34,377 nucleotides of DNA. Source: Acidimicrobiia bacterium (GTDB lineage: Bacteria; Actinomycetota; Acidimicrobiia; Spongiisociales; UBA5794). Below are positions 1 to 34,377 of this stretch, piece after piece; positions within the stretch are counted from its first letter, which is position 1, and the number at the start of each line of letters is the position of its first letter. A program made the position numbers and the translations under genes. The DNA lies in assembly GCA_030066265.1 (NCBI GenBank), contig JASJCF010000008.1, positions 1 through 34,377 of the forward strand, given 5' to 3'. The notes under the pieces are model-generated. The model was given only the letters and a program-made list of their open reading frames with translations. It was not told the origin of the DNA and did no database searches.

Positions 1-28
1 CCCTCCGTCCCAGATCTGGGACGGAGGG
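1..28. terminator. Perfect 28-bp palindrome past the RND gene
   Basis: The first 28 bases are exactly self-complementary, with arms CCCTCCGTCCCAGA and TCTGGGACGGAGGG around a GATC centre. They lie 28 nt beyond the stop codon of the minus-strand exporter, so a transcript of that gene would fold into a very stable hairpin. Whether a U-tract follows cannot be seen because the window begins here. A bidirectional terminator is the simplest reading; a protein-binding palindrome is possible. Confidence 0.55.
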
Positions 29-56
29 ACGCAAGAATCGCCAGTGGTCCGGGGAT

Positions 57-2774
57 TCAGACGGTGGCTGGTTCCCTGACCTCGTCGCTGCGGCGCTCGC
101 GCTCCCTGCCCTTCGAGGGAGTGACGAGAACGAGCAGGCTCGGGAGAACGAGCACCGCCACGAGCAGTGACAGCACGATCATCACAGCCGTCAGCACGCC
201 GAAGGTTGCGAAGATCGGCGTCGGTGCGAGCGCCATCACCAGAAACCCCATCACCGACGTCAGCGCCGACAGCACGAGCGCTCCGCCCGTACCGGCACCG
301 GCACGGCGCACGGCCTCGAGGCGGTGACCCCGACCATTCACCTCTTCGCGGTAGCGAGCGGTGAAGTGCGTCGAGAAGTCGATACCCACGCCGACAGCGA
401 TCGCTGCAATGGTCGCCGTGACCACGTTCACGGTGTAGCCGAAGGTCGCCATGAAGGCGTACACGCCCACCACGACGAGCCCGATCGGAAGCACCGACAC
501 GAAGGCGTACCTGGGTGACCGCAGCATCAGCGAAGCGATCACGAGTGCGAACAGCAGAGCCAGTGGCAGTGAGACGATCATCGAACGGGTGAACGACTCG
601 AGGCCGCGGTACGACGTGATCACGTCACCGGACACCCTGGCGTCGACGTTGGATGTGCCAGCCAGGTAGGAGGCCGCCGTGGCATCCATCTGCTGTTGGA
701 CGGGCACGATGATGTCGCCATCCGTGTAGCTCCCGACACTGATCACGATGGCCGTCGCCTGGGCGTCACCGAGATCGCCGAGCACACCTCCCAGGTCGGC
801 TGCGGCAATCGCCATCTCACCATCGGGTGTCAGAACCCCGTTTGCCCAGGCGTGGCGATAGATCGCCGCTATGGCGGCCTTCGAGTCGGGGATCCCATTC
901 CCGTCGGCATCGATGAGCGACGGACCGGTGGCCTCGATCTCGGTACGAGCAGGTGAGGCCATCACCATGCGGACGACATCGCCAGCGTGTATGCCAACGA
1001 TGATGTCGCCCTCGGAGTCACGGCCGAAGTCAGCCGAGGACGCATCGAGCTCGGCGACGGCACCGTCGATGGCGGCGAGGTTGGCCGGATCCGTGAGGTC
1101 ACCCTCGAGGTAGATGTAGGACGTGCCCTCACCGCTCGAGGGGAAGTGCGTGCGCACCCGCTCGATCGACTGGGCGAAGTCCGTCTCGGTGGACAGCATG
1201 TCCTCGATGCGGAAGCCCGAATCGACCCGCATCGCCTGAACGAGGGCCAGGGCGCCGATCACGACGACGACCGGGATGGTGACGAACCGCCACTTGGCGA
1301 GGAAGTGCACCACGGATCCCGCACTCTCGAGGCCGTGCGCCGCTCCGTTGTGGCCGTGCACCAGGGTGCGGCCTCGCTCTGCGGCGATCCGGTTCCTGCG
1401 ACGGGTGATCAGGGCAGGAATGCCCACGAACAGCATCAGGTAGACGACGAGCGCTGCAACGCCCATTGCGGGCATCACCGCTGCCAGGGCGACCGCGATA
1501 CCACCGATTACCGCCATGCAGAGTGCTCCCAGGGCGTAGGCGAAGCGCGAGAGTCCCTTGACGGGGTCGTCGCCCACGAAGTCTTCGAGGCCCACGGTGA
1601 CGCGCGGTGCGAGCTGACCCAGCAGCAGGTACGCCCACACCAGCGACACCCCCGCCCCGATGCCGAACTGGATGATCGCCTCGGTGCCGGATGCTGCGTT
1701 CGCCAGGAAGGCGGACACGGAGGACGTCACGGCGAGGAACATCGCGGTGAAGACCGCCGTCATGCCGAGCGGATAGGCCCGCCGTGCGTCATGGCCGTCG
1801 TCCACCTGTGCTTCGCGCACCCGCCCAACACCATGGATGTAGAAGTCGACGCCGAAGCTGATCATGGCGATGGGCACCACGAACGCCAAGAGCATCGATC
1901 CCATCTTCAGGCCCAGCAGAGCGGCCGTGCCGTAGTAGGCCAGCGCGGTCGCGGCCAGGCCAGCACCCACGACGACCGACGACCAGTAGGAGCGATGGAC
2001 GAAGGCGACGAGCAGGATGATGAGGGCGACGGCTAGGAAGATGAACGGAGACGACTGCTGGGCAGCCTCGCTGAACACCAGCTCAGGGTCGATCGTCACA
2101 CCAATCGAGTCGGTCGCAACGGCTCCCTCCCGGAACTCGGCCTGCACATCACGCAGCCATGTCTCCTCGGCTGCGGCATCCTCGAACCCAGAGGCGTCGT
2201 ACACGACCTGAGTCGAGAAGGCAGGTGACACCCAACCGGCTGGGGTGAGCTCGGCCTGTTCCGACAGAGTCGCCCGCATGTCGGCGAAGGGTGCGCCCTC
2301 AGCGAACATCGCCGACAACGCCTGCTGAACGTCGGTGTCGCTGGCTGCCGCCAATCCCCCCGGCAGGTATCCATCGACGAGGTCGGCAATCGACAGAACA
2401 CCGGGGATCGAGGTCCCACTCTCGGTGTCATATCGATCCACGAGGTACGCGGCGTTGGTCGGATTACCCCTCACGGCGTCCGACCGCTGCTTCCACTCGA
2501 GCAATGCGGCCTGCGTCAGGACGTTCTCGCCCCGCTCGTTCGACTCGACGAGCCACATCGCCATGGCGACCGTCGAGGTGCTGCGCAGCGTCTCGTCGAC
2601 GTACTCATATGTCTCGAACACGCCGCCGGACGGGTTGAAGTCGGGCTCGTCGGTGTTGGCAACGAGCGGTCCTGCCACGCCCAATGCGAGCACGGCCATG
2701 AGCGCCACGGCGGTGATGACAGCGACGTGGCGTCCGATCCAGTCATAGGTTCGGTGGAGTCTGGTGGTTGACAT
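57..2774 (-). CDS. RND superfamily (MMPL/SSD-type) exporter
   Basis: A 905-residue integral membrane transporter of the RND superfamily, which moves lipids or hydrophobic solutes across the cytoplasmic membrane using the proton gradient. An N-terminal membrane segment (about residues 17-38) is followed by a large extracytoplasmic domain, a block of five helices (about 240-400), a second extracytoplasmic domain (about 510-720), and a final block of helices (about 725-885). Both helix blocks carry the MMPL/Patched-type acidic motif: GVDFYIHG in the first half and GVGIDFSTHF in the second, the expected proton-relay aspartates. The C-terminus is short and charged. A GGAGG ribosome site lies 8 nt before the ATG. 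It is transcribed away from acs across a 250-nt gap. Family assignment is firm; the substrate cannot be read from sequence. Confidence 0.9.
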   Translation of the reverse strand: MSTTRLHRTYDWIGRHVAVITAVALMAVLALGVAGPLVANTDEPDFNPSGGVFETYEYVDETLRSTSTVAMAMWLVESNERGENVLTQAALLEWKQRSDAVRGNPTNAAYLVDRYDTESGTSIPGVLSIADLVDGYLPGGLAAASDTDVQQALSAMFAEGAPFADMRATLSEQAELTPAGWVSPAFSTQVVYDASGFEDAAAEETWLRDVQAEFREGAVATDSIGVTIDPELVFSEAAQQSSPFIFLAVALIILLVAFVHRSYWSSVVVGAGLAATALAYYGTAALLGLKMGSMLLAFVVPIAMISFGVDFYIHGVGRVREAQVDDGHDARRAYPLGMTAVFTAMFLAVTSSVSAFLANAASGTEAIIQFGIGAGVSLVWAYLLLGQLAPRVTVGLEDFVGDDPVKGLSRFAYALGALCMAVIGGIAVALAAVMPAMGVAALVVYLMLFVGIPALITRRRNRIAAERGRTLVHGHNGAAHGLESAGSVVHFLAKWRFVTIPVVVVIGALALVQAMRVDSGFRIEDMLSTETDFAQSIERVRTHFPSSGEGTSYIYLEGDLTDPANLAAIDGAVAELDASSADFGRDSEGDIIVGIHAGDVVRMVMASPARTEIEATGPSLIDADGNGIPDSKAAIAAIYRHAWANGVLTPDGEMAIAAADLGGVLGDLGDAQATAIVISVGSYTDGDIIVPVQQQMDATAASYLAGTSNVDARVSGDVITSYRGLESFTRSMIVSLPLALLFALVIASLMLRSPRYAFVSVLPIGLVVVGVYAFMATFGYTVNVVTATIAAIAVGVGIDFSTHFTARYREEVNGRGHRLEAVRRAGAGTGGALVLSALTSVMGFLVMALAPTPIFATFGVLTAVMIVLSLLVAVLVLPSLLVLVTPSKGRERERRSDEVREPATV

Positions 2775-2910
2775 GTGGTGCTTCCTCCCTCAATGCCGGC
2801 TCATTCCGCCGGCCTTGTCTCTCGGGAGTAGCGTCCGCGAATCGAACCCATCGAACCATCGGGTATGCACCGCTTGGAACCCGGATACCCCGAGGATCGA
2901 CGTCGGGCCG

Positions 2911-2924
2911 ATCCCCTAGGGGAT
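2911..2924. promoter_or_regulatory. 14-bp palindrome upstream of acs
   Basis: ATCCCCTAGGGGAT is a perfect palindrome in the 250-bp divergent interval between the RND exporter and acs, about 100 nt before the acs start. It has the size and symmetry of a dimeric repressor or activator site. No cognate regulator is encoded next to it. Nothing else in the 2775-3024 interval was recognised apart from the two ribosome-binding sites at its edges. Confidence 0.3.
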
Positions 2925-3024
2925 GACCCGAGGATTCCGGGGAGGTTTGCGGCGTCGAGCAATCGCTCCGTCGCATGCGGCGCCGAGTTCCGCGAGAATC
3001 GGCGCAGCATCGGAGAGGAGCCGC

Positions 3025-4980
3025 ATGAGCGAACCCGGCATCGAGAATCTGCTCCACGAGGAGCGGACCTTCCCGCCATCTCCTGCGTTCACAGCCCAGG
3101 CCAACGCACAGGAGTCGCTCTACGGCGAGGCGGACGACGACTTCGTCGCCTACTGGATGCGGAACGCCATGGAGCGGCTCGACTGGATCACCCCGCCCAC
3201 GGTCGCGCTGGACGACTCCGATCCGCCGTTCTACAAGTGGTTCACCGACGGCGAACTCAACATCTCGGCGAACTGCCTCGATCGGCACCTGGCCAATGGT
3301 GGGGACAAGGTTGCCTACCACTGGATCGGCGAACCGGGCGACACTCGAACCCTCACGTACGCCGACCTCTCGGCCGAGGTCAACCGCTTCGCCAATGGCC
3401 TCCGCTCCCTCGGTGTCGAGAAGGGCGACCGTGTGGCGATCTACATGGGGATGGTGCCCGAACTCGCCATCGCGATGCTCGCCTGCGCAAGGATCGGCGC
3501 ACCGCATTCGGTGATCTTCGGCGGCTTCTCGGCGGAGTCGATCATCGACCGTGTCCATGACGCCCAGGCGAAGATGCTCATCACCTGTGACGGCGCCTGG
3601 AGACGGGGCTCGGTGGTCCCCCTCAAGGACAACTGTGACGTTGCGATGGCCTCGTCACCATCGATCGAACATTGCGTTGTGGTGGAACGCACCAAGCACG
3701 GCGTCGACATGCAGGAAGGGCGGGACGTGTGGTGGCACGACCTCGTCGAGTCACAGGCCGACACGTGCGAGCCCGAGATCATGAACGCCGAGGACCTCCT
3801 GTACATCCTCTACACATCGGGCACCACGGCGAAGCCCAAGGGGATCATGCACACGACGGGCGGATATCTCACCGGCGCCGCCACCACCCATTCGCTCGTG
3901 TTCGACATCAAGCCGGACACCGACGTGTACTGGTGCGCCGCAGACATCGGCTGGGTGACCGGGCATACCTACATCGTGTACGGGCCATTGGCGAACCACA
4001 CCACCAGCGTCATGTACGAGGGCACTCCCGACTATCCCGACAAGGACCGCCTCTGGGAGATCATCGCCGAATACGGCGTCACGATCCTCTACACGGCCCC
4101 CACGGCCATCCGGGCGTTCATGAAGTGGGGGGCGGAGTACCCGGAGCGCCACGATCTGACCAGCCTCCGTCTGCTCGGCACGGTCGGCGAGCCGATCAAT
4201 CCCGAAGCGTGGATGTGGTACCACGAGCACATCGGTGGCAGCACGAGCCCCATCGTCGACACGTGGTGGCAGACCGAGACCGGGAGCATCATGATCTCCC
4301 CGCTCCCCGGCATCACGGCCACAAAGCCGGGTTCCACCACCCATTCGCTCCCCGGCATCACGGCGCAAGTCGTGGACATGGACGGTGTTCCGGTGGAGCG
4401 AGGCGAGGGCGGCTTCCTCACGATCGCCAAACCGTGGCCCTCGATGCTGCGATCGATCTACGGCGACGACCAGAGGTACGTCGACACCTACTGGACCCGC
4501 TACCCGGGCCGATACTTCCCGGGCGACGGGGCCAAGCTCGACGAAGAGGGCTACCTCTGGGTCCTCGGCCGGGTCGACGACGTCATGAACGTGTCCGGAC
4601 ACCGCATCTCGACGATGGAGGTGGAGTCCGCTCTCGTGGATCACGATGCGGTGGCGGAGGCTGCCGTCGTTGGCGCAACCGACGAGATCACCGGTCAGGC
4701 GATTGCAGCGTTCGTGACCCTTCGCAGTGGATACGAACCCACTGACAAGCTCCACGACGAGCTTCGGGATCACGTCGGGATGAAGATCGGTGCCATCGCC
4801 AAGCCGCGCACGATCATCTTCACGCCCGACCTTCCCAAGACCCGCTCCGGCAAGATCATGCGCCGGTTGCTGCGCGACATCTCCGACCACCGAGATCTCG
4901 GCGACGTGACCACGCTCGCAAACGCCGAAATCGTGCAAGCCATTGCCGAGCAAGCTGAAGCCCAGACTGAAGACGACTAA
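3025..4980 (+). CDS. acs: Acetyl-CoA synthetase (AMP-forming)
   Basis: A 651-residue cytosolic enzyme making acetyl-CoA from acetate, ATP and CoA through acetyl-AMP. Its length matches the usual 650-residue Acs. Visible motifs are the ATP-binding loop YTSGTTAKPKG (263-273), WWQTETG (414-420) and the C-terminal PKTRSGKIMRR with Lys610 in the position of the acetylation-regulated catalytic lysine. The N-terminal Acs extension (DFVAYWMRNAMERLDW, YKWFTDGELNISANCLDRH) is present, which separates Acs from shorter acyl-CoA ligases. I chose the ATG at 3025 because GGAGAGGAG ends 4 nt before it; the open frame extends further upstream without a ribosome site. A related propionyl-CoA synthetase is possible. 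No deacetylase or acetyltransferase gene is adjacent. Confidence 0.93.
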   Translation: MSEPGIENLLHEERTFPPSPAFTAQANAQESLYGEADDDFVAYWMRNAMERLDWITPPTVALDDSDPPFYKWFTDGELNISANCLDRHLANGGDKVAYHWIGEPGDTRTLTYADLSAEVNRFANGLRSLGVEKGDRVAIYMGMVPELAIAMLACARIGAPHSVIFGGFSAESIIDRVHDAQAKMLITCDGAWRRGSVVPLKDNCDVAMASSPSIEHCVVVERTKHGVDMQEGRDVWWHDLVESQADTCEPEIMNAEDLLYILYTSGTTAKPKGIMHTTGGYLTGAATTHSLVFDIKPDTDVYWCAADIGWVTGHTYIVYGPLANHTTSVMYEGTPDYPDKDRLWEIIAEYGVTILYTAPTAIRAFMKWGAEYPERHDLTSLRLLGTVGEPINPEAWMWYHEHIGGSTSPIVDTWWQTETGSIMISPLPGITATKPGSTTHSLPGITAQVVDMDGVPVERGEGGFLTIAKPWPSMLRSIYGDDQRYVDTYWTRYPGRYFPGDGAKLDEEGYLWVLGRVDDVMNVSGHRISTMEVESALVDHDAVAEAAVVGATDEITGQAIAAFVTLRSGYEPTDKLHDELRDHVGMKIGAIAKPRTIIFTPDLPKTRSGKIMRRLLRDISDHRDLGDVTTLANAEIVQAIAEQAEAQTEDD

Positions 4981-4982
4981 GC

Positions 4983-5017
4983 CAGTTGTCAGTTATCAGT
5001 TATCAGTTATCAGTCGT
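4983..5017 (+). repeat. Heptamer tandem repeat, left arm (5 units)
   Basis: Five tandem 7-mers begin 3 nt after the acs stop: CAGTTGT, CAGTTAT, CAGTTAT, CAGTTAT, CAGTCGT. CAGT recurs at 4983, 4990, 4997, 5004 and 5011. The block is AT-rich against its surroundings. It is the inverted partner of the array at 5053-5087. Confidence 0.85.
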
Positions 5018-5052
5018 CCCGTTCGACGTCATGAGCTGTCGGGCACGTTCGG

Positions 5053-5087
5053 ACTGATTACTGAAGACTGCAAACTGATAACTGAGT
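5053..5087 (+). repeat. Heptamer tandem repeat, right arm (inverted)
   Basis: ACTG recurs every 7 nt at 5053, 5060, 5067, 5074 and 5081, giving five heptamers (ACTGATT, ACTGAAG, ACTGCAA, ACTGATA, ACTGAGT). ACTG is the reverse complement of CAGT, so this is an inverted copy of the 4983-5017 array. The 35-nt gap equals the length of each arm. The array ends just before the ribosome site of the S10 peptidase gene, so an RNA hairpin here could affect acs 3'-end formation or peptidase translation. Confidence 0.8.
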
Positions 5088-5100
5088 ATTGGAGACCGAA

Positions 5101-6600
5101 ATGGCTGACGAGGTGAAGAAGGACGAGAAGCCGGAAGCTGAGGACAAGAAGGACACGACGCCGCCCGAGCACCACGAGGATGCGATCTCGGAGACGAGCC
5201 ACGCCGTCACCGTCGACGGTGAGGAGCTGTCGTACACCGCAACGGCCGGCAGGATCGTGCTCAAGGAGGACGACGACACCAAGACCGCATCGTTCTTCTT
5301 CACCGCCTACACGAAGGACGGCGTCGACGATCCCTCGACGAGGCCCATCGTGTTCGCATTCAACGGAGGCCCCGGTTCGTCATCGGTCTGGCTGCACCTC
5401 GGCATCTTCGGCCCCAAGCGCGTGCTCCTGACCGACGAAGGCAACCTCGAGAAGCAGCCCGGGTCGCTCATCGTCAACGATCAGACGCTGCTGACCGATG
5501 CCGATCTCGTCTTCATCGATCCCGTGTCCACCGGCTACACGAGAGCCATCGAGAAGGACGAGGAGAAGACCTACCACCACTTCGAGAAGGACATCGAGTC
5601 GGTGGGAGCGTTCGTGCGCACCTACCTCACGCGGTTCGGACGGTGGTCCTCGCCGAAGTTCCTCGCAGGCGAGAGCTACGGCACCACTCGGTCGGCCGGC
5701 CTGGCCGGCCATCTGATGTCCCGCTACGGCATCTACCTGAATGGCGTGATCCTCATCAGCTCGGTGCTGTCCTTCCAGACGATCGCGCTCGACACCGCGA
5801 CGTACACGTTCCACCGGGGCAACGACCTGCCGTACGTCGTGTACCTGCCGTCGTACACCGCAACCGCGTGGTACCACGGAGAGCTCGACGAGGACCTCCA
5901 GGATCGAGACCTGCCCGATCTGCTGCGAGAGGTCGAGGAGTTCTCGGAGAACGAATACCTCTTGGCGCTTCAACGCGGCGCGCGGCTCGACCCAGACACT
6001 GCGAACGAGATCGCGGCACGGCTTGCGCGCTACACCAGCCTCGACATCGACTTCATCACGAAGAGCGAGCTGCGCATCGAGAAGTTCCACTTCATGAAGG
6101 AGCTGCTCCGTGAGAAGGGATACACGGTGGGGAGACTCGATTCCCGCTACCGCGGTGTGGACCGCTTCGACGTCGGCGTGATGCTGGAGCACGACCCGTC
6201 CCTCGACGTATGGATGGGCCCCTACACGGCAACCTTCAACGACTACGTGCGTCGGGACCTGGGCTACGAGAGCGACCTCGTCTACGAGGTGCTCAATCCG
6301 AAGGTGTGGCCATGGAACTACGAGAAGTTCCAGAACGCCTACGTGGACGTGTCCGAGACGTTGCGGGACACGATGACGAAGAACCCGGGCATGCGCGTGT
6401 ACGTGGCCAGTGGGTACCTGGACCTCGCGACGCCGTACTTCGCAACCGAATACACGCTCTCGCACCTCGGCATCGAGGAGGCGCTGTACGACAACATCGA
6501 GGTTTCGTACTTCGAGGCCGGCCACATGATGTACGTCCACCGACCGTCGATCGAACGGCTCGGCCCCGAGCTCCGGGAGTTCGTGCGCTCAGCCGTGTGA
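5101..6600 (+). CDS. Serine carboxypeptidase-like protein (family S10)
   Basis: A 499-residue protein with the S10 alpha/beta-hydrolase layout, a family that removes C-terminal residues from peptides. The NGGPGSSS oxyanion segment is at 88-95, the nucleophile elbow GESYG has Ser192, the acid is Asp441 (ASGYLDLATPY) and the catalytic His is His475 (EAGHMMYVH). The order and spacing are those of an intact S10 enzyme. Unusually for this mostly secreted or vacuolar family, the N-terminus is a charged, Lys/Glu/Asp-rich tail with no signal peptide, so it looks cytoplasmic. The ATG at 5101 is chosen because GGAG lies 6 nt before it; an in-frame TTG 12 nt upstream overlaps that site. It follows acs in the same direction, separated by the heptamer arrays, and ends at a hairpin. 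Confidence 0.88.
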   Translation: MADEVKKDEKPEAEDKKDTTPPEHHEDAISETSHAVTVDGEELSYTATAGRIVLKEDDDTKTASFFFTAYTKDGVDDPSTRPIVFAFNGGPGSSSVWLHLGIFGPKRVLLTDEGNLEKQPGSLIVNDQTLLTDADLVFIDPVSTGYTRAIEKDEEKTYHHFEKDIESVGAFVRTYLTRFGRWSSPKFLAGESYGTTRSAGLAGHLMSRYGIYLNGVILISSVLSFQTIALDTATYTFHRGNDLPYVVYLPSYTATAWYHGELDEDLQDRDLPDLLREVEEFSENEYLLALQRGARLDPDTANEIAARLARYTSLDIDFITKSELRIEKFHFMKELLREKGYTVGRLDSRYRGVDRFDVGVMLEHDPSLDVWMGPYTATFNDYVRRDLGYESDLVYEVLNPKVWPWNYEKFQNAYVDVSETLRDTMTKNPGMRVYVASGYLDLATPYFATEYTLSHLGIEEALYDNIEVSYFEAGHMMYVHRPSIERLGPELREFVRSAV

Positions 6601-6651
6601 GGTGACGCACCCCTGAGTGCGCAAGATCGGGCAGCGGCGGTGTGTTCTCGA

Positions 6652-6697
6652 CCGATGGCCTCCCGGACGGCTCCTTGAGGGTCCGGGAGGCCGTCGG
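6652..6697. terminator. Strong bidirectional hairpin between convergent genes
   Basis: A 12-bp perfect stem (GGCCTCCCGGAC with GTCCGGGAGGCC) around a 12-nt loop extends by five further pairs, one of them G-T. It sits between the stop of the S10 gene (6600) and the stop of the minus-strand secreted protein (6726), where a shared terminator is expected. No clear T-run follows on either side. Confidence 0.7.
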
Positions 6698-6725
6698 CCC
6701 ATTCCTCATGCTCCTCCCCGAGGCT

Positions 6726-7298
6726 CTAGTTGTCGCCGTCGAAGAGCGCGATCCTGCCCACGAACGTGAACAGCACCTTCCCGTCTCGGATGCCGTAGAA
6801 CCGCTTGCCGTCCGGAACAGGAACGTCGACGTCCCCGATGCCGAACATCCGGCCTGATCCGCTGGCGTCAGTGAACCGTCCCGTCCCGTCTACGACCGTC
6901 CACGTCCCGCGAAGCGTGAAGCCGTCGGGTGGCCCTGTGGGATCGCCGTACAGCTTGCTCGTGACCTCCTGCGCGACCGTGAGCGTGTCCCCTTTCTTCG
7001 TGGTGAACACGATCGTGCCCTGGGACACCGGCGTGCCACCATCGGGCTCCGTGCACTGCACGAGGTCGTAGGTGACCCGTCCGAGTTGCGAGATCCGCCC
7101 TCGGCCAGAGCTGAAGAACTGCCAGCCCTCCTCGCTCAAGCCTGGGCACTCACCTTCAGGGATGAAGGGATACGGGTTGATCCCGTGCTCTCCCATCACG
7201 GCTCCGACCGCCGGTCTGCCGTCCATTGCCGTCGCCGGCGTGACGAGCACGGCGAACAGCACGGTCATGACGACGAAGATGCGAAGGACCCTCATCAT
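6726..7298 (-). CDS. Secreted hypothetical protein, beta-barrel-like
   Basis: A 190-residue protein with a clear signal peptide: basic MMRVLR, a hydrophobic core, and a probable cut after TPATA near residue 24. The mature part is rich in short strands and has TWTVVDGTGRFTDASGSG, a turn pattern common in allene-oxide-cyclase/dirigent-like small barrels. That resemblance is by eye only; I do not recognise a named family. Two ATGs are adjacent; AGGAGG stands 4 nt before the first and 7 nt before the second, so translation may start at 7295. The stop of the coding remnant at 7298-7499 overlaps this start (TGATG), suggesting former translational coupling. Confidence 0.75.
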   Translation of the reverse strand: MMRVLRIFVVMTVLFAVLVTPATAMDGRPAVGAVMGEHGINPYPFIPEGECPGLSEEGWQFFSSGRGRISQLGRVTYDLVQCTEPDGGTPVSQGTIVFTTKKGDTLTVAQEVTSKLYGDPTGPPDGFTLRGTWTVVDGTGRFTDASGSGRMFGIGDVDVPVPDGKRFYGIRDGKVLFTFVGRIALFDGDN

Positions 7299-7499
7299 CA
7301 GACCTCCTCTCCAAGGGACCCGACGAGCACCCCCTGCGCTCCGATCCCCATACGATCCGCGATATCACCAGGTGCGAGGGGAGTCAAGGCCCAACGATCC
7401 CGCACCAACTGCGCGATTCGACGGACCGGATCCAGATCGTCTTCGCCGTGAATGTGTGCCAGCAGATGCAGGGCGAGGCAACTCGGATCTGGACTCGGA
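7298..7499 (-). pseudogene. Probable coding remnant between two genes
   Basis: The minus-strand frame ending in TGA at 7298-7300 reads as plausible protein across this interval (LALHLLAHIHGEDDLDP, later LTPLAPGDIADRMGIGAQ) with codon-position bias like real genes: GC-rich first and third positions, poorer second. It has no convincing start: the frame runs upstream into the SnoaL-like gene in a different phase, and the internal GTG/TTG codons lack a ribosome site. It could be the C-terminal stump of a deleted gene or a very small gene of 35-60 residues with a non-canonical start. No function is assigned. Confidence 0.3.
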
Positions 7500-7976
7500 T
7501 CAGAACGGTCCGTTGCTGTTGCGGACCCGTCCGCCAGTCGCCGCCTGGAACAGCCGCATCGGCAAGTCGAGAGCTTGGAGCGAGTCCCAGTGCTCGACGA
7601 GCCTGCCGTCCTCGAGCCGCCACATGTCGAAGATGATCCACCCCTTCCGGTCGTCGTCACGGTGCGACGCCCGCATCGTTGCGTGGCTGAACGCAATCAC
7701 GGTGTCACCGCTCGACACCAACTGCTTGACGTCGTAGGAGAACTCGGGGAAACGGTTGACGAGACGCTCAACCGACTCCAGCACTCCTTCGAGGCCGTCA
7801 GCCATGGTCCGGTTGTGCTGCGTGTAGACAGATCCTCCGAACTCCTCCCGTACCGCCGGGAAGTCGTGGTCGTTCATCAGCAACTGGATGAATCGGTGCA
7901 CCTGCTCGGCGTTTGCCCGTTCGGTTTCCGTCCAGTTCGCCTCGGCAACGGTGTCGAAGTCGATCGTCGGAGCCAT
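7500..7976 (-). CDS. SnoaL-like / NTF2-fold protein
   Basis: A 158-residue single-domain protein of the SnoaL/NTF2-like group, a cone-shaped fold used by polyketide cyclases, isomerases and many uncharacterised binding proteins. The family pattern is visible: an N-terminal helix (VHRFIQLLMNDHDF), a middle segment with the typical YTQHN, and the C-terminal strands GWIIFDMWRLEDGRLVEHWDSLQ, here broken for length. A purine-rich AGGAGGG site precedes the ATG. It is divergent from a TetR-type regulator, with two palindromes between them, so it is the likely regulated target. The ligand or substrate cannot be inferred. Confidence 0.82.
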   Translation of the reverse strand: MAPTIDFDTVAEANWTETERANAEQVHRFIQLLMNDHDFPAVREEFGGSVYTQHNRTMADGLEGVLESVERLVNRFPEFSYDVKQLVSSGDTVIAFSHATMRASHRDDDRKGWIIFDMWRLEDGRLVEHWDSLQALDLPMRLFQAATGGRVRNSNGPF

Positions 7977-7996
7977 GTGGTCCCTCCTCAGGGTGG

Positions 7997-8012
7997 TAGA
8001 ATGATCATTCTA
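7997..8012. promoter_or_regulatory. TetR operator candidate 1 (perfect palindrome)
   Basis: TAGAATGATCATTCTA is a perfect 16-bp palindrome in the 76-bp gap between the SnoaL-like gene and the TetR gene. Its size, symmetry and position between divergent genes fit an operator bound by the adjacent regulator. Confidence 0.65.
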
Positions 8013-8020
8013 GCAGGTAT

Positions 8021-8036
8021 TAGAACGAACGTTCCA
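8021..8036. promoter_or_regulatory. TetR operator candidate 2 (imperfect palindrome)
   Basis: TAGAACGAACGTTCCA pairs at 6 of 8 half-site positions and shares the TAGAA...TTC outline of the perfect site. Its centre is 24 bp from that of the first site, so two dimers could sit side by side and cover both divergent promoters. Confidence 0.5.
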
Positions 8037-8052
8037 GTGCAGGTGGGTGAAG

Positions 8053-8619
8053 ATGGAAACCAGAGAGCGGCTCGTCGAGGCGATGTCGACGTCGTTGCGG
8101 CAACGGGGATACGGGTCGACGGCGATGAAGGACATCCTGGTGGAGGCCGACTCGCCCGCCGGTTCGATGTATCACCACTTCCCGGACGGCAAGGCGCAAC
8201 TCGCCGTCGCTGCTGTGTTGGAAGTCGGGCGGAGCACCACCGAGGACCTCATCGCGATCATCGAGGCCGCACCGAGTGTCGCTGACGCCGCCGTGGCGTT
8301 CTACGGGGCGCTGATCGAGGACATGGAGTCCACCGAGTATCGCTTTGGCTGCCCCATCGGCGTGCCATCGACCGAGATCGCATTCGTCCTCGACGCCGTG
8401 CGTGAAGCCGGTGCGGAGGTGTTCGCATCATGGGTGGACGCGATATCCAGCGGCCTCCGTGGGGAGGGGTGGGAGACGGAGGAAGCGGAGCGAGCAGCCC
8501 GGTTCGCCGTGAGTGCCTACGAGGGAGCCTCGACCCTCGCACGAGCCACCCACGAATCGACATACATAAGCGACACGCTCGAGGTCGTGCGCAACGTTCT
8601 CAGCCACCCGATCCGATAG
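8053..8619 (+). CDS. TetR/AcrR family regulator (LmrA/YxaF type)
   Basis: A 188-residue transcriptional repressor of the TetR family. The N-terminal helix-turn-helix domain (about residues 5-50) contains TAMKDILVEADSPAGSMYHHFPDGK, written here only to mark it with its key residues; the SPAGSxYHHFP(D/G)GK recognition region is characteristic of the LmrA/YxaF subgroup. The C-terminal ligand-binding domain has the matching GCPIG.PSTEIA segment. The ATG at 8053 is preferred because AGGTGG lies 6 nt before it; an in-frame GTG at 8047 overlaps that site. The gene is divergent from the SnoaL-like gene and probably controls it and itself through the two palindromes. The inducer is unknown. Confidence 0.88.
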   Translation: METRERLVEAMSTSLRQRGYGSTAMKDILVEADSPAGSMYHHFPDGKAQLAVAAVLEVGRSTTEDLIAIIEAAPSVADAAVAFYGALIEDMESTEYRFGCPIGVPSTEIAFVLDAVREAGAEVFASWVDAISSGLRGEGWETEEAERAARFAVSAYEGASTLARATHESTYISDTLEVVRNVLSHPIR

Positions 8620-8723
8620 CGCTTTCGTCTTGTCATGAGTTGCCCCACGAGGCGAGAGCAGAAGCAGCTATGGCTTCGGCTCGACGCACACACCGATGTC
8701 GAGGCCTCTTCAACCGTGGCCGG

Positions 8724-9698
8724 TTAGCTGTGCTCTTTGGGGAGGTTGTCCCTGATGGTGCTGATGGGGGTTGCCCATTTGAGCGATCCGTGGGAGCGGT
8801 GGTGATTGTAGAAGTGGATGAACCCGGCGTAGGCGTCGCTGCGTTCGGTTTCTGAGTGCCAGGGACGGATGTAGGCCCATTCCTCGAGCAGGATGCGGTG
8901 GAAGCGTTCCACTTTGCCGTTGGTTTGTGGCCGATACGGTCTCGTCTTCTTCACCACGGTTGCGGTTTCGGCACATGCCTGGTGCCAGAGCCGAGATCGG
9001 TAGCAGGATCCGTTGTCGGTGATCACCCGTTGTGGGGTGATGCCGATCGATTGGTACCACGCTGCGGCTCTGGTCCAGAACCCGGCTGCAGTCGTGGCTT
9101 GCTCGTCGTGGTGGATCTCTGAATAGGCGAGCCGGGTGCGGTCGTCAACAGCGGTGTGGAGATACCGGTACCCGAAGCCGCCATGGCCGTGGCGAGGATC
9201 GTTGCCTCGCCCGTGGATGCGCCATCCGCCACCGTCGGGGATCCCGGCAAGCTTCTTGATATCGACATGGATCAGCTCACCAGGGGTGTCCCGCTGATAC
9301 CGCCTCACCGGAGCCCGTGTGGCACGGTCACCTCGATCCAGCCGCCCTACACCGGCCCGGGTCAAGATCGTCTGCACGGTCGAGGCAGCCAACCCCACCT
9401 CAAAGCCGATGTGGTCAGCACCCCACCGTCGTTTGCGTCGCAGATGCAGCACTCGCCGCTGAAGATGTCGTGGTGTGCGGTTTGGTGACCGATGCGGACG
9501 GCACGACCGATCCTCAAGCCCAGCATCACCTTCGGTGAGCCACCGGTCACGCCACTTGCGCACCGTCTTGGGGTCCACCTGGAACCGCTCAGCCGTAGTG
9601 GTCACCGACCAGCCCTGATCCAGGACACAGCGAACCATCCGCCTCCGCCCCTCAACCGTGAGCGGCGCATTCGGATGAACAGACCTACCGTGGGACAT
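8724..9698 (-). CDS. IS481 family transposase
   Basis: A 324-residue DDE transposase. The N-terminal part (about 1-100) holds two helix-turn-helix segments (VTTTAERFQVDPKTVRKWRDRW). The catalytic rve core starts near 125: ELIHVDIKKL gives the first Asp, VITDNGSCYRS the second, and the K-V-E-R-F-H segment after RPYRPQTNG the Glu. FYNHHRSHGSL is the usual IS481 C-terminal signature. I use the ATG at 9698, preceded by GAGGGAGGG; an upstream GTG/CTG-type start is less likely. The stop codon TAA lies at the extreme left tip of the element and includes flanking bases. A 9-bp inverted repeat can sequester its ribosome site. No frameshift is seen. Confidence 0.92.
   Translation of the reverse strand: MSHGRSVHPNAPLTVEGRRRMVRCVLDQGWSVTTTAERFQVDPKTVRKWRDRWLTEGDAGLEDRSCRPHRSPNRTPRHLQRRVLHLRRKRRWGADHIGFEVGLAASTVQTILTRAGVGRLDRGDRATRAPVRRYQRDTPGELIHVDIKKLAGIPDGGGWRIHGRGNDPRHGHGGFGYRYLHTAVDDRTRLAYSEIHHDEQATTAAGFWTRAAAWYQSIGITPQRVITDNGSCYRSRLWHQACAETATVVKKTRPYRPQTNGKVERFHRILLEEWAYIRPWHSETERSDAYAGFIHFYNHHRSHGSLKWATPISTIRDNLPKEHS
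8729..8758. repeat. IS left terminal inverted repeat
   Basis: It begins TGTGCTCTTTGGGG and contains GTTGTCCCTG. It aligns without gaps to the reverse complement of 9768-9797, 21 of 30 positions. It overlaps the 3' end of the transposase gene. Confidence 0.7.
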
Positions 9699-9751
9699 GA
9701 GCCCTCCCTCGAGTTGTGAGTACTGCAACCCACAGTCTCGTCGGAGGGCTC
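9699..9751 (-). promoter_or_regulatory. Hairpin that can mask the transposase ribosome site
   Basis: On the minus strand GAGCCCTCC (9751-9743) pairs perfectly with GGAGGGCTC (9707-9699), the purine-rich ribosome site directly before the transposase ATG, across a 35-nt loop. A transcript entering from outside would carry both arms and could hide the site, whereas one starting inside the loop would not. Confidence 0.45.
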
Positions 9752-9767
9752 ACCCATTCACACCAAA

Positions 9768-9797
9768 CCGCCAGGGACAACGTCCCCGGTTGTCACA
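9768..9797. repeat. IS right terminal inverted repeat
   Basis: Read on the minus strand it begins TGTGACAACCGGGGAC and contains GTTGTCCCTGGCGG. It is the partner of 8729-8758 and lies 70 nt upstream of the transposase start, so it probably also carries the element's promoter. Confidence 0.7.
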
Positions 9798-9798
9798 G

Positions 9799-10788
9799 CT
9801 AGCCGTCACCGAGCCGTGCTTGGATCCGCCTCACCAGCAGAGTCATCCACGGCGAGGGGGTGCGCTTGTCCGCAAAGCTCCACCCCTTCCACGACCGGTA
9901 CATGGACGAAGCGGTGAACCGGCCGTCAGCGTCGGCTTGGAGGGTGATCTCCTCGACCATCGCCGAGAGTCTGGCGTCCTTCCGGGCGAGCTCGTAGCGG
10001 CTGAGGACCTCGCTGACATGCACGATGTCGTACCAGACGAACGGGTACTTGAGCTTCCGGAAGTCGGTGCCGATCCCGAACATCTTCAGCTTGTAGTCCT
10101 TCTGGTACTCCCAGTGGCTGAGGAGGGCTTCGATGCCGGTGCGAACGGCGTCGGAATGCTCGGCCTCAGGCACCAGCGACAGCGCCTTGAGCGCGTACGT
10201 GGTTGCCATCGGGCACGTGTCGGCCTTGCGGCCGGGGCCAGAGAACCGTGGCAGCGAGTCGGCCGCCCCGCAGCGCCACCCATTGTCCTCGGCACGGTCG
10301 ACGAGCGCCGCGACCGCCTCGTCAACCGAAGGATGCGTCCGCCAGCCGAAGGACACGAGCGCGTAGAGCAGAGTCGGCGCATCGCAGAGCATCCACGACC
10401 ACTGCTCGACGTCGTCTTCTCCGGTGAGGAACCGTGGGAGCCACAACAGCGTCTCGAACCCCGCCCCGTCGAAGTGCTCGAGCACCTTCGTGCCGATCTC
10501 GTCGATACCCGCATCGCCTCGTTGGAGTCCAAAGTCGGCCAGCGTTGCGAGGGCGTAGAGCGGGTGTCCGGCGTCGTTGTGTCGCTTGAGGGCGTACCCC
10601 GGCCATTCCGCAGCGTGGCTCATGAGTCCCTGTACCGGGGGACTCTCGATCGTATCCCTCCGTGCCGCCTCGACCGTGGGATCGCCGGGCGGGCGATCTT
10701 CGAGGTCGACCAAGGCTCGGTACCGCGTCCACGGTTCGTCGGAGTCGATCAACCAGTCGACCTGGGCAGCAATCGCCATGCCTTCCAC
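9799..10788 (-). CDS. Prenyltransferase/squalene-cyclase-like alpha-toroid protein, hypothetical
   Basis: A soluble protein of 329 residues (326 if it starts at the ATG at 10779). It opens with DWLIDSDEPWTRYRALVDL and has repeated helical hairpins (HPLYALATLADFGL, APTLLYALVSFGW, ATTYALKALSL), the look of an alpha/alpha toroid as in terpene cyclase-like proteins of unknown function. The C-terminus, FADKRTPSPWMTLLVRRI, matches the usual ending of this group, so the protein seems complete. Its stop codon TAG at 9799-9801 lies exactly at the right tip of the insertion sequence, so insertion did not shorten it. The start is ambiguous: GTG at 10788 or ATG at 10779; neither has a strong ribosome site. 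No catalytic motif is recognised. Confidence 0.78.
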   Translation of the reverse strand: MEGMAIAAQVDWLIDSDEPWTRYRALVDLEDRPPGDPTVEAARRDTIESPPVQGLMSHAAEWPGYALKRHNDAGHPLYALATLADFGLQRGDAGIDEIGTKVLEHFDGAGFETLLWLPRFLTGEDDVEQWSWMLCDAPTLLYALVSFGWRTHPSVDEAVAALVDRAEDNGWRCGAADSLPRFSGPGRKADTCPMATTYALKALSLVPEAEHSDAVRTGIEALLSHWEYQKDYKLKMFGIGTDFRKLKYPFVWYDIVHVSEVLSRYELARKDARLSAMVEEITLQADADGRFTASSMYRSWKGWSFADKRTPSPWMTLLVRRIQARLGDG

Positions 10789-10873
10789 TATGCCACCGAA
10801 GCGTCATCGGTTGGCCGATTCCGCTCCGTATGTGAGGAGTAGACACATATGACAGCATCAACGGGAGGCAGTC

Positions 10874-11239
10874 ATGGCCAGGACCGCCATCATCGCCGGT
10901 TTCGCACTCATCGCCCTTGGAGTGGTGGTGAGCGTCGCGTCCGGTTCCGCCAGTGTGACGTCGTGGCTCCCTGCCATCCTCGGCGTCGTTTTCGTGGCGC
11001 TCGGTGCGGGCGCCCGCGCCAAGCCGGAGATCGGACACCACCTCATGCATGCAGCTGCTGGCGTTGCCCTGCTTGCCATCCTCGGCAGCCTTGGCTCTGC
11101 CATCGGGCGGGGCAGCACGGGCTGGGCACTGTTTGCACAGCTTGCGACGGCCGTCATCGCCGGCGGGTTCCTGGTGCAGGCGATCGGCTCGTTCCGAACC
11201 GCACGCAGAAATCGCCTTGCGAATGACAGCGCTGCCTGA
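10874..11239 (+). CDS. Small four-helix membrane protein, hypothetical
   Basis: A 121-residue protein made almost wholly of four hydrophobic segments at about residues 4-24, 28-48, 56-80 and 83-107, ending in a basic tail (SFRTARRNRLANDSAA). A GGGAGG site sits 5 nt before the ATG, so expression is likely. No family or function is recognised. It stands alone between the divergent toroid-like gene and the DNA glycosylase. Confidence 0.72.
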   Translation: MARTAIIAGFALIALGVVVSVASGSASVTSWLPAILGVVFVALGAGARAKPEIGHHLMHAAAGVALLAILGSLGSAIGRGSTGWALFAQLATAVIAGGFLVQAIGSFRTARRNRLANDSAA

Positions 11240-11337
11240 CAGCGCCGACTGCAGGCCATCAAGGGCTGGCTGCCCAGGTTTCGGTGAGATGCCATCCGTT
11301 CTAGCGTCCACCCGATCCATGACCACCGATCATCCAC

Positions 11338-12111
11338 ATGCCCGAGGGTGACACGCTGCGTCAGGCCGAGGCTCGGTTGACGCCGATCCTCGAGGGTCGG
11401 GTCCTCACCGATGCCTGGTTCCGCCGATTGCGTGGCTATGCGCCACGTCGCGGCCAGCGTGTCGAGCAGGTCGACGCCGTGGGCAAGCATCTGCTCGTCC
11501 ACTTCGACCGCAACCTGAGCCTCGATGTCCATCTCGGCATGTCCGGGTGGTGGTCCGTCACCGACTCGCCTCCCAGGGATGCGCCGAAGCTCCGCATCGT
11601 CCTGTCCACCGAGGCCGGGCACGCACTCTGCTACGCAGCGCCCACGATCCGCACCTACGTTCGTGATGGGTCACCGACACCCGTCGACCACCTCGGCCCG
11701 GACCTCAGCGATGATGACGTGGATCTGGATATCGTCCTCGAGAGATCGAGAGCCCGAGATCAGAATCGCCCGCTTGCCGAGCTTCTCCTCGATCAGCGGG
11801 TTGCGGCCGGTGTCGGCAACGTCTTCAAGAGCGAGAGCCTCTTCCTCGCTCGCCTCGATCCATTCACACAGGTCAGCGACGTCAGCGACGACGACTTGGC
11901 GTCCGTGTGGCGCATCGCTCACGCCGCTCTCGTTGCCAACCGCGACAGGAGCTTGCGGAAGACGACGTCCGAAGGCCTTCGCGACCGCACCCACGTGTAC
12001 GACCGTTATCGCCTGGGTTGCCACCGCTGCGGAAACGCCATCGACTACGACCCCGCAGGATCGCAAGCTGCCCGGAGCACCTATTGGTGCCCGACATGCC
12101 AAGCTCCCTGA
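11338..12111 (+). CDS. nei: Fpg/Nei family DNA glycosylase (endonuclease VIII type)
   Basis: A 257-residue base-excision repair enzyme that removes oxidised bases and cuts the abasic strand. It starts MPEGDT, giving the catalytic Pro2 and Glu3; this fixes the start at 11338, since these must follow the initiator Met. The core has VGKHLLVHFD, LGMSGWW and the helix-two-turn-helix segment LLDQRVAAGVGNVFKSESLFLA. A C-terminal zinc finger is intact (Cys228-X2-Cys231-X19-Cys251-X2-Cys254). The MPEGDT start and LGMSG variant fit the Nei2 group of Actinomycetota better than Fpg (MPELPE). A TAGCGT -10-like box lies 30 nt upstream. It is followed by the repeat block at 12119-12423. Confidence 0.9.
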   Translation: MPEGDTLRQAEARLTPILEGRVLTDAWFRRLRGYAPRRGQRVEQVDAVGKHLLVHFDRNLSLDVHLGMSGWWSVTDSPPRDAPKLRIVLSTEAGHALCYAAPTIRTYVRDGSPTPVDHLGPDLSDDDVDLDIVLERSRARDQNRPLAELLLDQRVAAGVGNVFKSESLFLARLDPFTQVSDVSDDDLASVWRIAHAALVANRDRSLRKTTSEGLRDRTHVYDRYRLGCHRCGNAIDYDPAGSQAARSTYWCPTCQAP

Positions 12112-12118
12112 GACAGGC

Positions 12119-12177
12119 GAGCGGGGCCTCGTGCCCCTAGGGCCCACTTTCCAGAAGCCGCATTTCTTGGCGTGAGG
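12119..12177 (+). repeat. 59-bp repeat copy A
   Basis: It starts 8 nt after the nei stop. GAGCGGGGCCTCGTGCCC, 3 variable bases, GGGCCCACTTTCCAGAAGCC, then a tail ending GCGTGAGG. It matches 51 of 59 bases in copy B, 193 bp away. Confidence 0.85.
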
Positions 12178-12249
12178 TATTGATGCTTGCGGTATCAGTG
12201 TGCTGTGAAGGCTTCTGCAGGGAGCGGCGCACCAAGCCTCCGTGGCGCT

Positions 12250-12270
12250 GGCGGTTGCCTCGCAACCGCC
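12250..12270. terminator. Hairpin 1 downstream of nei
   Basis: GGCGGTTGC and GCAACCGCC form a 9-bp perfect stem with a 3-nt loop. It is followed 3 nt later by a second hairpin. No T-run follows, so a structural or repeat-borne role is as likely as termination. Confidence 0.5.
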
Positions 12271-12272
12271 GA

Positions 12273-12294
12273 CGGACCTGCTCCGGCAGGTCCG
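12273..12294. terminator. Hairpin 2 downstream of nei
   Basis: CGGACCTGC and GCAGGTCCG form a 9-bp perfect stem with a 4-nt TCCG loop. Together with hairpin 1 it forms a tandem pair between repeat copies A and B. Confidence 0.5.
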
Positions 12295-12311
12295 CTTGAT
12301 CGGCCTGAGCG

Positions 12312-12370
12312 GAGCGGGGCCTCGTGCCCAACGGGCCCACTTTCCAGAAGCCGCGCGCCTTTGCGTGAGG
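12312..12370 (+). repeat. 59-bp repeat copy B
   Basis: Second direct copy of the 12119-12177 repeat, with the same 18 + 3 + 20 base arrangement and a diverged tail. Its 20-bp core (12333-12352) is also the inverted partner of 12404-12423. The whole 12112-12416 stretch holds only these repeats and the two hairpins; I see no gene in it. Confidence 0.85.
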
Positions 12371-12403
12371 CGTCGGTGTCGACCATGTCCCCATTCGGGG
12401 GAG

Positions 12404-12423
12404 GGCTTCTGGAAAGTGGGCCC
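12404..12423 (-). repeat. 20-bp repeat core, inverted copy at the tRNA 3' end
   Basis: The minus strand reads GGGCCCACTTTCCAGAAGCC, identical to the cores in copies A and B. Its first seven bases are the last bases of the tRNA (12417-12423); the other 13 are the 3' flank. With copy B it forms a 20-bp perfect inverted repeat around a 51-nt loop. Confidence 0.88.
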
Positions 12424-12491
12424 GGTAGGACTTGAACCTACGACCAAACGATTATGAGTCGCCTGCTCTGACCAGACTGAGCTACGGGCCC
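12417..12491 (-). tRNA. ileX: tRNA-Ile2 (anticodon CAU)
   Basis: A complete 75-nt cloverleaf: acceptor GGGCCCG/CGGGCCC, D-stem GCTC/GAGC, anticodon loop CTCATAA, variable TGGTC, T-arm GTAGG-TTCAAGT-CCTAC, discriminator A. CCA is not encoded. The CAU anticodon could be Met or Ile2. The anticodon arm (GGCGA-CTCATAA-TCGTT) followed by TGGTC and GTTCAAGTCC closely follows the E. coli Ile2 tRNA from memory and not elongator Met, so I call Ile2, whose C34 is changed to lysidine by TilS to read AUA. It begins 7 nt after the ctaA stop on the same strand and is probably cotranscribed with it. Confidence 0.85.
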
Positions 12492-12498
12492 GTGATCG

Positions 12499-13611
12499 TC
12501 AGGATACGGTCTCCGTCACCGACGATGGAGTCGGAGCTCCAGCCTCGGCCCGAGTCGACACGGTGACCCGGTGCGTGATGACGAGGGCAGCGAGGAACAC
12601 GGCGATCCCCACGCCCTGGTGGGTCAAGGCGAACCACTTCGGCACGTTCAGCATCACCGTGGCGACACCGAGACCGATCTGGATCCCAGTGATGGCCACG
12701 AGTGCCCACGACCAGCGGATCACCACGCTGTCGCTCGAGTTCCGAAGTGCTGTGGCCAGCAGCGCCACGGCGAGACCGGCGACGACGAACGCCAGCCATC
12801 GGTGGACCCAGTGGGAACCGAGCGGCTCGATGAGATTCATCCACCACGGCTCGACGACCGACAGCAGATTCGGCGGAACGAAGGAGCCGAACATGAGCGG
12901 CCAGGTGTTGCTCACGTGTCCGGCCTTGAGACCGGCGACGATTCCGCCGAACCCGATCTGGAGTACGACGAGCGCAAGGGTGACCCACGCAAGAACACTC
13001 ACCGACCCGGGTGCGCGTTCACGAGTCGTCTGGGATCGCGCGGCGATCCTGTCGAGGGCCATCCACACGACGATGCCGAGGAGTGCCACGGCGGCGAGCA
13101 GGTGGATGGTCAGGCGCACGTCGCTCACGACTGGCCGATCCTCGAGGCCGCTCGCCACCATGACCCAGCCCATGGCGCCTTGCAGGCCGAACAGGACGAC
13201 GACACCCCAGTACTTCAGCGACTCCCTGACGCCAACGGTCCCGCGAAGCATGAACACGATGAGCGGAACCACCACGATCAGTCCGGCGATGCGCGCCACC
13301 AGGCGGTGTGCCCATTCGAGGTAGAAGATGTACTGGAACTCCGACAGCGTCATGCCCTCGTTGACCAGCTGGTACTCGGGCGTCTCCCGGTACGCGGCGA
13401 ATGCGTCCTCCCACGCCTCCTCGCCGATCGGCGGGACGACGCCGGTCACGACATCCCACTCGACGATCGACAAGCCGGCTCTCGACAGCCGCACGAAGCC
13501 ACCGACGAGCACCATCATGACGATGAGGGCGGCGACTACGACGAGCCACACCGTCACGGGGTCGCGCGTACTGGTGGTCTGGCCCGCTTCGAGCGTGGGG
13601 GTGGGCGCCAT
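12499..13611 (-). CDS. ctaA: Heme A synthase (CtaA/COX15 type)
   Basis: A 370-residue membrane enzyme that oxidises the C8 methyl of heme O to the formyl of heme A, the cofactor of aa3-type oxidases. About eight hydrophobic helices are visible. Conserved features are GGFVRLSRAGLSIVEWDVVTG near the N-terminus (first ten residues as key), FYLEWAHRLVAR and TIHL with heme-ligand histidines, AGHVSNTWPLMFG, and later SHWVHRW and LTHQGVG histidines. The AGHVSNTWPLM segment and EF.YIFYLEW.HR pattern are those of the COX15 form rather than the Bacillus CtaA form. It is divergent from ctaC across 230 nt, matching a role in supplying the adjacent oxidase. A TATACT box lies 8 nt before the ATG, with AGGA between them. 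Confidence 0.9.
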   Translation of the reverse strand: MAPTPTLEAGQTTSTRDPVTVWLVVVAALIVMMVLVGGFVRLSRAGLSIVEWDVVTGVVPPIGEEAWEDAFAAYRETPEYQLVNEGMTLSEFQYIFYLEWAHRLVARIAGLIVVVPLIVFMLRGTVGVRESLKYWGVVVLFGLQGAMGWVMVASGLEDRPVVSDVRLTIHLLAAVALLGIVVWMALDRIAARSQTTRERAPGSVSVLAWVTLALVVLQIGFGGIVAGLKAGHVSNTWPLMFGSFVPPNLLSVVEPWWMNLIEPLGSHWVHRWLAFVVAGLAVALLATALRNSSDSVVIRWSWALVAITGIQIGLGVATVMLNVPKWFALTHQGVGIAVFLAALVITHRVTVSTRAEAGAPTPSSVTETVS

Positions 13612-13619
13612 AGTTCCTG

Positions 13620-13625
13620 AGTATA
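13620..13625 (-). promoter_or_regulatory. -10 box of ctaA
   Basis: TATACT on the minus strand ends 8 nt before the ctaA ATG, so transcription would start within one or two bases of the start codon. The -35 region is weak (GTGAAG). Confidence 0.4.
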
Positions 13626-13844
13626 GGGCTATGGAATTCCCCCTTCACCATTCGTGCGGACACATTCGCTCGCGCCCACGCTGCGGCTCGGCGTGAGGGT
13701 GAGGATGTGGCGAATCATCATGTCGCGGCTACGCTCTCGGTCACTTCTCCGACGATCGAGGAAGAGCCGTCGCGGTCGCCCCAGGGCCGGGTACCCTCTC
13801 CCTCACGAGACGGGGTATACGGCAGACGGATCTCTGGAGGGTTC

Positions 13845-14573
13845 GTGCGAAGATCGTGGGTACCAGTCGCCGTGTTGTGGCTGGGATACACCGTTCTCAT
13901 GATGTGGGCGGTCGCCCAATTCAACTGGCTCCCCGAGCAGTGGGCGATCGAAGCCGAAGTGGTCGACGAGGCCATGGTCCTGCTTCAGTACCTCGGGGCC
14001 CCGGTGATGGCGTTGGTTCTCGCCGTCATGACGTGGGCACTGATCGCATGGCGTTCGAACGGCGCCAACCGGCCCGACGGACCTCCTCAACGCGACAACC
14101 GCACCGTTCTGACGACATGGCTCATCGTCACATCCGCCCTCGCCATCTTCGTCGTCATCAACCCCGGCTTCGTCGGCCTGGCGGAGATCCGCGGCGAGCC
14201 GAGCGCCGACTACGTCATCGAGGTCGAAGCCGCACAGTTCTTCTGGAAGGTCACCTATCCGAACGGGACGGAGTCCTTCGACGAACTCGTGGTGCCGTCT
14301 GAGCGCCGAGTGCGGTACGACGTGACCAGCGTCGACGTGAACCACTCATTCTGGATTCCGGCATTCCGCATCAAGATCGACGCCGTCGCCGGCCTCACCA
14401 CGCAGGCCTTTGCCACCGCAGAGCACGAGGGCGGCATCGACGACGACATCAATCTGCGGATCCAGTGCGCCGAGCTGTGCGGCGCCGGGCATGCGTCCAT
14501 GGCGATGCCCGTCCGCGTCGTGTCCGACCAGGAATTCAATGAGTACATCGAAACGCTCGGGGAAGGTGAATAA
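13845..14573 (+). CDS. ctaC: Cytochrome c oxidase subunit II
   Basis: A 242-residue subunit that receives electrons from cytochrome c at the CuA centre and passes them to subunit I. Three hydrophobic segments lie at about residues 5-25, 48-68 and 85-105, followed by the periplasmic cupredoxin domain. All CuA ligands are present: His167 (VNHSFWIP), Cys208, Glu210, Cys212, His216 and Met219 (CAELCGAGHASM). I place the start at GTG 13845, 5 nt after GGAG; the open frame continues upstream to GTG 13707, but those 46 codons lack the codon bias of the rest. There is no lipobox and no fused cytochrome c domain. First gene of the oxidase operon; 6 nt precede ctaD. Confidence 0.88.
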   Translation: MRRSWVPVAVLWLGYTVLMMWAVAQFNWLPEQWAIEAEVVDEAMVLLQYLGAPVMALVLAVMTWALIAWRSNGANRPDGPPQRDNRTVLTTWLIVTSALAIFVVINPGFVGLAEIRGEPSADYVIEVEAAQFFWKVTYPNGTESFDELVVPSERRVRYDVTSVDVNHSFWIPAFRIKIDAVAGLTTQAFATAEHEGGIDDDINLRIQCAELCGAGHASMAMPVRVVSDQEFNEYIETLGEGE

Positions 14574-14579
14574 CACGTC

Positions 14580-16556
14580 ATGACGATGCTCGAGGACAGC
14601 CCAGCGCAGAGCACCGGTTCAACGGCGCAGGATTCATCGACCGAAACCAAACCGCGGCCGAAGGCCAGGCGCCCGTTCCGATGGGTGCTGCGGGGTGTGG
14701 TTCTCGCCATCATCGGCTGGGCAACCGGTGTCGCTCTCGCCATCGCGATTCGCGGCGGCAGCCCCACCGATGAGATCGTCGTGATCGTGGCGTATGTGTT
14801 CGCACTGATCGGCTGGCTGGCGGGTGTGGGCGGCATCGAAGCATTCGGTCGCCAGTGGATCGGGAAGAAGCCGCAGGTCAACACCGATCCTTCGTGGGGC
14901 CGCTACTTCGGCTTCAGCATCGATCACAAGGTCATCGGCATCCAGTACGGAGTCACCCTCATCGCCGTCCTCCTCATCGGAGGCCTCGCGGCCATGATCA
15001 TGCGCATCGAGCTGGCCTCACCCGGCGTGGGTGTGGTCGATCTCGACGACTTCAACAAGATCGTCTCGATGCACGGCATCCTGATGGTCGCCGTGGCGGT
15101 CGCAGGCGTGCTGGGCGCCTTCGGGAACTACGTCGTGCCCATCCAGGTCGGTGCGCAGGACATGGCGTTCCCCCGCATCAACGCACTGGCGTTCTGGCTG
15201 CTGCCCCCTGTCGCCGTCGGTCTGCTCGGCGCCCCGCTGCTCGGGTCCTTCAACGCAGGATGGACGGCCTACGCACCACTCTCGGTCGTCAACGAATCAG
15301 GCCAGATCCTGTTCAACATGGCGATCATCACGTTCGGGCTGGTGTCGATCCTCGGCGCGATCAACATCATCGTCACCGTGATCACGATGCGAGCCAAGGG
15401 CCTCACCTGGGGTCGCCTGCCCATCTTCACGTGGGCGGCGTTCTCGACGTCACTCCTCGCCTTCACGGTGACGCAGTTCTTCGCCGGGGCGCTCGTCCTC
15501 GTCACCATGGATCGTGTCGTGGGAACGTCCTTCTTCGCTCCTGAAGTGGGCACGAGCCTGCTGTACCAGCACATCTTCTGGTTCTACTCGCACCCTGCCG
15601 TCTACATCATGGTGATCCCCGGTTTCGGCGTGATCCTCGAGTTGACCACCACGTTCGCCCGGAAGCCGCTCTTCGCCTACAAGGCCGTGGTGGCGGCATT
15701 CCTCGGGATCGTGGGCCTGTCCGTCGTCGTGTGGGCTCACCACATGTTCACGTCAGGCATGGCCGACTTCCTCCATGGCCCGTTCATGATCCTCACCGAG
15801 GCGATCTCGATTCCGACCGGCATCATCTTCCTGTCGATGATCGGAACCCTCTGGCAAGGTGCCCTGTGGTTCCGAACCCCGCTCGTCATGGCGTTCGGGT
15901 GGCTGTTCAACTTCCTCATCGGCGGCATCACCGGCATCTTCCTGGCAGACATCGCCACCGACATCCACCTGCACGACACGTACTTTGTGGTCGCTCACTT
16001 CCACTACACGATCGTCGGTGGTGCGATCTTCGCCCTGTTGGCTGCCTCGTTCTACTGGTTCCCGAAGATCACCGGCCGGATGTACAACGAGAAGCTCGGC
16101 ACCCTGTTCGCCATCTGGGTGACGGTTGCGTTCAATCTCACCTTCATACCCCTGTTCTGGGCAGGGATGAACGGCATGAACCGCCGCATCGGCGATTACC
16201 CGGATGCATACGCAGGAGCGAATCGGTTCGCCTCCTTCGCCGCTCTCATCCTCGGAGCGAGCTTCCTGTTGTTCGTGTGGAACATGCTCTACAGCGCCAT
16301 CCGTGGCCCCAAGGCCGGCCCGAATCCCTGGAACGCACGGACACTCGAATGGCTCATCTCGTCGCCGCCGCCGACCCACAACTTCGTGAAGGAGCCCGTC
16401 GTCGTCGGTGCCCCCTACGACTACGGCGTCGAGGGCTCGGTCCACGCCTACTTCAAGGACCCGGATCCAGCCGCACCGCCTGAGCCCACGACCGAGGATG
16501 TGTCCGCCGAAGTGCAGGACGAAGCGTTGGCCGAGTCGCAAGAGGAGGTCAGCTGA
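14580..16556 (+). CDS. ctaD: Cytochrome c oxidase subunit I (A2-type signature)
   Basis: A 658-residue catalytic subunit that binds heme a and the heme a3-CuB site and reduces O2 to water. Ligands are present: His165 and His475 for heme a, His473 for heme a3, His338, His387 and His388 for CuB, and His465-Asp466 for Mg. Tyr342 can make the His-Tyr crosslink. The motif around the crosslink is YSHPAVY (336-342), not GHPEVY, so the D-channel Glu is absent and the protein carries the A2-type signature. The K-channel lysine (PTGIK in known A-type enzymes) is Ile416 here (PTGII). Two additional N-terminal helices (about 35-85) precede the core, and the C-terminal 60 residues are a Pro/Glu-rich tail. 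Its stop overlaps the next start (TGATG). Confidence 0.93.
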   Translation: MTMLEDSPAQSTGSTAQDSSTETKPRPKARRPFRWVLRGVVLAIIGWATGVALAIAIRGGSPTDEIVVIVAYVFALIGWLAGVGGIEAFGRQWIGKKPQVNTDPSWGRYFGFSIDHKVIGIQYGVTLIAVLLIGGLAAMIMRIELASPGVGVVDLDDFNKIVSMHGILMVAVAVAGVLGAFGNYVVPIQVGAQDMAFPRINALAFWLLPPVAVGLLGAPLLGSFNAGWTAYAPLSVVNESGQILFNMAIITFGLVSILGAINIIVTVITMRAKGLTWGRLPIFTWAAFSTSLLAFTVTQFFAGALVLVTMDRVVGTSFFAPEVGTSLLYQHIFWFYSHPAVYIMVIPGFGVILELTTTFARKPLFAYKAVVAAFLGIVGLSVVVWAHHMFTSGMADFLHGPFMILTEAISIPTGIIFLSMIGTLWQGALWFRTPLVMAFGWLFNFLIGGITGIFLADIATDIHLHDTYFVVAHFHYTIVGGAIFALLAASFYWFPKITGRMYNEKLGTLFAIWVTVAFNLTFIPLFWAGMNGMNRRIGDYPDAYAGANRFASFAALILGASFLLFVWNMLYSAIRGPKAGPNPWNARTLEWLISSPPPTHNFVKEPVVVGAPYDYGVEGSVHAYFKDPDPAAPPEPTTEDVSAEVQDEALAESQEEVS

Positions 16557-16792
16557 TGACCACCCAGCAGCAGGTCCCCATCGACCGGACCAAGATGCGA
16601 GCGGCCTACCGCAAGGGCCTCTGGGGAGCGTTCTGGCTCGCCGTTCTGACCCTCGGTGAGTTCCTCGTCTTCGCAGTCGGAGACGGGACCACGTGGGGAA
16701 GCCTCGCCCTCATCCCGTTCATCTTCCTCAAGGCGTGGATCATCCTCGACGTGTTCATGCACGTGAAGGCACTCTGGAGCCCTGATCACTGA
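16556..16792 (+). CDS. Cytochrome c oxidase subunit IV-like (prokaryotic COX4)
   Basis: A 78-residue protein with two hydrophobic helices (about 22-41 and 46-68) and a short charged N-terminus. FLKAWIILDVFMHVKAL is the typical end of small prokaryotic COX4/CyoD-type subunits, which assist assembly or stability of subunit I rather than catalysis. The identification rests on size, helices and operon position between ctaD and ctaE; it overlaps both by TGATG junctions, so the three are translationally coupled. Confidence 0.75.
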   Translation: MTTQQQVPIDRTKMRAAYRKGLWGAFWLAVLTLGEFLVFAVGDGTTWGSLALIPFIFLKAWIILDVFMHVKALWSPDH

Positions 16793-17391
16793 TGACCACC
16801 GAAGCTGCACCCCTCGACACCAGTCACGACGCCACGCATGAGGAATGGCATCAGGACACGTCGTTCCAGCCGCGGGCGAACGTCCTCGGCCTGTGGCTGT
16901 TCATCATCTCGGAGGTCTTCCTCTTCTCGGCCTTCCTCGCCGCTCGCTTCTACACGACGGGGACGGACCGGCCGGACGATCTGAACCAGAACCTGGCCCT
17001 GGCCGTCACGATCGTGCTCTTGATCTCCTCGGTGAGTGCCTACCTCGCGGAGACGTCGATCAAGTTCAACAACCGGCGGGGGTTCATCATCTCGCTCGGG
17101 ATCACACTGCTGATGGGCATGATCTTCATGGGTGGGGTGACGTTCGAGCTCCGTGAAGCTGCGCTGCACTTCCCGCCGGAGACCCCGTATGGATCGTCGT
17201 ACTTCATGCTCATCGGTCTTCACGCCTTCCACGTGGTGACCGGCCTGATCGCCCTGCTCATCGTGTTCGTCCTCGGCGTCAGGGGATTCTTCGGGTCGAC
17301 GAACTCCTGGGGCGTCGAGGGAGCCGTCAAGTACTGGCACTTCGTGGACCTCGCATGGGTGTTCATCTACCCCACGCTGTACCTCCTCTGA
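16792..17391 (+). CDS. ctaE: Cytochrome c oxidase subunit III
   Basis: A 199-residue subunit with five membrane helices (about 30-50, 64-84, 98-118, 138-162 and 177-199), the short bacterial form lacking the first two helices of mitochondrial COX3. WLFIISEVFLFSAFLAARFY holds the conserved helix Glu, and the segments HAFHVVTGL and VKYWHFVDLAWVFIYPTLY are standard subunit III signatures. It stabilises subunit I and supports proton uptake. It overlaps the COX4-like gene by one base pair at the TGATG junction and lies 4 nt before the cupredoxin-like gene. Confidence 0.92.
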   Translation: MTTEAAPLDTSHDATHEEWHQDTSFQPRANVLGLWLFIISEVFLFSAFLAARFYTTGTDRPDDLNQNLALAVTIVLLISSVSAYLAETSIKFNNRRGFIISLGITLLMGMIFMGGVTFELREAALHFPPETPYGSSYFMLIGLHAFHVVTGLIALLIVFVLGVRGFFGSTNSWGVEGAVKYWHFVDLAWVFIYPTLYLL

Positions 17392-17395
17392 TCGC

Positions 17396-18004
17396 ATGAC
17401 GGCCACCCGCGAGCGCCCGACGAACAAGAAGAGCTACTCGTCGCGCCGCCGGGTCATCGAGGCGATCGTGATCGTCGCTGCTGCCACGTTCCTGGTATTC
17501 GCCCTCTCGTCGATCGCCCTGCTGATCTACACGGAGGGAAGCCGCGAGCCGACCTCTCACACCGTGGACATCCCGCCGGGATCGTTCGAGCTGATCGTCC
17601 AGGGCGAGAACCCGCTGAACATACCTCCGAGTTGGACGTTCTACGCGGATGACACCCTCATCCTCGACAATCGTGACGACGTGGCGCACACACTGGGGAA
17701 CTGGGTCGTGCCGCCGAACACCATCCAAGCGTTCGAGCTCCAGCCGGCCTACGGCGGCTTCTTCACCTGCAGCCTCCACCCATCGGGGGCGATCACGCTC
17801 AACATCCAGCCGCGCGACTACGACTTTTCGATCATCGCCCTCCCGACCTTCGGATTCGGCATAGCCCTCGGGCTCGTGATCGTGATCGGGCTCAACGTCA
17901 TGCGAGCCCTCGATCACAACGAAGACGAATGGCTGAGCGAAGCCATCGACGGATCGCCCATCGACAAGTCGGCCATCGACGACATGCTCGACGACCTCTC
18001 GTAG
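17396..18004 (+). CDS. Membrane-anchored cupredoxin-like protein of the oxidase operon
   Basis: A 202-residue protein with a membrane helix at each end (about 22-46 and 147-171) and a domain of roughly 100 residues between them that reads like a cupredoxin: strands ending in DDVAHTLGNWVVPP with His98, then GGFFTCSLHPSG with Cys125 and His128. These are three of the usual type 1 copper ligands. The axial Met expected about five residues after His128 is missing (HPSGAI). It follows ctaE by 4 nt, so it is very likely cotranscribed and may be an electron carrier, a copper-delivery factor or an accessory subunit. The acidic C-terminal tail (ID.. repeats) is cytoplasmic by topology. I know no named family for this arrangement. 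Confidence 0.7.
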   Translation: MTATRERPTNKKSYSSRRRVIEAIVIVAAATFLVFALSSIALLIYTEGSREPTSHTVDIPPGSFELIVQGENPLNIPPSWTFYADDTLILDNRDDVAHTLGNWVVPPNTIQAFELQPAYGGFFTCSLHPSGAITLNIQPRDYDFSIIALPTFGFGIALGLVIVIGLNVMRALDHNEDEWLSEAIDGSPIDKSAIDDMLDDLS

Positions 18005-18058
18005 GGAATCCGAGCTCACAGACTGCGTTGAACCAGAACGTCGCTCGAAAGGCCAACC

Positions 18059-18850
18059 ATGATGCTCACGAGTCTTCCCGTCGGTTGGATGCCGACGCGA
18101 TCCGCCCTCCAGGCCTACACCCAGGCCATGACGGCGTTTCCCCGAGCGGCTGGTCCGGCTGATCCTCGCTGGTCCCACGTTGCGATGGACCCCACGCGGC
18201 ACGGATTCGTCACCAGGCCGACGCCCCTGGAGGACGGCGCATCGCTGATGGCAATCGTGGACCTCGATGATCACCGGGTGAGCGCAACGGCGGGGGACGA
18301 TGCCATCGACATCGATCTCCAGCCTGGGCCCTCTTCGGTGTCGGTTGGTGATGCGCTGTTGGAGCTCGCTGGGCGCCACGGTCCGGAGATCGCCGTCGAT
18401 CGGGAGCGCTTCGGCACCAGCGAGACTCTGACGTATGACACGGAGGCGGTTGCAGCGTTCTTCGCTCAAGCACGGACGGCGATTGAAGCGCTCGACCGGG
18501 TCAACGCCCAGCTCTCGGGCGAGATCGCCGGTCCGCACCTGTGGCCGCACGGCTTCGACGTGGCAACCGAGTGGTTCTCCGACCGGATGGTGGACTACGG
18601 GGATTCCGAGTCGAACGCCCAGATCGCCATGGGGTGGTACCCGTCCGAGGACAGCTATGTGTACGTCAACCCGTGGCCCTTCCGCGATGAGTATGCGCAA
18701 ATCCCGCTTCCCGGAGGCGCACGCTGGCACCTCGAGGGGTGGCAGGGAGCCAAGCTCGACCTCAACGCAGGTGACCCCGTGGCGCTCGACACGGTCGTCG
18801 AGCTCGGGGCGACGGTTCACGCCGCCACGGAGGCGTCGCTCGGCACGTGA
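18059..18850 (+). CDS. DUF5996-like protein
   Basis: A 263-residue soluble protein. The opening LPVGWMPTRSALQAYTQ, the VDLDDHRV strand, and later HLWPHGFDVATEWFS and MGWYPSEDSYVYVNPWP follow the layout of DUF5996 proteins (leader segment, DHRL strand, HFFWGSFDLA, GFWPG...). The match is by pattern and not certain. No catalytic residues are recognised. Two adjacent ATGs (18059, 18062) lie after a weak GAAAGG. It lies 55 nt after the oxidase operon, possibly under read-through. Confidence 0.6.
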   Translation: MMLTSLPVGWMPTRSALQAYTQAMTAFPRAAGPADPRWSHVAMDPTRHGFVTRPTPLEDGASLMAIVDLDDHRVSATAGDDAIDIDLQPGPSSVSVGDALLELAGRHGPEIAVDRERFGTSETLTYDTEAVAAFFAQARTAIEALDRVNAQLSGEIAGPHLWPHGFDVATEWFSDRMVDYGDSESNAQIAMGWYPSEDSYVYVNPWPFRDEYAQIPLPGGARWHLEGWQGAKLDLNAGDPVALDTVVELGATVHAATEASLGT

Positions 18851-18900
18851 AGCCCCTTGCGCCGACTCGCTGCGACGTGGTCCACGGCGAGCGGGTGTGG

Positions 18901-18906
18901 TAGACA
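18901..18906 (+). promoter_or_regulatory. -10-like box of ppa
   Basis: TAGACA stands exactly 6 nt before the ppa ATG, the same spacing as other apparent leaderless starts in this window, and no ribosome site is present. The last base deviates from TANNNT. Confidence 0.3.
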
Positions 18907-18912
18907 CAGATC

Positions 18913-19533
18913 ATGCCCGAACGACGATCCTTCTCCCAGTGGAGATCCCATCCGTGGCACGGTCTCTCGCCGGGGCCTGCCGTACCCGACACGGTGGTCG
19001 CCTTCATCGAGATGACGCCGTACGACGTGGTCAAGTACGAGGTCGACAAGGAAACCGGGTATCTCAAGGTCGACCGTCCACAGACAGGGTCGAGCTCGCC
19101 GCCGACGTTGTACGGGTTCATTCCCCAGACGTATTGCGCAGATCGAGTGGCTGGACTCGTCGACGGGGTCGACCGGGCAGACGGTGATCCACTGGACATC
19201 TGTGTCCTGTCCGAGCGCCAGATCAACCGGGCTGAGATCTTGCTGAAAGCCAGAGTGATCGGCGGTGTCCAGATGATCGACGATGAGGAGGCGGACGACA
19301 AGATCCTCGCCGTGCTGGCTGAGGACCCGGTCTGGGCCGACACGCTCGACATCGAGGGGATCCCCGATGCGATGATCGATCGGATCGTCCACTACTTCGC
19401 AACTTACAAGACCCTTCCCGGCCGTGAGCCCACGGTCCGCATACCCCAGGTGTATGGAGCCGACCACGCACGAGCGGTCGTGGACGCAGCCCTCGCCGAC
19501 TACCGCGTTGCGTTCGGTGACGACCGCTCCTGA
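18913..19533 (+). CDS. ppa: Inorganic pyrophosphatase (family I)
   Basis: A 206-residue cytosolic enzyme that hydrolyses pyrophosphate to phosphate, pulling biosynthetic reactions forward. The family signature DGDPLD is at 90-95, preceded by KYEVDKETGYLKVDR and by the substrate-binding Tyr/Lys region; a later YKTLPG segment fits the phosphate-binding Lys/Tyr pair. It is somewhat longer than the common 165-175-residue bacterial form because of an N-terminal extension of about 25 residues. The start has no ribosome site but a -10-like box 6 nt upstream. Its 3' end overlaps the P-type ATPase gene by 17 nt. Confidence 0.9.
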   Translation: MPERRSFSQWRSHPWHGLSPGPAVPDTVVAFIEMTPYDVVKYEVDKETGYLKVDRPQTGSSSPPTLYGFIPQTYCADRVAGLVDGVDRADGDPLDICVLSERQINRAEILLKARVIGGVQMIDDEEADDKILAVLAEDPVWADTLDIEGIPDAMIDRIVHYFATYKTLPGREPTVRIPQVYGADHARAVVDAALADYRVAFGDDRS

Positions 19534-21901
19534 CGCCCACTCGCGCGTTGCTTCGCATCCTCGCCCGCTGACGGAAGCCGAGGTGAAGGCGCGCGTTGCC
19601 GACGGCCGGGTCAACACTGCCGTCACCAAGGCGTCCCGCTCAGTGGGGAGCATCCTCAGGGGGAACATCCTCACCCGCTTCAACGCCATCATCACCTCGA
19701 TGGTGGTGGTGATCCTGGTGTTCGGGGAGCCCGCCGACGCCCTCTTCGGCATCGTGATGGTGGTGAACGCCCTCATCGGCATCGTCCAGGAGCTCCGGGC
19801 GAAGCGGACGCTGGATCGGTTGACGGTGCTTGTCGCTCCCACTGCGACAGTCAGACGCTCGGAAGGTACGGTCGTCATCCCCGCAGAGCAGGTCGTCCTC
19901 GATGATCTGATCGTGCTGGCGCGAGGCCAGCAAGTGCCCGTCGATGGTGTCGTGATCGACAGCGACTCGATCGAAGTGTCGGAGGCGCTGTTGACCGGTG
20001 AGGCGGAGCCGATCGTCAAGCACGTCGACGACCCCGTCTACAGCGGGAGCTTCGTGGTTGCAGGCGGCGCGATGTGTCTCGTCACGGCCGTTGGCAAGGA
20101 CTCCTACGCCAATCAGCTGGCGCTGGATGCCAAGAAGTTCACCATTTCGCGGTCAGAGCTCGCAGATTCCATCAATCAGATCCTGCGTCTCGTGACGTGG
20201 TTGCTCCTCCCCACATCGGCTCTGCTGTTGTGGAGCCAGCTCCAGTCCGGAGCCTCCTTCTCGGATGCGGCAGTCTCGACGGTCGCTGGCGTGGTGGCGA
20301 TGGTCCCGCAGGGCCTCGTGCTCCTGGTCTCGATGGCCTTCGCCGTAGCGGTCATCAAGCTCGGGAGGATCAACGTGCTCGTCCAGGAGCTTCCGTCCGT
20401 GGAGACACTCGCTCGCGTGGACCTGCTGTGCGTCGACAAGACGGGGACCCTGACCGACGGCACCATCCGCCTGGCACAGGTTCACCCGGTCGCCGGGGAG
20501 GGCACCGCGGAGGCGCCGGCTGTGCTGTCTGCGATCGCCCTCGCTGATCCCGATCCGAATCCCACGATCGCAGCCATCGCCGCTCGGTACGACCAAGCGA
20601 CCGCACGGCGTGCCGTTGCACGGATCCCGTTCTCGAGCGAGCGGAAGCTGTCCGCTGTTGCGTTCGACGATGGATCGGCGTGGGTGGTGGGTGCACCGGA
20701 GGTCGTCGTCGGCGCCGACGTGGACGAGACCATTCTGTCCATGGCTCGCAACCTCGCTGAGCGCGGCAGGAGGGCCATCCTCGTGGCTCGTGCGGACCCG
20801 GAAGACATCCGACGATCCGAGATCGGGGCAGTGCGTCCTGCCTATGTGCTCGAGTTCGAGGAGCACCTCCGACCGGACGCAGCCGATACGGTCGCCTACT
20901 TCACCGAGCAACACGTGACGCTGAAGGTCATCTCCGGGGATTCACCGGTCACGACGGCGGCAGTGGCCGATGCCGTCGCCGTCCCGGGAAGCGGTGCCGT
21001 CGATGCTCGCACCCTTCCGTCCGATCCGGTCGAGCTGGCGGAGGTCGCCGACGCAACGAGGGTGTTCGGGCGCGTGACACCGGAGCAGAAGCGAAGCCTC
21101 GTTGCCGGATTCCAGGCACGCAACCACACGGTGGCGATGACCGGCGACGGTGTCAACGATGTCCTCGCCGTCAAGGAGGCCGATCTCGGGATCGCAATGG
21201 GAGAGGGATCGGGGGCGACGAGAGCGGTGAGTCAGATCGTGCTGCTCGACAATCGGTTTTCAGCGTTGCCCGTCGTGGTCGCCGAGGGCCGCCGGGTCGT
21301 CGCGAACATGGAGCGCGTCTCCTCCCTGTTCCTCACGAAGACCGTGTATGCGACGCTCCTCGCCGTGGCGATTGGCTTCGTCGGCATCACCTTCCCGTTT
21401 CTCCCGAGGCACCTGACCCTCATCGGATCGCTCACCATCGGCATCCCGGCCTTCTTCCTCTCGTTCGAACCACAGGATCGGCCGATCCGTCCGGGGTTCA
21501 TGCCGCGGGTGTTCGCATTCGCGGTCCCCGCCGGTTTCGTCACCGCCCTTGCCACCTTCATCTTCTACGGATTGTCCCGGGTCGACGACCTGGGCCTGTC
21601 CCTCGAGCAATCGAGGACCGGTGCGACCACGCTGATGGTCGTGCTCGGTCTCGTCGTGCTCTACGAGCTCATCGAGCCGATCGAGATGCACCACGCGCTG
21701 ATGATCGCGGGCTTGTTCCTTGCGTACCTGTTCGTGCTTGCCGTGCCGCCGCTGCGTGAGTTCTTCGCACTGACGGTGCCCGAATGGCAGGCATGGGTGG
21801 TGATCGCACTGGTGGCATTGGTGACTGGGGTGCTCCTCAAGGTCCTCTGGACGTGGGCGAAGCGATTCATCGGCACTCGATACGGGATCGAGGTCTCCTG
21901 A
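19517..21901 (+). CDS. P-type cation ATPase, CtpE-like
   Basis: A 794-residue ion pump of the P-type ATPase superfamily. The actuator loop TGEA (160-163), phosphorylation site DKTGTLT (Asp307) and hinge MTGDGVNDVLAVKEADLGIAMG (key residues TGDGVND) are present, with four helices before and six after the soluble domains. The N-terminus LTEAEVKARVADGRVN and the VLVQELPSVETLARVD segment before the phosphorylation site resemble mycobacterial CtpE, linked to calcium transport. Two odd points: the helix-4 motif is PQGL (264-267) where calcium pumps usually have PEGL, and the actuator has TGEA instead of TGES. The GTG at 19517 is the best start, inside ppa; no strong ribosome site is seen. Confidence 0.85.
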   Translation: MTTAPDAHSRVASHPRPLTEAEVKARVADGRVNTAVTKASRSVGSILRGNILTRFNAIITSMVVVILVFGEPADALFGIVMVVNALIGIVQELRAKRTLDRLTVLVAPTATVRRSEGTVVIPAEQVVLDDLIVLARGQQVPVDGVVIDSDSIEVSEALLTGEAEPIVKHVDDPVYSGSFVVAGGAMCLVTAVGKDSYANQLALDAKKFTISRSELADSINQILRLVTWLLLPTSALLLWSQLQSGASFSDAAVSTVAGVVAMVPQGLVLLVSMAFAVAVIKLGRINVLVQELPSVETLARVDLLCVDKTGTLTDGTIRLAQVHPVAGEGTAEAPAVLSAIALADPDPNPTIAAIAARYDQATARRAVARIPFSSERKLSAVAFDDGSAWVVGAPEVVVGADVDETILSMARNLAERGRRAILVARADPEDIRRSEIGAVRPAYVLEFEEHLRPDAADTVAYFTEQHVTLKVISGDSPVTTAAVADAVAVPGSGAVDARTLPSDPVELAEVADATRVFGRVTPEQKRSLVAGFQARNHTVAMTGDGVNDVLAVKEADLGIAMGEGSGATRAVSQIVLLDNRFSALPVVVAEGRRVVANMERVSSLFLTKTVYATLLAVAIGFVGITFPFLPRHLTLIGSLTIGIPAFFLSFEPQDRPIRPGFMPRVFAFAVPAGFVTALATFIFYGLSRVDDLGLSLEQSRTGATTLMVVLGLVVLYELIEPIEMHHALMIAGLFLAYLFVLAVPPLREFFALTVPEWQAWVVIALVALVTGVLLKVLWTWAKRFIGTRYGIEVS

Positions 21902-21964
21902 GCGGGTAACGTGGCCCGGTCCGGCCGGCTGTAGCCGGTCGGAGGCAAGAAGGTCAGGGTGCCC

Positions 21965-23275
21965 ATGAAGCGCAGCGACAGGTTGATCAAGCGCATTGCC
22001 ACGTGGCTCGTGGCTGCTCTGTACCAGCGTGTGGAGGTGCGCCACGCCCAGGGCCTCACCGCGTCGGGCGCGCAACTCGCCAATGCCAGCCACTTCGGGG
22101 GCGCCTCAGACCCACTCCTGCTCGTGTACGCAATGGACCGGGTCCCTCGATTCATCGCACGCGATGTGATCTGGAAGATCGCCCCCGCTCGTTGGGTCAT
22201 GAACTGGGTCGGGGCGATTCCCATCCACAAACCCGAAGATCGCGGCACCGGCACGTCGAACGACCAGATGTTCGCCAGCACTTACAAGGCTCTGGGGGAC
22301 GAGCAACTCGTCTGCATCTTCCCCGAAGGCGTCACGGTCGACGATCCGCGTATCGCAGCGATCAAGACCGGCTCTGCGCGGATTGCGCTCGGTGCGCGTG
22401 CACAGGGCGTCGAAGGCATCACGCTGGTGAGCGCCGGCATCCATTACCAGAACAAAGCCGCCCTCCGTTCGGCGGCGTTCGTGGATGTCGGCTACCCGAT
22501 CGATCTCGACGAGTGGGTTCACATGAACATCGCCGAGGGCGAGCCTCAGGACTCGTCGAATCGAGAGGCGGTGCGAGCGCTCACCCACGACATGGAAGAG
22601 AATCTCAGGATCGCAGCGCCGGACTTCGAAGACTGGGAGTCGGCCATCTCGAGTGCCGGTGCGGCCTCCGTCGCACTTCGACCGAGCGATGGACACGACC
22701 TCGAGGTCGGCATTGCGAGTCGTGATCGGCTCGCACGCTTGATCGACGAGTCGCCCGAAGCCGACGAGGTCCGGGAGGCGATGGACGCCTATCAAGCCGA
22801 TCTCGACTCCCTCGGGATCGACGACGAGACCTTCGTGTGGGCCTATAACGGCTATCAGTCCTTCCTCTGGTTCGTCATCCGGACGATCATCATCGGCCTG
22901 GTTCTCCTGCCGTATGCGTTGATCGGTCTGATCATCAACGCCATCCCGCTGGCACTCGTGTGGCTGGTCGGTCGGCTCCGAGTGGACGACGCGGTCATGG
23001 CGACGATCAAGCCGGCGAGTGCCATCCTGTTCTTCGGGATCGCCTGGGGGATCGTCTTGTGGCGCGTCACCGTCGAGTCCGGTCTCGAAGGGTTCTTCGC
23101 CTTCATCGTCCTCTTGCCGATCTACCTCTTCGCTCTCTTCGCATGGACGGAGCGGGTGTCGCTGCTCTATCGCGCCCTGAGGGGCGGCTTCAAGGCGAGG
23201 AGCATCCGGCAGGGGTACGACCTCATCAGAGCCCATCGTCGGGCCGTGGTCGAGGCGGTTGCTCAGGCTGTCTGA
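21965..23275 (+). CDS. PlsC-type acyltransferase with C-terminal membrane domain
   Basis: A 436-residue protein. The first 250 residues are a glycerolipid acyltransferase domain that would transfer a fatty acyl chain to glycerol-3-phosphate, lysophosphatidate or a related acceptor. SHFGGASD (His43 to Asp49) is an H-X5-D catalytic motif as in the SCT1/Gpt2-like group rather than H-X4-D, followed by the FPEG motif (119-122) and an RTG-like TGSARIALGA. The C-terminal part has four hydrophobic helices (about 300-325, 328-345, 352-370 and 380-400), so it is membrane-bound. ATG 21965 is used; an in-frame GTG 6 nt upstream is possible. The 3' end overlaps the convergent hydrolase gene by 13 nt. Confidence 0.82.
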   Translation: MKRSDRLIKRIATWLVAALYQRVEVRHAQGLTASGAQLANASHFGGASDPLLLVYAMDRVPRFIARDVIWKIAPARWVMNWVGAIPIHKPEDRGTGTSNDQMFASTYKALGDEQLVCIFPEGVTVDDPRIAAIKTGSARIALGARAQGVEGITLVSAGIHYQNKAALRSAAFVDVGYPIDLDEWVHMNIAEGEPQDSSNREAVRALTHDMEENLRIAAPDFEDWESAISSAGAASVALRPSDGHDLEVGIASRDRLARLIDESPEADEVREAMDAYQADLDSLGIDDETFVWAYNGYQSFLWFVIRTIIIGLVLLPYALIGLIINAIPLALVWLVGRLRVDDAVMATIKPASAILFFGIAWGIVLWRVTVESGLEGFFAFIVLLPIYLFALFAWTERVSLLYRALRGGFKARSIRQGYDLIRAHRRAVVEAVAQAV

Positions 23276-25065
23276 ACGGGCTCGCTCGGGCTCTCCGTGG
23301 TCTCCACCCGGCCCTCGGCGATCCGATCGGCCCGGACGACCTCGGACGTGCGGAGCCGTGCTTCGATCCGCTCCATCTGGTCGCTGCTGACGTCGTCGAA
23401 CCCGTAGGCGGCGCGCACGAACTCGGCGAGGTCGGCCCGGTAGTCGTGACCTGTCGACTTGAACTCACCCGGTACGACCGTTGCAGCGTTCTTGGTGTCG
23501 ATGAGCGTCTGCCAGAACGTCACGCCGGGGAGCCAACGCTGGTTCGGCTCCATGTTTCGACCCTCGCCCGGTGACACGAGCCAGTCCGGCATCTCGATCG
23601 CGATCTTCGGATTGAACTTCGTGACGGGGTCGTTGTCGTGATTGAGGAAGAACACGTCGGGATCATCCAGGCCCTCGGAACGACGTTCAACGAGGTCGTC
23701 GAAGTGATCGAACACCGGGACCCCGTCCGCAGTGAGATCGGAGAACAGCTTCGAGCCCTGCGGGGTCCCTACCCACAAGGCAAGGTCGACGATGGGGGCG
23801 TCCGATGATCCCGATGCCTCGAGGACGCCCATCTGACAGGTGATCGCACCGAGGCTCTCCCCGTATGCGGCAAGGCGGATCTCGCGCCCTGTCGCATCGA
23901 TCTCGTCACGGAGGCGCCGGAGCAGCTTTGCGTACACTCGTGCCGCTTCCCCGACCTTGGTGATCGACAGCATCGAGGGAACCTCGCCGTACTGGACCGC
24001 AACGGTTGCGACGTCGCCGCGGCTCATCAGCTCGGCAGCCTCGATGGCGATGTAGTTGACGTAGCCGGTCCCGGCGGGCGAGGCCGCGATGATCGTCGAT
24101 CGCTCGAAACCACCGGCCCTGCGCAGCTCCTGGATGGCCATCTCGACTCGATCGTCCTCGCTGTCTGCGGTCCCGAGGCCGATGTACACGCGGACCGGCT
24201 CGGAGCGTGGGGACTCGCCCATGATCTGCTCGATGTCAGCCTCCGGCGTGTACTCGGACACCAGTCGCCGCCCCTGGAGGCCCAGCGTCTCGTACGACGC
24301 GATGCTGTACTGCGAGCCCGAGACGGCGTTCGACTCCGGCCGTTCGGCGTACGACACCTCGGTCTGCCGGTTGCCGGCGGCGATCCGTCCGAGCACCCGG
24401 CGGAACGCAACTGCGAGGCCGTTCACCAGCCCGTTCAGCATCACGATCGAGACGCCGGTTCCGATGAGGAATCGGAGTGGCGCCTTGCTCGTCGCCTTCC
24501 GTGCGATGGTTCTGGCCGCATAGAAGATTCCTGCGATGACCGCGCCCAGGACCAGGTTCAAGCCGAGGCCCACGGCGGAAGCCGTTGCCACGTACTTGGG
24601 ATCGGGATCGTCGGGCCTGCGGTCGAGCGCCACCTTTGCTTCGAGTGCCGTCGATACGCCAACGCCGGCAAGCGTCAAGCCCGATGCGATCGGCGGACTG
24701 CCTTTGGCTCCGACACCGCTCAGTGCCATGGCAGACAGGACTTCGGATCCCGCCTCGGCCCATGCCTCTCCTTCGTCGGCGACCGGCACCTCGTCCGAAT
24801 CGTCGGTGCCGAGGAGTTGCGCGGACCTGCCGGCCGCAGCCGCCATCCCCACGGCACGAACGGCCGAGGAGGACCCGGGGATCCCCAGAAGGCCGATGAT
24901 CTTGCCGAGGCCCGAGGCTGCGAGGAACCCGGTCAGGAAGCTCCCTCCCATGATCAGGCCCTGGTCGATTGCAGACCGTGGCATGAGGCTCGGCTCGAGC
25001 GACTTGGCCGCAAACCGAATGCCGGCGACGATGCCGGCGAGCAGTGAACTGGGTCGTGCGCGCAC
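23263..25065 (-). CDS. Membrane-anchored alpha/beta hydrolase (PF10081-like)
   Basis: A 600-residue protein with an N-terminal membrane region of several helices (about 35-65, 115-140, 165-190 and 200-225) and a C-terminal hydrolase domain. The nucleophile elbow is GESLG with Ser404 (RLAAYGESLGA). EPVRVYIGLGTADSEDDR, FERSTIIAASPAGTGYVN and MPDWLVSPGEGRNMEPNQRW (key words YIGL, TGTGYVN-like, RW.P..TFWQ) follow the actinobacterial Abhydrolase_9 layout. The substrate is unknown; a lipid or cell-envelope ester is a reasonable guess. The GTG at 25065 has GGAGG 7 nt upstream. It is divergent from the small gene at 25210. Confidence 0.83.
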   Translation of the reverse strand: MRARPSSLLAGIVAGIRFAAKSLEPSLMPRSAIDQGLIMGGSFLTGFLAASGLGKIIGLLGIPGSSSAVRAVGMAAAAGRSAQLLGTDDSDEVPVADEGEAWAEAGSEVLSAMALSGVGAKGSPPIASGLTLAGVGVSTALEAKVALDRRPDDPDPKYVATASAVGLGLNLVLGAVIAGIFYAARTIARKATSKAPLRFLIGTGVSIVMLNGLVNGLAVAFRRVLGRIAAGNRQTEVSYAERPESNAVSGSQYSIASYETLGLQGRRLVSEYTPEADIEQIMGESPRSEPVRVYIGLGTADSEDDRVEMAIQELRRAGGFERSTIIAASPAGTGYVNYIAIEAAELMSRGDVATVAVQYGEVPSMLSITKVGEAARVYAKLLRRLRDEIDATGREIRLAAYGESLGAITCQMGVLEASGSSDAPIVDLALWVGTPQGSKLFSDLTADGVPVFDHFDDLVERRSEGLDDPDVFFLNHDNDPVTKFNPKIAIEMPDWLVSPGEGRNMEPNQRWLPGVTFWQTLIDTKNAATVVPGEFKSTGHDYRADLAEFVRAAYGFDDVSSDQMERIEARLRTSEVVRADRIAEGRVETTESPSEPVQTA

Positions 25066-25209
25066 GGTCGTTCCTCCACGCTGGTGTCGTGGAGCACGAT
25101 AGGCGGCCGAGTGCGCCGTCGATCCGTCGGGTGACTAGACACCTCCGACGCGCCGCGCTGGGCCTTTCGATGTCGGCTTCGGCGCGGTATCGTGGCCCCG
25201 GAGGTGTCG

Positions 25210-25575
25210 GTGCCGCGTCCTGACAAGCCCATCAACCCCGGACGGTTGAACGATCCCGTGGCCTCTTCGCGTGCCCACGCCTGGACCAAACACGGCGGTC
25301 CCGGTGGGCAGACGGGCTTCGAGGACACGCCTGAGGAGATCGAGGTCGAGGTCGACGATCTCATCATCGTCCACGATGGGACCGTCGAGCAGTCCTCGAA
25401 ATGGGCTCAGCGGTCAACGGCGGCACACATCGACTACGGCCAGGAGTATGTGCCGACTCCGGTGTTCGAGGTCGAGAAGCAGTGGACGGTCGCCCGCACC
25501 GTCGAGGGCCGCACGTACACCCGCTCCGACTCCGCCACCTACGTGGAGATCACGCCGGAGGCGCCGCAGGCCTGA
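25210..25575 (+). CDS. Hypothetical 121-residue protein
   Basis: A small soluble, acidic protein: a Pro/Gly-rich start (NPGRLNDP, KHGGPGGQTGFEDTP), an acidic strand (EEIEVEVDDLIIVHDG), and a C-terminal half with RTVEGRTYTRSDSATYVEIT. GTG 25210 is chosen because GGAGG lies 5 nt upstream, and a TATCGT -10-like box stands at 25188-25193. I recognise no family. It is divergent from the hydrolase gene and ends 15 nt before the convergent LCP gene. Confidence 0.65.
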   Translation: MPRPDKPINPGRLNDPVASSRAHAWTKHGGPGGQTGFEDTPEEIEVEVDDLIIVHDGTVEQSSKWAQRSTAAHIDYGQEYVPTPVFEVEKQWTVARTVEGRTYTRSDSATYVEITPEAPQA

Positions 25576-25590
25576 GGGCGTGCGAGGTGC

Positions 25591-27078
25591 TCAGGACGCC
25601 GCAGGATCTCCGCAGACGTCTTCGAGCCGCTCGAGGCCGAGTTCCGCAATCGCCCGCTCGGGGTCGGTGATGACCAGGTCGACGTGCTCGTGGACCAGCT
25701 CGACGTTGGCGACCCGCCCGGGCTGGCCGTCGTCGCGGTACTTCAGGTGGTAGTCAGGAGGGATGAACCTCACCGACACGACGTTCTCGAGATCCATGTC
25801 GGGGAGGAGCCGGATGAACTCGGGGAGAGCATCGATCGGGATGTCGGTCGTCATCGTCTCCTTGATGACGTCGGCGAGCTTGCCGAAGTTGAGTGCGAGC
25901 GATGCCGGGTCCGCCTGCTCCATGATGGCTTCGATGACGCACCGCTGGCGGTTCATGCGGAAGTAATCGCTGTCCTGATTCCGCGTTCGGGCGTATGCGA
26001 GCGCGAGATGTCCGTCCAGCTTCTGGGTACCGGCAGCGATCTCGATGCGCTCGTACGACGTGCCGTCCTCGTTCGGGTATTCCTCGTCGATGACGGTCGA
26101 CGGGACGTAGATCTCGACGCCGCCGAGCGCATCGACGATGTCCACGAACCCGTCGAGGTTCACCATGGCGTAGTAGTGGATCGGGATGCCGAGGAACTCG
26201 GAGATGACACCCTTGACGGCATTCTCGGACGGCGTCCCGGGGCCGGGGAACGCGTCCGGGTACCGCTCACCTGCGATCCACAGCTCGTTGATCAGCTCGG
26301 GGTAGCAGTCGCAATCCCACACGCCCATGCCGTCGGGGAGGGGCGCCTGTGTCCAGTTCCGGGGTACCGAGAACATCGCCGCTTCGCCCGTCTCCGGATC
26401 GATCGAGACGGTGATCATGGTGTCGGTGCGGATGCCGGTTCGCCCGGTGCCGAAGTCGCCGCCGATCAGCAGGACGTTGAGCCGTTCGAGACCGTCCCAG
26501 ATCACGCCGGTCGATTGGACCTCGGTGGTCGTGGTGCTGTCGGATCCAGCGGCACCGGCAGGCGAGGATGCGGTCTCGCCGACGGTCGGTGGCGATGTCG
26601 CCGTCGTCTCGCTCCCCGATGAGGGCTCGGCGCTGAACACCGAGGTGATCAGGTCGTATTGGACGACGTCGTAGTAGCCGAACACGACGTGCGGCACGGC
26701 CAGGACCGCAACGAGGACGGCGGCGGATGCGAAGACGGCGGATGTGTTCTTCGTTGCCACCCTCGGACCACGACCCTTTGCGAGGCGGTACGCGTCATCT
26801 GCGGCCCAGATGCGATAACCGAGCAACGCGATGTTGCCCACCATCATGATCGCCAACGAGTTGGGGCTGACCCAGTGGCTCAGCGTCGTGACGGTGTCCC
26901 GAAAGAACAGGAACACCACGACGAGGATGCCGGCGTTGATGGCCATCAACGACCAGCCGCGCCGTGATTCGCCGGCGATGAACTGGCCGGTGCCGGGGAT
27001 GATGGCGGATGCGAACGCGGCGAGCCACGGCCTGGTCGAGGACGTAGAGGAAGAGACAGGGACCTCGGCGGTGGACAT
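25591..27078 (-). CDS. LytR-CpsA-Psr (LCP) family ligase with multi-helix N-terminus
   Basis: A 495-residue membrane protein. LCP enzymes transfer glycan from undecaprenyl pyrophosphate carriers onto peptidoglycan outside the membrane. The LCP domain (about 190-480) has VLLIGGDFGTGRTGIRTDTM, the conserved Arg/Asp segment TMITVSIDPETG.AAMFSVPRN, IHYYAMVNLDGFVDIVDALGG and LAYARTRNQDSDYFRMNRQR, all hallmarks. The N-terminus has four hydrophobic helices (about 20-120) with IIPGTGQFIAGESRRG, a PGxGQ turn found in small membrane domains and unusual for LCP proteins, which commonly have one to three helices. A Ser/Thr-rich linker (about 150-190) follows. The ATG at 27078 is preferred because TACCAT sits 7 nt upstream; the longer frame reads through promoter DNA. 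It is divergent from the flippase-PGT gene. Confidence 0.9.
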   Translation of the reverse strand: MSTAEVPVSSSTSSTRPWLAAFASAIIPGTGQFIAGESRRGWSLMAINAGILVVVFLFFRDTVTTLSHWVSPNSLAIMMVGNIALLGYRIWAADDAYRLAKGRGPRVATKNTSAVFASAAVLVAVLAVPHVVFGYYDVVQYDLITSVFSAEPSSGSETTATSPPTVGETASSPAGAAGSDSTTTTEVQSTGVIWDGLERLNVLLIGGDFGTGRTGIRTDTMITVSIDPETGEAAMFSVPRNWTQAPLPDGMGVWDCDCYPELINELWIAGERYPDAFPGPGTPSENAVKGVISEFLGIPIHYYAMVNLDGFVDIVDALGGVEIYVPSTVIDEEYPNEDGTSYERIEIAAGTQKLDGHLALAYARTRNQDSDYFRMNRQRCVIEAIMEQADPASLALNFGKLADVIKETMTTDIPIDALPEFIRLLPDMDLENVVSVRFIPPDYHLKYRDDGQPGRVANVELVHEHVDLVITDPERAIAELGLERLEDVCGDPAAS

Positions 27079-27085
27079 CGGAGCG

Positions 27086-27091
27086 ATGGTA
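27086..27091 (-). promoter_or_regulatory. -10 box of the LCP gene
   Basis: TACCAT on the minus strand ends 7 nt before the ATG at 27078, and no ribosome site is present, the pattern of a leaderless transcript. Confidence 0.4.
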
Positions 27092-27198
27092 TCTGAGGGA
27101 CCCTGATACTGGGTGGACCCCGGGACGTCGTCGGGGGAAGCCCGGGCGGCGGGGATTGAGCGGCCTCGGAAGGCATGGCCCAACCCGAGGGGCTCATG

Positions 27199-27227
27199 CC
27201 GGAGGAGGCGGTACCGCCGTCCTCCGG
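27199..27227. promoter_or_regulatory. 14-bp hairpin/palindrome in the LCP-PGT divergent region
   Basis: CCGGAGGAGGCGGT pairs with ACCGCCGTCCTCCGG through 14 base pairs with a single bulged G and no loop. It lies about midway in the 227-bp gap between the LCP gene and the flippase-PGT gene. An operator for coordinated control is possible. Confidence 0.4.
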
Positions 27228-27305
27228 CGGTCGAGAAGAACCCGGCTCGCACCCCCGCCAAGTAACCTCGCCAGCGCATCCAGCTGACACACCCACCGGA
27301 ACACC

Positions 27306-29252
27306 TTGGATCAATCCACGACCCCACCGCCGGATCCGGAGCCGTCGAAGCGGCCCGGTGCCCGGTACGCCTACATGCGAAGCGACGGGACCCTCGACAT
27401 CGTCGTGGGCTCGTTCATCGCCGGGCTGGGTGGCTACGCGTACCAGTTCCTGGGGGGTCGGTCACTCGGTGAGGACGGCTTCGCCCCCATCGGGGTGCTC
27501 CTGACGGCTCACTTCCTGTCGTTCGTGATCGTGCTCATGCCCATCGAGCAGTTCGTGATTCGCCGGATCACGGTGGGAGCCCGAGGGTGGGTTGTTCCCC
27601 TGCGGGCGATCGCCCTCGTCGTGGCCGCCGGTGCGGCGGCGGTGTTCGTGGTGTCGGTTGCGGGCGATGACTACTTCACGAGCAGGCGCGAATTCGTCAT
27701 CTTCATGGTGCTCACGGTCGCCGGCCACTTCTTCTTCGCCGTTGGCCGGGGGTATCTCGCCGGGTTCCGTCGTTTCCGCGCCTACGGCTACTCGTCGGCC
27801 GCAGCTTCGATGTTGCGGCTCGCCATTGCGATCACGGTCGCCATCGTCGCCCCGACGGTGACCGGATTTGCCTGGGCGCATGTGCTGGGACCGCTGGTCA
27901 TCGTGTTCTGGCGTCCCTGGAAGCAGCCGGACGATGCAACACGCCTCACCGAGGAGGAGACGGCCGATACGTCTGAACGTGGCCTCCTGGCAGGGCTCGT
28001 GCTCTCCGCCGCTGCGTCCCAGGCGCTCCTGTTGGCGGGTCCTCTCGTGGCGTCGCGGCTCGGAGCGACCGCAGCCGAGTTCTCCGTCACCTATGCAACC
28101 TTGCTGATTGCACGAGCCCCGCTCACGCTCGGCTACAACCTCATTGCGCGGATCCTCCCCCCATTCACGGAGATGGCGGTGAAAGGGGAGTACCGCGAGC
28201 TGCGTGCGTGGGCTCGAGGCATTGCACTCGCTGCTGGGGTCCTGGCCGGCTTCGGAGCCCTCCTCGGGTCACTGCTCGGGCCGCTCCTGGTATCCGTTGC
28301 CTTCGGCGAGGGATTCGCCCCCGAGCCCGGTGTGGCGGCCCTTGCCGGGGCGGGGGTCGTCCTCGCAGCCGGTGCCCTCTTCATCGGTCAGATCCTCGTC
28401 GCACGCGGACAGTCGCTGCGGTTGCTGCTCGCCTGGCTCGCGGCGCTCGCGGCAGCCGCCTTCAGCCTCTTCCTGCCCATCGATGATCCCATCTACCGCG
28501 TGGTCGTGGCCTTCTTCGTCGGAGAAGTCGTTGCCCTGGCGGCGCTCGTCGTAGCCGCCCTGGCGAAGGAAGGCGACGAGACCTCCATCTCCCACGGCTA
28601 CGTCGTCGTCAAGCGATCGATCGACATCGGGGGCAGCCTGGTCGCACTCGTCCTCCTGTTCCCGATCCTCTTCGTCGCCGCCGTGCTCATCCGGGTCGGG
28701 TCGCCTGGTCCGGCGTTCTTCCGCCAGCAGCGTGTCGGCCGGAACGGACGCGACTTCTGGATGGTCAAGCTTCGCACCATGATCATCGATCACGACGAGG
28801 AGGTGTTCCGCGAGCATCTCGACCGTCTTCAGCAAACCGACCCGGACGACGGCATCTACACGATCAGGATCGACGAGGATCCCAGAGTCACCCCGATCGG
28901 TGCCAAGCTCCGCAAGTGGTCGATCGACGAGCTCCCCAACTTCTGGAACGTCCTGAAGGGCTCGATGTCGTTGGTCGGCCCGCGGCCACTCGTGCGAGAC
29001 GAGGCAGAGCTGATCGGCCTCGACGACGCACGATTCACCGTCAAACCGGGAATCACCGGCATGGCGCAGGTGCATGGCAGGGACGCCATCAGCCTCGAGG
29101 AACGCACCGAGTGGGATCACCGCTACGTGGAGGATCGATCGACGAGACTCGATCTTCGGATCCTGGTCCAGACCGTCGGCACGGTGTTCGCCGCTCCCGG
29201 CGCCGAGGATGAGCGGAATACTGATGCAGGAGCAGGGTTGGACGAGGCATGA
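27306..29252 (+). CDS. Fusion of polysaccharide flippase and phosphoglycosyltransferase
   Basis: A 648-residue membrane protein with two parts. Residues about 28-430 are an MOP-type (Wzx-like) flippase with roughly 12 hydrophobic helices (DGTLDIVVGSFIAGLGGYAY as first, ASQALLLAGPLVASRLG and LIARILPPFTEMA in the middle). Residues 436-640 are a monotopic bacterial sugar transferase: KRSIDIGGS and its re-entrant hydrophobic helix, PGPAFFRQQRVGRNG, the catalytic Asp541-Glu542 in SIDELPNFWNVLKGSMS, GPRPL (558-562) and KPGITGMAQVHGR. The first part would move lipid-linked glycan across the membrane; the second would load a sugar-1-phosphate onto undecaprenyl phosphate. The start is a TTG at 27306 with GGA upstream; the next ATG (27375) lacks a ribosome site. 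The 3' end overlaps the next gene (ATGA). Confidence 0.85.
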   Translation: MDQSTTPPPDPEPSKRPGARYAYMRSDGTLDIVVGSFIAGLGGYAYQFLGGRSLGEDGFAPIGVLLTAHFLSFVIVLMPIEQFVIRRITVGARGWVVPLRAIALVVAAGAAAVFVVSVAGDDYFTSRREFVIFMVLTVAGHFFFAVGRGYLAGFRRFRAYGYSSAAASMLRLAIAITVAIVAPTVTGFAWAHVLGPLVIVFWRPWKQPDDATRLTEEETADTSERGLLAGLVLSAAASQALLLAGPLVASRLGATAAEFSVTYATLLIARAPLTLGYNLIARILPPFTEMAVKGEYRELRAWARGIALAAGVLAGFGALLGSLLGPLLVSVAFGEGFAPEPGVAALAGAGVVLAAGALFIGQILVARGQSLRLLLAWLAALAAAAFSLFLPIDDPIYRVVVAFFVGEVVALAALVVAALAKEGDETSISHGYVVVKRSIDIGGSLVALVLLFPILFVAAVLIRVGSPGPAFFRQQRVGRNGRDFWMVKLRTMIIDHDEEVFREHLDRLQQTDPDDGIYTIRIDEDPRVTPIGAKLRKWSIDELPNFWNVLKGSMSLVGPRPLVRDEAELIGLDDARFTVKPGITGMAQVHGRDAISLEERTEWDHRYVEDRSTRLDLRILVQTVGTVFAAPGAEDERNTDAGAGLDEA

Positions 29253-29650
29253 CCGACCCCGTCAGCGAGCGCTTGTCTCTCCCCGATCCTCTCATCGCCG
29301 TGGTCGGCGCAACCGATGCGCCGGGCAAATACGGAGGGATCATCTATCGCGATCTCAAGCAGAAGGGGTATCGGGTCGTCGGGGTGAACCCCGGTCGCCC
29401 CACGGTGGATGGTGACCCGGCCTACCCCTCGCTCGCTTCGCTGCCCGAGGTCCCCGACATCGTCAACGTCGTCGTGCCCCCTCCGCAAACGCTCAGCATC
29501 CTCGAAGAGGCGGCCCAGCTCGGCGATGTGGCGGTCTGGATCCAGCCGGGAGCGGCGGACACCGCCGTCCGGGAGCGTGCGGCGGAGTTGGGGCTTGCGA
29601 CCCTGATCGACGCCTGCATCATGGTCCGGGCCAGGTCGGTCAGTCGATGA
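29249..29650 (+). CDS. CoA-binding domain protein (YccU-like)
   Basis: A 133-residue Rossmann-fold protein. LIAVVGATDAPGKYGGIIYRDLKQKGYRVVGVNPG (nucleotide-binding GATDxPxKYG key), SLASLPEVPDIVNVVVPP and the terminal DACIMV are the marks of the small CoA-binding protein group. Their cellular role is unsettled; they bind CoA or acyl-CoA. It overlaps the flippase-PGT gene by 4 nt (ATGA), so it is translationally coupled to it. Confidence 0.86.
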   Translation: MTDPVSERLSLPDPLIAVVGATDAPGKYGGIIYRDLKQKGYRVVGVNPGRPTVDGDPAYPSLASLPEVPDIVNVVVPPPQTLSILEEAAQLGDVAVWIQPGAADTAVRERAAELGLATLIDACIMVRARSVSR

Positions 29651-29661
29651 GCGCGGTCCAG

Positions 29662-29667
29662 TAGGGT
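29662..29667 (+). promoter_or_regulatory. -10-like box upstream of the 29685 gene
   Basis: TAGGGT, the same hexamer found before the gene at 31128, lies 12 nt after the stop of the CoA-binding gene and just before the GGAGGA ribosome site. It may start a separate transcript for the next two genes. Confidence 0.3.
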
Positions 29668-29684
29668 TGCTCCCGGAGGAACAG

Positions 29685-30308
29685 GTGCCAGGCAACGAGC
29701 TGAGGGACGAGCTACAAGCCATTCCGGGGGTGGCGTCCGCAAAGGTGACGTACACCGATGACGCGCCCGTTGCGCGCATTTGGCTCGACGGCTCCCGGGA
29801 TGCAGAAGAGGTCCGAGAGAAGGTCAACGCCCTCCTCGGCCGGACCCTGCCGGATCGGCCTCGATCCACCCCTGCTCGTGTGAAACGGAAGAGCGGGCTC
29901 GGCCGCGGGCTGACCGACTTGATCGGCGAGGACGACTCCGTCCCGAGCCACATCGACGGTGCATCGGCTCCCTCCCCATCGACCTCCTCGCTTCGCAGCG
30001 TCGGTGTCGTCGAGTCGGACGAGGGCGTTTCCGTTGACATCGAAGACAAGGCCGGCGCGAAGCGTTCGGTGCCGATCGGTGACACGGGATCCATCGATGA
30101 AGCGGTCATCGCAGCTGTCTTCAGCCTCTACGGTCTATCCGTCGACACCGAGATCGAGCTCCAGGATCTCGAGGGGCCCGACGGGGATGTGATCGTGGCA
30201 ACCGTCCACCACGCATCCGGGGATCGGGTCGCCGGTGCCTCGTTCGTCGACTTCGGCCGCCCATGGGCGGTCGCTCGGGCCATCGAGCAAGCCATCGCGG
30301 CCTTCTGA
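29685..30308 (+). CDS. Hypothetical two-domain protein with GLGRGL motif
   Basis: A 207-residue soluble protein of unknown function. The first 55 residues (LRDELQAIPGVASAKVTY, then VREKVNALLG) read like a small alpha/beta domain of the ACT or heavy-metal-associated shape. A basic-to-acidic linker follows with KRKSGLGRGLTDLIGED, similar to the GLGRGL.ALI element at the start of ParB proteins. The C-terminal 110 residues form a mixed alpha/beta domain ending VDFGRPWAVARAIEQAIAAF. No ParB HTH or ParB/Srx domain is present. GTG 29685 follows GGAGGA by 4 nt. Its TGA overlaps the next ATG. Confidence 0.7.
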   Translation: MPGNELRDELQAIPGVASAKVTYTDDAPVARIWLDGSRDAEEVREKVNALLGRTLPDRPRSTPARVKRKSGLGRGLTDLIGEDDSVPSHIDGASAPSPSTSSLRSVGVVESDEGVSVDIEDKAGAKRSVPIGDTGSIDEAVIAAVFSLYGLSVDTEIELQDLEGPDGDVIVATVHHASGDRVAGASFVDFGRPWAVARAIEQAIAAF

Positions 30309-30649
30309 TGGCCATCGAGGTCGCGTGTCCCGCCTGCGGGGAGGCCGATGAGTTGTCCGGTTCGCGCACCGACCGAGGCATCGCTCTCGAGTGTGGCCGA
30401 TGCGGGAACTCCTGGCTGCGTTCGCTCGATCGCCGGTGTGCAACCTGCGGTTCTGAGGACCTCCAGACCGTGCCGCTCGCCATCGTCGAGCGGAGTCGTG
30501 GAACGCAGTTGTCGGTGTTGGGGACCCGGCCGATCGAGCTGTGCTCGAGCTGTGATGCCGACCGACTTGCCCGCTACCACGCAAACCGTCCGAATCCCCT
30601 CATGCCGGACGCGCTCCCCACGGTGGGCGAGGAGCAGATGAACGGCTAG
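30308..30649 (+). CDS. Zinc-ribbon protein
   Basis: A 113-residue protein with four CXXC pairs: Cys7/Cys10, Cys29/Cys32, Cys44/Cys47 and Cys79/Cys82. The first two pairs and the last two pairs could each bind one zinc as a ribbon, as in RNA-polymerase- or ribosome-associated small proteins. The start ATG overlaps the previous stop (TGATG), so it is coupled to the unknown 207-residue protein and may work with it. Its stop shares CTAG with the convergent DUF454 gene. No specific family is recognised. Confidence 0.75.
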   Translation: MAIEVACPACGEADELSGSRTDRGIALECGRCGNSWLRSLDRRCATCGSEDLQTVPLAIVERSRGTQLSVLGTRPIELCSSCDADRLARYHANRPNPLMPDALPTVGEEQMNG

Positions 30650-31071
30650 GCCGATGCCTGCTCGGTTGAGACTTCTCCGGTCTGGTCAGCCCGCTTCGTC
30701 GGTCGCGTGAGCACGAACGCGCTGACGCCGGCAGCGAGTGCCCACATGCCGATGCGGACGTAGATGTTGTCGATGAAGAAGATGGTGGTGATTCCGAACG
30801 AGATGAGGATGGCGGTCACCGCAATGATCTTGCCTCTGACCGAGAACCCTCTGCCCGCCCTCCAATCCTGGACGATCGTCCCGAAGAAGCGGTTCGTCAC
30901 CAGCCAGTGGTCGAAGCGTTCCGAGGATCGGGAGAAGAAGAAGGCAGCAAGCAGCACGGGTCCGGTCGTCGGGAGCCCCGGGATGAACACCCCGAAGAAC
31001 GCGATCCCGACGAAGACAAAGCCAAGCACGAGCAGGAGCCCGCGGAGCGCGCGATTCTTCACCACTGCCAT
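30646..31071 (-). CDS. DUF454 (YbaN-like) membrane protein
   Basis: A 141-residue inner-membrane protein. GLLLVLGFVFVGIAFFGVFIPGLPTTGPVLLAAFFFSRSSERFDHWL (key: PGLPTTGPxLLAAFFFSRSSxRF) and FGTIVQDWRAGRGFSVRGK are the typical DUF454 signature, followed by two more helices (about 82-100, 105-122). Function is unknown for the family. TATTCT lies 6 nt before the ATG with no ribosome site, suggesting a leaderless transcript. Confidence 0.88.
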   Translation of the reverse strand: MAVVKNRALRGLLLVLGFVFVGIAFFGVFIPGLPTTGPVLLAAFFFSRSSERFDHWLVTNRFFGTIVQDWRAGRGFSVRGKIIAVTAILISFGITTIFFIDNIYVRIGMWALAAGVSAFVLTRPTKRADQTGEVSTEQASA

Positions 31072-31077
31072 ATAGAG

Positions 31078-31083
31078 AGAATA
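31078..31083 (-). promoter_or_regulatory. -10 box of the DUF454 gene
   Basis: TATTCT on the minus strand, 6 nt before the ATG at 31071. It shares the 56-bp intergenic gap with the divergent promoter at 31116-31121. Confidence 0.45.
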
Positions 31084-31096
31084 CGGAGTGCCACCA

Positions 31097-31111
31097 CCGA
31101 CAGTATGTCGG
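31097..31111. promoter_or_regulatory. Small palindrome between divergent leaderless promoters
   Basis: CCGACA-GTA-TGTCGG, a perfect 6-bp dyad with 3-nt spacer, lies between the two -10 boxes. It could be an operator serving both genes, though a dyad this short may be chance. Confidence 0.25.
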
Positions 31112-31115
31112 AATG

Positions 31116-31121
31116 TAGGGT
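31116..31121 (+). promoter_or_regulatory. -10 box of the 31128 gene
   Basis: TAGGGT followed by exactly 6 nt and the ATG at 31128, with only a C-run between, so no ribosome site. Leaderless pattern. Confidence 0.45.
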
Positions 31122-31127
31122 TCCCCC

Positions 31128-31901
31128 ATGCGCGAATGGGTGAGGACCCTCATGTCACCTGGGGTCCGGGAACGGGTGAGTGGCGCGCCCGCCAGTGCCA
31201 CCGGCGCATCGTCGTTCCATCTGTGGTGGGACGTCCCGTTCGGCGAGAAGCTGGTTGCGGCGAGTGTCACGCTGGATGTGACCAGGCAGCCGGACCTCGA
31301 TCGCCTCGTCTTCTTCGCTCTGCAGGTCGCCTTCGTGAAGCCGAACGGCGGGGGAGCGCACCTCGGTCTGCAGCACCATCCGGCATTCCCCGACAAGTCG
31401 GCGATCAACTGGGGTGGCTATGCGCACCACGGCGAGGTCCTCGAAGGCACCGAATCCGGACTGGCGTCGGTGGCGAACGATCCGAACACGCGTGATTACC
31501 CGTGGCACCAGGAGCGTCCGTACCAGTTGTCGGTGGAGCGAGTGACCGATGATGGTGCAGACGTGCACCGCTGGCGCGGCTCATCGACGGATCTGGTGAC
31601 GGGAGACTCGGTGGTGGTGCGTGATCTGTACAGCCCGGGACGGTATCTGCGGTCTCCGGTGGTGTGGATCGAGTCGTTTGCGCCGTGCGACGCCCCTCGG
31701 TTCGAGGCTCGGTGGTCCAATGCCACCATCGTCACCGACAAGGGCGACGTGCGGGCGATCAAACGCATGCGAGCGGACTACCAGCCCCACGCTGCTGGAG
31801 GGTGCACCAACACGAACTCGTTCGTCGACGGCGTCAGCTTCGTGCAGCGCTCGGCACAGCTCCGCACCACCAAGGCCGGGACGACCCTGTCGATCGGGTG
31901 A
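31128..31901 (+). CDS. Hypothetical protein, 257 residues
   Basis: A soluble protein without signal peptide or membrane helix. It is strand-rich with many Trp and His residues: SSFHLWWDVPFGEKLVAA, GGGAHLGLQHHPAFPDKSAINWGGY (key HLGLQHHP and INWGGY), PWHQERPYQLSVERV, and GGCTNTNSF near the C-terminus. The pattern suggests a jelly-roll or concanavalin-like beta sandwich, but this is an impression from strand spacing; no family is named. The start follows a TAGGGT box by 6 nt. Confidence 0.75.
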   Translation: MREWVRTLMSPGVRERVSGAPASATGASSFHLWWDVPFGEKLVAASVTLDVTRQPDLDRLVFFALQVAFVKPNGGGAHLGLQHHPAFPDKSAINWGGYAHHGEVLEGTESGLASVANDPNTRDYPWHQERPYQLSVERVTDDGADVHRWRGSSTDLVTGDSVVVRDLYSPGRYLRSPVVWIESFAPCDAPRFEARWSNATIVTDKGDVRAIKRMRADYQPHAAGGCTNTNSFVDGVSFVQRSAQLRTTKAGTTLSIG

Positions 31902-32047
31902 TGTCGCACCGGCGGTGAACGGATGTGGCTGATCACCACGTCAACGAATCGAACGTGTAGGGTCGCTGTGGGGAAGGCGCCTCACCTCGTGCGACGTCTC
32001 GACGCACTTCCGAACCCCTCGGCTCCGATGATGAAACGCTCCAAACA

Positions 32048-32563
32048 ATGAGACGGATTTCGTTCTTCGCGCGATGGCCGACTCTGCCGATCGTGGTCGT
32101 GCTGGTGGTGGCTTCGTGCTCGAGTTCCACTGGTGACAGCGTGGATACGACCTTCGAGGAGACCACCACGACGGAGACTGTCGCCACAGGCCCGCTCGAA
32201 CTCGTCGGCGCCTACGACGGTGAGGACTGCTCATACGAGGGTCCGCAGACCGCCACGCTCGATGACGAGATCAGCTTGACGCTGACGAACGACTCCGCCG
32301 ATGCAGCCTTCCTGAGGATGATGCTGATTCCCCCCGACCGCCTGACAGACATCGAGCCGCAGGTGGGGTCAGACTTCGACTTCTCCGCCGGAAGGACAAC
32401 ATTCCTCAATCCGACGCTGTACGCAGAGGCCGGTCCGTTCGAGGAATCGACGGCGCTCGCCTTCTTGCCGTCGCCCGGCACCTACCTGGTGGAATGTGCC
32501 TCGGTGGAGGGAGCAGCCCCCGACCACGTGTGGTGGCTCGCGACACTCGATGCCACCCCCTAG
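32048..32563 (+). CDS. Predicted lipoprotein
   Basis: A 171-residue protein with a lipoprotein signal: basic MRRISFFAR, hydrophobic core, and a lipobox VASC with Cys24 as the lipid-modified residue. A Ser/Thr-rich spacer (to about 47) follows, then a strand-rich domain (CSYEGPQTATLDDEISLTL, GTYLVECASVEG) with two cysteines that could pair. The domain is reminiscent of small cupredoxin-like or immunoglobulin-like folds but has no copper-ligand set. No clear ribosome site is seen before the ATG. Anchored to the outer face of the cytoplasmic membrane by inference. Confidence 0.75.
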   Translation: MRRISFFARWPTLPIVVVLVVASCSSSTGDSVDTTFEETTTTETVATGPLELVGAYDGEDCSYEGPQTATLDDEISLTLTNDSADAAFLRMMLIPPDRLTDIEPQVGSDFDFSAGRTTFLNPTLYAEAGPFEESTALAFLPSPGTYLVECASVEGAAPDHVWWLATLDATP

Positions 32564-32621
32564 CGGCGATTCCGCGCTGCCAGCTGATGTCCGAGGCCCG
32601 TGCTCGCCAAACAGGATCGCT

Positions 32622-33074
32622 TCAGTCGAGGTGAGCGATGGGACCGCCCGGATCGATCCCGTGGTTGCTGCGGATCTCGTCGAGGGTCTCTTGATCGTCG
32701 CGCCCTTGCGCTTGTGCGTGCTCGAGCTCGTCGATCAGTCCATCCAATGCCGATGGCCAGATGGCGAGCCACTTGGCCTCTTCGCTCGTGATCCTGAGAC
32801 CGTGCTCGGTGTCGGGCGGGATCAGGACGAAGGCCCCCGGTACCAATGGGGTCACCGAGGTGGATCCGCATAGGTCCAGTTGCCCCTCGATGATGAAGAA
32901 CGCCTCCGATTCTCCGCGATGGATGTGGGTCCTTCCTGACGTTCCCCGTTTCCCAGTCACCAGGACAGCCCCCCAACCGCCAACGGATTCCGAGGCCGCC
33001 AAGAGCGGTGTGATGTTCCCCCGTGCGATCTGATCCTCAGGGTTGAGCACCATCAGGTTGTCGTCCGTCCACAT
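32622..33074 (-). CDS. Cupin-domain protein
   Basis: A 150-residue protein with one cupin barrel. Motif 1 is GRTHIHRGESEAFFIIEG (metal-binding His-X-His and Glu) and motif 2 is PGAFVLIPPDTEHGL (His). The C-terminal 35 residues form a charged helix beyond the barrel. Cupins range from dioxygenases and isomerases to sugar- or drug-sensing proteins, so no activity is assigned. GGGGAGAG stands before the ATG. Confidence 0.85.
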   Translation of the reverse strand: MWTDDNLMVLNPEDQIARGNITPLLAASESVGGWGAVLVTGKRGTSGRTHIHRGESEAFFIIEGQLDLCGSTSVTPLVPGAFVLIPPDTEHGLRITSEEAKWLAIWPSALDGLIDELEHAQAQGRDDQETLDEIRSNHGIDPGGPIAHLD

Positions 33075-33260
33075 GGTCTCTCCCCATCCGCGTCGATCGA
33101 ACCTACCAAACCGCTCGGATCAGCACAGGTCAACTGATGCTCAGAGCCAATCGACCAAGCGATGCGAAGCACGGAAGAGCATGCGCAGGTCGACGACGTC
33201 GCCCGGACGGCCTTGCCTATCGGACACCAGCCCGAACCGGATTCGACGGGAGGACGAGAC

Positions 33261-33323
33261 ATGGGCCGGCCCGCCGCCCGCCCCGTGGGTTGGACATGCC
33301 TGCCACTGTGGGCGCGTCGCTAG
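33261..33323 (+). CDS. Possible 20-codon upstream ORF before the GrpB-like gene
   Basis: A short frame (MGRPAARPVGWTCLPLWARR) starts at an ATG placed 6 nt after GGGAGGA, the best ribosome site in the 258-bp gap 33075-33332. Its TAG is part of the TAGGTT -10 box of the next gene. It could be a small protein or leader peptide, or chance. Otherwise the gap shows only the two flanking promoters. Confidence 0.25.
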   Translation: MGRPAARPVGWTCLPLWARR

Positions 33324-33326
33324 GTT
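33321..33326 (+). promoter_or_regulatory. -10 box of the GrpB-like gene
   Basis: TAGGTT followed by exactly 6 nt and the ATG at 33333; no ribosome site. Leaderless pattern, matching the spacing at 31116-31128. Confidence 0.45.
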
Positions 33327-33332
33327 GACACC

Positions 33333-33899
33333 ATGGACGCTACTGCATCGTCGAGCGATGACGAGATTGCCAAGGCGTGGGTCGGAGAGCCGGTTCGCCT
33401 GGACGGCCCGATCACACTTCATGAACCTGATCCGGTCTGGCTGGAGCTGTATCGGCGCGAGGAGACCCGGATCCGCGACGTTCTGGGTGATCGAACCCTG
33501 CTCGTTGAGCACGTCGGGTCCACATCGGTGCCCGGTCTCGTAGCGAAGCCGATCATTGACATCGTCTTGGCCGTAGCCGATTCGTCCGATGAAGCGTCTT
33601 ACCTGCCAGATCTCGAGGATGCCGGCTACACGCTCGTGATCCGCGAAGAAGACTGGTTCGAGCATCGGGTCTTCAAAGGGCCCGACACCGACATCAACCT
33701 CCACGTCTTCAGTGTGGGCACCGTAGAGATCGACCGGATGATCGCCTTCCGGAACCACCTGCGCGCAGATGCCGGAGACCGCATGCGCTACGAGGATGTG
33801 AAGCGCAGCTTGGCATCCCAGAAGTGGGCCTACGTCCAGAACTATGCCGATGCCAAGACACAAGTGATCACCGAGATCATGCGCCGCGCCATGCAGTAG
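33333..33899 (+). CDS. GrpB/UPF0157 family protein
   Basis: A 188-residue protein of the GrpB group, which has a nucleotidyltransferase-like fold and is often found as a separate domain beside CoaE. Signature segments are LVEHVGSTSVPGLVAKPIIDI (GSTSVPGL and KPIIDI as key, holding the Gly-Ser and Asp residues of the nucleotidyltransferase pattern), WFEHRVFKG, NLHVF and IAFRNHLR. The N-terminal 25 residues are a variable extension. No activity is firmly known for the family. Confidence 0.88.
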   Translation: MDATASSSDDEIAKAWVGEPVRLDGPITLHEPDPVWLELYRREETRIRDVLGDRTLLVEHVGSTSVPGLVAKPIIDIVLAVADSSDEASYLPDLEDAGYTLVIREEDWFEHRVFKGPDTDINLHVFSVGTVEIDRMIAFRNHLRADAGDRMRYEDVKRSLASQKWAYVQNYADAKTQVITEIMRRAMQ

Positions 33900-33965
33900 G
33901 CCTCCCCCTACTCAGACCTGCCGATGTCCCAGCACCGGTCCCCGTGCCCCATGGTGGAGGTGGTG

Positions 33966-34377
33966 TCAGCGAAGGTGGGCGGAGATGTAGCCCGCCATCT
34001 TCCGAGCGGCGTCCGGGCTGAGCGAGAAGAACAGATCGGGCTCAACCAGTTCCACTTCTCCGACGAGCGGGGCACCCTCGTCGTCGAGAACAAGGTCGAC
34101 GCGGGCATACGCAAGTGTGTCGTGGCCGTCCGACAGGGCATCGGTCGATGCCTCGGCGATGCCGATGCTGTGCGCGTGCAGGTCAGTGAGGCTGTAGGTG
34201 CCACCGAACTCGGCCTGCACGCGGAACTCGCCTTCCATGGCGACCTTGTGAACCGCGTGGGTGAAATGGCCTCCTACGAAGATCGCAGAGGTTTCACCGA
34301 CCTCGGCGACCGATTTGAGGAAGGGTTGGATCATGACCTCACCCAGGGGGAGTAGCGACTCGATGTGCTCTCGGACT
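33966..34377 (-). CDS. ATP-grasp domain protein, C-terminal part (cut by window edge)
   Basis: The reading frame stays open to the window edge (REHIESLLPLGEVMIQPFL...), so at least 137 residues of a longer protein are present and its start lies outside. The fragment matches the C-terminal ATP-grasp lobe of glutathione-synthetase/RimK-like ligases: VMIQPFLKSV, IFVGGHFTHAVHK, and the metal-binding acidic strand ARVDLVLDDEG...VGEVELVEPDLFF. Such enzymes join a carboxylate to an amine or thiol using ATP. The substrate cannot be inferred from this part. Confidence 0.82.
   Translation of the reverse strand, partial: VREHIESLLPLGEVMIQPFLKSVAEVGETSAIFVGGHFTHAVHKVAMEGEFRVQAEFGGTYSLTDLHAHSIGIAEASTDALSDGHDTLAYARVDLVLDDEGAPLVGEVELVEPDLFFSLSPDAARKMAGYISAHLR

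Follow-up and report, generated by a model that had tools for sequence, protein, structure and literature searches.

Introduction

Bifunctional monotopic phosphoglycosyltransferases (Bi-PGTs), in which a partner is fused N- or C-terminally to the phosphoglycosyltransferase (PGT), are a recognised category (PMC10942596). It is largely an open question how the first committed step of surface-glycan synthesis is matched to export without trapping the scarce carrier undecaprenyl phosphate. In the main survey of monotopic-PGT fusions, the partners are reportedly sugar-modifying enzymes, glycosyltransferases, regulatory domains and polytopic PGTs, and to our knowledge no flippase is among them. The lipid II flippase MurJ has 14 helices. 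The O-unit flippase WzxE requires an arginine-rich tail at its C terminus, located at the cytoplasmic mouth (PMC11706664).

Here we analysed a contig of an Acidimicrobiia bacterium (JASJCF010000008.1; the window, that is, the whole stretch of 34,377 nucleotides), in which a flippase domain runs directly into a monotopic PGT. We consider it reasonably probable that this fusion acts as both initiator and flippase for a wall glycan linked to undecaprenyl diphosphate, a glycan that would be attached by the neighbouring LytR-CpsA-Psr (LCP) protein; catalysis and flipping, like the sugar and the acceptor, are predicted features of this proposal.

Results

Both domains lie in a single open frame

The fusion gene (27306..29252, + strand) is a single open frame of 648 residues with a TTG start. 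It was assigned from the open frame, PF02397, the fold and homologous loci as a monotopic PGT preceded by a flippase domain of the MOP fold, and the frame was just as an earlier sequence-only reading of the window had described it. Third-position GC was 0.75-0.88 along the full length of the frame and 0.88 across codons 401-460, indicating that coding runs on through the fusion junction. The linker from helix 12 to the PGT (residues 420-431; 28563..28598, + strand) is a low-confidence segment of the model, and in the linker alignment its length and sequence vary among homologues.

The sequence-only reading had also allowed that a sequencing error near 28590 might have joined two adjacent genes. 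The window is one MAG contig, and all named genomes with the fusion are metagenome assemblies; no support for such an artefact was found. The N-domain profile identified 35 named loci, with titles mainly of Acidimicrobiia or Actinobacteria MAGs, and the junction lay in one open frame at 33 of them, in independent assemblies; of the other two, L036 ends at the junction and L060 has a run of N there. With the junction open at these loci, aligned homologues 48-72% identical to the window protein and an unbroken coding signal, the joining of two genes by sequencing or assembly was ruled out, and we give it a vanishingly small probability.

Within the class (395 genomes), cross-domain matches were confined to three families of the window's order (f1, f2 and f4), and among 396 genomes across the phylum, the matches listed that span both halves came only from this order; in the Actinomycetota genomes sampled, the two-domain architecture was thus seen in one order only. 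No plasmid record covered 80% of the fusion protein, and the best places covered the PGT half only. Four loci (L064, L034, L036 and L051) are titled Armatimonadetes or Acidobacteria, and their proteins either nest within the Acidimicrobiia ones or are identical to them; L064, for instance, is titled Armatimonadetes, but its sequence sits among Acidimicrobiia sequences. These titles probably reflect misnamed metagenome bins. Two fused copies were apparently broken, L123 (G264:C5) by a frame change in the PGT and L051/L100 (G278) by a stop codon within the frame of the flippase half, through either decay or sequencing error. Long frames at the N-domain matches L118-L121 were considered as further fusions and rejected as chance open frames upstream of standalone genes.

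The C-terminal half is predicted to be a complete monotopic PGT

The PGT domain (residues 432-630; 28599..29195, + strand) was delimited by PF02397, fold and catalytic motifs. The PF02397 match covered residues 436-628 and profile positions 1-178 of 179, above cut-off (E 7.9e-59). The Asp541-Glu542 dyad (28926-28931), already pointed out from the sequence, was invariant across 30 aligned homologues, full or partial, as were R490-T491-M492, V557-G-P-R-P561, K580-P-G582 and G591-R-D593. In the Foldseek comparison of the whole model with the PDB, the PGT half matched PglC (8e37, E 2.5e-8) and WbaP (8t53, E 7.6e-6). The fusion scored below the curated cut-offs of the large-PGT models TIGR03025 (242 bits against 295.55), TIGR03022 and TIGR03023, and in the AlphaFold2 model and Foldseek searches the four-helix bundle plus DUF that precedes the catalytic domain in WbaP was absent, a 12-helix MOP domain standing in its place. 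By family, motifs and fold, the C-terminal half is a complete monotopic PGT that would be expected to be catalytic.

The N-terminal half adopts a predicted MOP flippase fold

The flippase domain (residues 29-419; 27390..28562, + strand), defined by AlphaFold2, Foldseek and invariant residues, has 12 predicted transmembrane helices. The full-length AlphaFold2 model, built from a 30-sequence alignment (pLDDT 83, pTM 0.84), showed twelve long helices arranged as 6+6 in these residues and the PGT at about 432-630. The N-domain was also modelled alone (pLDDT 87.4, pTM 0.87). In Foldseek searches of the PDB, PglC and WbaP headed the matches of the whole model, ahead of MurJ, WzxE and MATE transporters, and for the N-domain alone the best 50 matches were all MOP-superfamily transporters (MurJ, WzxE, MATE), among them MurJ 9nu5 (E 6e-6) and WzxE 9g9p (E 3e-5, TM-score 0.60). 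The earlier proposal of a Wzx-like flippase of roughly 12 helices was thus borne out by the fold, as the half came out as a MOP transporter when modelled. A domain search agreed with that proposal in part: PF02397 was found, and the N-terminal half of the window protein had no family match in Pfam or NCBIfam. Among the relatives scanned, two matched Polysacc_synt (PF01943) below cut-off (E 5.5e-4 and 1.6e-4), and profile-profile comparison gave no link to WzxE or MurJ, a comparison in which the positive control, MurJ against WzxE, failed too. The domain defines a MOP subfamily outside Pfam and NCBIfam coverage.

Eight residues of this domain (E81, R86, Q239, S260, R270, R282, Q362 and W377) were invariant in both fused and standalone members. 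E81 and R86 lie on TM2, Q239 on TM7, R270 and R282 on TM8, and Q362 on TM10; in WzxE, the cavity is formed by a set of helices that includes TM2, TM7, TM8 and TM10 (PMC11706664). The invariant polar residues are therefore expected, on the model, to sit on lumen-lining helices. The flippase half has a mean pairwise identity of 0.59 and the PGT half one of 0.61, the two being correlated (r 0.88), and because both diverge equally, neither is decaying. If both termini are inside, the positive charges of the protein would lie mostly in cytoplasmic loops, which would place the PGT on the correct face. By its predicted fold, the N-terminal half holds as a MOP-like flippase, presumably one that flips.

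The MurJ family (PF03023) had no match anywhere in the window's own genome, fusion included, as would be seen if the flippase half replaced MurJ as the lipid II flippase. However, MurJ was found in 39 of 42 high-quality relatives, including G001 of the same genus, which also has the fusion; the own genome is 91% complete, and its MurJ gap is probably a missing contig. Since MurJ is encoded separately in these relatives, the lipid II role was rejected, and we regard it as highly improbable.

An LCP gene is the consistent neighbour of the fusion

An LCP gene, which the sequence-only reading had not mentioned, lies divergently upstream of the fusion (25591..27078, - strand; PF03816, E 4.7e-30), with a start-to-start distance of about 227 bp as judged from the predicted LCP start codon. 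Its R300 and D302 (R-x-D), R447, R449, R457 and R460 were invariant in 24 sequences (numbering of the 578-residue frame), and from PF03816 and these conserved Arg/Asp active-site residues the neighbour is assigned as a glycopolymer ligase of the LCP family.

Where at least 800 bp of upstream sequence was available, the LCP gene was adjacent and divergent at 24 of 28 named fused loci. Among the exceptions, L038 has its LCP gene about 2 kb downstream and L063 has an LCP fragment nearby; at L053 and L062 no LCP gene was found in the stretch examined, and a histidine kinase gene occupies the LCP position (L053:3941-5647 and L062:3832-5346). Both of these fused loci come from one genus, g12. An LCP gene of the same subfamily is the immediate neighbour in convergent orientation at the f4 loci (L074, L075) and in a divergent branch of f2 (L122-L124), and one LCP subfamily thus adjoins the fusion in three deep branches and two arrangements. 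On the other side of the fusion in f4 lies a gene for a beta-propeller (PQQ/BamB-like) protein (L074:9912-11468, L063:3960-5504).

Downstream in the window, a CoA_binding_2 protein gene (29249..29650, + strand; PF13380, E 8.5e-33) starts in overlap with the fusion stop (ATGA). It is syntenic in family f1, was present in 14 loci, and probably stands outside the mechanism. Other neighbours of the fusion vary, from CoA_binding_2 and small genes in f1 to peptidases and peptide transporters elsewhere. The downstream clusters of distant fused loci (L054, L065 and others) were considered as glycan genes and rejected, as they encode M20 peptidases and peptide ABC transporters. Because the LCP gene is kept in two arrangements while the other neighbours vary, the LCP link survives rearrangement, and it is the strongest pointer to the pathway. 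In the fused loci compared, no glycosyltransferase, polymerase or sugar-nucleotide gene was conserved beside the fusion, and so we infer the pathway from the LCP link alone.

Unfused relatives keep the flippase at the LCP locus

Genome G296 has no fusion, and the flanks of its locus L154 match those of fused loci, comprising an LCP gene (62-65% identity to fused-locus LCPs), a CoA_binding_2 gene, and genes for a 208-residue protein and a zinc-ribbon protein. The interval from the LCP gene to the CoA_binding_2 gene contains two separate genes, one for a small PGT and one for a flippase of the same clade as that of the fusion. This loss of the fused PGT with a different PGT adjacent is what we would expect if the locus needs PGT activity. 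In G334, the flippase gene lies beside an LCP gene with no adjacent PGT.

In the flippase tree, 34 fused and 5 unfused rows formed one clade (SH-aLRT 96), the unfused members being those of G296 and G334 and three from family f8. All lineages of this clade had an LCP gene adjacent or within about 2 kb, except L053/L062 and contigs that were too short. The other standalone flippases checked, several of them beside large-PGT genes, had no LCP gene in the stretch examined. As the unfused members of the clade also have an LCP gene nearby, the pairing of flippase and LCP is older than, or independent of, the fusion.

In the PGT-domain tree, all 37 fused rows fell on one side of a branch with weak support (68). 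The flippase tree rejected monophyly of the fused rows (p-AU 0.0036), because the unfused G296 and G334 nest beside the fused family f4, and with it a single fusion origin without later loss. Both trees are quick trees without bootstrap, and one fusion event followed by later loss fits both, with PGT loss and replacement at the G296/G334 branch as the simplest reading. In G037, G044 and G051, a large PGT gene adjoins a flippase gene; the joining of such a pair was rejected as a simple origin, because the order there is reversed, PGT then flippase, and these PGTs are of a different type. Separately, a 427-residue frame in G042 (family f7, same order; L127:3803-5083) encodes a PGT-PGT protein with two tandem PF02397 stretches (E 2.4e-112) and runs to the contig end.

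These relatives bear on whether the MOP half transports at all. It might instead anchor, localise or regulate the PGT, as the N-terminal parts of WbaP do, leaving export of the glycan to another flippase; large PGTs have an N-terminal membrane helix bundle plus DUF (PMC10942596), and a second MOP paralogue is present in the window's genome. However, the transmembrane polar residues are invariant and occur in standalone flippases too, and the MOP half has evolved at the same slow pace as the PGT. In G296 and G334, moreover, standalone clade members are kept at the LCP locus without a PGT domain, which argues that the flippase half is kept in its own right. We therefore judge a non-transporting role to be quite unlikely. 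The idea of a flippase fused to an initiating PGT, put forward from the sequence, drew support from family search, fold search, conservation and these unfused equivalents alike.

Other glycan genes in the genome leave room for extension

The genome of the window contains 11 GT4 matches and two Wzy_C proteins above cut-off, so elongation or polymerisation by proteins encoded elsewhere is possible. The second, standalone flippase-family member (G000:C12:15741-16910) lies within a few kilobases of GT4 and GT2 genes, and a large PGT is encoded on another contig (G000:C27:1154-1744); together they are probably a separate, conventional polysaccharide pathway. Because the genome has this second PGT/flippase set, the fusion most likely serves a separate, dedicated glycan.

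That glycan could also be minimal. The sequence-only reading had suggested that a fusion could favour very short glycans, an idea for which the gene content spoke neither for nor against. The PGT product might be flipped at once with little or no extension and then placed by the LCP protein on peptidoglycan or protein, giving three steps from two genes. In keeping with such a scheme, consistent linkage is limited to the fusion and the LCP gene, and no glycosyltransferase is conserved beside them; MprF, in which a single protein both makes and flips a lipid, offers a precedent by analogy (PMC8131360), and for the actinobacterial LCP protein LcpA of A. oris, a study reported no attachment of glycopolymers to peptidoglycan (PMC7831098). 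Against it, the GT4 and Wzy_C genes elsewhere would allow extension, and we consider the scheme unlikely, if deserving of attention. A stricter form, by analogy with the logic of MprF, would be an obligately coupled enzyme that passes Und-PP-sugar straight into its own flippase and then to the partner LCP with little or no elongation; this is a speculative idea, and we are inclined to doubt it. If true, it would amount to a two-gene surface-glycosylation pathway.

Discussion

For the reading that we favour, an initiator-flippase of a dedicated wall glycan, the following course can be proposed. On the cytoplasmic face, the C-terminal PGT would transfer sugar-1-phosphate from an NDP-sugar to undecaprenyl phosphate, and glycosyltransferases encoded elsewhere would probably extend the resulting Und-PP-sugar. 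The N-terminal MOP domain, with the cytoplasmic entrance of its lumen next to the tethered PGT, would then move the Und-PP-glycan to the outer leaflet. A Wzy_C protein may polymerise the glycan, and the LCP protein would transfer it to peptidoglycan or another surface acceptor. The fusion would put carrier loading and flipping at one site. The PGT is attached right after helix 12, at the end that corresponds to the arginine tail of WzxE, and by this analogy it may tether loading to the flippase mouth.

Directly supported within this proposal are the fusion, both folds, the PGT motifs, the polar residues on lumen helices, the LCP linkage and the two-gene replacement in a relative. Counting against it are the lack of a conserved glycosyltransferase, polymerase or sugar-nucleotide gene beside the fusion, the fused loci L053 and L062 that have no LCP gene in the stretch examined, and the flippase of G334 that lies beside an LCP gene without an adjacent PGT. 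If the proposal holds, a single protein in this lineage of uncultured actinobacteria would physically couple the initiation of a wall glycan to its export. The fused and two-gene versions of the same locus offer a natural comparison for testing the importance of coupling, and with the LCP neighbour as the candidate last step, a PGT-flippase-LCP module becomes testable as a unit.

The sequence-only reading knew of no described system with this architecture. In the open literature, a scope that leaves the main monotopic-PGT fusion survey outside, we likewise found no description of a flippase-PGT fusion; that reading needs amending in so far as Bi-PGTs are already a category, and by architecture the fusion fits it. 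Among the PGTs, PglC, a small monotopic enzyme that is the catalytic core alone, is the best fold match of the PGT half (8e37). The large monotopic PGTs WbaP and WcaJ share the catalytic domain and motifs and also carry their membrane domain N-terminally, but theirs is a four-helix bundle plus DUF, whereas that of the fusion is a 12-helix MOP flippase. With WzxE and the Wzx O-unit flippases, the fusion has in common the 12-helix MOP fold (TM-score 0.60) and polar residues on cavity-forming helices; in contrast, there is no detectable sequence relationship, and the fusion ends in a PGT where WzxE ends in its essential arginine tail. The MOP fold is likewise common to MurJ (9nu5, E 6e-6), but the fusion has 12 helices and does not match PF03023. 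MprF, the aminoacyl-phospholipid synthase-flippase, follows the same principle of a lipid made and flipped by one protein (PMC8131360), although its domains and substrate are unrelated and the likeness is one of analogy only. Taken together, these comparisons provisionally suggest a new architecture of known parts, with both halves drawn from known superfamilies.
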